Below are positions 1 through 64,000 of a stretch of DNA of 64,000 nucleotides, one piece after another. Location of the stretch: contig DVLI01000005.1 of NCBI GenBank assembly GCA_018715595.1, positions 1 through 64,000 on the forward strand. Reading direction: 5' to 3'. The position numbers were made by a program, and so were the translations under genes. Source of the stretch: Candidatus Caccoplasma merdavium (lineage in GTDB: Bacteria > Bacteroidota > Bacteroidia > Bacteroidales > UBA11471). The notes beneath the pieces were generated by a model that did not search any database, was not told where the DNA came from, and saw only the letters and a program-made list of their open reading frames with translations. The number at the start of each line of letters is the position of its first letter. Position 1 is the stretch's first letter.

Positions 1-2492
1 GGGGTGAGGGTCTCGGCCTCGATGCGCGGGCGCGTTGCATGGCTGTTGTTGTAGAAGTCGACATAGGCGCGACCGAGAGAGTCGGTCTCCAACGCCGGAT
101 TCCAATAGAGCGTGCGACGGTAGTCTGCCTCATCGGGCAACACGCCGTGGCTGTAATCGGCATGATAGAACTCCGCCGGCATGGAATAGCCTTGCAGGCG
201 CGTCAGCCGGTAACCCGGCTTTTCGTATTTATACTTGTCGTCGGGATAGGGTATGAGCCGTATGACTACACTGTCCATATTTTCCGTAATCTGTATGCGT
301 TCTATACTCCGCAATGGTATAGTCTCTACACAATTCAAACTGTTCCAATTATCGCCACAGAACTTATAAACTTCGTCCCGTAACAAGAAATGGACGCGAC
401 GTCCCCGATAAAAACAATCGCGTATAAGTTTTAAACGCAACGTTATCGGATCCATAACATACATATACCTATCGAGAAAATAGGGATTGGTGCGACGGAG
501 AAAATCGACGATATTATCGGCATAGTCGCGCACCTGGGTGTCGATCATCTTATCGACCTCCTCGGCCACGACATACTCGATGGCCGGACGTTGGGAGGCC
601 ATTAACTTTCGGGCCTTGACCTCCACTTCGCCAAGGTTGTGCACCTTGATGCTGTCGGGCAACTCCGAGACCAGGGTATCGGGCAGGTCGTAGGTTTCAT
701 CGGTGTAGGTGATGGACGAGGGGCTCTTCTCGGCCAGCTCCGTCTCTTCGGCATTCAGGCTCCGGGCCGTAGGGCTGAAATACCGGTCGAGTTCGACCAG
801 GTAGGGGGCGTTCTTCTTTTTCCCCCGCTTGTTGGTGATTTGGGTCTGTATCACCATGTCGTTTTTCCCCCAGATGTCGCTGTCGGAGAGGAAGGTGAAG
901 CGTCCCAGCGAATCGGTGAAGCAATGCCCCCGGCTGTTGGTCAACTCGGAATAGACCCAGACCGACAGTTCCACGCCGGCTTTGGCGCGGGCACCGCGGA
1001 GACGGTAGTCGTAGACCTGTCCCTGCACCATGATGCCCTCTTCGACCCGGTGGACGGGCTCGAAGGGTTCCACGCCGGCCTGCTGACGCCACTCGTAACG
1101 CCGCCAGCCCTGCACCAGCAGCAACAGGTCGAGTGCCGCCCGGTGTTCGGCGTCGTCGGACTCGAAGTAGTATCCGATGTCTTCGATGTATCCCTTGACG
1201 TCGGACTCCAACAGCAGGTTGGCCGACAGCGTGCTGGCGTAGTGCGTGGGTATCTCGGTGACGGCATCGCGCACCGATACCGACAGGGTCGTTGCCACCG
1301 GGCTGCCTTCCGCATCTGTGACGTGCAGCGGCAGGGTGATTTTTTCGTAAGGCCGGTAGCTGCTTTTCTGCCCGTCGGCGGTGATGTGCAGCTGTTGGTC
1401 GTCTCTTTGATGGTAGGCCAACCGCTCGCCGAGGACTTCGCCTGCGGGGGTGAAGAGCGTGATTTGCTGCACGCCGGCGGGAAAGTCGGCCTTGCTCAGG
1501 TGAAGCTCGGCTTCTTCCTGTCCGCGCAGGTCGGCGACTTCGAAGGCGTGGGCAATGCCCCGGCAACTGACGGTGAGGCCGACCCACCCGCCTTTGTGGT
1601 TCTGGCTTCGCCTTATCTTGATGTGCAGGCTGTCCCGATGGCTGTTGTCGACCCGGAGGGTGTAGCCTGCGGCTTTGGCCTCGGGCAGGGTGTAACGGTA
1701 GGTCTTTCCGTTATAGCTGATTTCGGCACGGCAGGGTTTGTCGCCGGGGGTGAGGGTGAAGCTTCCCATACCGCAGTGCAGGGTTTCCAATGTTGCAACG
1801 GGGCGCTCGTCGGAGTCGTACACGGTGCCGCTTACCGCCACGCTGCGACCTTCGTCGTCGACGGCCTTGAAGGCCACTCGGCCGGGCAACCCCTCGACCA
1901 GCTCTCCGCCTTCGGGGTAAAAACTCAGGTTCAGCGATTTGTAGTCGGGTGCGGCCGCGCGTTCTTCGGGCACTCGCTGGGAGCGCGGGTAGCGGGTGAT
2001 TTTCATGGCATACTGCCCCGGCTCTTCGGGTCGGTCGAAAACCGGGAACACCCGCGTATAGTAGCTGCCTTCCCAGTTGAGCATCACCCGTGTGTAGGCG
2101 CGCACTTCGTAGAAGCCGCCTACCAGCAGCGGCGAGGTGAGGTCGAACTCGCCGTGACACCGCCCCTCCTCTATCTTCAACTTCTTCGTCTCGACGATAC
2201 GCCCCTCGGGGGTGAGCAGCTCGACATAGAGCACCTTACTCATCTCGGTGGGTCGCAACTGCGGCGCGGTGACCACATAGGCGGCAAACCACATGGTCTC
2301 GCCCAGGTAGTAGCCCGTATTGTCGAAGTGCAGGTAGACCTTCTCCTGCGGATTATACTTACCGAAATGATTGTAGGCCTTCACCCAATCGGCCATCGCC
2401 AGTATGCTGCTGTCGACCTGGGATAAAAGTCGCTCGGGGAAACAAACCCCCAACATAAGCAAAAGCCCTACTAAAAAACATCGGCCATTCAT
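1..2492 (-). CDS. MG2-domain / TonB-plug-like secreted protein (3' end cut by window)
   Basis: Translating the minus strand from the ATG at 2492 gives 830 open codons running off the window edge. The N-terminus MNGRCFLVGLLLMLGVCFPE is a signal peptide. Residues about 45-75 carry EKVYLHFDNTGYYLGETMWF, the hallmark of the macroglobulin MG2 domain in Bacteroidetes surface proteins. Beta-rich macroglobulin-like repeats follow. Near residue 630 the stretch LGEVEVKARK resembles the start of a TonB-dependent receptor plug domain, and the last visible residues resemble the closing strand of these proteins. The family is known as cell-surface or periplasmic, with no settled function; it often sits near surface-protein genes. 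A TTTCAGGAAAGAG stretch precedes the start. The large plus-strand ORF opposite it is a shadow. Confidence 0.85.
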   Translation of the reverse strand, partial: MNGRCFLVGLLLMLGVCFPERLLSQVDSSILAMADWVKAYNHFGKYNPQEKVYLHFDNTGYYLGETMWFAAYVVTAPQLRPTEMSKVLYVELLTPEGRIVETKKLKIEEGRCHGEFDLTSPLLVGGFYEVRAYTRVMLNWEGSYYTRVFPVFDRPEEPGQYAMKITRYPRSQRVPEERAAAPDYKSLNLSFYPEGGELVEGLPGRVAFKAVDDEGRSVAVSGTVYDSDERPVATLETLHCGMGSFTLTPGDKPCRAEISYNGKTYRYTLPEAKAAGYTLRVDNSHRDSLHIKIRRSQNHKGGWVGLTVSCRGIAHAFEVADLRGQEEAELHLSKADFPAGVQQITLFTPAGEVLGERLAYHQRDDQQLHITADGQKSSYRPYEKITLPLHVTDAEGSPVATTLSVSVRDAVTEIPTHYASTLSANLLLESDVKGYIEDIGYYFESDDAEHRAALDLLLLVQGWRRYEWRQQAGVEPFEPVHRVEEGIMVQGQVYDYRLRGARAKAGVELSVWVYSELTNSRGHCFTDSLGRFTFLSDSDIWGKNDMVIQTQITNKRGKKKNAPYLVELDRYFSPTARSLNAEETELAEKSPSSITYTDETYDLPDTLVSELPDSIKVHNLGEVEVKARKLMASQRPAIEYVVAEEVDKMIDTQVRDYADNIVDFLRRTNPYFLDRYMYVMDPITLRLKLIRDCFYRGRRVHFLLRDEVYKFCGDNWNSLNCVETIPLRSIERIQITENMDSVVIRLIPYPDDKYKYEKPGYRLTRLQGYSMPAEFYHADYSHGVLPDEADYRRTLYWNPALETDSLGRAYVDFYNNSHATRPRIEAETLT

Positions 2493-2593
2493 CTCTTTCC
2501 TGAAATTTCTGATTGTTGCAATTTATATAAAAAAGGAGGATTTATCAAGCTTTTTGCCAACAATTTGTCACCTTTTTGTTCATCATTAAACAA

Positions 2594-2629
2594 GAAGCCC
2601 TCTATCCCCAAAAACGGGCAGAGGGCTTC
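2594..2629 (-). terminator. Hairpin downstream of rimO
   Basis: Ten-base perfect inverted repeat (GAAGCCCTCT / AGAGGGCTTC) with a 16-base interior, lying 25 bases past the rimO stop. On the minus strand it is followed by TTGTTT, a weak U-tract. Confidence 0.6.
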
Positions 2630-2653
2630 GTATCGGAATCGGGGAAACGAGAC

Positions 2654-3949
2654 TCAGGAAACTTCGGCAAAAAGCTCGAAAGGTTGTGCCGAGGTTATCG
2701 TCACCTCATAAAAACGGCCGATGTGCAAAGGCTTCGTCTTCTCGATGAGAATTTCGGGGTCGACTTCGGGCGAATCGTACTCGCTGCGCCCCACATAGTA
2801 GTCGGCCTCCTCGCGGTCGACAATGACCCGCAGGCGCTGCCCTACCTTGGACCGGTTCACTTCGAGGGAGATTTCTTCCTGCTCGGCCATCAAGGTGTCG
2901 AGCCGTTGCTGTTTCACGGCATCGGGCACATCGTCGGTGTAATGGCCGGCCGAATAGGTTCCCTCCTCCTCGGAATAGGCAAATGCTCCCATGCGCTCGA
3001 AACGGGCTTCACGCACGAACTGCAACAGTTCACGGAAGTCGGCCTCGGTCTCGCCGGGGAATCCCACCATGAGGGTCGTGCGCAGGTGAATGCCGGGTAC
3101 CTCCCTGCGGATACGGGCCAACAGCTCTTCGGTCTCGCGGCGGGTCACATGCCGGTGCATGCGCGCCAGGACGCTGTCGCTGATGTGTTGCAGGGCGATG
3201 TCGAGGTACTTGCACACGTTGTCGTGACGGGCCATGACGGGGAGCAGGTCGAGCGGGAAACGGTCGGGGTAGGCATAGTGCAGCCGTATCCACTCCACAC
3301 CGGGAGTGGCGGCCATGCGGTCGACGAGCTCGGCAATGCGGAACTCCCCGTAGAGGTCTTTTCCGTAATAGGTCAGGTCCTGTGCGATGATTTGGAACTC
3401 TTTTACGCCCCGGGAGACGAGTATCTCCATCTCGGCCACGATGTCTTCGATGGGTCGTGAGACGTACCGACCGGTAATGATGGGTATGGCACAGTAGGCG
3501 CACATGCGGTCGCACCCCTCGGCAATCTTCACATAAGCATAGTGGGGAGGAGTGGTCAACTCGCGTTGAAGGCGCAAATCTCCGTGGTAGGCTTCGCCCA
3601 AATCGGCCAGCAGGTCGGTGTAATCAAATTTTCCATAGAACTTGTCGACCTCGGGTATCTCGCCCATCAACTCGGTCATGTAGCGCTGCGAAAGGCAACC
3701 CATGACATAGAGCTTGCGAATCTTGTGACGTGCCTTGGCCTGCACGCACGAGAGAATCATGTTGATTGACTCCTCCTTGGCGTCGCCGATGAAGCCGCAG
3801 GTGTTGACGACGACTATTTCACCTTTGACCTCGGGTGCGTCGTGATGCACGTCGTAACCGGCCTCGCGGAATTGCCGCATGAGAAACTCCGAGTCGACGA
3901 GATTCTTGGAACAACCGAGGGTAATGAAATCGATGCGATTCTTTATCAT
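2654..3949 (-). CDS. rimO: Ribosomal protein S12 methylthiotransferase RimO
   Basis: RimO is a radical-SAM enzyme that adds a methylthio group to an aspartate of ribosomal protein S12. The 431-residue length is normal. The N-terminal UPF0004 domain has its three cluster cysteines at C13, C51 and C85. The radical-SAM motif CDRMCAYC places C146, C150 and C153. A TRAM domain follows at the C-terminus (about residues 365-431). The opening MIKNRIDFITLGCSKNLVDS is characteristic of RimO rather than MiaB. It lies 14 bases after ftsY on the same strand and is probably cotranscribed with it. There is no Shine-Dalgarno; instead nine consecutive C residues sit just before the start codon on the coding strand. 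Confidence 0.96.
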   Translation of the reverse strand: MIKNRIDFITLGCSKNLVDSEFLMRQFREAGYDVHHDAPEVKGEIVVVNTCGFIGDAKEESINMILSCVQAKARHKIRKLYVMGCLSQRYMTELMGEIPEVDKFYGKFDYTDLLADLGEAYHGDLRLQRELTTPPHYAYVKIAEGCDRMCAYCAIPIITGRYVSRPIEDIVAEMEILVSRGVKEFQIIAQDLTYYGKDLYGEFRIAELVDRMAATPGVEWIRLHYAYPDRFPLDLLPVMARHDNVCKYLDIALQHISDSVLARMHRHVTRRETEELLARIRREVPGIHLRTTLMVGFPGETEADFRELLQFVREARFERMGAFAYSEEEGTYSAGHYTDDVPDAVKQQRLDTLMAEQEEISLEVNRSKVGQRLRVIVDREEADYYVGRSEYDSPEVDPEILIEKTKPLHIGRFYEVTITSAQPFELFAEVS

Positions 3950-3952
3950 GTC

Positions 3953-3961
3953 GGGGGGGGG
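3953..3961 (-). repeat. C9 homopolymer just upstream of the rimO start
   Basis: Nine G on the plus strand (nine C in the transcript) fill most of the 14-base gap between the ftsY stop and the rimO ATG. The tract ends three bases before the start codon, so slippage would change leader spacing but not the reading frame. Confidence 0.9.
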
Positions 3962-3963
3962 TA

Positions 3964-4923
3964 TTAATTATCGCCGAAAAGCGAATCGACAAATTCGCGG
4001 CGACGGAACGGCTGCAAATCCTCGATGCCTTCGCCGAGGCCGATATATTTCACCGGGGTCTTGAACTGGTCGGAGATGCCGATGACGACGCCGCCCTTGG
4101 CGGTACCGTCGAGCTTGGTAATGGCCAGTGCCGTGACCTCGGTGGCAGCGGTGAACTGCCGAGCCTGCTCGAAGGCATTCTGCCCCGTAGAGCCGTCGAG
4201 CACGAGGAGGACCTCCTGCGGGGTGCCGGGCACCACCTTGTCCATCACCTTCTTTATTTTGGTAAGCTCGTTCATAAGCCCCACCTTGTTGTGGAGACGG
4301 CCGGCGGTATCGATAATCACGACATCGGCATTGTTGGCCTTGGCCGAACTCAGCGTATCGAAAGCGACCGACGCCGGATCGGCACCCATCTTCTGCTTCA
4401 CGACGGGAACACCCACCCGCTCGCCCCAAATCGAAATCTGCTCGACGGCGGCGGCTCGGAAGGTATCGGCCGCACCGAGGTAGACGTTGAGGCCGTTTTT
4501 CTTGAATTGGTAAGCCAGCTTTCCTATCGTGGTGGTCTTCCCCACTCCGTTCACACCCACCACCATGATGACATAGGGACGGGTAGCCCCCGCGGGAACG
4601 ACAAAATCGTTTTCGTCGCCCGTGTTGTTCTCGGTGAGCAGCGCAACGATTTCCTCGCGTAGGATATTTTTCAACTCCGAAGTCGAGAGATATTTATCGC
4701 GGGCCACACGCTGTTCGATGCGTTCGATGATGCGCAGGGTCGTCTCCACCCCTACATCGGAGGTGATGAGAATCTCTTCGAGGTTATCGAGTATATCGTC
4801 ATCGACGGTCGACTTCCCGGCTACGGCACGGGCCAGTTTCGAGAACATTCCCTCTTTGGTCTTGGCCAGACCTTTGTCGAGGGTCTCTTTTTTCTCTTTT
4901 TGGAAAAAATCAAAAAATCCCAT
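3964..4923 (-). CDS. ftsY: Signal recognition particle receptor FtsY
   Basis: FtsY is the membrane-associated GTPase receptor that docks SRP-ribosome complexes for cotranslational insertion. The 319-residue protein has an N-domain helical bundle (about residues 25-100) with only a short lysine-rich A-region, as usual in Bacteroidetes. The GTPase motifs are clear: GVNGVGKT at 123-130, DTAGR at 205-209 and TKLDG at 269-273. The ATG at 4923 gives MGFFDFFQKEKKET, a plausible amphipathic membrane-targeting start. It is followed after 14 bases by rimO. Upstream lies the convergently unrelated but same-strand PBP gene, whose stop is 78 bases away. Confidence 0.97.
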   Translation of the reverse strand: MGFFDFFQKEKKETLDKGLAKTKEGMFSKLARAVAGKSTVDDDILDNLEEILITSDVGVETTLRIIERIEQRVARDKYLSTSELKNILREEIVALLTENNTGDENDFVVPAGATRPYVIMVVGVNGVGKTTTIGKLAYQFKKNGLNVYLGAADTFRAAAVEQISIWGERVGVPVVKQKMGADPASVAFDTLSSAKANNADVVIIDTAGRLHNKVGLMNELTKIKKVMDKVVPGTPQEVLLVLDGSTGQNAFEQARQFTAATEVTALAITKLDGTAKGGVVIGISDQFKTPVKYIGLGEGIEDLQPFRRREFVDSLFGDN

Positions 4924-5001
4924 ATTGGTTTGGTTTTAACGCACACCGCCCGGTCGATGGAGAGAAAAGACTTGACGGCCGCTATTTCTTTTTTCGGTTT
5001 C

Positions 5002-7428
5002 TCAATCAAAAATGCCTTCTATCGCCTCCTCTTCGAGATTGACATCGGGCTCGGGCAGATTTTCCTTCGGCACACTCGGGTCGATCAAGCCTTCGCAAGG
5101 TATGAATATCGTCGAGTCGACCGCAAAAGTATCGACCGGTGTATAGATGAGAGTCGAATCGGCATAAACTTTCTTTATATACAGGGCATATATGGGCAAC
5201 GCCGTGTTGGCACCCTGCCCGTCGGCCATCTTGTCAAAATGGATAGAGCGCTCTTCACCGCCCACCCACACGCCGGTGGCCAGCGAGGGTGTGAAGCCCA
5301 TGAACCAACCGTCGGAGTTGTTGTTGGTGGTTCCCGTCTTGCCGCCCATCTGTGCCTTGATGCCATAGCGGTAACGCAAGCGGATTCCGGTTCCGTGGTC
5401 GATGACATCGCACATCATGGGGAGCATTTTGAGGTAGGTCGACTCGCTGAACACCTCCGACACCTGGGGGGCAAAGTCGGTGATGACATTGCCGTAGTTG
5501 TCTTCGATGCGGGAGACGTAGATGGGGTCGATGCGCAACCCGTGGTTGGAAAAGGCGGTGTAGGCCGTCACCATCTCCTCGACCGACACGTCGGCCGAGC
5601 CGAGGCAGAGAGCCATCACCGGGTCGATGTATCCCTTGATGCCGAACGAGTGCATGAGCCGCACGAGAGACTGGGGCGAAAGGCGGCTCATGAGATAGGC
5701 CGAAATCCAGTTGACCGACTTGGACAACCCCCAACGCAAGGTGACATATTCACCCGAGCGTTCGTTGGTCGAGTTGCGGGGCGACCATACTTCGCCCGTG
5801 GCCCGGTCGAAAATATTGGGCTGCACGTTGGGCGCCAAGTCGCAGGGCGAATAGCCTTCCTCCATGGCCAACGTATAGAGATAGGGTTTGATGGTCGAGC
5901 CGACCTGCCGACGGCTGTCGGAGACCATGTCGAACTTGAAGTTGCGATAATCGATGCCCCCCACATAAGCCTTGACATGCCCGCTGCGGGTATCGACCGA
6001 CATCATGCCCGTGCGCAGCAGGGTCTTGCAATAACGTATGGAGTCCATCGGCGTCATCGTCGTGTCGAGGGGCCCGTTCCACGAGAAGAGGCGCATGGGC
6101 ACGGGTGTCGAGAAAGAGGCTTCGATTTCGGCATCGGTGGCGTCGTTGGCTTTCAACACCCGATACCGCTCGCTTTGCTCCTTGGCCCGCGTCATGATGG
6201 CAGCCACCTCATCGGGGGTAAGGTCCTCGGTAAACGGCCCGTATGGCTTATCTTTTGTCTCGGCTTCGAAACGCGGTTGGAGATAGCCGCCCAGATGCTC
6301 GGCTACGGCCTCTTCGGCATAAGCCTGCATGCGGGTGTCGATGGTGGTGTAGATTTTAAGTCCGTCGGTATAGAGATTATAAGGCGTTCCGTCGGCCTTG
6401 TGGTTTTTGTTGCACCAGCCATAAAGCGGATTGGTGGCCCAGGCTATCGAGTCATCGACAAACTGCTGCCGTTGCCACCCCCTGTAATTGCTCCGTTTGG
6501 GCTCACGCGCCGTCATCATTTGGCGGATATGCTCCCTGAAATAGGGTGCCACGCCGGCTTCATGGTTGACCCGGGTGAAATGGGTCGTTATGGGAAGCGC
6601 CTGCAAAGAGTCACGCTCGGCGAGCGTAAGGTAGTCGGCCTTATACATCTGGTCGAGGACAACGTTGCGGCGTTCGAGCGAACGGTCGGGATAAAGTATG
6701 GGGTTGTAGATGCGGGGGTTCTTGCACATGCCCACCAGCACGGCAGCCTCCTCGACAGTAAGTTCCTTGGGGCTCTTGCCGAAGTAGATGGTCGCCGCCG
6801 ACTGCAACCCCACGGCCTCGAAGAGGAAGTCGAACTTGTTGAGGTACATGTTCACAATCTCTTCCTTGGTGTAGAAATACTCCAACTGCACGGCTATGAC
6901 CCACTCGATGGGTTTCTGGAAAAGACGCTCCTTGACATTCCCCGCCGTGGGCGAATAGAGCAACTTGGCCAACTGCTGGGTAATGGTGCTACCGCCGCCG
7001 GCGCTCTTCTGCCGCAACAGTCCGCGCTTGACAACAGCCCGCAACAAAGCCTTGAAGTCGATTCCCGAGTGTTCATAGAAACGCACGTCTTCGGTGGCCA
7101 ACAGCGCGTCGATGACCGGCTGCGAGATTTGGTCATAGTCGATGGAGATGCGGTTGCCCTGTTCGAGGTAATACCGGCCGATGGGTACCATATCGGCCGA
7201 ATAGATTTCCGACGCCAATTTGTCTTTGGGGTTCTGCAACTCCTCGATGGGGGGCATATAGCCGATGCGGCCTTTGGAGATGGCCGAGAAAAGGCAATAA
7301 ACACCTATGGCCACGGCCACAAAGAGCGTCCACAATACGATGACAATGACCCGGGTTATATCTTTTTTCCCGCTCTTTTTCGGGGGAGAAGAATCGGCTT
7401 TCTTTTTCGGAGGAAACAGTGTTGACAT
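5002..7428 (-). CDS. Class A penicillin-binding protein (transglycosylase/transpeptidase)
   Basis: Bifunctional peptidoglycan synthase of the PBP1A type, 808 residues. A basic proline/lysine-rich cytoplasmic tail is followed by one membrane anchor (about 25-47). The GT51 glycosyltransferase domain shows ATEDVRFYEH at 111-120 with its catalytic glutamate, and GGSTITQQLAK at 145-155. The transpeptidase domain has the acylation motif STIK at 511-514, SVN at 571-573 and KTGT at 697-700. It polymerises and cross-links glycan strands on the outer face of the inner membrane. A -7 element (TATCTTTG) 67 bases upstream supports the ATG at 7428. The 841-aa plus-strand ORF opposite is a shadow. Confidence 0.96.
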   Translation of the reverse strand: MSTLFPPKKKADSSPPKKSGKKDITRVIVIVLWTLFVAVAIGVYCLFSAISKGRIGYMPPIEELQNPKDKLASEIYSADMVPIGRYYLEQGNRISIDYDQISQPVIDALLATEDVRFYEHSGIDFKALLRAVVKRGLLRQKSAGGGSTITQQLAKLLYSPTAGNVKERLFQKPIEWVIAVQLEYFYTKEEIVNMYLNKFDFLFEAVGLQSAATIYFGKSPKELTVEEAAVLVGMCKNPRIYNPILYPDRSLERRNVVLDQMYKADYLTLAERDSLQALPITTHFTRVNHEAGVAPYFREHIRQMMTAREPKRSNYRGWQRQQFVDDSIAWATNPLYGWCNKNHKADGTPYNLYTDGLKIYTTIDTRMQAYAEEAVAEHLGGYLQPRFEAETKDKPYGPFTEDLTPDEVAAIMTRAKEQSERYRVLKANDATDAEIEASFSTPVPMRLFSWNGPLDTTMTPMDSIRYCKTLLRTGMMSVDTRSGHVKAYVGGIDYRNFKFDMVSDSRRQVGSTIKPYLYTLAMEEGYSPCDLAPNVQPNIFDRATGEVWSPRNSTNERSGEYVTLRWGLSKSVNWISAYLMSRLSPQSLVRLMHSFGIKGYIDPVMALCLGSADVSVEEMVTAYTAFSNHGLRIDPIYVSRIEDNYGNVITDFAPQVSEVFSESTYLKMLPMMCDVIDHGTGIRLRYRYGIKAQMGGKTGTTNNNSDGWFMGFTPSLATGVWVGGEERSIHFDKMADGQGANTALPIYALYIKKVYADSTLIYTPVDTFAVDSTIFIPCEGLIDPSVPKENLPEPDVNLEEEAIEGIFD

Positions 7429-7494
7429 CTGTAATGTATTTTATTCGGCGACAAGGCAGATACAGACGACCTACGCGTCGGCACATATTCGTGT

Positions 7495-7502
7495 CAAAGA
7501 TA
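7495..7502 (-). promoter_or_regulatory. -7 element of the PBP gene
   Basis: Minus-strand TATCTTTG, an exact TAnnTTTG match, lies between the terminator of the glycosyltransferase genes and the PBP start. No clear -33 TTTG was found because the terminator hairpin occupies that region. Confidence 0.6.
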
Positions 7503-7505
7503 ATA

Positions 7506-7547
7506 CAAAAAATCTTTCCCTGCCGAAAAATGGCAGGGAAAGATTTT
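7506..7547 (-). terminator. Strong intrinsic terminator after the glycosyltransferase pair
   Basis: Sixteen-base perfect stem (AAAATCTTTCCCTGCC / GGCAGGGAAAGATTTT) with a 7-base loop. On the minus strand it is followed by T residues. It lies 25 bases after the stop of the membrane glycosyltransferase. Confidence 0.85.
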
Positions 7548-7572
7548 ATTTCGCATTCGCAAAATGGAATCT

Positions 7573-9156
7573 CTATTCCTCCCCGGCGAGGGAGAATTTG
7601 GCGGCAGCGGCCCGGCGGTCGAACTTCAACAGGTAGGTGTCGGGGGCAGGCAGACGTGAAACGACGGGAAAGAGCTCGGGATTCTTCTGTATGGCGGGAT
7701 AGAGATAAAGCGGCGTGGAGCTGAATCCGAGTTGTTCGAGTATGACATAGTCGACCTTCTTCTTGCACAAGTCCTTCACCACGTCGTCGGGATTCTGCGA
7801 GAAAAGATAGCGCTCGGGAAAATGCGACGGGGCAAAGTAAGAATACAGTTCGGGTTTGCGGCAGGCCACCACGGTACCGGCAGGGAGCTGCCGCTCCATG
7901 GCCTTGGCCAACTCGAAATAGTTGCGATAGGCCGGCGGGAAAGGCCGACGAGCTGCATCGGACTGTGCCGAGAGGGGCTTCATCACGGGGATAGCCAACA
8001 AGAGCAACACATAGACCCAACGTCCCAAGAGCACCTTGTCGAGCGACATCTTGAAGAAATAGCGGCCGACCAGCACAACAAGGTTATACACCCCGTAATA
8101 GAAGAAGAGGTAAAGGAAGGGAGCCACAGGCACCACATAACGGCTGCCGTTGCCGCCGTGCCAGAGGGCAAAGAGGCCGATATTGGCCAAGAGGAACCCG
8201 AGGAACGGGAAACGGAGATTTTTCCCGCCCAACACCCAGCAGCCATAAACAATCACCGCCAGGACAAGCAGCCCGGCCACCCAGCCGCCGAAACCCGACG
8301 GGTGGGCATAGTCGATGGTGAGGAACGGAAAGAGTATCTCACGGAAACCTTTGAGCACCGTTTCATCGAAATTGGTTACCATCTTCGACATCATCTCCCC
8401 GACACTCGAAACCGTACCCATCTCGGGGCGCCACGGATTGACGGTCATAATCGTCCCGAAATAGCGCGACTCGATGCCGTATGCCGCATTGCGCAACGAC
8501 CACGGCAGGAGCAACAACACGATACCTCCCACCGAAGCCACCGAGGCTCTCCACTCCTTGCGGAACAGGAAAAACAAGACGACGGCAAAGAGTATCGAAG
8601 CCCCCACCGTGCGCACATAATAGGCGGCCACCGCCGTCACGATGGCCACATAGAACCACGGCGAACGGTAAAACGCCACCGGCTTGCCCGCCGAATAGAG
8701 ATACAATGCCGCAAAGGCAGCCACGGTGCAGATGAGATAGAGCATCTCCGACATGGCCATCGAGGCAAAATGCAGCAAGTGGGGAGACAGGCAGGTCAGC
8801 AACATGGCGGTGAGAGCCACGGCCGGTTGTTCCGACAAACGCCGCGAAAGCCCGAAAAGCATCATCAGCGAAAGACACAGCAAGATGCCGTTGAGTATCT
8901 TGAAAAATATCAAATTATCGATGCCCAGCATCATGAAAAATGAGAGGAAAGCGGGATAACCCGGCGGGAAATGACTGGCCGGGGTAAAGCCCGAGGGCGA
9001 AGCATTGGAATAGCCGTGCCCCTCGGAAAGGGTGCGCGCCAGTTGTATGTAGGAGGCATTATCGCCGTTCAGGTCGAGTTTCGAGTCGAAACAGAACTGG
9101 TAAGAGGCCACAAAAACAAGGGCGAGTACCAGGTAGGGAAGATACTTTTTCATCAT
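7573..9156 (-). CDS. GT-C fold integral membrane glycosyltransferase (ArnT/PMT-like)
   Basis: A 527-residue polytopic protein with roughly ten hydrophobic segments. After the first membrane helix (about 5-20) comes LDLNGDNASYIQLARTL, matching the first extracytoplasmic loop of GT-C enzymes, which carries acidic metal or catalytic residues, and then PPGYPAFLSF, a conserved loop motif. Such enzymes transfer sugars from polyprenyl-phosphate donors on the periplasmic side. The gene starts 6 bases after a polyprenol-phosphate-mannose-synthase-like GT2 gene, a pairing that supplies donor and transferase. Two adjacent ATG codons (9156 and 9153) could start it. The acceptor cannot be read from sequence. 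Confidence 0.85.
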   Translation of the reverse strand: MMKKYLPYLVLALVFVASYQFCFDSKLDLNGDNASYIQLARTLSEGHGYSNASPSGFTPASHFPPGYPAFLSFFMMLGIDNLIFFKILNGILLCLSLMMLFGLSRRLSEQPAVALTAMLLTCLSPHLLHFASMAMSEMLYLICTVAAFAALYLYSAGKPVAFYRSPWFYVAIVTAVAAYYVRTVGASILFAVVLFFLFRKEWRASVASVGGIVLLLLPWSLRNAAYGIESRYFGTIMTVNPWRPEMGTVSSVGEMMSKMVTNFDETVLKGFREILFPFLTIDYAHPSGFGGWVAGLLVLAVIVYGCWVLGGKNLRFPFLGFLLANIGLFALWHGGNGSRYVVPVAPFLYLFFYYGVYNLVVLVGRYFFKMSLDKVLLGRWVYVLLLLAIPVMKPLSAQSDAARRPFPPAYRNYFELAKAMERQLPAGTVVACRKPELYSYFAPSHFPERYLFSQNPDDVVKDLCKKKVDYVILEQLGFSSTPLYLYPAIQKNPELFPVVSRLPAPDTYLLKFDRRAAAAKFSLAGEE

Positions 9157-9162
9157 GGCATG

Positions 9163-9915
9163 CTATTTTTTCTTTTTGGGGAAAAGTCTCGATGTAGCCA
9201 GGTGCCACTTGCACAGGCGGTAAACTATCGACACCCGCAGCACACCCAATCCGTAGATACTGCTGCGAATCATATTGATGGAAGAAGCCTCATCGAAATA
9301 TTTGGTGGGGCAGGTCACCTCTCCTATCTCGTAGCCGGTCCAGAAGATTTGCGCCAGCATCTCGTTGTCGAAAACGAAATCGTCGGAGTCGGTATTGTAA
9401 TTGATTGCCCGCAGCACCTCGGCCGAGAAGGCCCGATAGCCGGTGTGGTATTCCGAGAGTTTCTGGTTGAGCAGGATATTCTGCGTAAAGGTCAAGATGC
9501 GGTTGGCCACATATTTCACCCACGGCATGCCGCCTTTGCGGGCCCCTTTGCCCAGTATGCGGGAAGCCAACACGACGGGATAGACATCGTTGGCAATGAC
9601 GTATGCCATCGAGGCTATGAGCTTGGGGGTGTATTGGTAATCGGGGTGCAGCATGATGACGATGTCGGCACCCAGCTCCAACGCCCGGTTGTAACAGGTC
9701 TTTTGGTTGCCGCCGTAGCCCTTGTTGCGCTCGTGCACGAGAATCTCCTTTATGCCAAGGCGGGCAGCCTCCTCCACGGTATTGTCTTTGCTGCAATCGT
9801 CGGTGAGAATGACCTCATCGACAATGTCAAACGGTATTTCGTCATAGGTCTGCTTCAAGGTCTTCTCGGCATTGTAGGCCGGCATCACCACGACGACTTT
9901 CTTGTTTCCTATCAT
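9163..9915 (-). CDS. Family 2 glycosyltransferase (polyprenyl-phosphate sugar synthase type)
   Basis: A GT-A fold transferase of about 250 residues. The N-terminus reads KKVVVVMPAYNAEKTLKQTY, the nucleotide-binding strand, followed by DEVILTDDCSKDNTVEEA and a DPDYQ-like acidic motif here seen as LHPDYQYTP. There is no C-terminal membrane pair, so it resembles soluble dolichol/polyprenol-phosphate mannose synthase enzymes. I chose the ATG at 9915: the frame also opens with TTG at 9921, but ATG is preferred and a promoter -7 element lies at 9939-9946. It is the first gene of a two-gene unit with the GT-C transferase, for which it probably makes the lipid-linked donor. Confidence 0.88.
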   Translation of the reverse strand: MIGNKKVVVVMPAYNAEKTLKQTYDEIPFDIVDEVILTDDCSKDNTVEEAARLGIKEILVHERNKGYGGNQKTCYNRALELGADIVIMLHPDYQYTPKLIASMAYVIANDVYPVVLASRILGKGARKGGMPWVKYVANRILTFTQNILLNQKLSEYHTGYRAFSAEVLRAINYNTDSDDFVFDNEMLAQIFWTGYEIGEVTCPTKYFDEASSINMIRSSIYGLGVLRVSIVYRLCKWHLATSRLFPKKKK

Positions 9916-9938
9916 ATACAATGCATCATTTTACGAAG

Positions 9939-9969
9939 CAAAGGTATATAAACAAATTTTTACTACCAA
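9939..9969 (-). promoter_or_regulatory. Promoter of the glycosyltransferase pair
   Basis: Minus-strand TACCTTTG (9939-9946) with a TTG -33 core (9967-9969), spacer 20. Transcription would start near 9932, giving a short leader of about 17 bases. Confidence 0.65.
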
Positions 9970-10124
9970 CTCTATATAAGAAAAAGGCGGCAAAAGTTCC
10001 GGGCCGTACGCATGGCAAAGGCATAACCACCGAAGCAGTGAAACTTGAAAAGCGGCAAGCCCGATTGGTCGCGCCGCCGGCTTGCACAGATAAAAAAGGG
10101 GTCAAAATTTTTCGGAACCAAACG

Positions 10125-10153
10125 TTGGCGGAACCATTTTTTTTGTACTTTTG
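10125..10153 (+). promoter_or_regulatory. Promoter of the pyrB operon
   Basis: TTG (10125-10127), an 18-base spacer, then TACTTTTG (10146-10153), an exact TAnnTTTG match. The predicted start near 10158-10160 leaves a 165-base leader before pyrB, with a leader ORF beginning almost at the 5' end. Confidence 0.75.
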
Positions 10154-10161
10154 TGTGATAT

Positions 10162-10269
10162 ATGGACGGGAAGTTGAGACATAGGGCCGAAACACATCGT
10201 AAGGAGCGGCAGCTCGTTGCAGAAGAGGCTTTTTTCTTTTTCCCGAACGCCGACCGACCGGAACACTGA
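10162..10269 (+). CDS. Candidate pyrB leader peptide (35 residues)
   Basis: Too short for ordinary gene finding. ATG at 10162 opens a 35-codon frame ending with TGA at 10267-10269. An in-frame TGA sits just upstream, so this ATG is the only start. Codons 24-27 are four phenylalanines, TTT TTC TTT TTC, making a U-rich tract at 10230-10242 in the RNA. The stop lies 6 bases before a terminator hairpin. This is the architecture of the enterobacterial pyrL leader, where the ribosome follows a polymerase that stalls in the U-rich tract when UTP is low and so blocks the terminator. The start is only 2-4 bases from the predicted transcript 5' end, so translation would be nearly leaderless. Translation is inferred, not shown. 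Confidence 0.6.
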   Translation: MDGKLRHRAETHRKERQLVAEEAFFFFPNADRPEH

Positions 10270-10275
10270 CAAGGT

Positions 10276-10294
10276 GACCGCATCGGTCTTTTTT
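10276..10294 (+). terminator. Candidate pyrB attenuator
   Basis: Stem GACCG / CGGTC with a 3-base loop, followed by six T residues (10289-10294). Flanking AAGG can pair further with the T-tract. It ends 29 bases before the pyrB ATG, so it must be bypassed for pyrB expression. Two more copies of GACCG (10252-10256, 10256-10260) could compete for the 3' arm. Confidence 0.65.
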
Positions 10295-10323
10295 GTGTCT
10301 TATCCTTACAAATAATAAACGTT

Positions 10324-11247
10324 ATGAGAAGAAACGAGAGTTTAGTATCCATTACCGATTATTCCAAAGAAGAAATTTTGGAAGTGCTCGAAACAGCCAA
10401 ACTCTTTGAGAAGAACCCCAACCGCCATGTTCTCGACGGCAAGGTCATCGCCACCCTGTTTTTTGAGCCGTCGACACGCACGAGACTGAGTTTTGAAACA
10501 GCCGTGAACCGATTGGGCGGCCATGTCATCGGATTTTCCGATGCCTCGACGACCAGTTCGACCAAAGGGGAAACGCTGAAAGACACCATCATCATGGTGA
10601 GCAACTATGTCGACCTCATCATCATGCGCCACTATCTCGACGGTGCCGCCCGCTACGCCTCGGAGGTATCGCCCAAGCCCATCATCAACGCCGGAGACGG
10701 GTCGAACCAACACCCGTCGCAGACGATGCTCGACCTCTACTCCATCTACAAGACACAAGGCACTCTCGAAAATCTCAACATCACCATGGTGGGCGACCTC
10801 AAATACGGCCGCACGGTACACTCGCTGCTCATGGCCATGTCGCACTTCCACCCCACTTTCCACTTTGTCGCTCCCGAAGAGCTGAAAATGCCCGAAGAGT
10901 ACAAGCTCTACTGCGACAAGCTGGGCATCGCCTATGCCGAGCACCACGACTTTACCGAGGAAATCATCAACCAGGCCGACATCTTGTATATGACCCGTGT
11001 GCAACGCGAACGATTTACCGACCTGATGGAGTATGAAAAGGTGAAAAACGTCTATACCCTGCGCAACGCCATGCTCGAAAACAGCAAACCGAACCTGCGC
11101 ATTCTGCACCCGCTGCCCCGTGTCAACGAGATTGCCTACGACGTCGACGACAACCCCAAGGCTTACTACTTCGAGCAGGCCAAGAACGGCCTTTATGCCC
11201 GACAAGCCATCATCTGCAAAGTACTGGGCATCAAAATCAACGACTAA
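10324..11247 (+). CDS. pyrB: Aspartate carbamoyltransferase catalytic chain
   Basis: PyrB condenses carbamoyl phosphate with aspartate in the first committed step of pyrimidine synthesis. The 307-residue protein has the carbamoyl-phosphate loop [15 protein letters not shown], with STRTR at 50-54, and the aspartate-side motif HPLPRVNEI near residue 260. It is followed 24 bases later by pyrI, so the holoenzyme should be the allosteric PyrB-PyrI type. A leader with an apparent UTP-sensitive attenuator precedes it. Confidence 0.98.
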
Positions 11248-11271
11248 CTCCACCCCTCAAAAACATTCACT

Positions 11272-11733
11272 ATGGAACTCTCTGATAAAGAACTGAAAGT
11301 GGCCGCCCTCGAAAACGGCACCGTCATAGACCATATACCCTCGGACCAACTTTTCAACGTCGTGACCCTCCTCGGCCTCGACAAGCTCGACAAGAGCATC
11401 ACCATCGGCAACAACCTTTGCAGCCATAAAATAGGGAAAAAAGGCATCATAAAAATCGCCGATACCTACTTCAAGCAAGACGAGATAAACAAAATCGCCA
11501 TTTTGGCCCCCAACGCCAAAATCAACATCATAAAAAATTATACCGTCATCGACAAGCAAACCGTGTCACTGCCCGACACCCTCATCGACACCATACGCTG
11601 CGCCAACCCCAAGTGCATCACCAACAACGAACCGATGCCCACGGTCTTCGACGTCATCGACAAAGAACACATCGTCGTGAAGTGCCGCTATTGCGAACAA
11701 GCGATTGCAAAAAACGAAATCAAGCTCAAATAA
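11272..11733 (+). CDS. pyrI: Aspartate carbamoyltransferase regulatory chain
   Basis: PyrI binds ATP, CTP and UTP and modulates PyrB. It is 153 residues, the usual length. The N-terminal allosteric domain is followed by the C-terminal zinc domain with ligands C110, C115, C138 and C141 (CANPKC and CRYC motifs), which hold the contact to the catalytic trimers. It sits between pyrB and a flavin-reductase-like gene that starts 9 bases downstream, indicating one transcript. Confidence 0.97.
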   Translation: MELSDKELKVAALENGTVIDHIPSDQLFNVVTLLGLDKLDKSITIGNNLCSHKIGKKGIIKIADTYFKQDEINKIAILAPNAKINIIKNYTVIDKQTVSLPDTLIDTIRCANPKCITNNEPMPTVFDVIDKEHIVVKCRYCEQAIAKNEIKLK

Positions 11734-11742
11734 GCTCGCGGA

Positions 11743-12342
11743 ATGGCCAAAGAGAGAATCACCCCATCGGGTGAAAAAGTAGAATGGAAACCCGGCACGA
11801 TGATATACCCGCTGCCGGCCGCCCTCATCAGTTGCGGGGCAACGCCCGACGAATACAATGTGCTCACCGCCAGCTGGGTGGGAACGATATGCAGCAATCC
11901 GCCCATGTGTTATGTCTCGGTGCGTCCCGAACGCCACTCCCACCCCATCATCGAGCGCAACATGGCCTTTGTCATCAACCTCACCACCGAAGAGCTGGCC
12001 CGCGTCACCGACTGGTGCGGCGTGCGCTCGGGCAAAGAGTTCGACAAATTTGCCGAATGCGGCCTCACCCCCGTCGCCTCGAAAAAAGTCGCCGCGCCCT
12101 ACCTGAAAGAGTCGCCGCTGAGCATCGAATGCAACGTGCGGGAGGTCCTGCACCTCGGCAGCCACGACATGTTCATCGCCGACGTAGAGGGAATACTCGC
12201 CGACGCCGCTTTCATCGACACCGAGACCGGAGCCTTCGACATGGAAAAAGCCGGCCTGCTGGTCTATTCCCACGGCCACTACTACAAGACGGGCGACCCT
12301 ATCGGGAAATTCGGTTGGTCGGTCGAGAAAAAAAGGAAATGA
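11743..12342 (+). CDS. Flavin reductase-like FMN-binding split-barrel protein
   Basis: A 199-residue protein of the flavin-reductase-like family, with the opening WKPGTMIYPLPAALISCG and the central VGTICSNPPMCYVSVRPERHS that form the FMN-binding split barrel, and the typical NLTTEELARVTDWCGV segment. Members reduce flavins or bind FMN; the physiological partner is unknown. It begins 9 bases after pyrI and so is in the pyr operon, although no pyrimidine step needs a separate flavin reductase. glyA follows with its own promoter. Confidence 0.85.
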   Translation: MAKERITPSGEKVEWKPGTMIYPLPAALISCGATPDEYNVLTASWVGTICSNPPMCYVSVRPERHSHPIIERNMAFVINLTTEELARVTDWCGVRSGKEFDKFAECGLTPVASKKVAAPYLKESPLSIECNVREVLHLGSHDMFIADVEGILADAAFIDTETGAFDMEKAGLLVYSHGHYYKTGDPIGKFGWSVEKKRK

Positions 12343-12381
12343 TTTTCGACCCCACCTGCACCATAACCCACAAAAAAAGAT

Positions 12382-12389
12382 TATCTTTG
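12382..12389 (+). promoter_or_regulatory. -7 element of glyA
   Basis: TATCTTTG, exact TAnnTTTG match, 49 bases before the glyA ATG. The -33 element is not clear. Confidence 0.55.
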
Positions 12390-12438
12390 CCGCTTCTTAC
12401 AATAAACACCGCAACGTATAAACTTTAATCCAAAAACA

Positions 12439-13719
12439 ATGAAGAGAGACAACGCCATCTTCGACATCATCGAGAGCGAACACCAACGCCAGATGAAAGG
12501 AATCGAACTTATCGCCTCTGAAAATTTCGTTAGCGACCAAGTGATGCAAGCCATGGGCTCGTGCCTCACCAACAAATATGCCGAAGGCTATCCCGGCAAA
12601 CGCTACTACGGAGGTTGTGAAGTGGTGGACCAAGCCGAGCAACTGGCCATCGACCGGTTGAAAGAGATTTTCGGCGCCGAATGGGCCAACGTACAACCCC
12701 ACTCGGGTGCACAAGCCAACATGGCCGTATTCATGGCCGTACTGAATCCCGGAGACAAATTCCTCGGTCTCAACCTCTCACACGGCGGTCACCTCTCGCA
12801 CGGTTCTCCCGTGAACTTCTCGGGATTGATGTTCCAACCCTTGGAATATGGCGTAAAAGAAGATACCGGCTATGTCGACTATGACATGATGGAAGAGGTC
12901 GCCCTGCGCGAACGCCCGAAACTGATTGTCGGCGGTGCATCGGCCTACTCCCGCGAATGGGACTATGCCCGCATGCGTCGCATTGCCGACGAGATTGGCG
13001 CAATCCTCATGATAGACATGGCACACCCGGCCGGTCTCATTGCCGCCGGATTGCTCGACAACCCGTTGAAATATGCCCACATCGTCACCTCGACCACCCA
13101 CAAGACACTCCGCGGCCCGCGCGGCGGTATCATCTTGATGGGCAAAGACTTTGACAACCCTTGGGGCAAAACCACGCCCAAAGGAGAAATCAAGAAAATG
13201 TCGGCCCTGCTCGACTCGGCCGTTTTCCCCGGCGTACAAGGCGGCCCGCTCGAACATGTCATCGCAGCCAAAGCCGTAGCCTTCGGCGAAGCCCTGCAAC
13301 CCGAATACAAGGAATACCAAAAACAGGTGAAGAAAAATGCAGCCACCATGGCTCAGGCCTTCATCGACAAAGGCTACAAAATCATCTCCAACGGTACCGA
13401 CAACCACTGCATGCTCATCGACCTGCGCACCAAATTCCCCGACCTCACCGGTAAAGTGGCCGAGAAAGCCCTTGTTGCCGCCGACATCACGGCCAACAAG
13501 AACATGGTACCCTTCGACAGCCGTTCGCCGTTCCAGACATCGGGTATCCGCTTGGGAACGCCGGCCATCACCACCCGCGGCGCCAAGGAAGACCTCATGC
13601 TCGAAATCGTCGAAATGATCGACACCGTGCTCAAAGCACCCGAAAACGAGGCCGTCATCAAGAGCGTCCGTGAGAAAGTAAACGCCACGATGAAAAATTA
13701 TCCCATCTTCGCTTACTAA
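12439..13719 (+). CDS. glyA: Serine hydroxymethyltransferase
   Basis: GlyA interconverts serine and glycine with tetrahydrofolate, supplying one-carbon units for purine, thymidylate and methionine synthesis. The 426-residue PLP enzyme is full length. The PLP lysine lies in [15 protein letters not shown] (K222), and the folate/serine-binding region [14 protein letters not shown] spans about 47-60. A perfect 11-base terminator stem follows 21 bases after the stop, so glyA ends its transcript. Confidence 0.98.
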
Positions 13720-13740
13720 ACGGAAATCACATATAGACAG

Positions 13741-13773
13741 ATAGGGCAGGTACCGAACCTGCCCTATTTTTTT
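13741..13773 (+). terminator. Intrinsic terminator of glyA
   Basis: Perfect 11-base stem ATAGGGCAGGT / ACCTGCCCTAT with loop ACCGA, running into seven T residues. Confidence 0.92.
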
Positions 13774-13817
13774 ACCCATTTGCCCCAAAAGTCCACCCAA
13801 GATAGGGGGAGATATCG

Positions 13818-13825
13818 TATATTTG
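13818..13825 (+). promoter_or_regulatory. -7 element of the pectinase gene
   Basis: TATATTTG, exact TAnnTTTG match, 44 bases before the ATG at 13870. No good -33 TTTG was seen, as expected for an activator-dependent catabolic promoter, though this is only inference. Confidence 0.5.
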
Positions 13826-13869
13826 AGGAAATTTAAAAACCGAACTTCATACAAATACACCTTTCAACC

Positions 13870-16800
13870 ATGAAAACAAAGTCACTCATCTGTGGCATGA
13901 CAGCGCTCCTGTCTCTCGGCCTTGCCCCGATACAGGCCCAGCAATACGACCCGCCCTGTGTCGTCGAACAGTGGAGCAATGCTTCGACCTGCGAAAAAGT
14001 CATCGACATCAATTTCTCCGACGCCGACATGCCCGACACCTGGCCGGGCGGCACCGGCATGGCCTGCCCCTCATACAGCGAAGGTGGCTACTACAACGGC
14101 ATTCTCGAAGTGCCCCTCTACGAGGGTGGTGAGAAAAGCGCGCACACCTATCCGCTGCTTTTCCACAACTGCACCTTTGCCAACCGGAATTCCAACAACG
14201 GCTATGCCGCTGCCACGGCCGCCTTTGCCCGGCAGTACTACGAAGGACAGAATGCCACGCAGAAAAACGACTGGACACAACCGGGACACACCGTCTATCT
14301 CGAAGACGAAATCACCTACGCCAACGGAAAACCCAATCACGGCATCGCCGGCTACGCCCACCTGTGCCGCGACGGCGCGACGACCGATGGCAACGGCAAC
14401 AAGGTGAGCATGCACGGGTGGATTGAAATCGACCACATACCCTACGTCGAACGCGTGCAATGGTCGTGGTCGTCATCATCGTGGGGGCGTGGCATGAAGT
14501 GCGACTACAAGATAGGCGACGGCGAGTGGCAACCCCTCGTGTGGATGGGCAGCAACCGGCAGAAAAACGGCTACACCGTATACAGCGACCAGGGCTATTT
14601 CATGGAGAACATCATCGACGCCCCGGACGTCTCACTGCGCTGGCGCATCTGGGACGGCGACCCGGGAACCACCACGTTCCAGACCGACGCCTCGGGCAAT
14701 CCCCTCTTCAACGTCGCCATCGACCCCTACGGACAGCAACAGCCGGTGAAGATACACAAGATACAAATCTTCGGCAGTCCCATCTCGGCCGAGCAAGCCT
14801 CGTATGCCCGTGAAAACCCGGTTTCGGACGTGGGCGAAATCACCTTCGGCGGTGACGAGACCGACCCCGACGACCCCGAGGGCTCGCAAGATGAAGATGT
14901 GCCCTGCACATTCGGCATCGTGGCCCAGGACGGCAGCGGCGACTACACCACCATACAGGCCGCCATCGACGCCGTGGCCGACGGTACACGCGGCATCATC
15001 TTCATACGCGACGGCATCTATGACGAAAACATCTATGCCGGCACATCGAACGACAAGGACAAATACATCAGCCTCATCGGCGAAAGCCGCGACGGCACGA
15101 TACTCACCTCGTCGACCGACCGCGGCAGCGGCAACCCACAAAACAACTACACCGATTGCGCCGCGCTGAACGTCTACGTCAAGAAATTCTACGCCGAGAA
15201 TCTCACCATACGCAACACGGCGGGCAACGTGGGGCAGGCCGAGGCCCTCTACACGGCCGGTGACGCCCATATCTTCAACAACTGCAAAATCAGCGGATTC
15301 CAGGATACCTACAAATCGAACTCGGGCAGCCGCGGCTATTTCTACAACTGCCTCATCGAAGGCGCCACCGACTTCATCTACGACAGCGGGCTCGAATGGT
15401 TCGAGAACTGCACCATCAACTGCCTGCCCGGCGGCAGCTACATCACTGCGGCAGCCGACGCCTCGCTGAAAATGACGCAAGTGCTTTACCCGCAACTCTC
15501 CAACGCCACCTTCTATGCCGGACTCTTCTTCAACCGCTGCCACATCACCGCCGCTGACGGGGTGGCCAATGGCAGCTACTACCTGGGACGTCCGTGGAAA
15601 GAAATGTGCGGAACCGCCTTCCTCAACTGCACACTGGGCAACCACATCAAAGGGGCAGGCTGGTCCACCTGGAACGGTGCCGAAAACTCGGCTTCGTACT
15701 ATGAATACAACAACACCGACACCGAAGGGAACCCCGTCGATGTGTCGCAACGTGCCGCATGGAGCCGCCAGGCCACCCAAGCCGAATATGAAACCTACTT
15801 CAACACCACGTTCCTGTATGATGCACAAAACCCCAATGAGCTGTTCGACCCCGCGAGCCTGCTGGCCGGCATCAAAGCCCCCGGCCGTGCAACCATTAGC
15901 GGGAAAGAACTCTCCTGGGAAGCGGTGGACAATGCTGCCGGATACATGGTTATGCGCAACGACAAGGTGGTAGCCTTTACCACCGAAACCGTTTACGAAG
16001 CCGACGACAACACGGCCGCATGGAGCGTAAAAGCCGTTTCGCAACGCGGCATCACCAGTGAGGCAGCCTCGTGCAAATCGCCCTTGCTGGCCTTCCCCAC
16101 CGCCGAAGGATTCGGCAAGTTCGCCACAGGAGGCCGCGGCGGCAAAGTGGTAACCGTGACCAACCTCAACGACAGCGGCGAAGGGTCACTGCGCTGGGCT
16201 TTCGAACAATACAAGGACCAACCGCTGACCATCGTATTTGCCGTGTCGGGCGAAATCGTCCTGCAATCGGAAATGAAGATCAACCGCAAGAACTGGACGC
16301 TGGCGGGACAGACCGCTCCCGGCGACGGCATTGTCATCACCCACCACAAGATGAACTTCGGCAGTTCCGAAAACTTCATCGTGCGCAACATGCGTTTCCG
16401 CATCGGGCAGAAAGACGCACAAGGGAACATTCTCGCCGAGAACGCCTGCGGCGCCGAGAACTGCACCAACTTCATCTTCGACCACTGCACCTTCGGCTGG
16501 TCGGTCGAAGAGAACATGAACGTCTTCGACTCACACTTCCACACCGTGCAATACTGCATCATACATGAAGGGCTCTACGACGCCGGCCACTCCAAGGGCG
16601 CCCGCGGATATGGCTGCCAATGGGGCGGCTCGCCGGCCACCTACCACCACAACCTGTTGGCCCACAACAACAGCCGCAGCTGCCGCTTCAACGGCGCGCG
16701 CGGAGAAGACTATGTCGTGTATCTCGAATACATCAACAACGTCAACTACAACTGGGGCAGCCGACTGGGGTGCTACGGCGGTGAAAACACGGCCGACATT

Positions 16801-17742
16801 ACCGAATTTAACGGATTGAACTCGGCGCACGAGTGCAACTTCATCAACAACTACTACCGTCCCGGCAAGAACACAACGAGCCAGACCTTCGTGGCGCCCT
16901 CCTACGCCCGCGACGGAGCCACGTCATGGGGCCCCTCCCAATGGTACATCAACGGAAATGTCATGCACGGGAACACGTCGGTAACCAACAACAACTGGAA
17001 CGGCGTTGCTCCCGATGCCGGCTACTCGCTCGCCCAACTGCGTGTCGACACCCTCATCGTGCCGCAGCTCAACTACTACCGCTGGACGCTGCCTGTCAAG
17101 TATGGCGAATACGACTTTGAGACCTACGCCTACGCTGCCAGCGAATACGAAACCGCACAAGAGGCTTACGAGACCGTTCTCGACAAAGCCGGCACCATCA
17201 ACCGCGACGCCATAGAGCAACGCATCGTCAGTGACGTGCGCAACGGAGTCACCACCAACAATGGCGGCAGCAAAGGCAACGGCATCATCGACACCGAAAA
17301 CGACGCCGAGGGATTCATCGCTTACTCGACCGACTACACCGTACCCGCCGACAGCGACGGCGACGGCATGCCCGACGCTTGGGAAACGGCACACGGGCTC
17401 AACCCGCAAGTGGCCGACAACAACATGGTAAACAGCGACGGATACACCGCTCTCGAAGTCTATCTCAACAGCCTCATGGGCGAAGAGATGGATACCCACT
17501 TCACCAGCGGCATCGTTGCGCCCGAGACCGATGAATGCGGCGTGTGGTATGCCGACGGTATGCTGCACATCGGCTCTGCCGCCGGACAACCGGTCGTTGT
17601 TTCCAACAGTGCCGGACAGACAGTGCTGCTCACCCGGGCCAACACCGAAAGCCTCAGCCTCGAACACCTGCCAAGAGGGTTCTACATCGTCAGCCTCACA
17701 CAAGCTACCGGGAAACGCGAAACCCTGAAAATCATTCGCTAA
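13870..17742 (+). CDS. Secreted pectin methylesterase (CE8) - pectate lyase (PL1) fusion with secretion tail
   Basis: A 1290-residue modular enzyme. A signal peptide (MKTKSLICGMTALLSLGLAP, cleavage near AQA-Q) is followed by a 320-residue N-terminal region of unclear fold. The pectin methylesterase domain spans about 345-650, with GFQDTY near 475, GATDFIYD near 498 and the signature LGRPW near 572. A short fibronectin-III-like linker (about 675-740) leads to a pectate-lyase family 1 beta-helix (about 743-1100) opening with GFGKFATGGRGG. Near 1161 is DSDGDGMPDAWE, a calcium-binding dockerin/thrombospondin-3-like motif. The last 70 residues look like a type IX secretion sorting domain, ending RGFYIVSLTQATGKRETLKI. 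The enzyme should demethylate and cleave homogalacturonan at or outside the cell surface. No SusCD genes are adjacent. Confidence 0.92.
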   Translation: MKTKSLICGMTALLSLGLAPIQAQQYDPPCVVEQWSNASTCEKVIDINFSDADMPDTWPGGTGMACPSYSEGGYYNGILEVPLYEGGEKSAHTYPLLFHNCTFANRNSNNGYAAATAAFARQYYEGQNATQKNDWTQPGHTVYLEDEITYANGKPNHGIAGYAHLCRDGATTDGNGNKVSMHGWIEIDHIPYVERVQWSWSSSSWGRGMKCDYKIGDGEWQPLVWMGSNRQKNGYTVYSDQGYFMENIIDAPDVSLRWRIWDGDPGTTTFQTDASGNPLFNVAIDPYGQQQPVKIHKIQIFGSPISAEQASYARENPVSDVGEITFGGDETDPDDPEGSQDEDVPCTFGIVAQDGSGDYTTIQAAIDAVADGTRGIIFIRDGIYDENIYAGTSNDKDKYISLIGESRDGTILTSSTDRGSGNPQNNYTDCAALNVYVKKFYAENLTIRNTAGNVGQAEALYTAGDAHIFNNCKISGFQDTYKSNSGSRGYFYNCLIEGATDFIYDSGLEWFENCTINCLPGGSYITAAADASLKMTQVLYPQLSNATFYAGLFFNRCHITAADGVANGSYYLGRPWKEMCGTAFLNCTLGNHIKGAGWSTWNGAENSASYYEYNNTDTEGNPVDVSQRAAWSRQATQAEYETYFNTTFLYDAQNPNELFDPASLLAGIKAPGRATISGKELSWEAVDNAAGYMVMRNDKVVAFTTETVYEADDNTAAWSVKAVSQRGITSEAASCKSPLLAFPTAEGFGKFATGGRGGKVVTVTNLNDSGEGSLRWAFEQYKDQPLTIVFAVSGEIVLQSEMKINRKNWTLAGQTAPGDGIVITHHKMNFGSSENFIVRNMRFRIGQKDAQGNILAENACGAENCTNFIFDHCTFGWSVEENMNVFDSHFHTVQYCIIHEGLYDAGHSKGARGYGCQWGGSPATYHHNLLAHNNSRSCRFNGARGEDYVVYLEYINNVNYNWGSRLGCYGGENTADITEFNGLNSAHECNFINNYYRPGKNTTSQTFVAPSYARDGATSWGPSQWYINGNVMHGNTSVTNNNWNGVAPDAGYSLAQLRVDTLIVPQLNYYRWTLPVKYGEYDFETYAYAASEYETAQEAYETVLDKAGTINRDAIEQRIVSDVRNGVTTNNGGSKGNGIIDTENDAEGFIAYSTDYTVPADSDGDGMPDAWETAHGLNPQVADNNMVNSDGYTALEVYLNSLMGEEMDTHFTSGIVAPETDECGVWYADGMLHIGSAAGQPVVVSNSAGQTVLLTRANTESLSLEHLPRGFYIVSLTQATGKRETLKIIR

Positions 17743-17760
17743 ACAATATCCCATTCAATC

Positions 17761-17797
17761 CAAGAGCCGTCCCCGGACAAGTCGGGGACGGCTCTTG
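17761..17797. terminator. Perfect 15-base hairpin after the pectinase gene
   Basis: CAAGAGCCGTCCCCG / CGGGGACGGCTCTTG with a 7-base loop, 18 bases after the stop. There is no T-tract on the plus side, so it may be a stabilising or weak bidirectional terminator. Confidence 0.6.
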
Positions 17798-17880
17798 TGA
17801 TATATCCGTACCTCAAAAAACGATGCGGCAAAGAGAGCCGCTACGCTTGAATCCTACATGAGGTGTTGGGGAAAGCGCAT

Positions 17881-17903
17881 AAAAAAAGCCCTCGTGAGAG
17901 AGC
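17881..17903 (-). terminator. Terminator at the end of the candidate structured RNA
   Basis: Minus-strand stem GCTCTC / GAGGGC (one G-U) with loop TCAC, followed by seven T residues (A at 17881-17887 on plus). A second T7 directly follows the RNA's closing stem (17904-17910), so the 3' end could be at either. Confidence 0.7.
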
Positions 17904-18106
17904 AAAAAAAGAGATTGCGCCGTATGATGCGATGAAACTCCGAACGACAGGTTTTGAGTGCCCCTCCCCCTTTGTAATCCACCGTGCTAAGCATACCATA
18001 AAGGCGTGGCCCGCCATTGGAGAAGAAAGCTTGTCTCGGTATTTCATAAGATTTGAAGAGTTTCCCAATCCAATACGACGCAATCTTATGTCTTAACCGT
18101 AATTGA
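17904..18106 (-). ncRNA. Candidate rod-shaped structured RNA, possibly 6S RNA
   Basis: No convincing coding frame exists here, yet a consensus promoter and terminators on the minus strand enclose about 200 bases. The 5' side AGATTGCGTCGTAT (18073-18086) pairs with ATACGGCGCAATCT (17912-17925) over 14 positions with a single G-U, closing the molecule. Inside, GAAACTC pairs with GAGTTTC, then CTTCTCC with GGGGGAG, separated by bulges, and an apical GGCG-GGCCA-CGCC hairpin caps the rod. Paired ends, a rod with internal bubbles and a length near 190 bases match 6S RNA, the polymerase-binding RNA, but primary-sequence identity cannot be claimed. RNase P RNA, tmRNA and SRP RNA signatures are absent. 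Confidence 0.5.
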
Positions 18107-18112
18107 CTATGA

Positions 18113-18144
18113 CAAATATATAGGAATAAATCGAGAAAAACAAA
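18113..18144 (-). promoter_or_regulatory. Promoter of the candidate structured RNA
   Basis: Minus-strand TTTG (18141-18144), 20-base spacer, TATATTTG (18113-18120): one of the best Bacteroidetes promoter matches in the window. Start predicted near 18106. Confidence 0.8.
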
Positions 18145-18153
18145 TTTTACGGC

Positions 18154-18184
18154 AAAAAAATAGTCCCACCATGACTGATGGGAC
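18154..18184 (-). terminator. Terminator of the thrS-infC-rpmI-rplT operon
   Basis: Minus-strand stem GTCCCATCA / TGGTGGGAC (one G-U) with loop GTCA, then ATTTTTTT. It is 25 bases after the rplT stop and overlaps nothing else; the structured-RNA promoter starts 10 bases further on. Confidence 0.85.
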
Positions 18185-18208
18185 TTATTTCTATTGCAAA
18201 TTGCTCTT

Positions 18209-18562
18209 TTACTGGGCATTTTTTGCTTGCAACACGATAGCGCGGAATGCTTCGGGATTGTTCATGGCCAGGTCGGCAAGAACTTTGCGGTTGATCTCGA
18301 TTCCGGCTTTGTGCAGGGCACCCATCAGTTTCGAATAAGAAAGACCTTCGAGACGGGCGGCTGCGTTGATACGCTGAATCCAAAGGGCGCGGAAGTTGCG
18401 TTTTTTGGCTTTGCGATCACGGTAAGCATAGGTAAGACCTTTTTCCCAGGTATTTTTGGCAACGGTCCACACGTTTTTGCGGGCACCGTAATATCCGCGG
18501 GTAAGTTTCAGGATTTTTTTTCTTCTTGCTCTTGAAGCAACGTGATTGACTGATCTTGGCAT
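18209..18562 (-). CDS. rplT: 50S ribosomal protein L20
   Basis: L20 binds 23S rRNA early in large-subunit assembly. The 117-residue sequence is typical throughout: [20 protein letters not shown], a strongly basic long N-terminal helix, and a globular C-terminal half ending with [16 protein letters not shown]. It is the last gene of thrS-infC-rpmI-rplT. A 130-base spacer separates it from rpmI, longer than the other gaps in the operon, so an internal control element is possible but none is recognisable. Confidence 0.98.
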
Positions 18563-18692
18563 AGTTTTAGTTGTTTTGAATGTTAGCGTCTTCTCGACAG
18601 GGAGAAGCTCTTCGGGCTAAGGCATTCGGTTAATACTGCTTTGTTGGAAAATCGCTTTTAAAGACTGAATGAAATTTTCTCGGTATCGGAGT

Positions 18693-18890
18693 TTATCTCA
18701 GGGTGAGCAACTCTTTTACGTTCTTCATGTCGGCACGATCAACGAGACCAAAATGGGTCAAATTTCTTTTTTGTTTCTTGGTCTTCTTGGTCAGAATGTG
18801 ACTTTTGAAAGCGTGTTTTCTTTTGATTTTTCCTGATCCGGTAAGGGTAAACCTTTTTTTGGCACCGGAGTTAGTTTTCATCTTCGGCAT
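18693..18890 (-). CDS. rpmI: 50S ribosomal protein L35
   Basis: A 65-residue basic protein reading [20 protein letters not shown] and then the characteristic [20 protein letters not shown]. It is a small late-assembling large-subunit protein. It lies 49 bases after infC and upstream of rplT, the universal infC-rpmI-rplT order. Confidence 0.97.
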
Positions 18891-18939
18891 TTTGCTAATT
18901 TTTAATTTTGTTTTTTATGTTGCTGAGTTTCCTCATTTT

Positions 18940-19509
18940 TTATTTTTTCTTGGGGGTAAGCACGATAATCATGCGTTTCCCTTCGAGAAGGGGCATCTGC
19001 TCCACTTTTCCGTAGTCTTCGAGGTCATTGGCAAAGCGCAGCAACAGTACCTCTCCCTGCTCCTTGAAGAGAATCGAACGGCCTTTGAAAAAGACATAAG
19101 CCTTTACCTTGGCGCCTTCTTCGAGGAAGCCTTTGGCGTGTTTGAGCTTGAAGTTGTAATCGTGGTCGTCGGTCTGCGGTCCGAAACGGATTTCCTTGAC
19201 AACGACTTTCGTCGATTTGGCCTTTTGCTCTTTCAGTCGTTTCTTCTGCTGATAGAGAAACTTCTGGTAATCGATGACCCGGCAAACCGGGGGGACGGCA
19301 TTGGGAGAAATCTCGACCAGGTCGAGACCTTGTTCTTCGGCAATGCGCAGAGCGTCGTGTGTGGAATAAACTCCCTGTTCGACATTTTCTCCGACAAGGC
19401 GGACTTCACGCGCCCGTATTCTTTCGTTGATAGAATACTGGTTTACACCGTCTTTTTTGGGGGGAACGTTTCGCTTGTTATTATTCCCTACTTCGTTGTT
19501 TTTCTCCAT
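18940..19509 (-). CDS. infC: Translation initiation factor IF-3
   Basis: IF-3 prevents premature subunit joining and proofreads start codons. At 189 residues it has a Bacteroidetes-type basic N-terminal extension before the N-domain [22 protein letters not shown], a lysine-rich linker around [15 protein letters not shown], and the C-domain with [20 protein letters not shown]. It begins with ATG rather than the AUU used for autoregulation in E. coli, so that form of control is not expected. The thrS stop is 4 bases upstream, so translation is probably coupled. Confidence 0.97.
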
Positions 19510-19513
19510 TCAA

Positions 19514-21454
19514 TTACCATTGGTTTATCATATCCTCGACCTCTTTGGTGAGAATTTCGGCAAAGGTAGTAATTTTCATAATACCTTTATCACCTTCGCC
19601 CTGTTTTCTTACAGAAACTTCATCATTTTCTGCTTCTTTCTCTCCAACGATGAGCATATAGGGTATTTTTTTCAACTCATTGTCGCGAATTTTGCGTCCG
19701 ATTTTCTCGTTGCGGTCATCGACGACGGCGCGTATATCTTTTTGTTTGAGCTCGTGTGCCACTTTGGCGGCATAGTCGTTGAATTTCTCGCTGATGGGCA
19801 TGACCACCACCTGCTCGGGGGTGAGCCACAAGGGGAACTTGCCGGCGGTGTGCTCGATGAGCACGGCCACGAAACGCTCCATCGAGCCGAAGGGGGCACG
19901 GTGAATCATCACGGGGCGGTGTTTCTGGTTGTCGCTGCCGGTGTATTCGAGTTCAAAACGTTCGGGCAGGTTGTAGTCGACCTGAATGGTTCCCAACTGC
20001 CAGCGGCGGCCGATGGCATCTTTGACCATGAAGTCGAGTTTCGGGCCGTAGAAGGCGGCTTCGCCGTATTCGATTTTGGCTTTGAGCCCCTTCTCCTCAC
20101 AGGCTTCGATGATGGCCTGCTCGGCTTTTTCCCAGTTTTCTTCGCTTCCGATGTATTTTTCGCGGTTGACTTTGTCGCGCAACGAAATCTGGGCTTCGAA
20201 GTTTTGGAAGTTCATCGAACGGAAGACGATGGAGATGATATCCATCACGCGCAGGAATTCGTCTTTTACCTGGTCGGGGCGGCAGAAGATGTGGGCATCG
20301 TCCTGCGTGAAACTGCGCACACGGGTAAGGCCGTGCAACTCACCGCTCTGCTCATACCGGCACACGGTTCCGAACTCGGCCAAGCGCAGAGGCAGGTCCT
20401 TGTAGGAACGGGGTGAGTTCTTGTATATCATGCAGTGGTGGGGGCAGTTCATGGGTTTGAGGAAGTACTCTTCGCCCTCCTCGGGGGTGTGTATGGGCTG
20501 GAACGAATCCTTGCCATACTTGGCATAGTGTCCCGAAGTGATGTAGAGGAGCTTGTTGCCGATGGGCGGAGTGATGACCTCTTGGTAATCATAGCGGGCC
20601 TGTATGCGACGGAGGAACGATTGCAGACGCAGACGCAACTCGGTACCTTTGGGCAACCACATGGGCAGACCCTTGCCCACGGTGTCGGAGAACATGAAGA
20701 GCTCCATCTCCTTGCCTATCTTGCGGTGGTCGCGTTTCTTGGCCTCTTCGAGCAACGTCAGGTACTCATCGAGCATTTTTTTCTTGGGGAACGTGATACC
20801 GTAGAGGCGGGTGAGCTGGTGACGTTTTTCGTCGCCACGCCAATAGGCTCCTGCCAACGAGAGTATTTTCACGGCTTTGATGGGAGCGGTATTGGGGAGG
20901 TGCGGGCCACGGCAAAGGTCGGTAAACGCGCCTTGGGTGTAGGTCGAAATCGTACCGTCTTCGAGCTCGCTGATGAGTTCTACCTTATATTCTTCTCCAC
21001 GGTCGCCAAACATTTTGAGGGCGTCGGCCTTGGAGATGTTCTTGCGCACGATTTCTTCCTTGCGGGCGGCCAGTTCCATCATCTTGGCCTCGATGGCGGC
21101 AAAGTCGCCTTCCTTAATGGGGGTCTCTCCCGGGTCGACATCGTAATAGAATCCGTTCTCGATGGCCGGACCGATACCGAACTTGATGCCGGGGTAGAGC
21201 TCCTGCAAGGCTTCGGCCATGAGGTGTGCCGAGCTGTGCCAGAAAGCGTGTTTGCCCTCGGGGTCGTCCCATTTGTATAATTGTATGGTGGCATCGCTCT
21301 CGATGGGGCGAGTAAGGTCCCATTCTTGTTCATTGACTTTGGCGGCCAACACGTCTTGTGCCAACCGTTGACTGATACTCTCGGCGATTTGCAGCGGGGT
21401 GGTTCCGGCAGCGAATTCCTTCACCGAGTTATCGGGGAAAGTAATTTTTATCAT
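19514..21454 (-). CDS. thrS: Threonyl-tRNA synthetase
   Basis: ThrS charges tRNA-Thr and edits mischarged serine. At 646 residues it is full length: TGS domain (about 1-62), editing domain containing [11 protein letters not shown] (HxxxH near 75-79), class II catalytic core with motif 2 region [20 protein letters not shown], and the anticodon-binding domain from about 540. Zinc-site residues include the cysteine in [12 protein letters not shown]. It is the first gene of its operon; a consensus promoter lies at 21591-21622, and the 130-base leader can form a long hairpin. Confidence 0.98.
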
Positions 21455-21534
21455 AATCTTACATCTTTCTTCACCGCGACTCTTTACGAGGGAGCCCGGC
21501 GATGGTCGTTATTGATTTTTTCCGGGTGAAACGC

Positions 21535-21576
21535 ACGCATTTCCCCGTGGCGGATCTCCTCACGAGGGAAAAGCGT
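21535..21576 (-). promoter_or_regulatory. Leader hairpin of thrS
   Basis: The arms ACGCATTTCCC (21535-21545) and GGGAAAAGCGT (21566-21576) pair over 11 positions with one mismatch, and inner GTG/CAC pairs extend it. It lies immediately downstream of the predicted transcription start. A small internal CCT-CGTG-AGG turn exposes CGU in the RNA, a threonine anticodon sequence, which recalls anticodon-arm mimicry in the E. coli thrS operator; this last point is speculative. Confidence 0.45.
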
Positions 21577-21590
21577 ACTTTTCAAGCGTA

Positions 21591-21622
21591 CAAAAGTAGG
21601 GATATTTTACAATTCAGACAAA
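21591..21622 (-). promoter_or_regulatory. Promoter of the thrS operon
   Basis: Minus-strand TTTG (21619-21622), 20-base spacer, TACTTTTG (21591-21598). Predicted start near 21584. Confidence 0.78.
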
Positions 21623-21698
21623 CCTATGCGTCATTATTTTTTCGGATTTCTTTCTCAAAAAGAGAGACAAAGCCCGCCGGAGAGAAAAGGTCAGCCCC

Positions 21699-22010
21699 CT
21701 ACACGACGATGCCGGCCGAAGAAAATATTAAAAAGTAAAGGCTTAGGAGCATGAAGAAAATGGTAATCACCGGCCAAATGAAGCAAAATATAAGCACATT
21801 TATTTCTTCATAACTCATATCAAACCGTTTACCTGTGTGCATCAGCCACTGTACGCATAGATTGAACAGTGTCTTAGGCATATCCATGGTATGGTATTTG
21901 TTCCAAAAGTGAGTAAACAGTCTCTTGGAACAGACACTCAACGGAAGTATGAAAAACAGTTTTATCCCTTCTATTATTAACAGGGGAATTTTTATAAGAA
22001 TTTTTCCCAT
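21699..22010 (-). CDS. Small membrane protein of unknown function
   Basis: Unrecognised, 103 residues. It has two strongly hydrophobic segments, about 5-25 (LIKIPLLIIEGIKLFFILPL) and 70-98 (INVLIFCFIWPVITIFFMLL), with a basic/aromatic stretch between. Its start overlaps the end of the upstream gene by 19 bases, implying coupled translation. Base composition is clearly AT-richer than the flanking genes, suggesting acquisition by transfer. A soluble protein followed by a small two-helix membrane protein can be an effector/immunity or toxin/antitoxin-like pair, but nothing here proves it. Confidence 0.6.
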   Translation of the reverse strand: MGKILIKIPLLIIEGIKLFFILPLSVCSKRLFTHFWNKYHTMDMPKTLFNLCVQWLMHTGKRFDMSYEEINVLIFCFIWPVITIFFMLLSLYFLIFSSAGIVV

Positions 22011-22375
22011 TTTACAGACGGAAAGGTGTATTTATTGAAATCTTCAAACTGAACCCATTTATAATCATCTGCATCTATACGCAGACGACAATGTCCAGCA
22101 GCAAGAACCTCTTCCAGTTTTGCCTTATAGATTGAGAAATGATAATATACATATATATTATCGTCTACTATAACATGATGAGGAAATTGTTCCACAATTT
22201 CAGGACGAAGATTCTCTTGTAACCTCATGCCTTCCATGTCCTTGGTACAAAGATAACACAATGCTTCCGCGGGAGTCAGATCAAGAGCGAGATGTGCCTT
22301 AACTTTTGCGTGATTAAATTCATAACAGTCATCTCTAAAAAAGAGGTCGGACAACCATTTTTTAAATCTTTTCAT
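21992..22375 (-). CDS. Hypothetical 127-residue soluble protein
   Basis: Not recognised. The protein is charged and soluble, begins MKRFKKWLSDLFFRDD, and contains a possible helical region LTPAEALCYLCTKDMEG and a beta-rich C-terminal half. It has no signal peptide or membrane segment. It forms a two-gene unit with the overlapping downstream membrane-protein gene. Both lie in an AT-rich patch between thrS and the TPR gene with no phage, transposon or recombinase genes in sight. No promoter with the usual -7 element was clear upstream. Confidence 0.6.
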   Translation of the reverse strand: MKRFKKWLSDLFFRDDCYEFNHAKVKAHLALDLTPAEALCYLCTKDMEGMRLQENLRPEIVEQFPHHVIVDDNIYVYYHFSIYKAKLEEVLAAGHCRLRIDADDYKWVQFEDFNKYTFPSVKWEKFL

Positions 22376-22455
22376 ATTATCTTATTTTTAAAATTTCAAC
22401 ATTTTCCTCCTTCTATAAAGGACTTCTTTTTGTTTTAATAGCTATCTTATCAGGC

Positions 22456-22596
22456 TCAGACATATAAGGTAATACCATATCCTGAGTGAATACTACGGGG
22501 TCTTTCGTTGTGCCTATAAGAGAGAACCGACCCACGCCTCAATCTCGGGCATAAAGTACGAGGGAGTGCCTCAGCCCCACAAGACGCGCAGCACAT
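22456..22596 (-). CDS. Tiny cysteine/arginine-rich ORF, doubtful
   Basis: A 46-codon frame begins MCCASCGAEALPRTLCPRLR and ends ITLYV. An overlapping frame on the same strand encodes a C-terminal-looking stretch ending at a TAG near 22424. The stretch of unusual GC-richer sequence sits inside an AT-rich island and may be a remnant or a repeated genomic element rather than a gene. Confidence 0.2.
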   Translation of the reverse strand: MCCASCGAEALPRTLCPRLRRGSVLSYRHNERPRSIHSGYGITLYV

Positions 22597-22632
22597 GTAA
22601 TTATTAAAGATAAAAATAATGTAAAAGGTCTT

Positions 22633-24705
22633 TTAGTCGCTAAGCCGCTTGATGACGTTGTAAGCGGCAACGATGCCCAGCTCGCCGGCCTTGCTGAGAT
22701 CGGCAATACCTTCATCGTTCCGACCGAGATAGATATACACCAGCCCACGGTTGTAATAGGCTTCGGCAAAATCGGGATTGCGCTCTATGGCGGCCGTGTA
22801 ATCGGCAAGGGCGGCCTTGAAGTCTTGACGGCCGCACCGCACATTGGCCCGGTTATAGTAGGTATAGGCAAAGCGGGGTGCCAGAGCTATGGCCATGTCG
22901 TAGTCGTGCAGGACCATTTCATACTCGACCGTGGAGGGCTCCCGCACGAGGCCGAGGTCGGCGAGCTTGCTCGGTTGGGTGACGACACCGGGGGTCGATG
23001 AGATGGAATAGGAACCGATGGTCTCGGTCGTGGTCGTCGAAAGCTGGTAATCAATCTGCTTGCAACGGACGTAGGCACGCAGGAAATAGGCAAACATGAA
23101 ATCGGGACTCAACGTCACCACGCGGTCAAGGTCGGCCAAGGCATTGTCGAAGTCTTGCAGGAGCATGAAGTCGATGGCCCGTCCGAAGAAGGGCACGGGA
23201 TTGGACGGATTGATGGCGATGAGACGCGAATAGTCGGCCACCGACGTAAAGTGCGAAGCGGCTTGCAAGGAATCGAGCGGCTGTGAGGCATTGGAGAGAA
23301 GCAACCGTTTGGCAAAAAGACGGGAGCGGTTGAGCTCGGCCAACTCGGGCACATAGGCGACGTTGCGTCGAACGCCGTCGTTCTTCTCATAATAGGTGAG
23401 CGCAAACTGCGGAGAAATTTCGACTTTCTGCATGCGGTCTTGTATGCGGCCGCGAATGTGGCTGGCATACTCTTGCTCTACGCCGGCGGTGTTGTCGGCC
23501 ACCAAAAGGCGGTCGAACTTGTTGATGTTGCGGTCCGACTCCTTACGCACTTTTCCGTCGGCATCGTTTTGGCTGGCCTTTGTCGTATCCGTGACGGCCA
23601 CGCCCGATTTTTTCGACGCTTCATAGAGAGCCATGGCGTGGTCGTAATCTTTTTTCCCGCCCGACGCGTCGCCCGACAGCCTTTTGGCCTCGGAACGGGC
23701 ATAGAATCCCTGGTAAAAATCGGGATAGGCTTCGAGCACGGCATCGAAATCACCGACCGCCGCGCGATATTCGCCCAAGTCGCTCAGAAGAATGGCGCGA
23801 TTGTAACGAGCCATAAGGTTGTCGGGTTCCCGTTGGAGGTAATAATTAAAATCGGAAAGGGCATCGTTCTTGGCACCGACCGTCAACGAGAGCAGTCCCC
23901 GGTTGTAACGGGCAATGAGATTGGTCGGGTCGAGCGAAATGACCTTGTCGTAATCGTCCATGGCACCGCGCAAATCCTCGCGGTAATAACGTATGAGTGC
24001 TCGGTTGATGTAGTGCGAGGGGGTGTTGGGTTCGAGGCGCAACGCACGGTCGATGTCGGCCAGTGCCGCATCGTAATCGTTGCGATAGAGTGCCGTGAGC
24101 ACTCCGCGTTGGGCATAGGCTTGCGCCCGGTTCTTGTCGACCCCGATGGCCTTGTCGAGGTCGGTCAGGGCGGCCAGCGTATCGCCCCGCAGGATATGGT
24201 ACTGTCCCCGGCTCACATAGGCGTTATAATAAGACGGGTGCAGCGCGATGAGGCGGGAGAAAGAGCTGTCGGCCCGGGCATATTGCTCCGACTGCACCTC
24301 GGCGATGGCCTTATTGAGCAACATCTGCCGGTTTTCGGGCGCATAGCGCAAACCCGCTTCATAATCGGCTATGGCTCCCTGGTAATCACCGCTGTTCTGC
24401 CGGGCGATACCGCGCACCTGATAGGCATCGACAATGAACGGATTCCGCTCGATGGCTTCGGTGGCATCTTCTTCGGCACCGCTGAAATCTTCGAGGCTCA
24501 GCTTGGCGACCGAACGGTAGAAATAGGGTTCGGCCAAATAGGGTTTCACCTGTATGACGCGGTTGAAATATTGAATGGCCAGCACATAATCTTCGAAATA
24601 GAGTGCATTGCGCCCGATGTAGGTAATACGCTCGGTATTGAGCTGCGCCACAGTCGGCCGGAAAGCTGACATGAACAACAAAAACAAAAGTATGAATCGG
24701 CGCAT
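22633..24705 (-). CDS. Secreted or periplasmic TPR-repeat protein
   Basis: A 690-residue protein with signal peptide MRRFILLFLLFMSAFRPTVA followed by at least ten tetratricopeptide repeats covering about 25-360 and again from about 460 to the end. Typical repeats read NPFIVDAYQVRGIARQNSGD and PDFAEAYYNRGLVYIYLGRN. A charged non-repeat linker (about 360-430) lies between the two blocks. TPR arrays hold protein complexes together; the partner is unknown. It is a single gene with its own promoter, divergent from the cytidylate-kinase-like gene. Confidence 0.88.
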   Translation of the reverse strand: MRRFILLFLLFMSAFRPTVAQLNTERITYIGRNALYFEDYVLAIQYFNRVIQVKPYLAEPYFYRSVAKLSLEDFSGAEEDATEAIERNPFIVDAYQVRGIARQNSGDYQGAIADYEAGLRYAPENRQMLLNKAIAEVQSEQYARADSSFSRLIALHPSYYNAYVSRGQYHILRGDTLAALTDLDKAIGVDKNRAQAYAQRGVLTALYRNDYDAALADIDRALRLEPNTPSHYINRALIRYYREDLRGAMDDYDKVISLDPTNLIARYNRGLLSLTVGAKNDALSDFNYYLQREPDNLMARYNRAILLSDLGEYRAAVGDFDAVLEAYPDFYQGFYARSEAKRLSGDASGGKKDYDHAMALYEASKKSGVAVTDTTKASQNDADGKVRKESDRNINKFDRLLVADNTAGVEQEYASHIRGRIQDRMQKVEISPQFALTYYEKNDGVRRNVAYVPELAELNRSRLFAKRLLLSNASQPLDSLQAASHFTSVADYSRLIAINPSNPVPFFGRAIDFMLLQDFDNALADLDRVVTLSPDFMFAYFLRAYVRCKQIDYQLSTTTTETIGSYSISSTPGVVTQPSKLADLGLVREPSTVEYEMVLHDYDMAIALAPRFAYTYYNRANVRCGRQDFKAALADYTAAIERNPDFAEAYYNRGLVYIYLGRNDEGIADLSKAGELGIVAAYNVIKRLSD

Positions 24706-24757
24706 GATGTTGGGGCTGTTTTTATGTCATATTGCAACATTTCATCGCAATAAGGCA

Positions 24758-24785
24758 CAAATGTACATAATTTCCGACAAAACAA
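24758..24785 (-). promoter_or_regulatory. Promoter of the TPR gene
   Basis: Minus-strand TACATTTG (24758-24765) with TTG (24783-24785) 17 bases upstream. Start predicted near 24751. Confidence 0.55.
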
Positions 24786-24934
24786 TCAGAGAATAACAGT
24801 TTTTATGGCTTTCGGGGAACGGACAACGGGAACAGATTCCCCCTACCGGGTCAAGACCGGGTAATGACAAGATTTTTAATATCTCTTTTCTGTTTTTTAC
24901 CCGTTCACCTCTACCGGCTTACAGAGAAAGGTCG

Positions 24935-24942
24935 TATATTTG
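24935..24942 (+). promoter_or_regulatory. -7 element of the cytidylate-kinase-like gene
   Basis: TATATTTG, exact TAnnTTTG match, 24 bases before the ATG at 24966. It lies inside the longer open frame from 24864 and so argues against that upstream start. Confidence 0.6.
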
Positions 24943-24965
24943 TGGTTGAAAAAACGGCTATAACC

Positions 24966-25607
24966 ATGAACGAGAACTTTATCATAACCATCGGCCGGCA
25001 GTTCGGCAGCGGAGGCCGGGAGATAGGACGGCTCCTTTCCCGCATGATGAACATCGGTTACTACGACAAGGAGTTGATGCAGGAAGCCGCCCGGGAGAGC
25101 GGCATCGACACGCACTACTTCGAGAAAGCCGACGAGACGACGCCGACAGGCTTCTACCATGCCATGTTGGGACTCTCATCATTCAATTACGGGAACACGC
25201 TATGCAACGAGACCATTTTCAAGTTGCAGGCCGATGTGATACAAAACATCGCCCGCAAGCACTCTTGCGTCATCGTGGGTCGGTGCGCCGATTACATTCT
25301 AAGGGAAAATCCGCGTTGCATTTCGATTTTCATACACGCCTCCATGAGCGACCGCGTGGCCCGCATTCAAAAACATGAAGCGTTATCGGAAAAAGAGGCG
25401 ATAGAAAAGGCAAACAAGACCGACAAACGACGTGCCAGCTACTACAACTTCTACTCCGACAAGGAATGGGGAGTAGCTTCGTCATACAATCTCTCGGTCG
25501 ACTCTTCGCTTTTGGGAACCGAAGATACCGCCCGCATGATAAAAGAGTTTGTCGAGAAACGCCTCTCCCTTATCGACAGGTACGGCGTCCTTCTGCCTCG
25601 TCAATAA
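24966..25607 (+). CDS. Cytidylate kinase-like family protein
   Basis: A 213-residue P-loop kinase of the cytidylate-kinase-like family. The N-terminus MNENFIITIGRQFGSGGREI holds the modified P-loop GRQFGSGGREIG, followed by YYDKELMQEAARESG and a later IVGRCADYIL segment with the second nucleotide-binding strand. Family members are often annotated as cytidylate kinase but substrate is unproven. The frame is open from 24864, but the promoter and the family start favour 24966. Its last 7 bases overlap the end of yjbQ on the other strand, a tail-to-tail overlap. Confidence 0.88.
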   Translation: MNENFIITIGRQFGSGGREIGRLLSRMMNIGYYDKELMQEAARESGIDTHYFEKADETTPTGFYHAMLGLSSFNYGNTLCNETIFKLQADVIQNIARKHSCVIVGRCADYILRENPRCISIFIHASMSDRVARIQKHEALSEKEAIEKANKTDKRRASYYNFYSDKEWGVASSYNLSVDSSLLGTEDTARMIKEFVEKRLSLIDRYGVLLPRQ

Positions 25608-26011
25608 TACAAGGTAGCCAATATACGCCGGTCGCCGCCATAGTCGCGGAACTCACACAGGTAAATGCCCTGCCACGTTCCAAGGGCCAACCGGCCGTCA
25701 CGCACAGGTATCGTCAGCGACGGACCGATAAGCGAGCACTTGATATGTGCCGGCATGTCATCGCACCCTTCGAGCGTGTGGGTGTAATAGGCTTCTCCCT
25801 CGGGCACAAGGCGATTCAGGGCCGACTCGAAATCGGTCCGCACCGAAGGGTCGGCATTTTCGTTTATAGTCAGTGCCGCCGAAGTGTGCTGAATGAAAAG
25901 ATGGAGCAATCCGGCCTCGGGCAATTCGCCCAAAGCCTTCGATATAGAAGAGGTAATCAGATGGTACCCCCGACAACGAGCCGGGAGGACGATGAGATGC
26001 TGGCGTATCAT
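25601..26011 (-). CDS. yjbQ: YjbQ family protein (UPF0047)
   Basis: A 136-residue protein of the YjbQ/UPF0047 family, sometimes called secondary thiamine-phosphate synthase; the true cellular role is uncertain. Diagnostic stretches are HLFIQHTSAALTINENADPS and MPAHIKCSLIGPSLTIPVRD, followed by GTWQGIYLCEFRD. The frame extends upstream to 26074, but the ATG at 26011 (MIRQHLIVLPARC) matches the family length and lies downstream of a -7 element at 26034-26041, so it is preferred. Confidence 0.9.
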   Translation of the reverse strand: MIRQHLIVLPARCRGYHLITSSISKALGELPEAGLLHLFIQHTSAALTINENADPSVRTDFESALNRLVPEGEAYYTHTLEGCDDMPAHIKCSLIGPSLTIPVRDGRLALGTWQGIYLCEFRDYGGDRRILATLYY

Positions 26012-26033
26012 GCTTGCATGTTTTATGTTTCCA

Positions 26034-26041
26034 CAAAGATA
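26034..26041 (-). promoter_or_regulatory. -7 element of yjbQ
   Basis: Minus-strand TATCTTTG with a TTCG at a suitable -33 distance (about 18 bases). Start near 26027, 16 bases before the chosen ATG. Confidence 0.55.
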
Positions 26042-26089
26042 TAAATAAGTTTTTAGTATCGAAATAGTCTTCATGCAAATAAAAAATGC

Positions 26090-26097
26090 TACCTTTG
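26090..26097 (+). promoter_or_regulatory. -7 element of ddh-lgt
   Basis: TACCTTTG, exact TAnnTTTG match, 51 bases before the ddh ATG; divergent from the yjbQ promoter. Confidence 0.6.
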
Positions 26098-26147
26098 CGG
26101 CAAAAATGAAGACATTTTTAACCTATTAACGATAAAAGTATAACAAA

Positions 26148-27044
26148 ATGAAAAGAATGAGAGCTGCCATCGTAGGTTATGGCAATATCGGAAAGTATGT
26201 CCTCGACGCCCTGCAAGCCGCCCCCGACTTTGAAATCGCCGGCATCGTGCGCCGAGACGCCACCAACGTTCCCGACGAATTGAAATCCTATCCTGTCGTT
26301 TCGGACATCGAAGCACTGCAAGATATCGACGTCGCCGTGCTGTGCACCCCCACCCGCAAAGTCGAAGAGTATGCCGAAAAGATTCTTGCCCGCGGCATTC
26401 ACACGGTCGACAGCTTCGACATACACACGCAAATCGCCGGTCTGCGCAGCCGACTTGACGCCATCTGCAAAAAGCACGACACCGTAGCCATCACGGCCGC
26501 CGGTTGGGATCCGGGAAGCGACTCGATTGTGCGCACCCTCATGCAGGCCGCAGCGCCCAAAGGGGTTACCTACACCAACTTCGGCCCGGGCATGAGCATG
26601 GGTCACACCGTCGCCGTAAAAGCCGTTGAAGGGGTAAAAGCCGCCCTCTCCATGACCATTCCCCTCGGCACGGGTATCCACCGCCGCATGGTATATATCG
26701 AATTGAAAGAGGGCTATAAATTTGAAGAAGTGGCACAAGCCATCAAAACCGACCCCTACTTTGTCAACGACGAGACGCATGTGATGCAAGTCGAGTGCGT
26801 CAATGACCTGCTCGACATGGGTCACGGCGTGCACATGATACGCAAAGGCGTCTCGGGCAAAACCCAAAACCAGATTTTGGAATTTAACATGAAAATCAAC
26901 AACCCCGCCCTTACGGCTCAGATATTGGTGGGCGTGGCCCGTGCGTCGTTCCGCCAACAACCGGGCTGCTACACGATGATAGAGATTCCCGTCATCGACA
27001 TGCTCCACGGAGAGCGTGAAGACCTCATCAAGCACCTGGTTTAA
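26148..27044 (+). CDS. ddh: meso-diaminopimelate D-dehydrogenase
   Basis: Ddh makes meso-diaminopimelate directly from tetrahydrodipicolinate, ammonia and NADPH, bypassing the succinylase or aminotransferase routes, and so feeds lysine and peptidoglycan synthesis. The 298-residue protein has the Rossmann motif VGYGNIG near 9-15, the substrate-site stretch SFDIHTQI, and the highly conserved AAGWDPGSDSIVR and GPGMSMGHTVAVK. It is followed 15 bases later by lgt; both supply the envelope. Confidence 0.96.
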   Translation: MKRMRAAIVGYGNIGKYVLDALQAAPDFEIAGIVRRDATNVPDELKSYPVVSDIEALQDIDVAVLCTPTRKVEEYAEKILARGIHTVDSFDIHTQIAGLRSRLDAICKKHDTVAITAAGWDPGSDSIVRTLMQAAAPKGVTYTNFGPGMSMGHTVAVKAVEGVKAALSMTIPLGTGIHRRMVYIELKEGYKFEEVAQAIKTDPYFVNDETHVMQVECVNDLLDMGHGVHMIRKGVSGKTQNQILEFNMKINNPALTAQILVGVARASFRQQPGCYTMIEIPVIDMLHGEREDLIKHLV

Positions 27045-27059
27045 CCGACATCTTGCATC

Positions 27060-27929
27060 ATGTTGATTGACGCCATAACCTGGACGGCCGACCCGGCGAT
27101 ATTCTCCATCTTCGGACGCGAAGTGCGCTGGTACGGCCTGTTCTTCGCCATCGGATTCCTGGTGGGTTACGCCATCGAAGAACGCATCTACAAGCACGAC
27201 AATGCCCCGGCAGGGTGGTGCGACAAGGCTTTTATCTACACCATCGTGGCCACCATTGTCGGTGCCCGGTTGGGGCACTGCATCTTCTACGGTTGGGAGT
27301 ACTACTCGGCACACCCGCTCGACATTCTCAAAATATGGGAAGGCGGGCTGGCCAGCCACGGAGGAACCATCGGTATCCTCATCGCCCTCTATATCTTCTC
27401 CCGCAGGGTGACACACCGCGGCATGCTCTGGGCCGTAGACCGCTTGGCCATACCCACCGCCCTGGTGGGTGCCCTCATACGCATGGGCAACCTCATGAAC
27501 CATGAAATCTACGGTCATGTAACCGACCTGCCCTGGGGTTTCCGCTTTATCGAGAACGTGGGAGCCTGGCACACTTACGGCGCACAACCGGTCTTCACCG
27601 ACCCGTCGCACCCGACGCAGATATACGAGGCGCTGTGCTATCTCGCCGTTTTCGGATTGCTTATGTATCTCTACTGGAAACGCCGTGCCGGTGACCGTCC
27701 GGGGCTGATACTGGGCATATTCTTCATCGGCGTCTTCCTCAGCCGCTTCTTCATCGAGTTTGTAAAGAACGACCAGGAAGCCTTCGAGGCCGACATGGTC
27801 CTCAACATGGGCCAATGGTTGAGCATACCATTCGTCATTGCAGGAATATGGCTCGTCATCAGGGCATTGATACGCCCCGAGGTATCGGGACGCATTGAAG
27901 GCCCCCATGACCGGAAGAAGAAACAATAA
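27060..27929 (+). CDS. lgt: Prolipoprotein diacylglyceryl transferase
   Basis: Lgt attaches diacylglycerol from phosphatidylglycerol to the lipobox cysteine of prolipoproteins in the inner membrane. At 289 residues with about seven membrane segments it is full length. The conserved RWYGLFFAIGF, LASHGGTIGIL and the signature GALIRMGNLMNHEIYG are present, as is HPTQIYEAL with its catalytic-face histidine. It probably shares the ddh transcript. The substrate lipoproteins in this window include PstS. Confidence 0.97.
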   Translation: MLIDAITWTADPAIFSIFGREVRWYGLFFAIGFLVGYAIEERIYKHDNAPAGWCDKAFIYTIVATIVGARLGHCIFYGWEYYSAHPLDILKIWEGGLASHGGTIGILIALYIFSRRVTHRGMLWAVDRLAIPTALVGALIRMGNLMNHEIYGHVTDLPWGFRFIENVGAWHTYGAQPVFTDPSHPTQIYEALCYLAVFGLLMYLYWKRRAGDRPGLILGIFFIGVFLSRFFIEFVKNDQEAFEADMVLNMGQWLSIPFVIAGIWLVIRALIRPEVSGRIEGPHDRKKKQ

Positions 27930-27933
27930 TTTT

Positions 27934-30003
27934 CTATTCGCTGAGCATCAGCGACAGATAAGGTGCCGGCGTGACGCCTTCGACCAACAACCATCGGGTG
28001 AACGTCCGAATGTCGAAATCATAATCACACACGGTATCCCGTGCCACAGAGAGGGGCTGCTTGCAAGAGCGCCCCTCTTTTATGGTATAGACCCCGGCGT
28101 TCGAGGGCAAAAGCCCGTCACGCAACCTGAGGGTGAAAGAGCGCCCGGGACAGGCCGTGGCATAAGAGCCGAGCAATCGTCCGGCATCGACAATGCGCAC
28201 CATGCCCGACGGGCATCTCACGGCCGATTCACACACGAGCCCGGGAAGCAAGCCGGCAAGGGAATCCTCAACGCCCGCGCCTTCGGGCAGGGAAAACGAG
28301 ATTTCCCGCACGCCGTACCGGGCAGCGAGAGCCATGAGCATTTGTGCCAGCGAAGGAGCGTCGAGTGCACACACTTCGAGCAAATGCAAGGCCGCATCAC
28401 GCGGGACGGCAACGGCAAGAGCACAAAGGGTCGCATCGGGTCGCCGGGCCTGCCACACCTCTCCGCCGGCCAAGCGGGCATCGGCACAAATCACGGCAAA
28501 ATCGTCGGCATCGTGCAGCACCCGGCAGGGAATGGCTGCCGTGAGGCAAGCCCAATCACGGCTCAACTGCGCCATGTCATGGCCGACGGCCGTGAGCCCG
28601 GATCCGTTGCAGGAGAGCTCCCCTCCCACCACATAACGATAATGCCGGCGGAAAAACGTCGTCTCAAAACCAAACCGCGCATAGTAATCATATAACGACG
28701 CCTCGGCCGGAATGAGTGCGACCAGCGGGAAGCCGCGCCGCCCCAACAACGAAAAGGCATGGGTCATGAGGGTCGCCATGAGACCTCGGCCGCGTTCCCC
28801 GGGGACGGTCGACAAGCCGGCCCAATAAGAGAGAGGTTCTTCCCCGCCCCACAAGGAGAGCATATAGGGCAGATGATGCAATGCCGAACAGAGCTTGTCT
28901 CCTCGCACGACAAGGTAGCTCCTCTCGGGCGAGAACTTCCTGTCGAAGAAGAGTCGGAGGAAACGGGGGTCGTCGTGAAAACAGGTCTGCCACAAATCCA
29001 TTACCGCCGGGCGGTCGGCATCGGTAGCCCGGCGCAACGACAGCGGAGCAGAGCCATCGGCCACCCGCGCTTCGAGGGGGAGTGCCTCGGGCGGAGTTCC
29101 TTGTCGGGCATGCCAACAGATGGCAGCCATCTTCTCTTGCAGACGGAACGGGTGATATGAGAGCTTGGCTTGACGCAAACCGGGAATGCCAAGGTCTTCT
29201 TCCCGGTTGACATAACGATAGGCGACCGGTAAGGTACGGGCAAACTCGCGATTGATCATGGCATAAGCGCCCTCGAACGAAGCGTCGGCCTTTTCGACAT
29301 GCACGCCGAAAGTATCGTCGGTAATGGGGGAGCCGTAGGTGAAAGCCACCAAGCGGCCACCCACCCAAAGCGTTCCGCCGGAAAGTTCCAAGTCGTCGAA
29401 ACGGGTCAAAGCCCGGGTTATTGCCTGACGTTCGAACGAAAGGTCTTCGCCCGAGCCGGTCTGACTCGCCAACCACTCGTCTTCAAAACGCAGACATTCC
29501 GCGACAAGCTCGCTCGTCAAAGGCAAATAGCGGTAATCGGGATATTTTTTGAGAAACTGGTTGATGTGATTGCGTTTGGGCTGGAAACGTTTTCCCGAAA
29601 GCGCGGCCAACTCCTCCCGCAAATAAATATAATCGGCATAATCGCGCTCGACCACAAAACGGAATTCCCCGGGACAGGCATCGTCTATGGCCGCACGGCC
29701 TTCTTCTGAAATACCCAACAGGCACAACGTATGCCCCAATGCCGAAGCATCGGCTCGCAACAAAGCGATACTCTCCCGCAAGGGCCGGGTGCCACGGGGA
29801 ATCATGTAGGCCGGCCGACGACCGTCGAGATAGAAACGAATGAACAAGGTATCCTCGACAACGGCATACTCGCTCCGGTAAAGAAACTGCCAACTGTACA
29901 TGTTGGCAAAAGCGAAGTCGCAATTACGATAAGGTCCCGAAAGCGTATAACACATGATTTCGGAACGGGCATTGAGCGTGATGGGACGAAACGGTATTTC
30001 CAT
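27934..30003 (-). CDS. DUF2156 - GNAT acetyltransferase fusion
   Basis: A 689-residue two-part protein. The first ~300 residues are a DUF2156 domain, related to the catalytic part of phosphatidylglycerol lysyltransferases: CDFAFANMYSWQFLYRSEYA, then YLREELAALSGKRFQPKRNH and the ending LRQAKLSYHPFRLQEKM. From about residue 310 comes a GNAT domain, LSLRRATDADRPAVMDLW with the acetyl-CoA loop VPGERGRGLMATLMTHA, and an Eis-like extended C-terminus. The frame opens 19 codons earlier, but ATG 30003 (MEIPFRPITLN) matches the family start. The two domains usually occur as separate neighbouring genes in related genomes as I recall, so the fusion is notable. Substrates are unknown. Confidence 0.82.
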   Translation of the reverse strand: MEIPFRPITLNARSEIMCYTLSGPYRNCDFAFANMYSWQFLYRSEYAVVEDTLFIRFYLDGRRPAYMIPRGTRPLRESIALLRADASALGHTLCLLGISEEGRAAIDDACPGEFRFVVERDYADYIYLREELAALSGKRFQPKRNHINQFLKKYPDYRYLPLTSELVAECLRFEDEWLASQTGSGEDLSFERQAITRALTRFDDLELSGGTLWVGGRLVAFTYGSPITDDTFGVHVEKADASFEGAYAMINREFARTLPVAYRYVNREEDLGIPGLRQAKLSYHPFRLQEKMAAICWHARQGTPPEALPLEARVADGSAPLSLRRATDADRPAVMDLWQTCFHDDPRFLRLFFDRKFSPERSYLVVRGDKLCSALHHLPYMLSLWGGEEPLSYWAGLSTVPGERGRGLMATLMTHAFSLLGRRGFPLVALIPAEASLYDYYARFGFETTFFRRHYRYVVGGELSCNGSGLTAVGHDMAQLSRDWACLTAAIPCRVLHDADDFAVICADARLAGGEVWQARRPDATLCALAVAVPRDAALHLLEVCALDAPSLAQMLMALAARYGVREISFSLPEGAGVEDSLAGLLPGLVCESAVRCPSGMVRIVDAGRLLGSYATACPGRSFTLRLRDGLLPSNAGVYTIKEGRSCKQPLSVARDTVCDYDFDIRTFTRWLLVEGVTPAPYLSLMLSE

Positions 30004-30201
30004 ATACAAAAAACAACAACTGCGAAGATACATGGTTTTTGCATTCGACGTGCTCGTCACGGGTTTTTCGATGCCGATTTTTCTTTACGCCGGCCGGAAC
30101 GCAGGGTCAATTCTCCCGTTCCAAGATGCGACGGAAAGGGTCGACAACCTTCCCGGCGGACTTCCGTGCTTACCGGCAGCCGATGAAGATACCCGCAAAA
30201 A

Positions 30202-30233
30202 GCAAGGGTTGCCCCTCGACGGGCAACCCTTGC
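30202..30233 (-). terminator. Terminator of INO1
   Basis: Perfect 13-base stem GCAAGGGTTGCCC / GGGCAACCCTTGC with loop CTCGAC; on the minus strand it is followed by TTTTT. It lies 26 bases after the INO1 stop. Confidence 0.88.
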
Positions 30234-30259
30234 CATTATATAATAATGTATGCTCGGAA

Positions 30260-31567
30260 TCAATCGATTTCTTCGTCAGCCTCGTAACCACCCATTTCGC
30301 GAAGGGCATTTTTGAGCATGACATATTGCTGGAAGAGGTGATTGACGGGAACCTCACCCTGCGTATAGTCGTGCATCGGGCTTTTGAGGAAGAAACTCAG
30401 GAAACGTTGTGTCCCGTAACGGCCGGCACGAGCAGCGAGGTCGCTCAACAAGACGAGGTCGAGGCAGAGGGGTGCGGCCAAGATGGAGTCACGGCAGAGG
30501 AAATTGATTTTTATCTGCATGGGATAACCCATCCAACCGAAGATGTCGATATTGTCCCAGCCCTCCTTGTTATCGTTGCGCGGAGGATAGTAGTTGATGC
30601 GCACCTTGTGATAATAATCGGTATAGAGGTCGGGCTGATTTTCGGGAACGAGAATCGATTCAAGGGTAGAGAGCTTGCTCACCTCCTTGGTGTGGAAGTT
30701 GGCCGGCTCATCGAGCACGAGACCGTCGCGGTTGCCGAGAATGTTGGTCGAGAACCAACCCGAGAGGCCTAGGCAACGGGTGCCGATGATGGGAGCGAAT
30801 CCCGATTTCACAAGGGTCTGCCCCGTCTTGAAGTCTTTACCTGCAATGGGCATCTTGGTCTTCTCGGCCATCTCCCACATGGCAGGAATATCGACCGTCG
30901 TGTTGGGAGCACCCATGATGAAGGGAGCACCTTCGGCCAAAGCGGCATAGGCATAGCACATCGAGGGAGCAATGTGTTTGCGGTCGTCGTCTTTCATGGC
31001 CTTTTCGAGATGAGCCAAGGTATCATGCACGTTCTCATCGTAGGGCACATAAATCTCGGTCGAAGCCGCCCACAGCACGACAATACGCGAGCAGTTGTTT
31101 TCGGCCTTGAATTTGCGAATGTCTTCACGCAACTGCTCTACCATTTCCCAACGGGTGGCACAGTTTTTCACATTGTCACCATCGAGGCGTTTTGCATAGT
31201 CGCGATCGAAAGCCGCTTTCATCGGAACGATTTTTTCCAACTCGTCTTTTACCGGATTGATGTCTTTTTCTTTCAACACCTCGGCATTGATGGCCGACTC
31301 ATAGGCATTGGCGGGATATACGTCCCAAGCACCGAAAACAATGTCGGACAACTGTGCCATAGGCACAATTTCATTATAATGAAGATACTTTTTCTCGGCA
31401 CCGCGACCTACACGGATTTTATCATATTGGGTCATCGATCCAACGGGTTTTGCCAAACCTTTACGAACCATCAACACTCCTGTGATAAACGTTGTGGCAA
31501 CAGCGCCCAAGCCTACACACAAAACGCCCAATTTACCGTCTGCCGGTTTTACATTCATTTTTTCCAT
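30260..31567 (-). CDS. myo-inositol-1-phosphate synthase (INO1)
   Basis: Converts glucose-6-phosphate to inositol-1-phosphate with internally recycled NAD. The 435-residue protein has the NAD-binding start KLGVLCVGLGAVATTFITGV and the family core stretches IMGAPNTTVDIPAMWEMAEK, GKDFKTGQTLVKSGFAP and GWFSTNILGNRDGL. The lysine in GKDFKTGQT belongs to the active site. It starts with ATG 31567, with another ATG three codons later. It is the head-group source for the inositol-lipid genes beginning at 33397 on the other strand. Transcribed alone, from -7 element 31624-31631 to the strong terminator downstream. Confidence 0.96.
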   Translation of the reverse strand: MEKMNVKPADGKLGVLCVGLGAVATTFITGVLMVRKGLAKPVGSMTQYDKIRVGRGAEKKYLHYNEIVPMAQLSDIVFGAWDVYPANAYESAINAEVLKEKDINPVKDELEKIVPMKAAFDRDYAKRLDGDNVKNCATRWEMVEQLREDIRKFKAENNCSRIVVLWAASTEIYVPYDENVHDTLAHLEKAMKDDDRKHIAPSMCYAYAALAEGAPFIMGAPNTTVDIPAMWEMAEKTKMPIAGKDFKTGQTLVKSGFAPIIGTRCLGLSGWFSTNILGNRDGLVLDEPANFHTKEVSKLSTLESILVPENQPDLYTDYYHKVRINYYPPRNDNKEGWDNIDIFGWMGYPMQIKINFLCRDSILAAPLCLDLVLLSDLAARAGRYGTQRFLSFFLKSPMHDYTQGEVPVNHLFQQYVMLKNALREMGGYEADEEID

Positions 31568-31623
31568 TTTCTTATAAATATACTTTTTCTTTTTTCTATT
31601 TTTTCCCGCAAATAATTGCGAGG

Positions 31624-31631
31624 CAAAGATA
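31624..31631 (-). promoter_or_regulatory. -7 element of INO1
   Basis: Minus-strand TATCTTTG, exact TAnnTTTG match, 57 bases before the INO1 ATG. The -33 box is not well defined in the A/T-rich sequence upstream. Confidence 0.55.
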
Positions 31632-31798
31632 GCTCTTTTTTTGCAAAAAAAGAGTTTTATGCAGTTCTTTTCTGAGGCTTAAAGAGAATACCCGATACAT
31701 TGCGATAAAACGAGCAGCGGCTGCGACAAAACGACCAATATCTACAAAACACATTTTTCAACAGCTTTGTTCGCCCTCCTCCAAAAACAGAAAGGATA

Positions 31799-33079
31799 TT
31801 AACGCCAATTCTTCATTTTCCCCAATCGAACCCCCACATTCAGGACCATGCAGTCGGCTTTTGAAAGATGGGCTTTTACATGATATCCTATATAGAGCCA
31901 TTCGAGCCGCGGGATATAGAATCGCAAACCGATGGTTTCATAATAAGGGGTCTCTTTCTCGGTCATGCCATACCGCGACTCGTCCGCTTCGTCGGGGACT
32001 TTTCCCATCTGACGGAACAGATAATACCCCAAACTGAAATAGAGTGAAAGATGCTTGTAGAATACCTCATGCCGCAGCGAAACGCCCAAGGAATGGGGGC
32101 TATACAGCAGACCCGGCATCGACTTCTCCTCGTTTATCCTTTTAAGTTGCTCGGCATAGGGCACATACATATAGTCGACACCGATGCCCGAAGCAAATTT
32201 CAAGCGATAGCGAAACATGGGTGCCACGGACACTGACAGGGCCGAATATATCGGATAATCGGCCGTTCGGTAACGAGCATCTTCGGGCGAAAGCAAATAG
32301 TAATACAGGAACCACTCGTCGAGAAATGACTTGGCCGCCCAACCCACCGAAAGGTCACAATAAAAATTCTTCCCGTAGGCTCTTTGGAATTTGTTCCGAA
32401 CTGGCAATTTCGGCTGGTCGCCGGCCGGATAATAACGCACGCCGGCCGACAGGCCCACCGTGTTGGCTCCCTTGTTGGGACGGTCCAGCGCGCCATTGGA
32501 GAAATGCTTGAACTCTCCCTCGACAAAGACTTCACACGACGGAGCCACCCGCATGCGCGCCTGCACGCCAAAGCCGAAATATATCGACAACGGCGAACCG
32601 ATTATTTCGTTATCGACATTATCGGCCGGATTGTAGGGTCGCGTGCAAAAGCCCAATCCGTTCTCGAACGAATAAGCCAGCGTAAAACGCGACGCGCGCA
32701 CCACGTCGCGCTTGAAAGCGGCATAAGCCGCCACCATGTAACCGAGCTCCGAATCATAAGGCGTGTGCCGATTGTCCATGTGCAGACGCACCCGGCTGTA
32801 ATCGACCAGCATCAATCCGCCCCTGATGGTGGGATAGCCAAACGCCATATCATACCGGCTGCTGTCTGACAGCAAGGCCCGATAGGCTCCATACACATTA
32901 TACACAGCCCCATGAGGCGATTTTATCAATTCACGGGCGTATTTATCCACACCCAGGAGATAGACCCAGCCGGCCGAGGCTCCATACGACAGCCGCGACC
33001 TCTTTTCTTGCATTTCCTCGGCTTGCAGGCCGTGAGCCACAAGAAGCATGGCAATGACAAAAGTCCCTATTCTCCGCAT
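31799..33079 (-). CDS. PagL / acyloxyacyl-hydrolase-like outer-membrane protein
   Basis: A 426-residue beta-strand-rich protein with signal peptide MRRIGTFVIAMLLVAHGLQA. It appears to contain two related barrel-like halves. The first carries EFKHFSNGALDRPNKGANTV, matching the lipid A 3-O-deacylase (PagL) motif H-x-S-N...PN-x-G, with the catalytic His-Ser pair. The second half (about 225-426) repeats the strand pattern without the motif. The frame is open from 33178, but a -7 element at 33176-33183 and the signal peptide favour ATG 33079. It may trim acyl chains from lipid A; the neighbouring lipid-head-group genes fit an envelope-lipid role. Confidence 0.75.
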   Translation of the reverse strand: MRRIGTFVIAMLLVAHGLQAEEMQEKRSRLSYGASAGWVYLLGVDKYARELIKSPHGAVYNVYGAYRALLSDSSRYDMAFGYPTIRGGLMLVDYSRVRLHMDNRHTPYDSELGYMVAAYAAFKRDVVRASRFTLAYSFENGLGFCTRPYNPADNVDNEIIGSPLSIYFGFGVQARMRVAPSCEVFVEGEFKHFSNGALDRPNKGANTVGLSAGVRYYPAGDQPKLPVRNKFQRAYGKNFYCDLSVGWAAKSFLDEWFLYYYLLSPEDARYRTADYPIYSALSVSVAPMFRYRLKFASGIGVDYMYVPYAEQLKRINEEKSMPGLLYSPHSLGVSLRHEVFYKHLSLYFSLGYYLFRQMGKVPDEADESRYGMTEKETPYYETIGLRFYIPRLEWLYIGYHVKAHLSKADCMVLNVGVRLGKMKNWR

Positions 33080-33175
33080 AATAAACTCTTCGGAACAAAA
33101 ACGTGTGCGGCACGCCAAAAGCGCAAATGCTTTCGCGCCGGAGCCTGTTTCTCCCTCATTCCGGTGAAATAGGGA

Positions 33176-33183
33176 CAAATATA
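33176..33183 (-). promoter_or_regulatory. -7 element of the PagL-like gene
   Basis: Minus-strand TATATTTG, exact TAnnTTTG match. Transcription near 33170 supports the start at 33079. Confidence 0.5.
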
Positions 33184-33241
33184 CCTTATTTTTTTTATTG
33201 GCCGGAGATTTGTTCTCAAATTCGGCAATCTGAATAATTTA

Positions 33242-33273
33242 TTGGATTATTCCGACGAATTTATCTAATTTTG
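33242..33273 (+). promoter_or_regulatory. Promoter of the inositol-lipid operon
   Basis: TTG (33242-33244) and TAATTTTG (33266-33273), spacer 21. It leaves a leader of about 115 bases before the ATG at 33397; I see no further element in this divergent region. Confidence 0.5.
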
Positions 33274-33396
33274 TATGCCGATAACCGGAGCCCCTCCACG
33301 TCACTCATCGGGAAGTGCCTCAAATACATTGTACAACAATCATTATAATCCCTGACACGTTTTGTCGGCAAAACAGAAATCGGGAACAACAACAGA

Positions 33397-34113
33397 ATGG
33401 AATATGCCATCATAGCGGCCGGAGAAGGGTCGCGTCTCGCCCAAGAAGGGGTCGCTTGGCCCAAACCGCTGGTACCGGTATGCGGCGAGCCCCTGCTCGA
33501 CCGCCTGTGTCGAATATTCGCCGCAAACGGGGCATCGCGCATACACATCATTATCAATGAAGAACGCGACGAAGTGCGCCGCCACGTCGAGGGGCTCCAA
33601 GACCGGTATCCGATACGCCTCCTCATAAAAAACACGCCCAGTTCGATGCACAGTTTCCACGAACTGGCCGCAGGCATCACCGCCGACCGTTTCTGCCTCA
33701 CAACGGTCGACCCCGTTTTCGACGAAGAAGAATTTTCCCGATATATCGGCACCTTTTGCAACGACACGTCGCTCGACGCCTATATGGCCGTAACCGACTT
33801 TATCGACGACGAAAAGCCCCTCTATGTCAAGACCGATGAAGAAATGCGCATCAGAGCATTCAACGACACGCATACCGGCAACAGTCTTTATGTCTCGGGA
33901 GGCATCTATGCGTTCACCCAAGCTGTGGTGCCGGTATTGCGGCAAGGTATCGCAACAGGCATGTCGCGCATGCGCAACTTCCAAAGGGCCCTCCTCTCGG
34001 CCGGCTTGCGTGTAAAAGCACACCCTTTTTCCTGCATCATCGACATCGACCATGCAGCCGACATCACCAAGGCCGAATCGTTTCTCCTCACCCACAAACG
34101 TCCTACGCCATGA
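33397..34113 (+). CDS. NTP transferase (sugar/inositol-phosphate nucleotidyltransferase type)
   Basis: A 238-residue nucleotidyltransferase. The N-terminus MEYAIIAAGEGSRLAQEGVA holds the nucleotide-binding loop AAGEGSRL, and PKPLVPVCGEPLLDRL follows; LTTVDPVF supplies the metal-binding aspartate. Members activate sugar phosphates. Next to INO1 and a CDP-alcohol phosphotransferase, inositol-phosphate cytidylyl transfer is one possible reaction, as in the archaeal inositol-phosphodiester pathway, but this is inference. The stop overlaps the next gene's start by 4 bases (ATGA), showing coupling. Confidence 0.82.
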   Translation: MEYAIIAAGEGSRLAQEGVAWPKPLVPVCGEPLLDRLCRIFAANGASRIHIIINEERDEVRRHVEGLQDRYPIRLLIKNTPSSMHSFHELAAGITADRFCLTTVDPVFDEEEFSRYIGTFCNDTSLDAYMAVTDFIDDEKPLYVKTDEEMRIRAFNDTHTGNSLYVSGGIYAFTQAVVPVLRQGIATGMSRMRNFQRALLSAGLRVKAHPFSCIIDIDHAADITKAESFLLTHKRPTP

Positions 34114-34964
34114 ACCATTCCTGTGCCGGCATAAGCCGGGCAAGCCGATTCTCTCCCAATCGTGAATGCCACGATGCCGCCGTTTTTGTCCTCACAGCCG
34201 AATACCTGCGAGAGGAAGGGTGGCAGGTCGAGCTTTTTACCGAGGAGTCTTTCCTGACGAGCCGTGACGACCGGCCATACATCTTCCACATGGCCCGAGG
34301 GTGTGAAACGCTCGACCGTCTCAAAGAACTGGAAGACAACCACGCCTCGGTCATAAACACGACACCCAGTATCAGGAACTGCCGCCGCGACCGTCTCACC
34401 AGTATCTTGCTGCAAAACGGCATTCCTTATCCCGACAGCTTCATCATCGATACCACCGGCTCCATCGAAGAGCGTTTGCGCCAAAAGGGAATGGAGTCGT
34501 GCTGGCTGAAACGAAGCGACGCCCACACGACACACCCCGAAGACATCGGGTTTGCCCCGACCGCCGACGCCGCCCGGCGCCTGCTCGCCTCCTTCGCCGC
34601 CCGAGGCATCGGCCAAGTAATCGTGAACCGCCATCTGCCGGGCGATGTCATAAAATTCTACGGCGTGGAGGGTGAACCGTTTTTCTACTGGTGCTATCCC
34701 ACAAGCAAGGGCCTCGACAAATTCGGCAACGAACGCATCAACGGGACGACGACCCGAATCCCGTTTGAAGAAGAGGCTTTGCGCGACATCGCTTCTCATG
34801 CCGCCCGGCTCCTGGGTCTCTGCATCTATGGCGGAGACGCCATCGTCTCACCCGACGGGTCGGTATATCTTGTCGACATAAACGACTGGCCGAGTTTCTC
34901 GCCCTGCCTCCACGAGGCGGTAGCGCACATCGGCCGGGCCATCATAAAAAATTTCACTCGCTAA
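34110..34964 (+). CDS. ATP-grasp family enzyme
   Basis: A 284-residue ATP-grasp ligase/kinase. Visible elements are an N-terminal pre-grasp domain with HMARGCETLDRLKELED and INTTPSIRNCRRDRLTSILL, the nucleotide-binding WLKRSDAHTT and QVIVNRHLPGDVIKFYGVEG, and the metal-binding end VYLVDINDWPSFSPC (Asp/Asn of the D-x-N pattern). The fold is shared by RimK-type ligases and by inositol-polyphosphate kinases of the ITPK type. Placement between a nucleotidyltransferase and a CDP-alcohol phosphotransferase suggests action on an inositol or lipid intermediate. Substrate is unknown. Translation is coupled to the gene before it. Confidence 0.75.
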   Translation: MNHSCAGISRASRFSPNRECHDAAVFVLTAEYLREEGWQVELFTEESFLTSRDDRPYIFHMARGCETLDRLKELEDNHASVINTTPSIRNCRRDRLTSILLQNGIPYPDSFIIDTTGSIEERLRQKGMESCWLKRSDAHTTHPEDIGFAPTADAARRLLASFAARGIGQVIVNRHLPGDVIKFYGVEGEPFFYWCYPTSKGLDKFGNERINGTTTRIPFEEEALRDIASHAARLLGLCIYGGDAIVSPDGSVYLVDINDWPSFSPCLHEAVAHIGRAIIKNFTR

Positions 34965-34965
34965 C

Positions 34966-35919
34966 ATGTCTGCCCAACCAACCAACACCCCGGCCTCTCC
35001 CCGGAAACGCCCCTCACTGGCATCGACACTGAAATCGCGCGATACCGAAGAGACGTTCGACCTGATTTTCTATCGCCCCATCGGTTATGTGTGGGCACTG
35101 CTTTGCCGCCGGCTGGGCATCGTCCCCAACGCGGTAACCATCGTGGCCATCATTCTGGGAACCGCCGGCGGCATCTTGTTGGGGTTTGGGACGCTCTCCC
35201 TCACCCTGTGGGCCATCGCCTTGATTGTCCTGGCCAACTCACTCGACAGCGCCGACGGCCAGCTGGCCCGCATGACCGGCCAATACTCGCGACTGGGTCG
35301 TTTCCTCGACGGCATGTGCGGCGACATCTGGTTCATTGCCATATACGTCTCGGTGGCCTACCGCATCTCCGTCGAAACAGACTGGGGCATCTTTTCTTGG
35401 CCGCTGGGCGTGATTACCGGCGTGTTCCACGCCAAACAGGCGGCAATGGCCGACTATTACCGCAACTTCCATCTCTTTATCCTCAAAGGAAAAGCGCAAA
35501 GCGAATGGGACGAATCGGTCCAACTCGCCGTCACCTACCGCAACACGCCGTGGTTTCCCCATCTCTTTGCCAAACTTTCGGCACTTTCTTATTGGAGGTA
35601 CACCCGCGAACAAGAGCGTTCCACCCCCGCCCTGCAACGACTCCGCCGGCTGCTCGACAGCCGCTACGGCGACGAGTGGCCCCTGCCGTTGCGCGAGGCA
35701 TTCCGGCAGAAGAGCAAGCCGCTGATGAAGTACACCAACATTCTCTCCTTCAACACCCGCATCTTTGTCCTCTTTGCCGTCATGCTGCTCAACAAGCCGC
35801 TCTACTATTTTCTTTTCGAACTCACGGTCATGAATCTCATACTGGGGTATATGATTTGGCGCCACGAACGCATTTGCAAGGAATTCATTGCCAAAATAGA
35901 AAAAGGAGAAACGATATGA
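34966..35919 (+). CDS. CDP-alcohol phosphatidyltransferase (inositol-phospholipid synthase candidate)
   Basis: A 317-residue integral membrane enzyme with several helices. It carries the family motif DSADGQLAR, then eight residues, then GRFLDGMCGD. In the canonical motif the last two aspartates are separated by three residues; here there are four. It follows the ATP-grasp gene by one base and overlaps the HAD gene (ATGA). Together with INO1 and the phosphatase it fits synthesis of phosphatidylinositol phosphate followed by dephosphorylation, as described for B. thetaiotaomicron inositol lipids. The N-terminal 40 residues are cytoplasmic, proline- and serine-rich. Confidence 0.85.
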   Translation: MSAQPTNTPASPRKRPSLASTLKSRDTEETFDLIFYRPIGYVWALLCRRLGIVPNAVTIVAIILGTAGGILLGFGTLSLTLWAIALIVLANSLDSADGQLARMTGQYSRLGRFLDGMCGDIWFIAIYVSVAYRISVETDWGIFSWPLGVITGVFHAKQAAMADYYRNFHLFILKGKAQSEWDESVQLAVTYRNTPWFPHLFAKLSALSYWRYTREQERSTPALQRLRRLLDSRYGDEWPLPLREAFRQKSKPLMKYTNILSFNTRIFVLFAVMLLNKPLYYFLFELTVMNLILGYMIWRHERICKEFIAKIEKGETI

Positions 35920-36650
35920 ATGGCACAACCGTCAAAGGGATTCTTTTCGACTTCGGGGGGACACTCGACACCAACGGCACTCACTGGGGCATCGTATTGC
36001 AAGAGGCATACCGCGATGCCGGTTTTACACTCGACGAGGCGGCATTCAGAGAGATGTATGTGCAAGGCGAACGCCAACTGGCCGCCCGTCCCGTCATCTC
36101 CGACCAAGACACATTCGACATCGTGTTGCAAAAAAAGCTCGACCTCGAATGTGCATACGGCATCGCCCACGGTTTTCTACCCGATGAGCCCGCGACCCGC
36201 ACACGCATCGCCGGCATCGCCTGGCACTGTTATGAATCGGCCCTTGAAAACACCCGCCGGGCAGCCGAACTCCTGCGAAAACTGCAAACCGGTTACCGGC
36301 TGGCGCTGGTCTCGAATTTCTACGGCAACTTGCAGGCGGTACTGGCCGATTTCAACTTGACCGAGTGCTTCGAAGCGGTCATCGAATCGGCCCGGGTCGG
36401 CGTGCGCAAACCCGACCCGGCCATCTTCGCACTCGCACTCGACACCTTGCATCTCGCCCCGTCCGAGGTTGTCGTCGTGGGCGACAGCTACAAAAACGAC
36501 ATCGCTCCCGCTCTCGCGCTGGGTATTACTCCGATTTGGCTCAAAGGACGCGGTTGGGACGAGAACGATGCCCACCGCACGGCGCCCCACATCATCGGCG
36601 ACCTGGGCGAGCTCGCCGACGTGTTGCAGAACCGGCCCGACGCAAGGTGA
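35916..36650 (+). CDS. HAD-family hydrolase (candidate phosphatidylinositol-phosphate phosphatase)
   Basis: A 244-residue haloacid-dehalogenase phosphatase. Motif I is FDFGGTLDTNG, though the usual D-x-D is D-x-G here (FDFGGT), as in several phosphatase subfamilies; motif II serine/threonine lies in LALVSNFYGN; motif III and IV lie in RKPDPAIFALAL and VVVVGDSYKNDI. The true start is ATG 35916, overlapping the phosphotransferase stop; the much longer open frame starting at 35091 is not real upstream of this. It is the last gene of the inositol-lipid operon and could remove the 3-phosphate left by a phosphotransferase using inositol phosphate. Confidence 0.82.
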   Translation: MNGTTVKGILFDFGGTLDTNGTHWGIVLQEAYRDAGFTLDEAAFREMYVQGERQLAARPVISDQDTFDIVLQKKLDLECAYGIAHGFLPDEPATRTRIAGIAWHCYESALENTRRAAELLRKLQTGYRLALVSNFYGNLQAVLADFNLTECFEAVIESARVGVRKPDPAIFALALDTLHLAPSEVVVVGDSYKNDIAPALALGITPIWLKGRGWDENDAHRTAPHIIGDLGELADVLQNRPDAR

Positions 36651-36810
36651 CCACCCGCCGGGGAAATGGCCATACGCCGTGCGACAAATCTTCCCTCAGA
36701 AATACAACACAGGAAGCCGGCAAGAAGAATCACCCCCACCCATTCTCAAACGTGGCGGCAGCCGGGGCGGGAATCCACCCCGCAAAAAAACAAGTCAAAG
36801 ATGAGAAAAC

Positions 36811-36843
36811 AAAAAAAGGAGACAACCCTTGGCTGTCTCCTTT
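36811..36843 (-). terminator. Terminator of the tRNA-Arg gene
   Basis: Minus-strand stem of ten base pairs (AAAGGAGACA / TGTCTCCTTT) with a 9-base loop and at least seven T residues. Confidence 0.85.
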
Positions 36844-36848
36844 CAAGG

Positions 36849-36922
36849 TGATCGAGGAGGGATTCGAACCCTCGACCCACAGCTTAGAAGGCTGTTGCTC
36901 TATCCAGCTGAGCTACCCGACC
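36849..36922 (-). tRNA. tRNA-Arg (anticodon TCT)
   Basis: 74-base cloverleaf on the minus strand. The acceptor stem GGTCGGG / CTCGATC (two G-U pairs), the D-arm with AGCTCAGCTGGATAGAGC, anticodon loop CTTCTAA reading TCT, and T-arm GGGTTCGAATCCC are all present, with discriminator A. It decodes AGA/AGG arginine codons. The 3' CCA is not encoded completely. It is a single-gene transcript, with a promoter at 36962-36993 and a terminator immediately after. Confidence 0.95.
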
Positions 36923-36961
36923 GGCCACTCTTTCAGAATGCATAACCCTAAAAAAGCGTTG

Positions 36962-36993
36962 CAAAGGTAAGTGATTATATTGTAAACACCAAA
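36962..36993 (-). promoter_or_regulatory. Promoter of tRNA-Arg
   Basis: Minus-strand TTTG (36990-36993), 20-base spacer, TACCTTTG (36962-36969). The 200 bases between this and the rplY promoter hold no gene I can support. Confidence 0.78.
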
Positions 36994-37213
36994 TCCGCAT
37001 TCGTTTTTTTGACAAAGCCGCCACACGGGCGTGCAAGTCTCCGGTTTTTCGGCAGGGCAGAAAAGGGCATCGGTTTCCACGCGACAATCCGCGCCGACGA
37101 CCGGGGCTGCCACACCCCGTTCCTGCCGGCAAAAGCAGGAGCACCAAGACGGCACACTTCCGCCCCCAAAGGGAGCAAATAAAGAAAACCGCCGATATTC
37201 AGCGAGAAAACTG

Positions 37214-37244
37214 TTGGAGATACCAAAAAAAACACCTACCTTTG
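37214..37244 (+). promoter_or_regulatory. Promoter of rplY-pth-S4
   Basis: TTG (37214-37216), 20-base spacer, TACCTTTG (37237-37244); start near 37250, 77 bases ahead of rplY. Confidence 0.7.
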
Positions 37245-37326
37245 CGGTGCTTTTTTAAGTATTCCGTGCGATGGGAAATTAAGAAGCTTATAATCTTAAT
37301 TTTGAGTAACACAAAAACCAAACAAA

Positions 37327-37971
37327 ATGAAAACATTCCAATTAGTAGGAACCCCCAGAACCGACTTGGGCAAAAAGGCTGTAAAAGCCTTGCGCAAAAA
37401 CGACCTCATTCCTGCCGTACTCAATGGCGGAGAAGTATTTAACCTCCCCTACACCGGCACGCTGAAAGAAGGCGAGAAAATCGTAGAAATCGGCAACAAC
37501 CAAGGTCTCATCGTTACCGACTTTGCCGTTTCGACCAACGCCGTTCGCAAACTGGTCTTCACCCCCGAAATCTTCGTAGTCGAACTCACCATCGGTGAAA
37601 AGAAAGTGATGGCTGTCGTCAAAGACATACAATTCCACCCGGTAGAAGAGAGAATCCTCCACATGGACTTCCTCGAAGTTACCGAGAAGAAACCCGTGGT
37701 AATGGAAGTTCCCGTTGCCCTCGAAGGTCACTCCGAAGGTGTGAAAGCCGGTGGTAAACTGAGCCTCGAAATGAGAAAGCTCAAAGTAAAAGCCATTTAC
37801 ACCGCCATTCCCGAGAAAATGGTCATCAATGTCGACAACCTCGGTTTGGGCAAAACCATGCAAGTGGGCGACCTGCACTTCGACGGTCTCGAAATCATGA
37901 ACGCCAAGAACGCCGTGGTATGCGCAGTGAAACTGACCCGCGCCGCCCGTGGTGCCGCTGCCAAAGCCTAA
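37327..37971 (+). CDS. rplY: 50S ribosomal protein L25/Ctc
   Basis: L25 binds 5S rRNA. The 214-residue long (Ctc-type) form has the N-terminal 5S-binding domain (about 1-95, beginning MKTFQLVGTPRTDLGKKAVK) and the C-terminal TL5 beta-domain with HMDFLEVTEKKPVVMEVPVA. It is the first gene of a unit with pth (18 bases downstream) and an S4-domain RNA-binding gene, a common conserved group for ribosome maintenance. Confidence 0.96.
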   Translation: MKTFQLVGTPRTDLGKKAVKALRKNDLIPAVLNGGEVFNLPYTGTLKEGEKIVEIGNNQGLIVTDFAVSTNAVRKLVFTPEIFVVELTIGEKKVMAVVKDIQFHPVEERILHMDFLEVTEKKPVVMEVPVALEGHSEGVKAGGKLSLEMRKLKVKAIYTAIPEKMVINVDNLGLGKTMQVGDLHFDGLEIMNAKNAVVCAVKLTRAARGAAAKA

Positions 37972-37989
37972 TAACAAGGACAAGACAGC

Positions 37990-38553
37990 ATGAAATACCT
38001 GATTGTAGGCCTGGGCAACATCGGAGACGAATATGCTGCCACCCGGCACAACATAGGTTTCAGAGTATTGGACGCCTTAGCCAAGGCGTCCAATCTCGTT
38101 TTTGAAGACAAGCGATATGGCTTCGTGACCCAAATGCGACTCAAAGGCCACATTCTTACGCTGCTGAAACCTTCGACCTATATGAACCTCAGCGGCAACG
38201 CCGTGCGCTATTGGTTGCAAAAGGAGAACATCCCCGTCGAAAACCTCCTTGTCGTAGTCGACGACCTCGCCCTCCCGTTCGGCACCCTGCGCCTGAAACC
38301 CCGTGGAAGCGACGCCGGGCACAACGGGCTGAAACACATACAACAAATCCTCGGCTCCGACGCCTACGCCCGCCTGCGTTTTGGCATCGGCAACGACTTT
38401 CCCCGTGGCGGACAGGTCGACTTCGTCTTGGGCACCTTCCCGCCCGAAGAAGAACAGCTACTGCCCGAACGGCTCGAACGTGCCGGCGAAATCATCAAGG
38501 AATTCTGCCTGTCGGGCATACAAAATGCCATGAACCATTACAACAACAAATAG
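37990..38553 (+). CDS. pth: Peptidyl-tRNA hydrolase
   Basis: Pth cleaves the ester bond of peptidyl-tRNAs dropped from the ribosome. The 187-residue protein has [20 protein letters not shown], with the catalytic His near 20, the conserved [15 protein letters not shown], the ValValAsp-Asp stretch [20 protein letters not shown], and [18 protein letters not shown]. It lies within the rplY transcript; the next gene starts 4 bases later. Confidence 0.97.
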
Positions 38554-38557
38554 CACC

Positions 38558-39016
38558 ATGCCGAAAAAAGAGGGAGAAATAAGGCTCGACAAATTCCTGT
38601 GGGCGACCCGCATCTTCAAAACCCGCACCATCGCCACCGAAGCCTGCAAAAAAGGGCGCGTGTCGATAGGCGGTGCCAATGCCAAACCGTCACGCCCGGT
38701 GCAGATAGGCGAAATCATCGAGGTACGCAAGCCACCCATCACCTACTCCTTCAAGGTCCTGGACCTGGCCGAAAACCGCATGGGAGCCAAACTGGTGCCG
38801 CAATACCTCGAAAACGTAACACCTCCCGAGCAATATGAACTCATAGAGATGATACGCCTCAGCGGTTTTGTCAACCGGGCCAAAGGCGAAGGTCGCCCCA
38901 CCAAGCGAGACGGACGCGAGTTGAAAAAATTTACCGACGAATGCTACTACGGTCCCTCGCCCGAAGAGAACGACGACTTCGATTTCGATTTTGACATGGA
39001 CGACCTCAACCCCTAA
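38558..39016 (+). CDS. S4-domain RNA-binding protein (Hsp15-like)
   Basis: A 152-residue protein with an N-terminal S4 domain (about 8-70: IRLDKFLWATRIFKTRTIAT and ACKKGRVSIGGANAKPSRPV), as in Hsp15/HslR, which recognises dissociated large subunits carrying stalled peptidyl-tRNA. The C-terminal part is basic, then strongly acidic (DDFDFDFDMDDLNP). Its position after pth fits ribosome rescue. The last codons form the 5' arm of a hairpin whose loop contains the stop codon. Confidence 0.9.
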   Translation: MPKKEGEIRLDKFLWATRIFKTRTIATEACKKGRVSIGGANAKPSRPVQIGEIIEVRKPPITYSFKVLDLAENRMGAKLVPQYLENVTPPEQYELIEMIRLSGFVNRAKGEGRPTKRDGRELKKFTDECYYGPSPEENDDFDFDFDMDDLNP

Positions 39017-39029
39017 AAAGTTGAGGTCG
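39001..39029 (+). terminator. Hairpin spanning the stop codon of the S4 gene
   Basis: Ten-base perfect stem CGACCTCAAC / GTTGAGGTCG with a 9-base loop that contains the TAA (39014-39016). The following sequence has only interspersed T residues, so termination efficiency is uncertain. Confidence 0.55.
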
Positions 39030-39143
39030 TTCTCGTTGTTATCGCTCCCGGCAAGCCGGTCCAAAAGACAAGGGGGCTCAAAACATTATAAGACATCACC
39101 ACAAAAAAGAGGCAAAAAAAGAGCGATTTTTGGCAAAAAGTTT

Positions 39144-39151
39144 TACCTTTG
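39144..39151 (+). promoter_or_regulatory. -7 element of ilvE
   Basis: TACCTTTG, exact TAnnTTTG match, 38 bases before the ilvE ATG. Confidence 0.58.
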
Positions 39152-39189
39152 TGACTCTCTATAAGTAAAACCCTAAAAATAAAAACATC

Positions 39190-40209
39190 ATGAAAGATAT
39201 AGATTGGTCGAACCTTCCGTTCGGATACATGCGCACCGACTATAATGTACGCTGCTACTACCGCAACGGGGCATGGGGCGAGTTGGAACTCTGCTCCGAA
39301 GAAACCATCAACCTGCACATGGCCGCCACAAGCCTCCACTACGGACAAGAAGGTTTTGAAGGTCTGAAAGCCTATCGCGGCCAAGACGGCAAGATACGCA
39401 TCTTCCGTCCCGAAGCCAACGCCGAGCGTCTGCAAAGCACCTGCCGCGGCATACTCATGCCCGAATTGCCCACCGAGTTGTTTGTCAACGCCGTGAAGAA
39501 AGTGGTCAAAGCCAACGAACGCTTTATCCCGCCCTACGAAAGCGGAGCCGCCCTCTACATACGACCGCTGCTCATCGGCATCAGCGCCCAAGTGGGAGTA
39601 CACCCCGCCAGCGAATACCTCTTCGTGGTGTTTGTAACCCCCGTAGGGCCATACTTCAAAGGCGGATTCGCCACCAACCCCTACGTCATCATTCGCGAGT
39701 TCGACCGTTCGGCCCCTCTCGGCACCGGCATCTACAAAGTCGGCGGCAACTACGCGGCCAGCTTGCGTGCCAACAAAATGGCGCATGACTTGGGCTACTC
39801 CTGCGAATTCTACCTCGACGCCAAAGAGAAAAAATACATCGACGAATGCGGTGCGGCCAACTTCTTCGGCATCAAAGACAACACCTACATCACCCCGCTG
39901 TCGACCTCGATTCTGCCCTCCATCACCAACCGCAGCCTCATGCAGCTGGCCGAAGACCTGGGCATGAAAGTCGAACGTCGTCCCGTTCCCGAGGAAGAAC
40001 TGGCCACCTTCGAAGAAGCCGGCGCCTGCGGAACCGCCGCCGTCATCAGCCCCATCGAGCGCATCGACGACCTCGAAAACAAGAAATCGTATGTCATCGC
40101 CAAAGACGGCAAGCCCGGCCCCGTGTGCACCAAGCTCTACAACAAGCTGCGCGCAATCCAGTATGGCGACGAGCCCGACACGCACAACTGGGTAACCATC
40201 TTGGACTAA
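39190..40209 (+). CDS. ilvE: Branched-chain amino acid aminotransferase
   Basis: IlvE performs the last step of valine, leucine and isoleucine synthesis. The 339-residue fold-type IV PLP enzyme has ATSLHYGQEGFEGLKAYRGQ, the PLP lysine in TGIYKVGGNYAASL, and ECGAANFFGIKDNTYITPLS. It is remote from the ilvB-ilvN-ilvC cluster at the end of the window. The small HD-domain gene follows after 19 bases and may share its transcript. Confidence 0.96.
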   Translation: MKDIDWSNLPFGYMRTDYNVRCYYRNGAWGELELCSEETINLHMAATSLHYGQEGFEGLKAYRGQDGKIRIFRPEANAERLQSTCRGILMPELPTELFVNAVKKVVKANERFIPPYESGAALYIRPLLIGISAQVGVHPASEYLFVVFVTPVGPYFKGGFATNPYVIIREFDRSAPLGTGIYKVGGNYAASLRANKMAHDLGYSCEFYLDAKEKKYIDECGAANFFGIKDNTYITPLSTSILPSITNRSLMQLAEDLGMKVERRPVPEEELATFEEAGACGTAAVISPIERIDDLENKKSYVIAKDGKPGPVCTKLYNKLRAIQYGDEPDTHNWVTILD

Positions 40210-40228
40210 AAACAAAAAACGCACCGAA

Positions 40229-40777
40229 ATGGACCCGTTTACCCTCATCGACAAATACTACACCAAAGGCACAAAGCTCTATGACATACTGGTCACGCAC
40301 AGCCGGAAAGTAGCCGAGAAAGCAATAGAAATAGCCCGCTTGCACCCGGAACTTGATGCCGACGAGACCTTTCTCCACGAAGCGGCCATGCTGCACGACA
40401 TAGGCATCTACCTCACCCATGCCCCCGACATCGCCTGTTTCGGCACCCGCCCCTACATCTGTCACGGCTCGTTGGGCAGCGAATTGCTCAAAAACGAAGG
40501 GTTACCCCGACATGCCTTGGTGTGCGAGCGGCACACGGGAGCAGGGCTCTCACTCGACGACATCATCAGAGAAAACCTGCCCATTCCCCATCGCGACATG
40601 TTGCCGATAAGCATCGAGGAACAAATCATCTGCTACGCCGACAAATTTTACACCAAATCGGAACCCGACTGCGAAAAAACACCCGAAGAAATCAGACGGA
40701 GCCTGTCGAAATACGGAGAGGCATCGGTAAAACGATTTGAGCAATGGGACTTATCTTTCTCATCTAAAAATTATTAA
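40229..40777 (+). CDS. HD-domain phosphohydrolase
   Basis: A 182-residue HD-superfamily protein. The metal-binding signature is EAAMLHDIGIY near 51-61, with an earlier His in THSRKVAEKAIEI and a later H near ICHGSLGSELL. Such proteins hydrolyse phosphate esters, often nucleotides. Nothing in the sequence fixes the substrate. It follows ilvE by 19 bases. A perfect 12-base hairpin begins four bases after its stop and is followed by the lptD promoter. Confidence 0.88.
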   Translation: MDPFTLIDKYYTKGTKLYDILVTHSRKVAEKAIEIARLHPELDADETFLHEAAMLHDIGIYLTHAPDIACFGTRPYICHGSLGSELLKNEGLPRHALVCERHTGAGLSLDDIIRENLPIPHRDMLPISIEEQIICYADKFYTKSEPDCEKTPEEIRRSLSKYGEASVKRFEQWDLSFSSKNY

Positions 40778-40780
40778 AAC

Positions 40781-40810
40781 ATCTGCCCGACACCCCAATG
40801 TCGGGCAGAT
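40781..40810 (+). terminator. Hairpin after the HD-domain gene
   Basis: Perfect 12-base stem ATCTGCCCGACA / TGTCGGGCAGAT with loop CCCCAA. It is followed by TTGCCT rather than a strong T-tract, and the lptD -7 element begins 5 bases later. Confidence 0.7.
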
Positions 40811-40814
40811 TGCC

Positions 40815-40822
40815 TATCTTTG
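40815..40822 (+). promoter_or_regulatory. -7 element of the LptD-like gene
   Basis: TATCTTTG, exact TAnnTTTG match, 28 bases before the ATG at 40850; the -33 region would lie in the terminator hairpin. Confidence 0.5.
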
Positions 40823-40849
40823 CGGACGGATTGCCCACACAAGAAGTGA

Positions 40850-43843
40850 ATGCCACCGAAATATAAGATTTTCTACCTCATACTCTTCTTTCTCGGATTA
40901 TTCTCTACCGCCATCTCGGCTGCCACAGATAGTCACGAGAGCACCAGCGGCATATCCCGTCATGACATCGAAGCCTATCACGCTTACCTGAGCACACTCT
41001 ACGCGCCAAGCGCCGAAAGCGTCGGCAAGGAACGGAAACGGAGAAAAGACAAAAAAAGCGAACTGGCCGACTCGACCGCGACGGTCGACACGGCCCTGCA
41101 AACGACCGGCCCCCTTCGGCAAGAACCGGTCGACACGGCCACGGCAGGCTCGGCACTTTCCCGCGGCGGCCTCATCTCCGACACCACAAACCGGGCAAGC
41201 ACCCCCTCCGACTCGACATTCTCCCTCGTAGCCGACACGACCGGCATCGGGCTCGACACCACGTCCCTGGCACCCGACACGGCCGCCACCGACTCGGCCC
41301 GCGCACCGCGCAAAGAGGCGTTCGAAGACGTCATCACCTACCATGCCAACGACTCGGCCGTCTTCACCAGCAACAACATGGGATTCCTTTTCGGCGGCGG
41401 CGTCGTAACCTATCAAACGATGGAACTTACCGCCGACGAGATGCACATGGACATGGACAGCAGCCAGATTTTCGCGACCGGGCGTCCCGACTCCGTGGGT
41501 GACATCGTGGGCAAACCCATATTCAAAGACCCCAGCGGCGAGTATGAGACCTCGACGATGAAATACAACTTCGACACACAGAAGGCATTCATCACCAACG
41601 TCATCACCCAACAAGGCGAAGGATTCCTCACGGGCGGCAAAACCAAAAAGAACCCCGACGACTCCTACTTCCTCAAAGACGGGAAATACACGACTTGCGA
41701 CAACCACGAACACCCGCACTTCTACCTGCAACTGACCAAGGCCAAGATGCGACCCAAGAAAGACGTCGTGGCCGGTCCCGCCTACATGGTGCTGGGCGGC
41801 GTACCGCTACCGCTGGCCATACCGTTCGGATATTTTCCCTTTTCCGAGAAATACAGTTCGGGTATCATCATGCCCACCTTCGGAGACGAAAGCGCCCGAG
41901 GGTTTTACCTGCGCGACGGCGGCTACTATTTCGCCATCAACGACTACATCGACCTGGCACTTACCGGGGAGATTTACACCAAAGGGTCATGGGGCATCAA
42001 CGCCCAGTCGGCCTATGTAAAACGGTATAAATTCTCGGGCAACTTCTTCATCAGCTACCTCGTCACCATACTGGGCGACAAAGGAATGCCCGACTACTCG
42101 AAACAGACCAACTTCAAGCTCACCTGGTCGCACACCCAAGACCGCAAGGCCAACCCCAACCTCACCTTCTCGTCGAGCGTGAACTTTGCCACCAGCGGTT
42201 ACAGCCACAACAACCTGACCAACTACGGCAACTCCACGGCCTTCACCAACAACACGACCAGTTCGACCGTGAGCCTCTCCTACAACATACCCAACTCTCC
42301 TTTCAGCTTCGCCCTCACGGCAAACGTGACGCAACGCAACTCCGACTCCACCCTGAACGTCTCTTTCCCCAACCTCACCATCAACATGAGTCGCATTTAC
42401 CCCTTCAAACGGAAAAACCGTGTAGGAAAAGAGAAATGGTACGAGAAAATCAGCCTCAACTACTCGGGAAACTTCAAGAACTCGATACAGACCAAGCAAA
42501 ACCAGTTCCTCAAATCGAATCTTATCAAGGATTGGAGCAACGGCATGCAGCACAACATACCGATATCGGCCACGTTCACGGCATTCAAATATATCAACAT
42601 CACCCCGTCGTTCTCCTTCACCGACCGCATGTATACCAACCGCGTCATGCAGTCCTGGGACCCGCGCACCTCATCGGTCGTCAGAGATACGACCTACGGT
42701 TTTTACAACGTATATAACTACTCGTTCAGCGTGAGCGCACAGACCAAACTCTACGGTTACTACCGCCCGTTGCCCTTCATCGGGAAGAAAATCCCCATGA
42801 TACGCCACGTCCTCACCCCCACCGTGCGTTTCTCGGGAGCCCCCGACTTCGGTGCTTCACGCTATGGTTACTGGCAACGCTACATGCGCATCAACTCCGA
42901 CGGCACCCCCGAAGAGGTCTACTATTCACCCTTCTCGGGCAGTTCCTACGGCGTGCCCGGTCGAGGCAAGACCGGCTCGGTGAGCCTCTCGGTGGCCAAC
43001 AACCTCGAAATGAAAGTCAATACCGACAAAGACACTACGGGTGTGCGCAAAGTAAGCCTCATCGAAAATCTCTCGGCCAGCATGAGCTACAACATGGCGG
43101 CCGACTCACTCAATTGGAGCAACCTCAACACATCACTTCTCATCAAACTCACCAAGCAGTTCAACCTGCAAGTGAGCGCCGTCTTCGACCCCTACACCTA
43201 CCAGCTCAGTTCCAACGGCTCACCCGTGAAAGTCAACGTGCCGCGCTGGAAAGCCGGCAAAGGGTTTGCCCGCCTGTCGAGTGCCGGCACCTCGTTTTCC
43301 TACACCTTCAACAACAGCACTTTCCAACGGAAAGATAAAAAGAACCAGCCTCAAAACGAGGAAGAACCCATCAACCCCGAAGATGAAATCCTCTCAAACG
43401 CCGACCAAATAACCGAATCGGAGAATAACGAGTCGAAAGAGAAAGATGAACCCATGAAGATGCGCGACGGGTATATGGTGTGGGAAGTCCCGTGGAGCTT
43501 GTCGATCAACTACTCCATCAATTACAGCTACGGCAACTTCAACAAGGAGAAAATGGAATATGACGGCCGCATCAACCAGAACCTGAGTATTTCGGGCAAC
43601 ATTCAGCCCACCAAGAACTGGTCGTTCTCCTTCTCGGCCAGCTACAACTTCGTAACCAAACGCCTGGCTTACATGAACTGCAACATCACCCGCGACATGC
43701 ACTGCTGGTCGATGAGTGCCAGCCTCATACCCGTGGGTGCGTTCAAGTCCTACAATTTCAGCATACGCGTAAAATCGTCGATACTCAGCGACCTGAAATA
43801 CGACAAGAGCGGCAACTCCTACGACGCCCTCGACTGGTATTGA
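40850..43843 (+). CDS. LPS-assembly protein LptD-like outer-membrane protein
   Basis: A 997-residue protein that would insert lipopolysaccharide into the outer leaflet of the outer membrane. After a signal peptide (about 1-25, YLILFFLGLFSTAISA) comes a low-complexity Asp/Thr/Ser/Ala-rich region (about 55-155, repeated DTA/DST) and then the OstA/LptA-like jelly-roll (about 165-290), VFTSNNMGFLFGGGVVTYQT and PSGEYETSTMKYNFDTQKAF. The barrel domain begins near 300 with GGVPLPLAIPFGYFPFSEKY. An acidic insertion (about 825-870) sits in a predicted periplasmic or external loop. The sequence family is the Bacteroidetes LptD branch. Confidence in LptE partnership is low; none is in the window. Confidence 0.88.
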   Translation: MPPKYKIFYLILFFLGLFSTAISAATDSHESTSGISRHDIEAYHAYLSTLYAPSAESVGKERKRRKDKKSELADSTATVDTALQTTGPLRQEPVDTATAGSALSRGGLISDTTNRASTPSDSTFSLVADTTGIGLDTTSLAPDTAATDSARAPRKEAFEDVITYHANDSAVFTSNNMGFLFGGGVVTYQTMELTADEMHMDMDSSQIFATGRPDSVGDIVGKPIFKDPSGEYETSTMKYNFDTQKAFITNVITQQGEGFLTGGKTKKNPDDSYFLKDGKYTTCDNHEHPHFYLQLTKAKMRPKKDVVAGPAYMVLGGVPLPLAIPFGYFPFSEKYSSGIIMPTFGDESARGFYLRDGGYYFAINDYIDLALTGEIYTKGSWGINAQSAYVKRYKFSGNFFISYLVTILGDKGMPDYSKQTNFKLTWSHTQDRKANPNLTFSSSVNFATSGYSHNNLTNYGNSTAFTNNTTSSTVSLSYNIPNSPFSFALTANVTQRNSDSTLNVSFPNLTINMSRIYPFKRKNRVGKEKWYEKISLNYSGNFKNSIQTKQNQFLKSNLIKDWSNGMQHNIPISATFTAFKYINITPSFSFTDRMYTNRVMQSWDPRTSSVVRDTTYGFYNVYNYSFSVSAQTKLYGYYRPLPFIGKKIPMIRHVLTPTVRFSGAPDFGASRYGYWQRYMRINSDGTPEEVYYSPFSGSSYGVPGRGKTGSVSLSVANNLEMKVNTDKDTTGVRKVSLIENLSASMSYNMAADSLNWSNLNTSLLIKLTKQFNLQVSAVFDPYTYQLSSNGSPVKVNVPRWKAGKGFARLSSAGTSFSYTFNNSTFQRKDKKNQPQNEEEPINPEDEILSNADQITESENNESKEKDEPMKMRDGYMVWEVPWSLSINYSINYSYGNFNKEKMEYDGRINQNLSISGNIQPTKNWSFSFSASYNFVTKRLAYMNCNITRDMHCWSMSASLIPVGAFKSYNFSIRVKSSILSDLKYDKSGNSYDALDWY

Positions 43844-43908
43844 CGATACTTTGCGACCGTCCCGCGAAAAAAGCGCCACCGCAACATCGATATTCGCACA
43901 GAAATTTT

Positions 43909-43916
43909 TACATTTG
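43909..43916 (+). promoter_or_regulatory. -7 element of galE
   Basis: TACATTTG, exact TAnnTTTG match, 32 bases before the galE ATG. Confidence 0.55.
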
Positions 43917-43948
43917 CCCTATCACCATCTAATCCTAATCTTGTCATC

Positions 43949-44983
43949 ATGAAAGCAAAGATACTCGTCACCGGCGGTGCCGGATACATCGGGTCGCACA
44001 CGACGGTCGAACTGCAAAATGCCGGTTATGAAGTGGTCATACTCGACAATCTCTCCAACTCCAACGCCGATGTCATCGACGGCATCGAACGCATCACAGG
44101 CACCCGTCCGGCCTTTGAGAAAATGGACATGCAAGACAAAGACGCCCTGCGGGCACTCTTTGAGAAACACCCGGGAATCAAAGGCGTCATCAATTTCGCG
44201 GCCAGCAAGGCCGTGGGCGAATCGGTCAAGAAACCGCTGCTTTACTACCGCAACAACCTCGTGACCATACTCAACCTGCTCGACCTCATGCCCGAATACG
44301 GGGTCGAAGCACTCGTCTTCTCGTCGTCGTGCACCGTCTACGGTCAACCCGACGTGCTGCCGGTCGACGAGTCGGCCCCCATAAAACCGGCATTGTCGCC
44401 CTACGGGAACACCAAACAGATATGTGAGGAAATCATCACCGACACGATACATGCGGGAGCCCCCTTCAAGTCGATACTGCTCCGCTATTTCAACCCCATC
44501 GGGGCTCACCCCAGCGCCGAAATCGGAGAGCTGCCTCTCGGCACGCCCCAAAACCTCTTGCCCTACATCACGCAGACGGCCATCGGCATACGGCCGCAAC
44601 TGAGCGTCTTCGGCGATGACTACGCGACCCCCGACGGCTCGTGCATACGCGACTACATCAATGTTGTCGACCTGGCACAAGCCCATGTGAAAGCCATCGA
44701 CCGCATGCTGGGAAACCAAAGCGACGAGAAGGTAGAGATTTTCAATCTCGGAACCGGCCAAGGAGTATCGGTATTCGAACTGATTCACACCTTCGAGGAG
44801 GCAACCGGCGTGAAACTCAACTACAAAATCGCACCGCGCCGCGAAGGCGACATCACCCAAGTGTGGGCCGACCCCCGGAAAGCCAACACGGTATTGGGGT
44901 GGAAAGCCGAAACCTCCCTGGCCGACACCCTGAAATCGGCTTGGAGATGGCAACTGCACCTGCGCGAAAAAGGCATCATGTAA
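43949..44983 (+). CDS. galE: UDP-glucose 4-epimerase
   Basis: GalE interconverts UDP-glucose and UDP-galactose for galactose use and surface polysaccharide synthesis. The 344-residue short-chain-dehydrogenase fold has the NAD motif GGAGYIGS at 9-16, active-site serine in FSSSCTVYG near 124, and the Y152-x3-K156 pair (YGNTK). The C-terminal UDP-sugar region NLGTGQGVSVFELI and PRREGDITQVWADP is intact. A strong terminator follows. Confidence 0.97.
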   Translation: MKAKILVTGGAGYIGSHTTVELQNAGYEVVILDNLSNSNADVIDGIERITGTRPAFEKMDMQDKDALRALFEKHPGIKGVINFAASKAVGESVKKPLLYYRNNLVTILNLLDLMPEYGVEALVFSSSCTVYGQPDVLPVDESAPIKPALSPYGNTKQICEEIITDTIHAGAPFKSILLRYFNPIGAHPSAEIGELPLGTPQNLLPYITQTAIGIRPQLSVFGDDYATPDGSCIRDYINVVDLAQAHVKAIDRMLGNQSDEKVEIFNLGTGQGVSVFELIHTFEEATGVKLNYKIAPRREGDITQVWADPRKANTVLGWKAETSLADTLKSAWRWQLHLREKGIM

Positions 44984-45009
44984 AAAAGATTCTCCCCCAT
45001 ACGTTCTCA

Positions 45010-45049
45010 CGGCGGGCCGCTCTTGACAATGAGCGGCCCGCCGTTTTTT
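45010..45049 (+). terminator. Intrinsic terminator of galE
   Basis: Thirteen-base perfect GC-rich stem CGGCGGGCCGCTC / GAGCGGCCCGCCG with an 8-base loop, followed by six T residues. Confidence 0.93.
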
Positions 45050-45159
45050 CCCGTCCCGCCCCCTTGCGCACATCGGCTCCATGCCCCACAGCGGCGACAT
45101 TTTTATCCGCCGCCGATTAACAATATATAACTAATTATTTTATTAGAACATTTCTTAGA

Positions 45160-45174
45160 TTAGAATTATTATCG
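45160..45174 (+). promoter_or_regulatory. Candidate Fur/PerR box
   Basis: TTAGAATTATTATCG matches eleven leading positions of the PerR-type box TTAGAATTATTCTAA and lies directly against the -7 element, so binding would block the promoter. The surrounding 45120-45170 is rich in TTAG/ATTA repeats. Confidence 0.45.
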
Positions 45175-45182
45175 TATCTTTG
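45175..45182 (+). promoter_or_regulatory. -7 element of the regulator-rubrerythrin operon
   Basis: TATCTTTG, exact TAnnTTTG match, 22 bases before the chosen ATG at 45204. It overlaps the longer frame that begins with a TTG at 45180, ruling that start out. Confidence 0.65.
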
Positions 45183-45203
45183 CAACAAGAAAAAACAAGA
45201 GAC

Positions 45204-45629
45204 ATGAGCGACAACGACATCATAGAACTGTTCAGGGAAAAGAAACTGCGGCTCACACCGCAACGCATGAGCATCTATCGAGCCGTGCGGGAACTGCATC
45301 ACCCGACAGCCGAAGAGGTATGGGAGCTCGTGCGCAAGAAAATTCCCGCCCTCACCGTCGCCACGGTCTACAACACCCTCGAATGCCTGGTCAACGCCGG
45401 GCTGGCCGAAAAGGTATTCACGCTCGACAACAAAATGTATTTCGACGCCGACACCCGGCCACACCAACACCTCTACGACAATCGCACCCACAACATCAGC
45501 GACCTGCACGAAAGCGGTCTCTCCGAGGTGATCCGGCGGCACATCGAGGGTCTCGAAGAACTGAAAGACTTCGAATTGGAAGACATAAAAATACAACTCA
45601 TCGGCCACTACAACCGGCCGAAAAAATAA
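45204..45629 (+). CDS. Fur/PerR-family transcriptional regulator
   Basis: A 141-residue regulator. The winged helix (about 1-80) reads KLRLTPQRMSIYRAV, HPTAEEVWELV and the recognition helix TVATVYNTLECLVNAGL, all typical of Fur proteins. The dimer domain has FDADTRPHQHLYDNRTHNIS, in which the usual CxxC zinc-binding cysteines are missing; the only cysteine is in LECLV. It lies 31 bases upstream of rubrerythrin, the normal setting for a peroxide-sensing PerR. A candidate binding site overlaps the shared promoter, suggesting autoregulation. Which metal it uses cannot be judged. Confidence 0.9.
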   Translation: MSDNDIIELFREKKLRLTPQRMSIYRAVRELHHPTAEEVWELVRKKIPALTVATVYNTLECLVNAGLAEKVFTLDNKMYFDADTRPHQHLYDNRTHNISDLHESGLSEVIRRHIEGLEELKDFELEDIKIQLIGHYNRPKK

Positions 45630-45660
45630 CCCCGTTATTCACCCCATAACACTCACAATC

Positions 45661-46236
45661 ATGAAAAGTATCAAAGGAACAAAGACCGAACAAAACCTGT
45701 TGAAATCGTTTGCCGGCGAATCGCAAGCACGCGGACGCTACGTCTATTTTGCCAGCATCGCCAAGAAAGAGGGATACGAGCAAATCTCGGCCATTTTCAG
45801 CGAAACCGCCGAACAGGAAAAAGAACACGCCAAACGCTTCTTTAAATTCCTCGAAGGAGGCATGGTGGAAATCACTGCCTCATTCCCCGCAGGCATTCTC
45901 TCGACCACCCTCGAAAACCTGAAAGCCGCTGCCGCCGGCGAGAACGAAGAGTGGAGCGAACTCTACCCCGAATTTGCCAAAGTGGCCGACGAAGAGGGAT
46001 TCCCCGAAATAGCAGAAGCATGGCGCCGGATAGCCACCGTAGAAGCCGGGCACGAGGCCCGCTACCTCAAACTCTATGAACGTATGCTGAACGGCACCGT
46101 ATTTGAAGATGAGGAAGAAATCGAATGGCAATGCCGCAACTGCGGATACATTCACAAAGGGAAAAAGGCTCCCGACATGTGCCCGGCCTGCCAACACCCG
46201 AAAGCCTATTTCGAGCGCAAAAAGAACAATTATTAA
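45661..46236 (+). CDS. rbr: Rubrerythrin
   Basis: Rubrerythrin reduces hydrogen peroxide in anaerobes using a diiron site and a rubredoxin-type iron. The 191-residue protein has the ferritin-like domain with glutamate/histidine motifs NLLKSFAGESQARGRY and EQEKEHAKRFFKFLEG, then VEAGHEARY, and the C-terminal rubredoxin domain with CRNC and CPAC pairs. It is cotranscribed with the Fur/PerR-type gene upstream, so its expression probably responds to peroxide. Confidence 0.97.
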   Translation: MKSIKGTKTEQNLLKSFAGESQARGRYVYFASIAKKEGYEQISAIFSETAEQEKEHAKRFFKFLEGGMVEITASFPAGILSTTLENLKAAAAGENEEWSELYPEFAKVADEEGFPEIAEAWRRIATVEAGHEARYLKLYERMLNGTVFEDEEEIEWQCRNCGYIHKGKKAPDMCPACQHPKAYFERKKNNY

Positions 46237-46339
46237 GCCGGGAGGGTTATATAGAAAAATCCTATCCCCTGCCATCGTGAGGGGAACCGTTAAGGTATTT
46301 ATGTCACGATAAGGTAAAAAAAAGATTGTTTGCATCGAC

Positions 46340-46373
46340 GAGGGGGATTACCGCGACAGCGATAATCCCCCTC
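46340..46373. terminator. Hairpin between convergent rbr and rpiB
   Basis: Eleven-base stem GAGGGGGATTA / TAATCCCCCTC with a 12-base interior that can pair further (GCG/CG). T-richness on both sides is weak; it may serve both convergent genes. Confidence 0.6.
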
Positions 46374-46451
46374 ACTTCTTATTTGAACTTCCTCCCACAA
46401 GTTTTGAGTCTACCATTTCAGGACACGCCGACTGCATAGGGAGCGGGAAAT

Positions 46452-46904
46452 CTATTTTACGGGAATCTTTTCGATACGACGCTGGTGGCGCCCGCCTTCA
46501 AATGCGGTACGAAGGAACACTTCCACCACAGCCCGAGCCTCGTCGACAGAGATAAAACGGCCGGGCATGACACACACATTGGCATCATTATGCTGACGGG
46601 CCAGGCGGGAAATTTCTTCACACCAACAAAGGGCGGCCCGCACCCTCTGATGCTTGTTGAGGGTAATGTTGATACCGTTCCCACTCCCGCAAATGGCAAT
46701 TCCGGGATAACATTCTCCCCTTTCTATGGCACCGGCCAAGGGGTGAGCATAATCGGCATAGTCGCAACTCTCCGACGAATAAGTACCAAAATCTTTGTAG
46801 GAGATGCCCCACTCGGTGAGCCAGGCCATCACATGCTGCTTCAACTCATATCCGGCATGGTCGCAGGCCAATCCTACCGGAATGCCGGGTTTCAAAATAC
46901 TCAT
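46452..46904 (-). CDS. rpiB: Ribose-5-phosphate isomerase B
   Basis: RpiB interconverts ribose-5-phosphate and ribulose-5-phosphate in the pentose phosphate pathway. The 150-residue protein begins MSILKPGIPVGLACDHAGYE (the CDHAGYELK phosphate-binding start), has DFGTYSSESCDYADYAHPLA and ICGSGNGINITLNKHQRVRA; the usual catalytic cysteine lies in the ICGSGNG stretch. A TTG two codons upstream also opens the frame, but ATG 46904 is preferred. Confidence 0.95.
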   Translation of the reverse strand: MSILKPGIPVGLACDHAGYELKQHVMAWLTEWGISYKDFGTYSSESCDYADYAHPLAGAIERGECYPGIAICGSGNGINITLNKHQRVRAALCWCEEISRLARQHNDANVCVMPGRFISVDEARAVVEVFLRTAFEGGRHQRRIEKIPVK

Positions 46905-46959
46905 AATCAAGATTTTTTAATGACACCTATAAAAATCTCTTCAACGATACTTTCTTCCA

Positions 46960-46990
46960 CAAAGGTAAAAGATAACAGGCACATAACCAA
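46960..46990 (-). promoter_or_regulatory. Promoter of rpiB
   Basis: Minus-strand TTG (46988-46990), 20-base spacer, TACCTTTG (46960-46967). Confidence 0.65.
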
Positions 46991-47073
46991 GAAAAAAGAA
47001 AATTTATCACTATTCGCGGCATATTGAATAGATTTAATCACTCTCCGACATGACATTACAGAAAAGTTTTGCT

Positions 47074-47081
47074 TATCTTTG
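47074..47081 (+). promoter_or_regulatory. -7 element of the AsmA-like gene
   Basis: TATCTTTG, exact TAnnTTTG match. It lies at the beginning of the open frame (47079) and so supports the downstream ATG at 47118. Confidence 0.6.
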
Positions 47082-47117
47082 AGACGTGCAATATCTATTC
47101 TTGAAAAACCGGTCATC

Positions 47118-49769
47118 ATGAAAACATTCCTGAAAATCTTTGCCATCATTATCTTGGTCATTGTCGCACTGCTCATCGCCATACCCTTGATACTGAAAGG
47201 GAAACTGGCCGACATCGTAAAGGCCGAAGCCAACAAGATGCTCAATGCCAAGCTCGACTTTGAAGAACTCGACATCAGCCTGCTGCGCAACTTTCCCCAA
47301 GCCACGCTCGTGCTGAAAGAGCTGTCGCTCACGGGGGTCGGCGAATTTGAGGGCGACACCCTGGCAACTGCCGACGAGGTCGCAGCTGCCGTAAACCTGA
47401 TGAGCCTCTTCGGCGACACCGGCTATGAAATCACCTACATCACCTTGGACCGGCCCAAAGTACAAGCCCTCATTCACTCCGGCGGAGCGGTAAATTGGGA
47501 CATCATGAAACCCGACAGTACCGCCGCGGAAGAAAACCCGGCCGAAGAGGAAAGCAGCAGCTCGTTCGACCTGCAATTGCGGAAATTCCGCATCAAGGAC
47601 GCCTGCATCGCCTACATCGACGAAGCGGGCGACATGGCCTTCTCCACAAACAAATTCAATCTTGCCCTCACCGGAAAACTGAGCGGAATGGAGACCGCCT
47701 TGCAATGCAAAGCCATGATGCAAGACATCAACTTTACCATGGAAGGGGTGAGGTATCTGCATCAAGCCGAACTGGAAGCTGAGCTGAAATTAATTGCCGA
47801 CCTCGACAACTACAAATTCACTCTCGATGAGAACCATCTGCGTCTCAATGCCATAGAAACGACACTCGATGGTTGGGTGGCTCTTCCCGACGACGGCATC
47901 GAGATGGACATAAAACTGTCGACCCCGAAAATCAATTTCAAGGACATACTGTCGATGGTTCCGGCCATCTACCAAAACAACTTTGCCGACTTGCAAACCT
48001 CGGGTAACGTATCTCTCACGGCCGAAGCCAAAGGACGGTTCGACGACAACTCGCTGCCGGCCTTCGCCATCGCCCTTGATGTCGACAAAGCCAAAGTCTT
48101 CTACACCGGCATGCCCCGCTCTGTCGATGACATCGCCATTGCCCTGCGAGTAGCCAACAACGGCGGCGACCTCGACTTGACGACCATCGACGTCAACACG
48201 TTCAAGTTCACGTTTGCCGGCAACCCGTTTGCCTTGACCCTCCATGCCTCGCACCCGATGTCGGACTTACAGTTCAACGCCTCGGCCAACGGCACCATCA
48301 ACCTCGGCGAAATCGAGCAAATCTATCCCTTGGGCGATTCCATTTCGCTGAACGGCATCATAACGACCGACATCACCCTCGCCGGCCGCATGTCGGACAT
48401 CGAGAAGAAGAACTACCAAAACATCAAAGGCAAAGGCGACCTGTCCATCTCGAAGATGAGCCTCTCGCTCACGGGACTTCCGCCCATTGTGGTAACCCAA
48501 GCCGACGCCCAAATAACCCCCGAAGCCATGAGCCTGACCCGCTTTGACCTCACCGTAGGGAAAAGCGACGTGAAAGCCACCGGAAAAATAAGCAATTACC
48601 TGCCTTATGTCATGGCCGGAGGCACCCTGCAAGGAAACCTCACCCTCGCGTCGTCACAGCTCGACCTCAACGAATTCATGACCACCGAAGAGGGCTCAGG
48701 CAACGAAACAGAAACCGACACCCCCACACCCGACAACGACACCACCTCGCTCAGCGTCTTCGTCGTGCCCGAAAACTTGCAGCTCTCTTTACAGGCCCAA
48801 GTGAAAAAGATAATTTTCGGCGACATGGAGCTGAAAAACTTCGCAGGGAAAGTTTCGCTCAAAGAGGGGAGCTTGTCGTTGAACAATGTCGCAGTCGACG
48901 CCCTCGGCGGAAACATCTCGGCCAGCGGCTCTTACAGCACCGCCTCGTCGGCGACATCACCCGACGTCGCCCTGTCGCTACGCATCAAAGAAGCCTCTTT
49001 CAAAGAGACATTCGAGCAACTCGACCTCGTGCAGCAAATGGTACCGCTGTTTGCCAAGACCGGAGGCAATTACTCGATTACGGCCGACCTCAACACGCGC
49101 CTCGACCAACAGATGTCACCGATACTCAACAGCCTCTCGGCAAAAGGAACCCTGCAATCGAAAAACATCGAGATACAAAACCTTGAAGTTTTCGACCTGC
49201 TGGCCAACCTCCTGCAAAACGACAAGTTGCGCAAGGTCGAAGCCAAGGACATCAAAATCGCATTTACGATTACCGACGGCCGGGTACGGACCTCTCCTTT
49301 CGACCTGAAAATAGGAAACACCAAACTCACCCTCGCGGGAACCACGGGGCTCGACCAGACCATCGACTACACGGCCACCATCGACCTCAGCCAGGAGAAA
49401 GTCATCAGCGACTATGTGGGTGTCGTTGAAGCCCGCATCGGCGGCACCTTCACCAAACCGACCATAGACATCGACACCAAGGAAATCGTGAAGCAAGCCG
49501 TCACCAACAAAGTCGTCGAGGCCATTGCCGGGAAAGGCTCCACAGATGAACAAGTGGCCAACATACGGAAAAAAGCCGAAGAGGCCGGACGCCTACTGGT
49601 AGAAACGGCCGAAAGAGAAGGCGAGAAACTGGTGGAAAAAGCCTCGAACCCCCTGGCTAAAATTGCGGCCAAAGCCGCCAAAACGACCATGGTCGAAGAG
49701 GCCGAGAAACAAGCCAAGCAATTAGCCGATGAAGCCGAAAAACAGATACGTCAACTCAAAGGCGAATAA
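47118..49769 (+). CDS. AsmA-family envelope protein
   Basis: An 883-residue protein with an N-terminal membrane anchor (MKTFLKIFAIIILVIVALLI) and AsmA-type beta-rich repeats, beginning LILKGKLADIVKAEANKMLN and LDFEELDISLLRNFPQATLV, with AsmA C-terminal region near 640-770 (IDYTATIDLSQEKVISDYVG). The last 110 residues are a charged coiled coil (EEAEKQAKQLADEAEKQIRQ). AsmA-like proteins form long lipid-transfer channels between inner and outer membranes, as does TamB found in this window. An acidic Thr/Pro-rich linker around 530-550 separates the two halves. Confidence 0.88.
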   Translation: MKTFLKIFAIIILVIVALLIAIPLILKGKLADIVKAEANKMLNAKLDFEELDISLLRNFPQATLVLKELSLTGVGEFEGDTLATADEVAAAVNLMSLFGDTGYEITYITLDRPKVQALIHSGGAVNWDIMKPDSTAAEENPAEEESSSSFDLQLRKFRIKDACIAYIDEAGDMAFSTNKFNLALTGKLSGMETALQCKAMMQDINFTMEGVRYLHQAELEAELKLIADLDNYKFTLDENHLRLNAIETTLDGWVALPDDGIEMDIKLSTPKINFKDILSMVPAIYQNNFADLQTSGNVSLTAEAKGRFDDNSLPAFAIALDVDKAKVFYTGMPRSVDDIAIALRVANNGGDLDLTTIDVNTFKFTFAGNPFALTLHASHPMSDLQFNASANGTINLGEIEQIYPLGDSISLNGIITTDITLAGRMSDIEKKNYQNIKGKGDLSISKMSLSLTGLPPIVVTQADAQITPEAMSLTRFDLTVGKSDVKATGKISNYLPYVMAGGTLQGNLTLASSQLDLNEFMTTEEGSGNETETDTPTPDNDTTSLSVFVVPENLQLSLQAQVKKIIFGDMELKNFAGKVSLKEGSLSLNNVAVDALGGNISASGSYSTASSATSPDVALSLRIKEASFKETFEQLDLVQQMVPLFAKTGGNYSITADLNTRLDQQMSPILNSLSAKGTLQSKNIEIQNLEVFDLLANLLQNDKLRKVEAKDIKIAFTITDGRVRTSPFDLKIGNTKLTLAGTTGLDQTIDYTATIDLSQEKVISDYVGVVEARIGGTFTKPTIDIDTKEIVKQAVTNKVVEAIAGKGSTDEQVANIRKKAEEAGRLLVETAEREGEKLVEKASNPLAKIAAKAAKTTMVEEAEKQAKQLADEAEKQIRQLKGE

Positions 49770-49841
49770 TCGAAAACCGGCCACAAAAGACCCTTTTATG
49801 TAAAAAAGGGTAAAACGAAATCTTATTTCGACATTTATTCG

Positions 49842-49849
49842 TAGATTTG
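49842..49849 (+). promoter_or_regulatory. -7 element of pstSCAB
   Basis: TAGATTTG, exact TAnnTTTG match, 79 bases before the pstS ATG. The leader carries a 7-base-pair hairpin CTTGCAT / ATGCAAG at 49883-49902. No recognisable Pho box was seen. Confidence 0.5.
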
Positions 49850-49927
49850 CAAACCTTTACGTCAAGAAGGCGGCATGACAAACTTGCATGCACAGATGCA
49901 AGAAATGCCCATAAAAAACAGTGGATT

Positions 49928-50905
49928 ATGAAAAAACTTATCACCTTAGCCAGCATATTCGCCCTCGTACTGACAACGGGCTGCAAGCCATCGGCCGGGC
50001 AAAGAGAGGCGGTCAATCCCGCTGCTGCAAACGACACGCTGACCGGAGAAATCTCTCTCTCAGGAGCCTTTGCCCTCTATCCCATGGTTGTAAGATGGGC
50101 CGACGAGTTCAAGCAACTGCACCCCAACGTGCGCATCGACATATCGGGCGGCGGAGCCGGCAAAGGCATGACCGACGCCCTGGCACAAGTAGTCGACTTG
50201 GGCATGGTCTCCCGCGAAATCTATGACGTGGAAACCGAAAAAGGAGCCCTTGGTTTTGCCGTCGTGAAAGATGCCGTCGTGGCAACCATCAATGTAAACA
50301 ACCCCCATTTCACCGAAATATGCGCCAAAGGGCTGACCAAAGCCAGCGCAGAAGCCCTATGGGACAACCGATATAACACCTACGGCGATTTTTTGGGAAC
50401 AACGAGTACCGTACCGGTACACGTTTACACCCGTTCCGATGCCTGTGGGGCAGCCGAGACATGGGCCGTGTGGTTTGGCAAACGGCAAGAACAACTGCAA
50501 GGTACGGCCGTATATGGTGACCCGGGCGTATCGGCCGCCGTACAGAAAGACCGTGTAGGCATCGGCTACAACAACATCGCATACGCCTACGACATGCGCA
50601 CGCACCAACCCTATGAAGGACTGGCCGTCATTCCCATCGACGTAAATGAGAACGGCCAAATCGACGAAGACGAGAAATTCTACGAAAACAGCGCCGACCT
50701 TATTGCCGCCATCGGCGACGGCCGTTACCCCTCCCCTCCCGCTCGCGACCTGTATTTGGTAAGTAACGGCGTACCCGACAAACCCGCTGTGGTAGAATTT
50801 ATCAAATACGCCCTCACCGAAGGGCAAAAATATGCCATCGAAACAGGATATATTCCGTTGCCCGAGACAACAATAAACAAGAGTCTTCAAAAACTCAATC
50901 TCTAA
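49928..50905 (+). CDS. pstS: Phosphate ABC transporter substrate-binding lipoprotein PstS
   Basis: PstS captures phosphate in the periplasm. The 325-residue protein starts MKKLITLASIFALVLTTGCK, a lipoprotein signal peptide with the lipobox cysteine at 19, and then has GEISLSGAFALYPMVVRWAD and ISGGGAGKGMTDAL, where the usual anion-binding serine-glycine stretch lies. The frame is open from 49847, but the lipoprotein signal fixes the start at 49928. pstC follows after 9 bases. Confidence 0.93.
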   Translation: MKKLITLASIFALVLTTGCKPSAGQREAVNPAAANDTLTGEISLSGAFALYPMVVRWADEFKQLHPNVRIDISGGGAGKGMTDALAQVVDLGMVSREIYDVETEKGALGFAVVKDAVVATINVNNPHFTEICAKGLTKASAEALWDNRYNTYGDFLGTTSTVPVHVYTRSDACGAAETWAVWFGKRQEQLQGTAVYGDPGVSAAVQKDRVGIGYNNIAYAYDMRTHQPYEGLAVIPIDVNENGQIDEDEKFYENSADLIAAIGDGRYPSPPARDLYLVSNGVPDKPAVVEFIKYALTEGQKYAIETGYIPLPETTINKSLQKLNL

Positions 50906-50914
50906 TCGCCGACG

Positions 50915-51823
50915 ATGGATTTATCGCTGTTACAACGACGCATATTCAAGGACAAGGCAGCCCGCTGGGTCATGCTCGCCCTCACGGGATTATCACTCTT
51001 CCTGCTCATCGCCATAGGCATCGGGCTTTTCTTTAAAAGCCGCCTCATCTTGTCGGAGCACTCCTTGTGGGATTTGCTCTCGGGTTCGTCATGGAAGCCA
51101 CTCAGCGGAGAATTCGGCTTCCTGCCGTTTATCGTGGGAACCCTTTTCGTAACCGCCCTCTCCATCGCCATTGCACTCCCCATCTCGCTGCTCTCGGCCA
51201 TATTCCTCACCGAGTATGCCAACTCATGGGTGAAACGGGTCGTATTTCCCATCTTCGACATCTTGGCCGGGATTCCTTCGGTCGTCTATGGCGTATGGGG
51301 CACCCTCATCATCGTACCTTGGATTGCCGACAAACTGGGACCTCACTTTGTCGACTACACCAGCGGTTATACCGTACTGGCCAGCGGTATCGTATTGGGT
51401 ATCATGATACTACCCATACTGGTGAGCCTGCTCATCGAGATATTTACCATCGTGCCGCAAGACTACCGCGAGGCATCGGCCTCACTGGGTGCAACCAAAT
51501 GGCAGACCTGCTCGAAGGTGATTCTGCGCAAGGCCATGCCGGGTATCGTCGCCGCCGTGGTGTTGTCCATATCGAAAGCCTTCGGCGAGACCATCGCCGT
51601 GCTGATGGTGTGCGGCAACTACGCCGCCATACCCCGGTCGCTCTTCGACCCCTGCTACCCGCTGCCGGCTCTCATCGCCAACAACTACGGCGAGATGCTG
51701 TCGTTGCCGCTTTACGAATCGGCCCTGATGTTCGCCGCATTCATATTATTCTTTATCATTTTGATATTCAACATCATATCGCGATGGATATTGCGCAATA
51801 TCGAACGAAGCTACAAGATGTAA
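50915..51823 (+). CDS. pstC: Phosphate ABC transporter permease PstC
   Basis: A 302-residue inner-membrane permease with six membrane segments. It carries the family EAA loop (EASASLGATKWQTCSKVILR) facing PstB and the conserved SAIFLTEYANSWVKRVVFPI and IPSVVYGVWGTL segments. It partners with PstA, whose gene starts 18 bases later, and with PstB. Confidence 0.95.
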   Translation: MDLSLLQRRIFKDKAARWVMLALTGLSLFLLIAIGIGLFFKSRLILSEHSLWDLLSGSSWKPLSGEFGFLPFIVGTLFVTALSIAIALPISLLSAIFLTEYANSWVKRVVFPIFDILAGIPSVVYGVWGTLIIVPWIADKLGPHFVDYTSGYTVLASGIVLGIMILPILVSLLIEIFTIVPQDYREASASLGATKWQTCSKVILRKAMPGIVAAVVLSISKAFGETIAVLMVCGNYAAIPRSLFDPCYPLPALIANNYGEMLSLPLYESALMFAAFILFFIILIFNIISRWILRNIERSYKM

Positions 51824-51841
51824 CCGGAGGAACGCTGACCT

Positions 51842-52690
51842 ATGAAAACCAAATTTATCGTTGAGAAAATTTTCTTCGGGCTGATGATTATCTCGGTCAT
51901 TATCGTCTTTGCCTTCCTGGGCAGTATCCTCATCACCATCATACGCAACGGTTGGCCGGCCATGTCGTGGGACATGATTACCCAACTGCCGGGCGGAGGT
52001 TTCTACATCGGCAAGGAAGGCGGCGTACTCAATGCCATCGTGGGCTCCATCTACATCGTGGGCGCCTCGACCATTCTCGGACTGCTCATCAGCATACCCA
52101 TCGTCTTCTTCATCAACATCTACCTGAAAAGCGACTCCAAACTGGCCAGTATCACCCGGCTGTCGTTTGACGTGCTCTACGGTATCCCGTCGATAGTGTA
52201 CGGTGCATTCGGCTTCACCATCATGATATTCCTGGGATTGCGCACCTCGCTGCTGGGCGGAATCATCGTCATCACCCTACTGATAATCCCCATTTTCGTG
52301 CGTTCGATGGACGAAGTGGCCCGCCAGTTGCCCAAGCATCTGCTCGATGCCACCTATTCGCTGGGCGCCACCCGCTACGAAACCATCAAAGTGGCCATAC
52401 GCCAAATCGCACCGGGCATCGCCACGGCCACCCTGCTGTCGATAGGCCGCGCCATCGGCGACGCGGCCGGTGTCATGTTCACCGCCGGTTTTACCGACAG
52501 CATTCCCACCTCGCTCGACCAACCGGCCGCCACCCTGCCGCTGGCCATCTTCTTCCAGCTGAGCAGTCCGCTGCCCGAAGTGCGTGAACGTGCCTATGCA
52601 GCCGCCCTGCTGCTGACACTAATCGTCCTTGTATTGAGTATCGTGGGACGCATGATTACGCACCGCTTCTCGAAAAACAAAATTAAGTAA
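51842..52690 (+). CDS. pstA: Phosphate ABC transporter permease PstA
   Basis: A 282-residue six-helix permease. Matching features are GIPSIVYGAFGFTIMIFLGL, the EAA loop DATYSLGATRYETIKVAIRQ, and AIGDAAGVMFTAGFTDSIPT. Its stop overlaps the pstB start by one base (TAATG), so the two are translationally coupled. Confidence 0.95.
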   Translation: MKTKFIVEKIFFGLMIISVIIVFAFLGSILITIIRNGWPAMSWDMITQLPGGGFYIGKEGGVLNAIVGSIYIVGASTILGLLISIPIVFFINIYLKSDSKLASITRLSFDVLYGIPSIVYGAFGFTIMIFLGLRTSLLGGIIVITLLIIPIFVRSMDEVARQLPKHLLDATYSLGATRYETIKVAIRQIAPGIATATLLSIGRAIGDAAGVMFTAGFTDSIPTSLDQPAATLPLAIFFQLSSPLPEVRERAYAAALLLTLIVLVLSIVGRMITHRFSKNKIK

Positions 52691-53547
52691 TGGAGAAAAA
52701 TCGTTCTATGTTGAGTCATATTTTCGGTCATAAAAATCAGGCTGCCCAACAAGACAATGCCGGTTCTCTCTCAGAGGCAGTAACCCGAGACGAAGATTCG
52801 GTCATCAAAATCGAAGGTCTGAACATCTATATCCACAACAACCATATTCTCAAAGACGTCAATCTCACCCTGCACGACAAGAAAATCACCTGCATCATCG
52901 GACCGTCGGGGTGCGGAAAAACCACCTTGCTGCGCAGCATCAACCGCATGATCGACACCACCGAGCACCTGCATGTCGAAGGACGCGTATTGGTAGGCGG
53001 CGAAGACATCTACGACCGCAAGGCCGAAATCACCCACATACGGAAGAAAATAGGGCTGCTCTCGCAACGCCCCACGCCGCTGCCCATGTCGATATACGAC
53101 AACATCACCTATGGCTGCCGCATACACGGCGTGCGCAACCGCAAAGTCCTCGACGCCACGGTCGAGAAATACCTCAAAGGCGTCAACCTGTGGGAAGAGG
53201 TGAAAGACCGCCTGCACAGCCCGGCATCGGCCCTTTCCATCGGCCAGCAACAACGATTGTGCCTGGCTCGCGGACTGGCTGTGGAGCCCCAATTTATCCT
53301 GGCCGACGAGTCGACCTCGGCACTCGACCCCATATCGAGCAAACACATCGAAGACCTCTTTGCCAAACTGCGTGAGCGCTACGGCATCATCATGGTCACC
53401 CACACTCTGCGACAAGCCCTGCGCATTGCCGACTATGTGGTGTTCATGTATATGGGAGAGGTCATCGAACAAGGCACGGCCGAAGAGTTGTTCAAAAACC
53501 CGCAAAACGACCTCACCAAACAATATCTGAGCGGCGTTTTCAGCTAA
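52690..53547 (+). CDS. pstB: Phosphate ABC transporter ATP-binding protein PstB
   Basis: The ATPase that drives phosphate import. The 285-residue protein has Walker A GPSGCGKTT at 71-79, the signature SIGQQQR, Walker B FILADESTSALDP, and the switch HTLRQALRIADYV. A 38-residue polar N-terminal extension precedes the ATPase domain, longer than usual. A strong terminator follows 17 bases after the stop, so no phoU is in this operon. Confidence 0.97.
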   Translation: MEKNRSMLSHIFGHKNQAAQQDNAGSLSEAVTRDEDSVIKIEGLNIYIHNNHILKDVNLTLHDKKITCIIGPSGCGKTTLLRSINRMIDTTEHLHVEGRVLVGGEDIYDRKAEITHIRKKIGLLSQRPTPLPMSIYDNITYGCRIHGVRNRKVLDATVEKYLKGVNLWEEVKDRLHSPASALSIGQQQRLCLARGLAVEPQFILADESTSALDPISSKHIEDLFAKLRERYGIIMVTHTLRQALRIADYVVFMYMGEVIEQGTAEELFKNPQNDLTKQYLSGVFS

Positions 53548-53564
53548 ACGCAAAACAAAGTTAC

Positions 53565-53603
53565 AACAGCGAGGCTTCCAAGAAGGAAGCCTCGCTGTTT
53601 TTT
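53565..53603 (+). terminator. Intrinsic terminator of pstSCAB
   Basis: Perfect 15-base stem AACAGCGAGGCTTCC / GGAAGCCTCGCTGTT with a 5-base loop, ending in six T residues. Confidence 0.94.
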
Positions 53604-53636
53604 GCTGAAAACAAATATTCCCCGCAAAAATCTTTT

Positions 53637-55937
53637 TTAGAACGGATAGCCAATGGCCAGGTGGAAGGCCAGGCTTTTACCGAAACTGTCCATGTTGTAA
53701 TAGTGCGGCTTGTCGTTGTTGTAGGGGGCATGCAAGCCTATTCCCATGTCGAGGCGGAGTATCAGGAAACTGATGTCATAACGCAACCCCACACCGGTAC
53801 CGAGGGCGATGTCGCGCCAGAAGGTTTTCTTGTTGAGCGTTCCTCCGGGACGGTTCGCCTCGGCTTTGAGCAGCCAGATATTTCCGGCATCGAGAAAAAC
53901 GGCTCCATGAAGGTCTCCCAAAATGGGGAAACGCAACTCGACATTGCTTTCGAGCTTGAAGTTTCCCGTCTGGTCGAGATAGGCATCGGCCTCGTCTTTC
54001 GGTGGTGCATAGCTGCCGGGGCCGACGGTGCGTATGGTAAAGGCCCTTATGCTGTTGGCTCCGCCGATGTAGAACTGTTCGCTATAAGGCAACACCGACG
54101 AATTGCCATAGGCCCAACCCGCCCCCACGAGGAACCGGGTGGCCAACTCCACATCGCCCCACAGGTGTCGGTAATACCGGAAATCGGTCGTGGCCTTGGC
54201 AAACTGGGAGAAGGGTATGCCGAGGAATTTTTTCTGCCCTTGGGTACCCGGTACGACCCATGACAACAGATTGCCGGCCGTGGAGACCGAGGTCTGCCAA
54301 TAGATGTGGTTCCAATCATGGCGGCCCAATTTCTTGTCGAATCGATAGGTATAACCCACGGTGGGTATCAACTGGTTGCGGAAACTCAGGGCAATGGCCG
54401 GATTCTCTTGCAGGGTACTGTCGAAAGAGGCGGTCGAGTTCATCAGGTAATTATAACCGATTTTGGGTAGTTGCAGGGTGTGCGAACTCACCTCGGAGGT
54501 CTGGAAGTCGAACGCGAACGAGGTATTCAACGACATCATGCGGAAATATTGCGGGCGGTTCATCAACTCGGCACTGAGCTGCACCGTTGTCTTGCCGCCG
54601 TAACGGCGCTCGACCCGGGAATCCCAAAAGAGAGCCGAGGGCAGGAGGCGGGGAAAGGCCAACGAGGCTTTGAGCCCGAACTCATAGGAGTTGAGCAACG
54701 ACGACTTGGTGGCGGAGGCCTGCCGTTTTCCCGTCTGCCACTCATACGAGCCCGTGAGTTCGAGCGACAACCGTTCGCCCCCGCCGAAGACGTTGTTGTG
54801 AGCCAAACCGAAGATGACCCCGGGGCCGATAAAGCTGTTGGTCGAAGAGGTGACATTGGCCTCGAACCACGCCTCCATGGGCGTATCCATGGCCGCATCG
54901 AGGGTGATGTCGAGTGCATCGGAGAGCGTATCGGGTCGGGATACCGCGACGTTGACATAGCGGAACACGCCCATGCGCACGAGGCTGTTGAGCGACTCGG
55001 TCTGCCGGTCGAGGGTATAGAGGTCGCCGGTGCGGAGGGTGATGTTCCGCTCGACAAAGCGTTTCCGTATTTTAAGCGGAGCCTGGTAGATGAAGGTCAC
55101 GTTGGAGAGTTCGACCGTATCGACAGCCCCTTGCCCCGAAGCCGACTTCAAGTCGAAGGTTACATGCCCCACCCGATAGGGCCGCAACGCCTCGGGGGGG
55201 AGTTGATTCAATAATTGCAAACGCAACGCGACCTCATAAGAGGCAATCGTCGTATCGGCCAAATAGGAAAGATATTCGGGTCGGAAGAAGTAATACCCCC
55301 GATTGCGGAGCACCGAGGCAATGCGCGACCGCTCCGAGGCCAAAACGTCGGCCTGATAAATGTCTCCAACCCGAATCAGCGAGGAGGTGCGTGTGGAATC
55401 GATGAGGGCGGTCAACGGCGTTAGCGGTTCGGGATAGGAAACCGTCTTGTAATGCCACGGCCGGCCATAAGTCACGTCGTAGGTGACACGGGCTTTCCGG
55501 GGGTTCTTCTTGTTGTAATCGAGCCGGTAGGTCGCCGACGAGGAGAAATAGCCGTAATTGGCCAGTATGTCGGGGACGACGGCAACCCGCAGGTCGGGCT
55601 GCACGGCCGAGATGAGCACGGGCGTCTTGGCAAAACGCTCATAGAACCAGTGTTTAAAGCCTTTGTCCCGTTGGGGGGTTACATGATTGTAGACCCACAG
55701 GCCGAAGGGGAACGGCCAACGCACATAAGGGCTATACAGGGCGTTGTTGGGTTTTACCGAGAGGGCATCGCGCACCGCCGATTCGGCATCGGGCAAGAGT
55801 TTCACCCCTTCTGCCTCGGGCTCGATGCGCATCTTCTTCACTCCGGTGTAGAGTACCTCCCCATCGCCCAACTTGCTCGTCGTGTCGCAACCGGCGACGA
55901 TGAGCAACAACAATACCGACAAAAGGATTTTTTTCAT
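53637..55937 (-). CDS. BamA/TamA-family outer-membrane protein
   Basis: A 766-residue outer-membrane Omp85 protein. It begins with a lipoprotein-like signal MKKILLSVLLLLIVAGCDTT (cysteine at 17), followed by POTRA-type domains (about 30-350) and a C-terminal 16-strand barrel ending LAFHLAIGYPF. The surface-antigen signature lies in the region QFYIGGANSIRAFTIRTVGP, near residue 640. TamA partners TamB in moving or inserting outer-membrane proteins or lipids. The gene follows tamB with a 4-base overlap (55934-55937). Confidence 0.9.
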   Translation of the reverse strand: MKKILLSVLLLLIVAGCDTTSKLGDGEVLYTGVKKMRIEPEAEGVKLLPDAESAVRDALSVKPNNALYSPYVRWPFPFGLWVYNHVTPQRDKGFKHWFYERFAKTPVLISAVQPDLRVAVVPDILANYGYFSSSATYRLDYNKKNPRKARVTYDVTYGRPWHYKTVSYPEPLTPLTALIDSTRTSSLIRVGDIYQADVLASERSRIASVLRNRGYYFFRPEYLSYLADTTIASYEVALRLQLLNQLPPEALRPYRVGHVTFDLKSASGQGAVDTVELSNVTFIYQAPLKIRKRFVERNITLRTGDLYTLDRQTESLNSLVRMGVFRYVNVAVSRPDTLSDALDITLDAAMDTPMEAWFEANVTSSTNSFIGPGVIFGLAHNNVFGGGERLSLELTGSYEWQTGKRQASATKSSLLNSYEFGLKASLAFPRLLPSALFWDSRVERRYGGKTTVQLSAELMNRPQYFRMMSLNTSFAFDFQTSEVSSHTLQLPKIGYNYLMNSTASFDSTLQENPAIALSFRNQLIPTVGYTYRFDKKLGRHDWNHIYWQTSVSTAGNLLSWVVPGTQGQKKFLGIPFSQFAKATTDFRYYRHLWGDVELATRFLVGAGWAYGNSSVLPYSEQFYIGGANSIRAFTIRTVGPGSYAPPKDEADAYLDQTGNFKLESNVELRFPILGDLHGAVFLDAGNIWLLKAEANRPGGTLNKKTFWRDIALGTGVGLRYDISFLILRLDMGIGLHAPYNNDKPHYYNMDSFGKSLAFHLAIGYPF

Positions 55938-58900
55938 GGCTGCTGCGATGGAGGGTTCGACGATTGTTGTTTGCGGGAAGAGCGTCGGAAAAGGTCGGCA
56001 AGCCGCGACAGTTTCTTGCGCACGGCAAAGCCCACTCCCGTCTCGGTCACCTCGCCTTCGAGAATGGTCTCCTGCCCGGTGTGGCGGAATATCTTCAACA
56101 CCATGTTGTCGCGCCGGTCGAGCTTGTATTCGAGCGCGATGTCGTCGACCAGATTCTCTTTCAATGCCTGTGTCGAATTATCGTCGGGCGAATAGCTGCC
56201 ACCGACCACGATGCGCACCCGGTCGTTGAAAAGGTCTTTGGAGAGCTGGTAGGAGTAGTCGGTGTGCGTTGTCCCGTCGGCTTCGCCACGGCTGTTGATG
56301 CCGAAACTGAGGTTGACGTTTTTGAGGTTGTTCCGCGACCACTTGTTCAACTCATTTTGCAGGAACTGGTTGAGCGGGTTGCCCGAGAAGAGGTCGCCCT
56401 GTGAGGCGCTGGGACCCGTATAGGCATTGTAAATGAGCAGGCTCATCGCCTGCGAAGCCCGTTGTTCGGCGGTCATGGAGGTGAGCTCGTTCTGAATGGT
56501 CATGTCGCCGGGCGCTGCCACATCGAAAACGATGGAGAGATTGTCGAGCGACTGGGTGATGGCAATGGATACCTGGAACTGTACCGTACGGGTCGAGCCG
56601 CCCGAAGCGACATCGACCGACAACCGGTCGATGGCCGTGATGTCGAGCACGGGGTCGGCTATGTCGCCCTCCCATACCACCGAGCTGCCCTCCTTGATGG
56701 AAAACAGTTTCTGCCCGATAAGCGGGGGCGTGTAGCAGACCGTTCCGCCCGAGAGTTCATAACGGCCGGTAAAACGGCTGTCGCCCAGCTCGTTCATCGA
56801 ATAGGTGAGGCTACCGCCCCCTTGCAAGTCGATGCGGCTGTTCCCGTCGGGAGTAAGTTCCACCGAGAGCGACACCGCATTGCCTATGTCGACATTCACC
56901 AGCATATCCATACCCGACACCGGTCTGAAAGCGGGCGCAGACTCTACGTCGGCCGTATCGGCAAACGTGGTGAAGGTCACCATGTCGCCGTAATTGCTGA
57001 CGCCCGGCAGCGTATTGCTTTCCTGCAAGACATAAGTCGCCTCGGTCCCGTTGAGCAGGACAAGATTCCCGCGCAACGACAACGCGTCGGTATATCCGCG
57101 CACCGATGCGGCGACATCGGCCGCCGCTTTGCCGTAAAGCATCGACGTGCGGTTCTTGGGCAGATTGAAAATTTCGAAGTTGTGACCGGCGACACGGGCA
57201 TCGACAAAAGGTCGGGAGAGGTCGGAAACATCGACACGTCCCGAGATGTTCAACGGCTCATTGTTGGGGCCCGACAGGCAGAAGGTATCAATCTGTATGC
57301 TATTCCCCGCCATCGAGACAACCGCCGGTGAGAAACGGAACGAAGCCCCCACCATCGGTATCACGGCACGTCCCTCGTCGATGGCGAGCCGTCCGGCAAG
57401 GCGGGGTGCGTCGATGCGTCCCGAGACGGACACATCACCCCGCAACCGTCCCTCCACCCTCGCCATGTCGTCGGGCAGGAAAGCATTGGCCACCGACAGG
57501 GGGAACGACGGGAATCGTACCGTCAAATCGAGCGGCTCGGCCGACAAGGTATCGGTATCGTAACGGAGCGCCAGGTCCACGGCATCGAGCGTATCGACTG
57601 CAAGTGCCGCCCCCACCTGCATGAGCGACGGCGAGAGTTGCCGGTAATCGAGGGCAAGAGCCATGTTCCCCACCCACTTGGTGTTGTAAAATGCCGAGTC
57701 GAGACGCACCGTCCCAGCGACCATCGGACGGCCATCGGAGAAATGGGCCGACAAGGCCGTGGAGAGAAGCGCCGACACCGGGGGCGTGCCGGGCAAGGTC
57801 TGTAAGATGGGCGCCAACCTCAGGTTCTCGACATCGAGATATATCGTGTCGGCACCGGGGTGCGCGCCCGACCGCAGCGAAAACGACTGAATGTCGTGCT
57901 GCAACAGCACATCGGCCGCCAGACGGCCGTCGAAATAGTAATCGATAAAGTTTCCGGCGTTGAGCGACCAACCGGGTACCCCCAATGTGGGAGAGTCGGG
58001 AGCCAACGTCAGGTGCAAAAGGGAATCGGACGCTCGCGCATCGATGTCGAGAACCAATCCCGCCACCTGTTCCTGGTCACACTGCCGCAAAGCGGCATAA
58101 AGTTCGTTATGCCCCACATATCCCGAGACGCCGGCTCGCGCCAACAGCGTCGATGTAGCCGGCGTATTTCCCATCTGCACGGCATAACGCAACACATCGT
58201 CCTCCTGCCGCAAAGAGGCGGTAAGCGTATCGGCCGCAAACGAGGAGAGCGCCAAACCGTCGACCTGCGCCTCAAATGCAAAGGGAGCCGCAGAGGAGTT
58301 ACCCGCCGAGAAGCGGAGAGAGTCGAGCGCGAAGCCGCTCTCCGACAATATTTTCTCGACGACCTGCTCGGGCACCAATCGTCCCTGCACCTGAAAATCG
58401 GGCAACAGGGCACACAACGCCGAGGGCTTGACCTGCATCGTCCGAAGCGACTGCGCAACCGAATCGCCAAACGCCGACACGCACGACAGGAACGAATCGA
58501 TGCCCTGAGACGACGAGAACGCCATCTGCATGCCGGGAAAATCGACCCGGGCGTCGAGCGAATCCTGCAACACATCGGCCGTGACGACAACATGGTCGAA
58601 AAGATTGTCCATATCAAGGAGATACAGCCCCACCATATCGAACCGCGTCTTTACCGCATATTCGTTTTTATTGTTGGCCCACGCCCGCACATCGACCGAA
58701 GAGGAGATGGTCAATGAATCTTCAACAAGGCGGGCGGTCTTCAAGTCGAGCCGGTCTATCTCCCCGGCAAGGCGCGCCGTGTACTCGGTCGGTGTCAAAA
58801 GACCCGCCAACTGCAAATCGAGACGAGCGGCACTGTCGACACACAGTATTTGTGCCCCCACCCGGCCGGAATCGAGCGCGACATCGAGCCCGAAATCCCG

Positions 58901-60652
58901 GAAGCGGTAGCCCCGGTAATCGAGACTGTCGACATAGAGAGCCGCCTCGGCCTGCATTCGGGGTGAAAAGGGGTCGGCCCCACGCCCATCGGCCGACAGG
59001 GAAAATGTAAGCGGACCGACGCCTTCGTGCGGCAAGAACGCATCGATGGGGAAGTCATGCCACCGGGTCTCCACCCGATAGGCCGTGTCGGCAAAGCGAT
59101 AGGAGGCATCGAGGTCGGCTCTGCCCTGCAAGGCTTCCCAGGCCAACTGCAACCGGGCATCACGGCCATTGCGGAAAATGACATTGGTGCTCAACGTCAT
59201 CGAATCGGGCAAAGCAAAACGCGCCGCCGCCTCGGCACCCGCCAAGCGCGGGAGGAAGCCCAACTGATAGAGCCGTGCCGTGAGAGACGCCTGCGCCAGG
59301 AGACTGTCGGCACAGGTGAGCGACTGCACCTCACCGACTGCCGAAAAATCGGCCGTGCCGGGCAACCCGGCATGGAAACGCGTCAGCCGCAAGTCGTCCA
59401 ACGCCCCTTCGGCTCCTACCTGCAACGTGAGCGACCTGAAAGGCAGCGCCGACAACAACGTATCGAGCGCAGGCAGGAACAACTCGACATCACCGAGCCC
59501 CGCCTCCATGTCCATCGTCGCCGAGACGACTGCTTCACCGTTCATGGCAAGAGCCGTCGCATCGGCCGCCAAAGAGGCCGTGAGAGAAGAGTTGCGGGTA
59601 TCCAGCCGCAAGGCATCGAGCCGCACGGCGGCTGAATCCATCGAAAACGAGGCTTCGCCCCGGTCGACCGCCAAGCCCGAACGTTCGGTCAACGACAACG
59701 AACGCAACCGCGCCGCCACCTCACCTCCTCGGTTATAAACCGAGTCGAGCCGCAAAGACAAATCCTGAATTTCTATGAAAGAAGCATCGAAACCCTTATG
59801 GGGGGTATGGCCCTTCAATCCGTAAACGACATGCGTATCATCGATGCCGACCTGCCGGGCCATGACCGTCCACGGAGCCGACGGAGATTCGGTCACGGCA
59901 GCAGAGGGTGCGGCGGGTGCCGGCACGACAACGGAGGTATCGGAAAGCATCGACACGCGGCCGCCCTGCAACGAAAGGCGCTCCACATCGACCCACTGCC
60001 GGGACAGGTCGACCGAGGCGCCAAGAGCCTCCACGGCATGAGCTCCGGCCGTGAGGAATGACTCCCGATAGGAGCCTTCCATTCGATAACCGATGTCACG
60101 CAAAGCTATCGAATCGACCACGAACCGGCCTGACAAAGGAGCCGTCGACGACGTATCGACAGCCGGCGGGTCTGCGGGAAGCCCCAGCGTGAGGGCGACG
60201 TCTCCCCCACTCAACGCCAGAGAACGCGCATGGAGGGAGGTTTCGACAAGGTGTACCTTCACGGCCGTGACCGAGGCACTATCGAGACGCACGGCGATTG
60301 AGAAACCGGCCGTATCGGCATAGGCAAAGAAAACGTCCCGGAGCGAAAGCCGGGGTACGGCCGCCACGCCGCGGAGCAGCGGCATCACCGGCACCTCGGT
60401 ATGCAGGGCATGCAAGGCACACAAGGTATCCCCGCCGGTGACCACACACACGTCGGAGAGGTCGAGGCGCAACGGGAAACGCAGACGGAAGTCCGAGACC
60501 GAGACCGACATCGCCGAGTCGGACAGCGCGTCACAGGCCGTCTTCACCACCGCCCGCTGCACGGGCGGCACATAGAGCGACGCCACCACCAGGAACAGCA
60601 GTCCGAGAACAGACAGCAGCGTCATGGCCATATATCGAAACAAACGCCTCAT
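55934..60652 (-). CDS. TamB-like translocation/assembly module protein
   Basis: A 1572-residue protein. An N-terminal membrane anchor (MRRLFRYMAMTLLSVLGLLF) leads into long stretches of AsmA/TamB beta-repeats, many reading as alternate hydrophobic pairs with Asp/Ser turns, and the C-terminal TamB/DUF490 domain (about 1130-1530) with GGSLTYSMNELGDSRFTGRY and GDIADPVLDITAIDRL. The frame opens at 60778, but ATG 60652 follows a GGAGG-like sequence and gives the anchor as the first element, so it is preferred. It bridges inner and outer membranes with its TamA-type partner. Confidence 0.9.
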   Translation of the reverse strand: MRRLFRYMAMTLLSVLGLLFLVVASLYVPPVQRAVVKTACDALSDSAMSVSVSDFRLRFPLRLDLSDVCVVTGGDTLCALHALHTEVPVMPLLRGVAAVPRLSLRDVFFAYADTAGFSIAVRLDSASVTAVKVHLVETSLHARSLALSGGDVALTLGLPADPPAVDTSSTAPLSGRFVVDSIALRDIGYRMEGSYRESFLTAGAHAVEALGASVDLSRQWVDVERLSLQGGRVSMLSDTSVVVPAPAAPSAAVTESPSAPWTVMARQVGIDDTHVVYGLKGHTPHKGFDASFIEIQDLSLRLDSVYNRGGEVAARLRSLSLTERSGLAVDRGEASFSMDSAAVRLDALRLDTRNSSLTASLAADATALAMNGEAVVSATMDMEAGLGDVELFLPALDTLLSALPFRSLTLQVGAEGALDDLRLTRFHAGLPGTADFSAVGEVQSLTCADSLLAQASLTARLYQLGFLPRLAGAEAAARFALPDSMTLSTNVIFRNGRDARLQLAWEALQGRADLDASYRFADTAYRVETRWHDFPIDAFLPHEGVGPLTFSLSADGRGADPFSPRMQAEAALYVDSLDYRGYRFRDFGLDVALDSGRVGAQILCVDSAARLDLQLAGLLTPTEYTARLAGEIDRLDLKTARLVEDSLTISSSVDVRAWANNKNEYAVKTRFDMVGLYLLDMDNLFDHVVVTADVLQDSLDARVDFPGMQMAFSSSQGIDSFLSCVSAFGDSVAQSLRTMQVKPSALCALLPDFQVQGRLVPEQVVEKILSESGFALDSLRFSAGNSSAAPFAFEAQVDGLALSSFAADTLTASLRQEDDVLRYAVQMGNTPATSTLLARAGVSGYVGHNELYAALRQCDQEQVAGLVLDIDARASDSLLHLTLAPDSPTLGVPGWSLNAGNFIDYYFDGRLAADVLLQHDIQSFSLRSGAHPGADTIYLDVENLRLAPILQTLPGTPPVSALLSTALSAHFSDGRPMVAGTVRLDSAFYNTKWVGNMALALDYRQLSPSLMQVGAALAVDTLDAVDLALRYDTDTLSAEPLDLTVRFPSFPLSVANAFLPDDMARVEGRLRGDVSVSGRIDAPRLAGRLAIDEGRAVIPMVGASFRFSPAVVSMAGNSIQIDTFCLSGPNNEPLNISGRVDVSDLSRPFVDARVAGHNFEIFNLPKNRTSMLYGKAAADVAASVRGYTDALSLRGNLVLLNGTEATYVLQESNTLPGVSNYGDMVTFTTFADTADVESAPAFRPVSGMDMLVNVDIGNAVSLSVELTPDGNSRIDLQGGGSLTYSMNELGDSRFTGRYELSGGTVCYTPPLIGQKLFSIKEGSSVVWEGDIADPVLDITAIDRLSVDVASGGSTRTVQFQVSIAITQSLDNLSIVFDVAAPGDMTIQNELTSMTAEQRASQAMSLLIYNAYTGPSASQGDLFSGNPLNQFLQNELNKWSRNNLKNVNLSFGINSRGEADGTTHTDYSYQLSKDLFNDRVRIVVGGSYSPDDNSTQALKENLVDDIALEYKLDRRDNMVLKIFRHTGQETILEGEVTETGVGFAVRKKLSRLADLFRRSSRKQQSSNPPSQQP

Positions 60653-60775
60653 TCCTCCGCAAATAAAACACGACGAATTTACTAAAAAAGAGGTAGCGGA
60701 AAGTAGTTTTTCGAAATTTTTCATTTCCCGCTCGGGGAAAACGTCCCACCGGGAAGGTTTGTTTGAGCCGACACT

Positions 60776-60815
60776 CAAAAAAATAAGGCAAAGGCCCCGA
60801 AGGCCCCGCCTTATT
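60776..60815 (-). terminator. Terminator of ilvC
   Basis: Minus-strand outer stem AATAAGGC / GCCTTATT enclosing a GGCC-rich inner stem; seven T residues follow on the minus strand. It lies 27 bases after the ilvC stop. Confidence 0.88.
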
Positions 60816-60841
60816 TCCTACCTAATATTAAAAAAAGAGAA

Positions 60842-61888
60842 TCAGTTGTTTTCGGGACGAAGTTTGCGAACCACGGCTCCGGTGCGCCACATTTCGCTTT
60901 CACGCAGGGCGGCGAGTTCTTTTTCGAGACCTTCGCGATAGTCGGGTTTGCTGTTGGTGTCGATAGAGCGTTGTGCCTCGTTTCCGCAAGCCACTTCGTT
61001 GTAGAGTTTTTCAAAGACGGGTTTCACGGCATCGTGGAACGGGCCCATCCAGTCGAGAGCGCCGCGTTGAGCGGTTGTCGAGCAGTTGGCATACATCCAG
61101 TCCATACCTTTTTCGGCGAAAAGGGGCATCAACGACTGGGTAAGTTCCTCAACGGTTTCGTTGAAAGCCTCGGAGGGTTCGTGGCCGTGCTCGCGGAGCA
61201 CTTCATACTGAGCCAGCAGAAGGCCTTGGATAGCGCCCATGAGGGTTCCGCGTTCGCCGGTAAGGTCGGAGTAAACCTCTCTCTTGAAAGTCGTCTCGAA
61301 AAGATAACCCGAACCTACGCCGATACCGAGCGCGATGACACGGTCCTTGGCACGGCCGGTAGCGTCCTGGTAGATGGCATAGCTCGAATTGAGGCCGCGG
61401 CCTTGGAGGAACATGCGACGCAGGCTGGTGCCCGAACCTTTGGGGGCAATCATGATGACATCGATGTCGGCAGGAGGAATGATGTGGGTGCGCTCCTTGT
61501 AGGTGATGCCGAAACCGTGCGAGAAGTAGAGGGCTTTACCGGCCGTGAGATAAGGTTTGATGCGGGGCCAAACTTCGATTTGAGCAGCGTCGGAAAGCAA
61601 GTATTGAATGATGGTGGCACGCTTGCAAGCCTCTTCGATTTCGAAAAGGGTTTCGCCGGGTACCCAACCGTCGGCAACCGCCTTGTCCCAAGTCTTACCG
61701 CCTTTGCGTTGTCCTACGATAACATTGAAACCGTTGTCGCGCAAGTTGAGGCTTTGGCCGGGACCCTGCACGCCATAACCGATTACTGCGATAACCTCAT
61801 CTTTGAGGACTTCTCTTGCTTTTTCCAAAGGAAATTCTTCACGGGTAACGACATTCTCGTCAACACCGCCAAAATTAATTACTGCCAT
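60842..61888 (-). CDS. ilvC: Ketol-acid reductoisomerase
   Basis: IlvC isomerises and reduces acetolactate or acetohydroxybutyrate with NADPH in valine/isoleucine synthesis. The 348-residue protein has the Rossmann motif AVIGYGVQGPGQSLNLRDNG (GYGVQG about 38-43), then GQRKGGKTWDKAVADGW, and the metal-site stretch ERGTLMGAIQGLLLAQYEV. It is the distal gene of the ilvB-ilvN-thioesterase-ilvC order; the thioesterase stop is 27 bases upstream. Confidence 0.97.
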   Translation of the reverse strand: MAVINFGGVDENVVTREEFPLEKAREVLKDEVIAVIGYGVQGPGQSLNLRDNGFNVIVGQRKGGKTWDKAVADGWVPGETLFEIEEACKRATIIQYLLSDAAQIEVWPRIKPYLTAGKALYFSHGFGITYKERTHIIPPADIDVIMIAPKGSGTSLRRMFLQGRGLNSSYAIYQDATGRAKDRVIALGIGVGSGYLFETTFKREVYSDLTGERGTLMGAIQGLLLAQYEVLREHGHEPSEAFNETVEELTQSLMPLFAEKGMDWMYANCSTTAQRGALDWMGPFHDAVKPVFEKLYNEVACGNEAQRSIDTNSKPDYREGLEKELAALRESEMWRTGAVVRKLRPENN

Positions 61889-61915
61889 TTGTGTTTGTTT
61901 TTAAGTATGAAACAA

Positions 61916-62665
61916 TTATATAAATATCACTTTACTGCGGCAAATGATTTCGCCGTCATCTTTTTTCACTTCTACATGGTACTCTCCCGCCCCCTTGTCG
62001 TCGCAATAGAATTGCAGCGTGTCGCCATAATGGCTCTCGTTGGCATAGGCAATCTCGAAACGTTTCACCCGCCGGGTCTTGTAGAGGTCGAGCGGGAAAA
62101 GGTCGAGTATGTGGTCGATATACTTGATGCTGTTGACATGACCGTTGATGTCGATGTCGCTATACTTGATGTCGCGTGTCGCAACAGGAGTGGCGGTGGT
62201 GTTCTTCACCTTACCGGGACGTTCTATGGGACAAGGCTTATCGCAAATGTAATCGGTAATGCCGCCTTCGTGCATGGAGAGCAGGTCGACCGGTTTGCGG
62301 GTATCGATGTCGATCATGGCCCATACCGAACGGGCATAGCCCGTAGGTGTCCCCGACGAATCGAGTATGGCAAAGTCGCGCTCGGTAAAGAGTCGATAGA
62401 CACTCTCGACCCACGTCTGAATGGTGAATTTCTCGGTCTTGCACGGGGTATCGTCGAGGAACTCCAAGACCAATCGCGACAAGACCCAGGTGTAATGGCC
62501 TTCATTGATGGTTACGATACCGAATCCGCGGTCGGAGGCATGGAACTCGGCCACATTGAGCAGGAGGTTTCCCAAGACGCCAATGGACATGTGTCCTCTG
62601 AAATCGGAGCAGAATGGCTCTACCACGAAATCATACGAACCGACTTTTTGTTCTTCTGATGACAT
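61916..62665 (-). CDS. Acyl-ACP thioesterase
   Basis: A 249-residue thioesterase of the plant-type acyl-ACP family with two hotdog domains: MSSEEQKVGSYDFVVEPFCS, then the catalytic-region EFHASDRGFGIVTINEGHYT, then DIKYSDIDINGHVNSIKYID, which holds the Asn-His of the hotdog active site. It would release fatty acids from acyl-carrier protein. Placement between ilvN and ilvC is odd for branched-chain amino-acid synthesis but fits branched-chain fatty-acid metabolism. The frame opens 8 codons earlier; ATG 62665 is chosen for family length and is 8 bases from the ilvN stop. Confidence 0.88.
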   Translation of the reverse strand: MSSEEQKVGSYDFVVEPFCSDFRGHMSIGVLGNLLLNVAEFHASDRGFGIVTINEGHYTWVLSRLVLEFLDDTPCKTEKFTIQTWVESVYRLFTERDFAILDSSGTPTGYARSVWAMIDIDTRKPVDLLSMHEGGITDYICDKPCPIERPGKVKNTTATPVATRDIKYSDIDINGHVNSIKYIDHILDLFPLDLYKTRRVKRFEIAYANESHYGDTLQFYCDDKGAGEYHVEVKKDDGEIICRSKVIFI

Positions 62666-62673
62666 GACAATCT

Positions 62674-63240
62674 TCAATTTTCGGCACAACCTTGTTTGGC
62701 TCTCAGATAGCGGGCTTCGCGGTCGGCCAAGAATTCATTTACGCGTTCTACGCAACTCTTGGTAAGCGCGACACGCCCCGAACGCACAAATTGGAGGACA
62801 CACCCCAGTTGCTGCAATTCGTCATAGAGAGATGTAATATCTTCTGTGGTCCCGTCCTTTTCGAGTGCCGAATAGGTGGGATTCACCTCCACGACACGGG
62901 CGTTGTAACGGCGTATGAGTTCCGAGACCTTCGGCTCGCGTTCGAGTACGGGAGTCGAGAGTTTGTAGAGGGCTATCTCATGCGAGAAAATCTCATCGTC
63001 GGTAAAATAATGGGCCTGCAAGACATCGATTTTTTTCTCGATTTGCCGCACGATTTTCTTGATGTTCTCCTCATCGACCCATGCGGTAATGGTGTACTTA
63101 TGCACCCCCTTTATCGAGGAAGCCGACACATTGAGGCTTTCGATATTGATTTGCCTACGGGTGAAAACGGCCGTAATCTGGTTGAGCAGACCGGCGATGT
63201 TCTCGGAGTAGACAATCATCGTATATAATTTCTTGTCCAT
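62674..63240 (-). CDS. ilvN: Acetolactate synthase small subunit
   Basis: The regulatory subunit that makes acetolactate synthase sensitive to valine. The 188-residue protein starts MDKKLYTMIVYSENIAGLLN, the ACT domain (about 4-75), with VFTRRQINIESLNVSASSIK, and a second regulatory half follows. It follows ilvB by 15 bases and precedes the thioesterase by 8, all one transcript. Confidence 0.95.
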   Translation of the reverse strand: MDKKLYTMIVYSENIAGLLNQITAVFTRRQINIESLNVSASSIKGVHKYTITAWVDEENIKKIVRQIEKKIDVLQAHYFTDDEIFSHEIALYKLSTPVLEREPKVSELIRRYNARVVEVNPTYSALEKDGTTEDITSLYDELQQLGCVLQFVRSGRVALTKSCVERVNEFLADREARYLRAKQGCAEN

Positions 63241-63255
63241 AGGTTCTTGATTTTT

Positions 63256-64000
63256 TTAACATTCGAGCAACATGGCATTGACCGAACCTCCGGGAGGCGT
63301 CATGGGCAGGACGTTGCCCTCCTCTACCACGCAGGCTTCGAGAAGGTAGGGTCCGTCGGTTGCCAACATTTCGGCAATGGCCGAGGCCAAATCGTCCCGT
63401 TCCATCACCCGGCGAGCCGGTATACCGTAGGCTTCGGCAATCTTCATGTAATCGGGGTTGAGCATCGGCGTGAAAGAGTAACGGCGATTGAAGAACATCG
63501 CCTGCCACTGACGGACGTTTCCCAAATAGTTGTTGTTGAGCAATATCATCTTCACCGGCGCTTTCTGCTCCATCACCGTACCCAGCTCCTGCAAGTTCAT
63601 TTGCAAGCCACCGTCGCCCATGAACGCGCACACCGTGCGGTCGGGTACCGCGAAGGTGGCTCCCACGGCGGCGGGAAGGCCGAAGCCCATCGTACCAAGG
63701 CCGCCCGAGGTTATAATGCTGCGGCGACGGGAGTACTTGAAGTAACGTGCCGACATCATCTGATTCTGCCCCACGTCGGTGACCAGCACCGCCTCGTTGC
63801 GGGTGGCTTCGCTCACGGCACGCACCACTTCGCCCATGTTGAGAGGACCGCAGCCGGGGTGTATCTCGGGCTCGATGACCTTGACCCGTTCCTCCTCGGC
63901 ATAGGGGGCAAAAGAGTCGAGCCACTCTTTGTGGCGAGCCGGCACCATGAGTTCGGTCACGGCTTTGAGGGTATCTTTGCAATCGCCCAAGACGGCCACG
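63256..64000 (-). CDS. ilvB: Acetolactate synthase large subunit, C-terminal part (5' end outside window)
   Basis: The visible 247 residues are the C-terminal third of the thiamine-diphosphate enzyme that condenses pyruvate with pyruvate or 2-oxobutyrate. DVGQNQMMSARYFKYSRRRS, the TPP/Mg motif GDGGLQMNLQELGT (GDG to NN, closing with LLNNNYLGNVRQWQ) and FTPMLNPDYMKIAEAYG are all present. The frame stays open past the window edge, so the ATG at 63999 is internal. Downstream ilvN follows after 15 bases. Confidence 0.95.
   Translation of the reverse strand, partial: VAVLGDCKDTLKAVTELMVPARHKEWLDSFAPYAEEERVKVIEPEIHPGCGPLNMGEVVRAVSEATRNEAVLVTDVGQNQMMSARYFKYSRRRSIITSGGLGTMGFGLPAAVGATFAVPDRTVCAFMGDGGLQMNLQELGTVMEQKAPVKMILLNNNYLGNVRQWQAMFFNRRYSFTPMLNPDYMKIAEAYGIPARRVMERDDLASAIAEMLATDGPYLLEACVVEEGNVLPMTPPGGSVNAMLLEC

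Follow-up and report, generated by a model that had tools for sequence, protein, structure and literature searches.

A Bacteroidales 6S RNA gene, very probably, downstream of rplT in Candidatus Caccoplasma merdavium and its relation to 6S-Flavo

The locus between the pectinase gene and rplT

The window analysed here is a stretch of 64,000 nucleotides from Candidatus Caccoplasma merdavium, and the locus of interest is the gap of 466 bases between the stop of a pectinase gene at 17742 and the stop of rplT at 18209. The former is a 1290-aa open reading frame (13870-17742), called a pectinase gene in the initial annotation, which adjoins a thrS-infC-rpmI-rplT block; directly 3' of it lies a strong hairpin (17762-17797, AAGAGCCGTCCCCGACTTGTCCGGGGACGGCTCTT) that is probably its terminator. 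On the minus strand rplT, encoding L20 (18209-18562), is the upstream neighbour of an RNA gene placed at 17881-18107 of the same strand from a match to Rfam family RF01693 together with the layout of promoter and terminator. The predicted RNA would start at about 18107 and end at either 17904 or 17881, for a length of about 175-227 nt. The initial annotation had described the gap as free of protein genes, and this agrees with what was found. Chance open reading frames of 77-121 aa do overlap the RNA, and these could be taken to mean that the fold arose by chance in a spacer that is not transcribed, or that a small protein gene was overlooked. However, the frames in the gap have no Pfam match, for which reason a protein gene in the spacer was rejected, and the RF01693 match and the covariation described below, which already refutes this explanation, leave it extremely improbable.

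The RNA is preceded on the minus strand by a promoter of the Bacteroidota (sigma-ABfr) type, with a -33 box TTTG at 18141-18144 and, after a 20-base spacer, a -7 box TATATTTG at 18113-18120. In this phylum the promoter consensus for the primary sigma factor is TTTG / TAnnTTTG (PMC7366714). The TTTG-N20-TATATTTG promoter proposed in the initial annotation is thus present exactly where it had been claimed, and it is conserved in homologues. When 30 loci were compared, the window itself among them, TAnnTTTG was found no more than 80 bases upstream in 27 (shuffles: mean 2.2, maximum 7), and the -33/-7 pair was found in 23 (shuffles: 0.15).

At the 3' end, the two U-tracts that had been noted previously are both there. 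The first is a U7 tract (17910-17904) on the 3' side of the closing stem, and the second is the U7 of an intrinsic terminator-like hairpin (GCUCUC-UCAC-GAGGGC followed by U7, 17903-17881, minus strand). A further terminator-like hairpin followed by a T run lies 3' of rplT (18162-18185, minus strand) and sets the RNA gene apart from the rplT operon. Since the RNA lies directly 3' of rplT, in the window as in 9 of the 30 loci in all, it could be a cis-regulatory element or a 3' UTR structure of that operon. However, in the other 21 loci no rplT turned up at distances of up to about 1.5 kb from the RNA, and synteny with rplT was rejected as a defining feature for that reason. The hairpin between rplT and the RNA and the conserved promoter of the RNA itself also argue against a place in the operon, which is very unlikely. 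Because rplT is a neighbour in only 9 of the 30 loci and is separated from the RNA by that hairpin, the RNA is considered an independent gene outside the rplT operon.

Architecture and covariation of the RNA

The predicted fold of the RNA has an energy of -56.6 kcal/mol (z -3.06), and none of 200 shuffles did as well. Its closing stem, P1, pairs a 5' strand at 18073-18086 (AGATTGCGTCGTAT, or AGAUUGCGUCGUAU in the RNA) with a 3' strand at 17912-17925 (ATACGGCGCAATCT, or AUACGGCGCAAUCU in the RNA), and its 14 pairs, one of them G-U, are as the initial annotation had drawn them. Within P1 lies an inner stem, P2, formed by a nearly invariant AAACUC (18058-18063) and GAGUUU (17935-17940), followed by a central bubble with an A/U-rich 5' strand of about 20 nt (18038-18057) and a 3' strand of about 15 nt (17941-17955) that may form a small CC...GG hairpin. 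The apical arm (17956-18037) contains GAG/CUC, a long covarying stem, and CCAC/GUGG closing two terminal hairpins; all of these elements are on the minus strand. The 6S RNA of E. coli is a rod of about 180 nt with a closing stem, a central bubble and an apical arm, and a long closing stem, a central bubble and an apical arm are all found in the RNA described here. The possibility that the 5' bubble strand contains a perfect complement to the -7 box (CAAAnnTA) was also considered and was dropped, as this was seen in only 1 of 29 sequences.

A comparison of homologues for covariation had been proposed as a check on the fold. When 29 Bacteroidales sequences with 54-88% identity to the window were aligned, compensatory changes appeared in the closing stem, with changes on both sides in all 10 of the P1 pairs that were tested. 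P1 is therefore not a chance stem. Over the whole rod of 36 pairs, 93.1% of cells were paired. Shuffles reached 82%, and sliding the partners lowered the figure to 38-47%. A total of 26 pairs had changes on both sides compared with 16 in shuffles; the alignment used for these counts was not fitted to the tested structure, and the structure was drawn in part from the RNAalifold consensus of the alignment. As AAACUC/GAGUUU and GAG/CUC are both nearly invariant, covariation says little about these two helices, for or against.

Family membership and the relation to 6S-Flavo

The RNA matches RF01693 from end to end (17907-18080, minus strand; model positions 1-179 of 179) with 151.3 bits, which exceeds the gathering cut-off of 60 bits and makes it a member of that family. 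RF01693 is Bacteroidales-1, and its Rfam description reads "6S-Bacteroidales RNA suggested". There is one copy in the genome of 2.39 Mb, and the RNA was present in all 7 genomes of the taxonomic family that were searched, its own included. Searches with RF00013, RF01685 and RF01693 detected no other 6S candidate in the genome, and no control genome matched in the search with RF01685.

The initial annotation had suggested that this was an orphan structured RNA, possibly a 6S RNA. The 6S reading is supported both by the end-to-end RF01693 match and by the detection of 6S RNA and pRNAs in B. thetaiotaomicron (Ryan et al., PMC7366714). The RNA is not an orphan, as RF01693 already catalogues its family. 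A search with RF00013, the model of classic 6S RNA, had been recommended as a check. That search gave no match in the window at E values up to 10 and none in the whole genome (cut-off 46.4 bits), while the E. coli and B. subtilis controls did match. This check alone would have misled, because RF00013 finds nothing here; the models that fit are RF01693 and, by homology, RF01685.

Earlier work on these RNAs listed 6S-Flavo and Bacteroidales-1 as separate motifs, and Bacteroidales-1 was first described there as an RNA for which cis-regulation and a switch were both uncertain (Weinberg et al. 2010, PMC2864571). A 6S RNA has also been detected in Flavobacterium psychrophilum (PMC9723704), and PMC7366714 cites Wehner et al. 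2014 for pRNA predictions within the phylum. The B. thetaiotaomicron 6S RNA of PMC7366714 is equated with the RF01693 RNA from the Rfam description and not from sequence; when named genomes were scanned for a DNA pattern, only four loci were returned, none of them from B. thetaiotaomicron.

The uncertainty in the original motif description, together with the lack of an RF00013 match in the window or the genome, would fit a conserved structured Bacteroidales RNA other than 6S, such as an sRNA with a different protein partner or one that base-pairs with mRNAs. However, this is difficult to reconcile with the homology to 6S-Flavo described below, with a rod-with-bubble shape whose closing stem covaries, with the absence of any other candidate in the genome searches above, or with the pRNAs reported in Bacteroides, and it is considered improbable. 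The locus is very probably a Bacteroidales 6S RNA gene, a member of RF01693 that stands alone between a housekeeping promoter and a terminator of its own. This kind of RNA gene is already known, and since the family is catalogued and experiments have detected the counterpart in Bacteroides, the locus itself amounts to a routine annotation at the Rfam level.

What can be added to the RF01693 model is P1, because the Rfam structure has no pairs in the first 54 positions or at the 3' end. A covariance model, R1, was made from the alignment of 29 sequences with P1 included. In practice this improves the structural model. R1, which contains the closing stem, matched 68 of 148 genomes across the order, compared with 39 for RF01693 (E <= 0.001, with R1 E-values roughly calibrated and the best of these hits having been used to build R1), and the two separate Bacteroidota families were joined. 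When 148 genomes were sampled across the phylum, R1 matched 16 besides its own genome and RF01685, the 6S-Flavo model, matched 17. In 13 of 13 genomes with both matches the positions of the two were nested, which indicates homology to a recognised 6S family. Additionally, weak RF01693 matches fell on flavobacterial loci and weak RF01685 matches on divergent Bacteroidales loci. It is likely that Bacteroidales-1 and 6S-Flavo belong to a single Bacteroidota family of 6S RNAs whose long closing stem covaries and is left unpaired in the Bacteroidales-1 model of Rfam, and that many Bacteroidales that appear blank to current models would be seen to carry 6S RNA if the two models were merged. This study thus adds evidence from evolution for the closing stem, along with the homology of the two Bacteroidota 6S families.

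Three genomes of another family of the same class were matched by R1 but not by 6S-Flavo (G228:C1:1337810-1338025, G263:C6:607577-607802 and G298:C2:181712-181927), and these loci are probably 6S RNAs.

The connection with RF00013 is more distant. Over the phylum sample RF00013 matched 15 of 148 genomes, none of which was also positive for R1 or RF01685 among the matches listed. One flavobacterial 6S-Flavo locus (L049:1509-1678, plus strand) matched RF00013 over its full length at 25.8 bits, below the cut-off, with an E value of 0.0017 in a search of 361 bases; nine further flavobacterial loci gave no RF00013 match in a larger search. RF01693 matched L049 weakly as well, again over the full locus. 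As RF00013, 6S-Flavo and Bacteroidales-1 all match at one place in L049, this locus may bridge the Rfam families RF00013, RF01685 and RF01693.

Proposed function and comparison with known 6S RNAs

By analogy with 6S RNAs in the literature, the rod would imitate an open promoter and occupy the RNA polymerase holoenzyme that contains the primary sigma factor. As nutrients run out, ordinary promoters would be down-regulated by the RNA, and when nutrients return the polymerase would copy the bubble as a template into a short pRNA and in this way be freed. The pRNA would be templated by the conserved 5' strand GGGAAACUC(A/U)UCAA around 18066-18053, and comparison with E. coli 6S RNA suggests that the 5' strand of P2, AAACUC (18058-18063), is the probable template region. 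If the 6S reading is correct, this lineage, in which promoters depart from the consensus of E. coli, has a 6S gene driven by its own type of housekeeping promoter.

Compared with classic 6S RNA (SsrS, RF00013), the RNA in the window has the same rod-with-bubble architecture and about the same size. However, it is not matched by that model, and the sole link found is the sub-threshold match of a flavobacterial relative. Its similarity to 6S-Flavo lies in the fact that R1 and RF01685 hit the same places. The RF01685 model differs in that it spans only 108 central positions, and no match was obtained with it on the genome studied here (cut-off 85 bits), where no control genome matched, although flavobacterial genomes do. 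The closest likeness is to RF01693. The Rfam structure of that family pairs only the apical arm, and P1 and P2 fall outside it, but the RNA in the window matches the model over its full length, and strand and layout agree.
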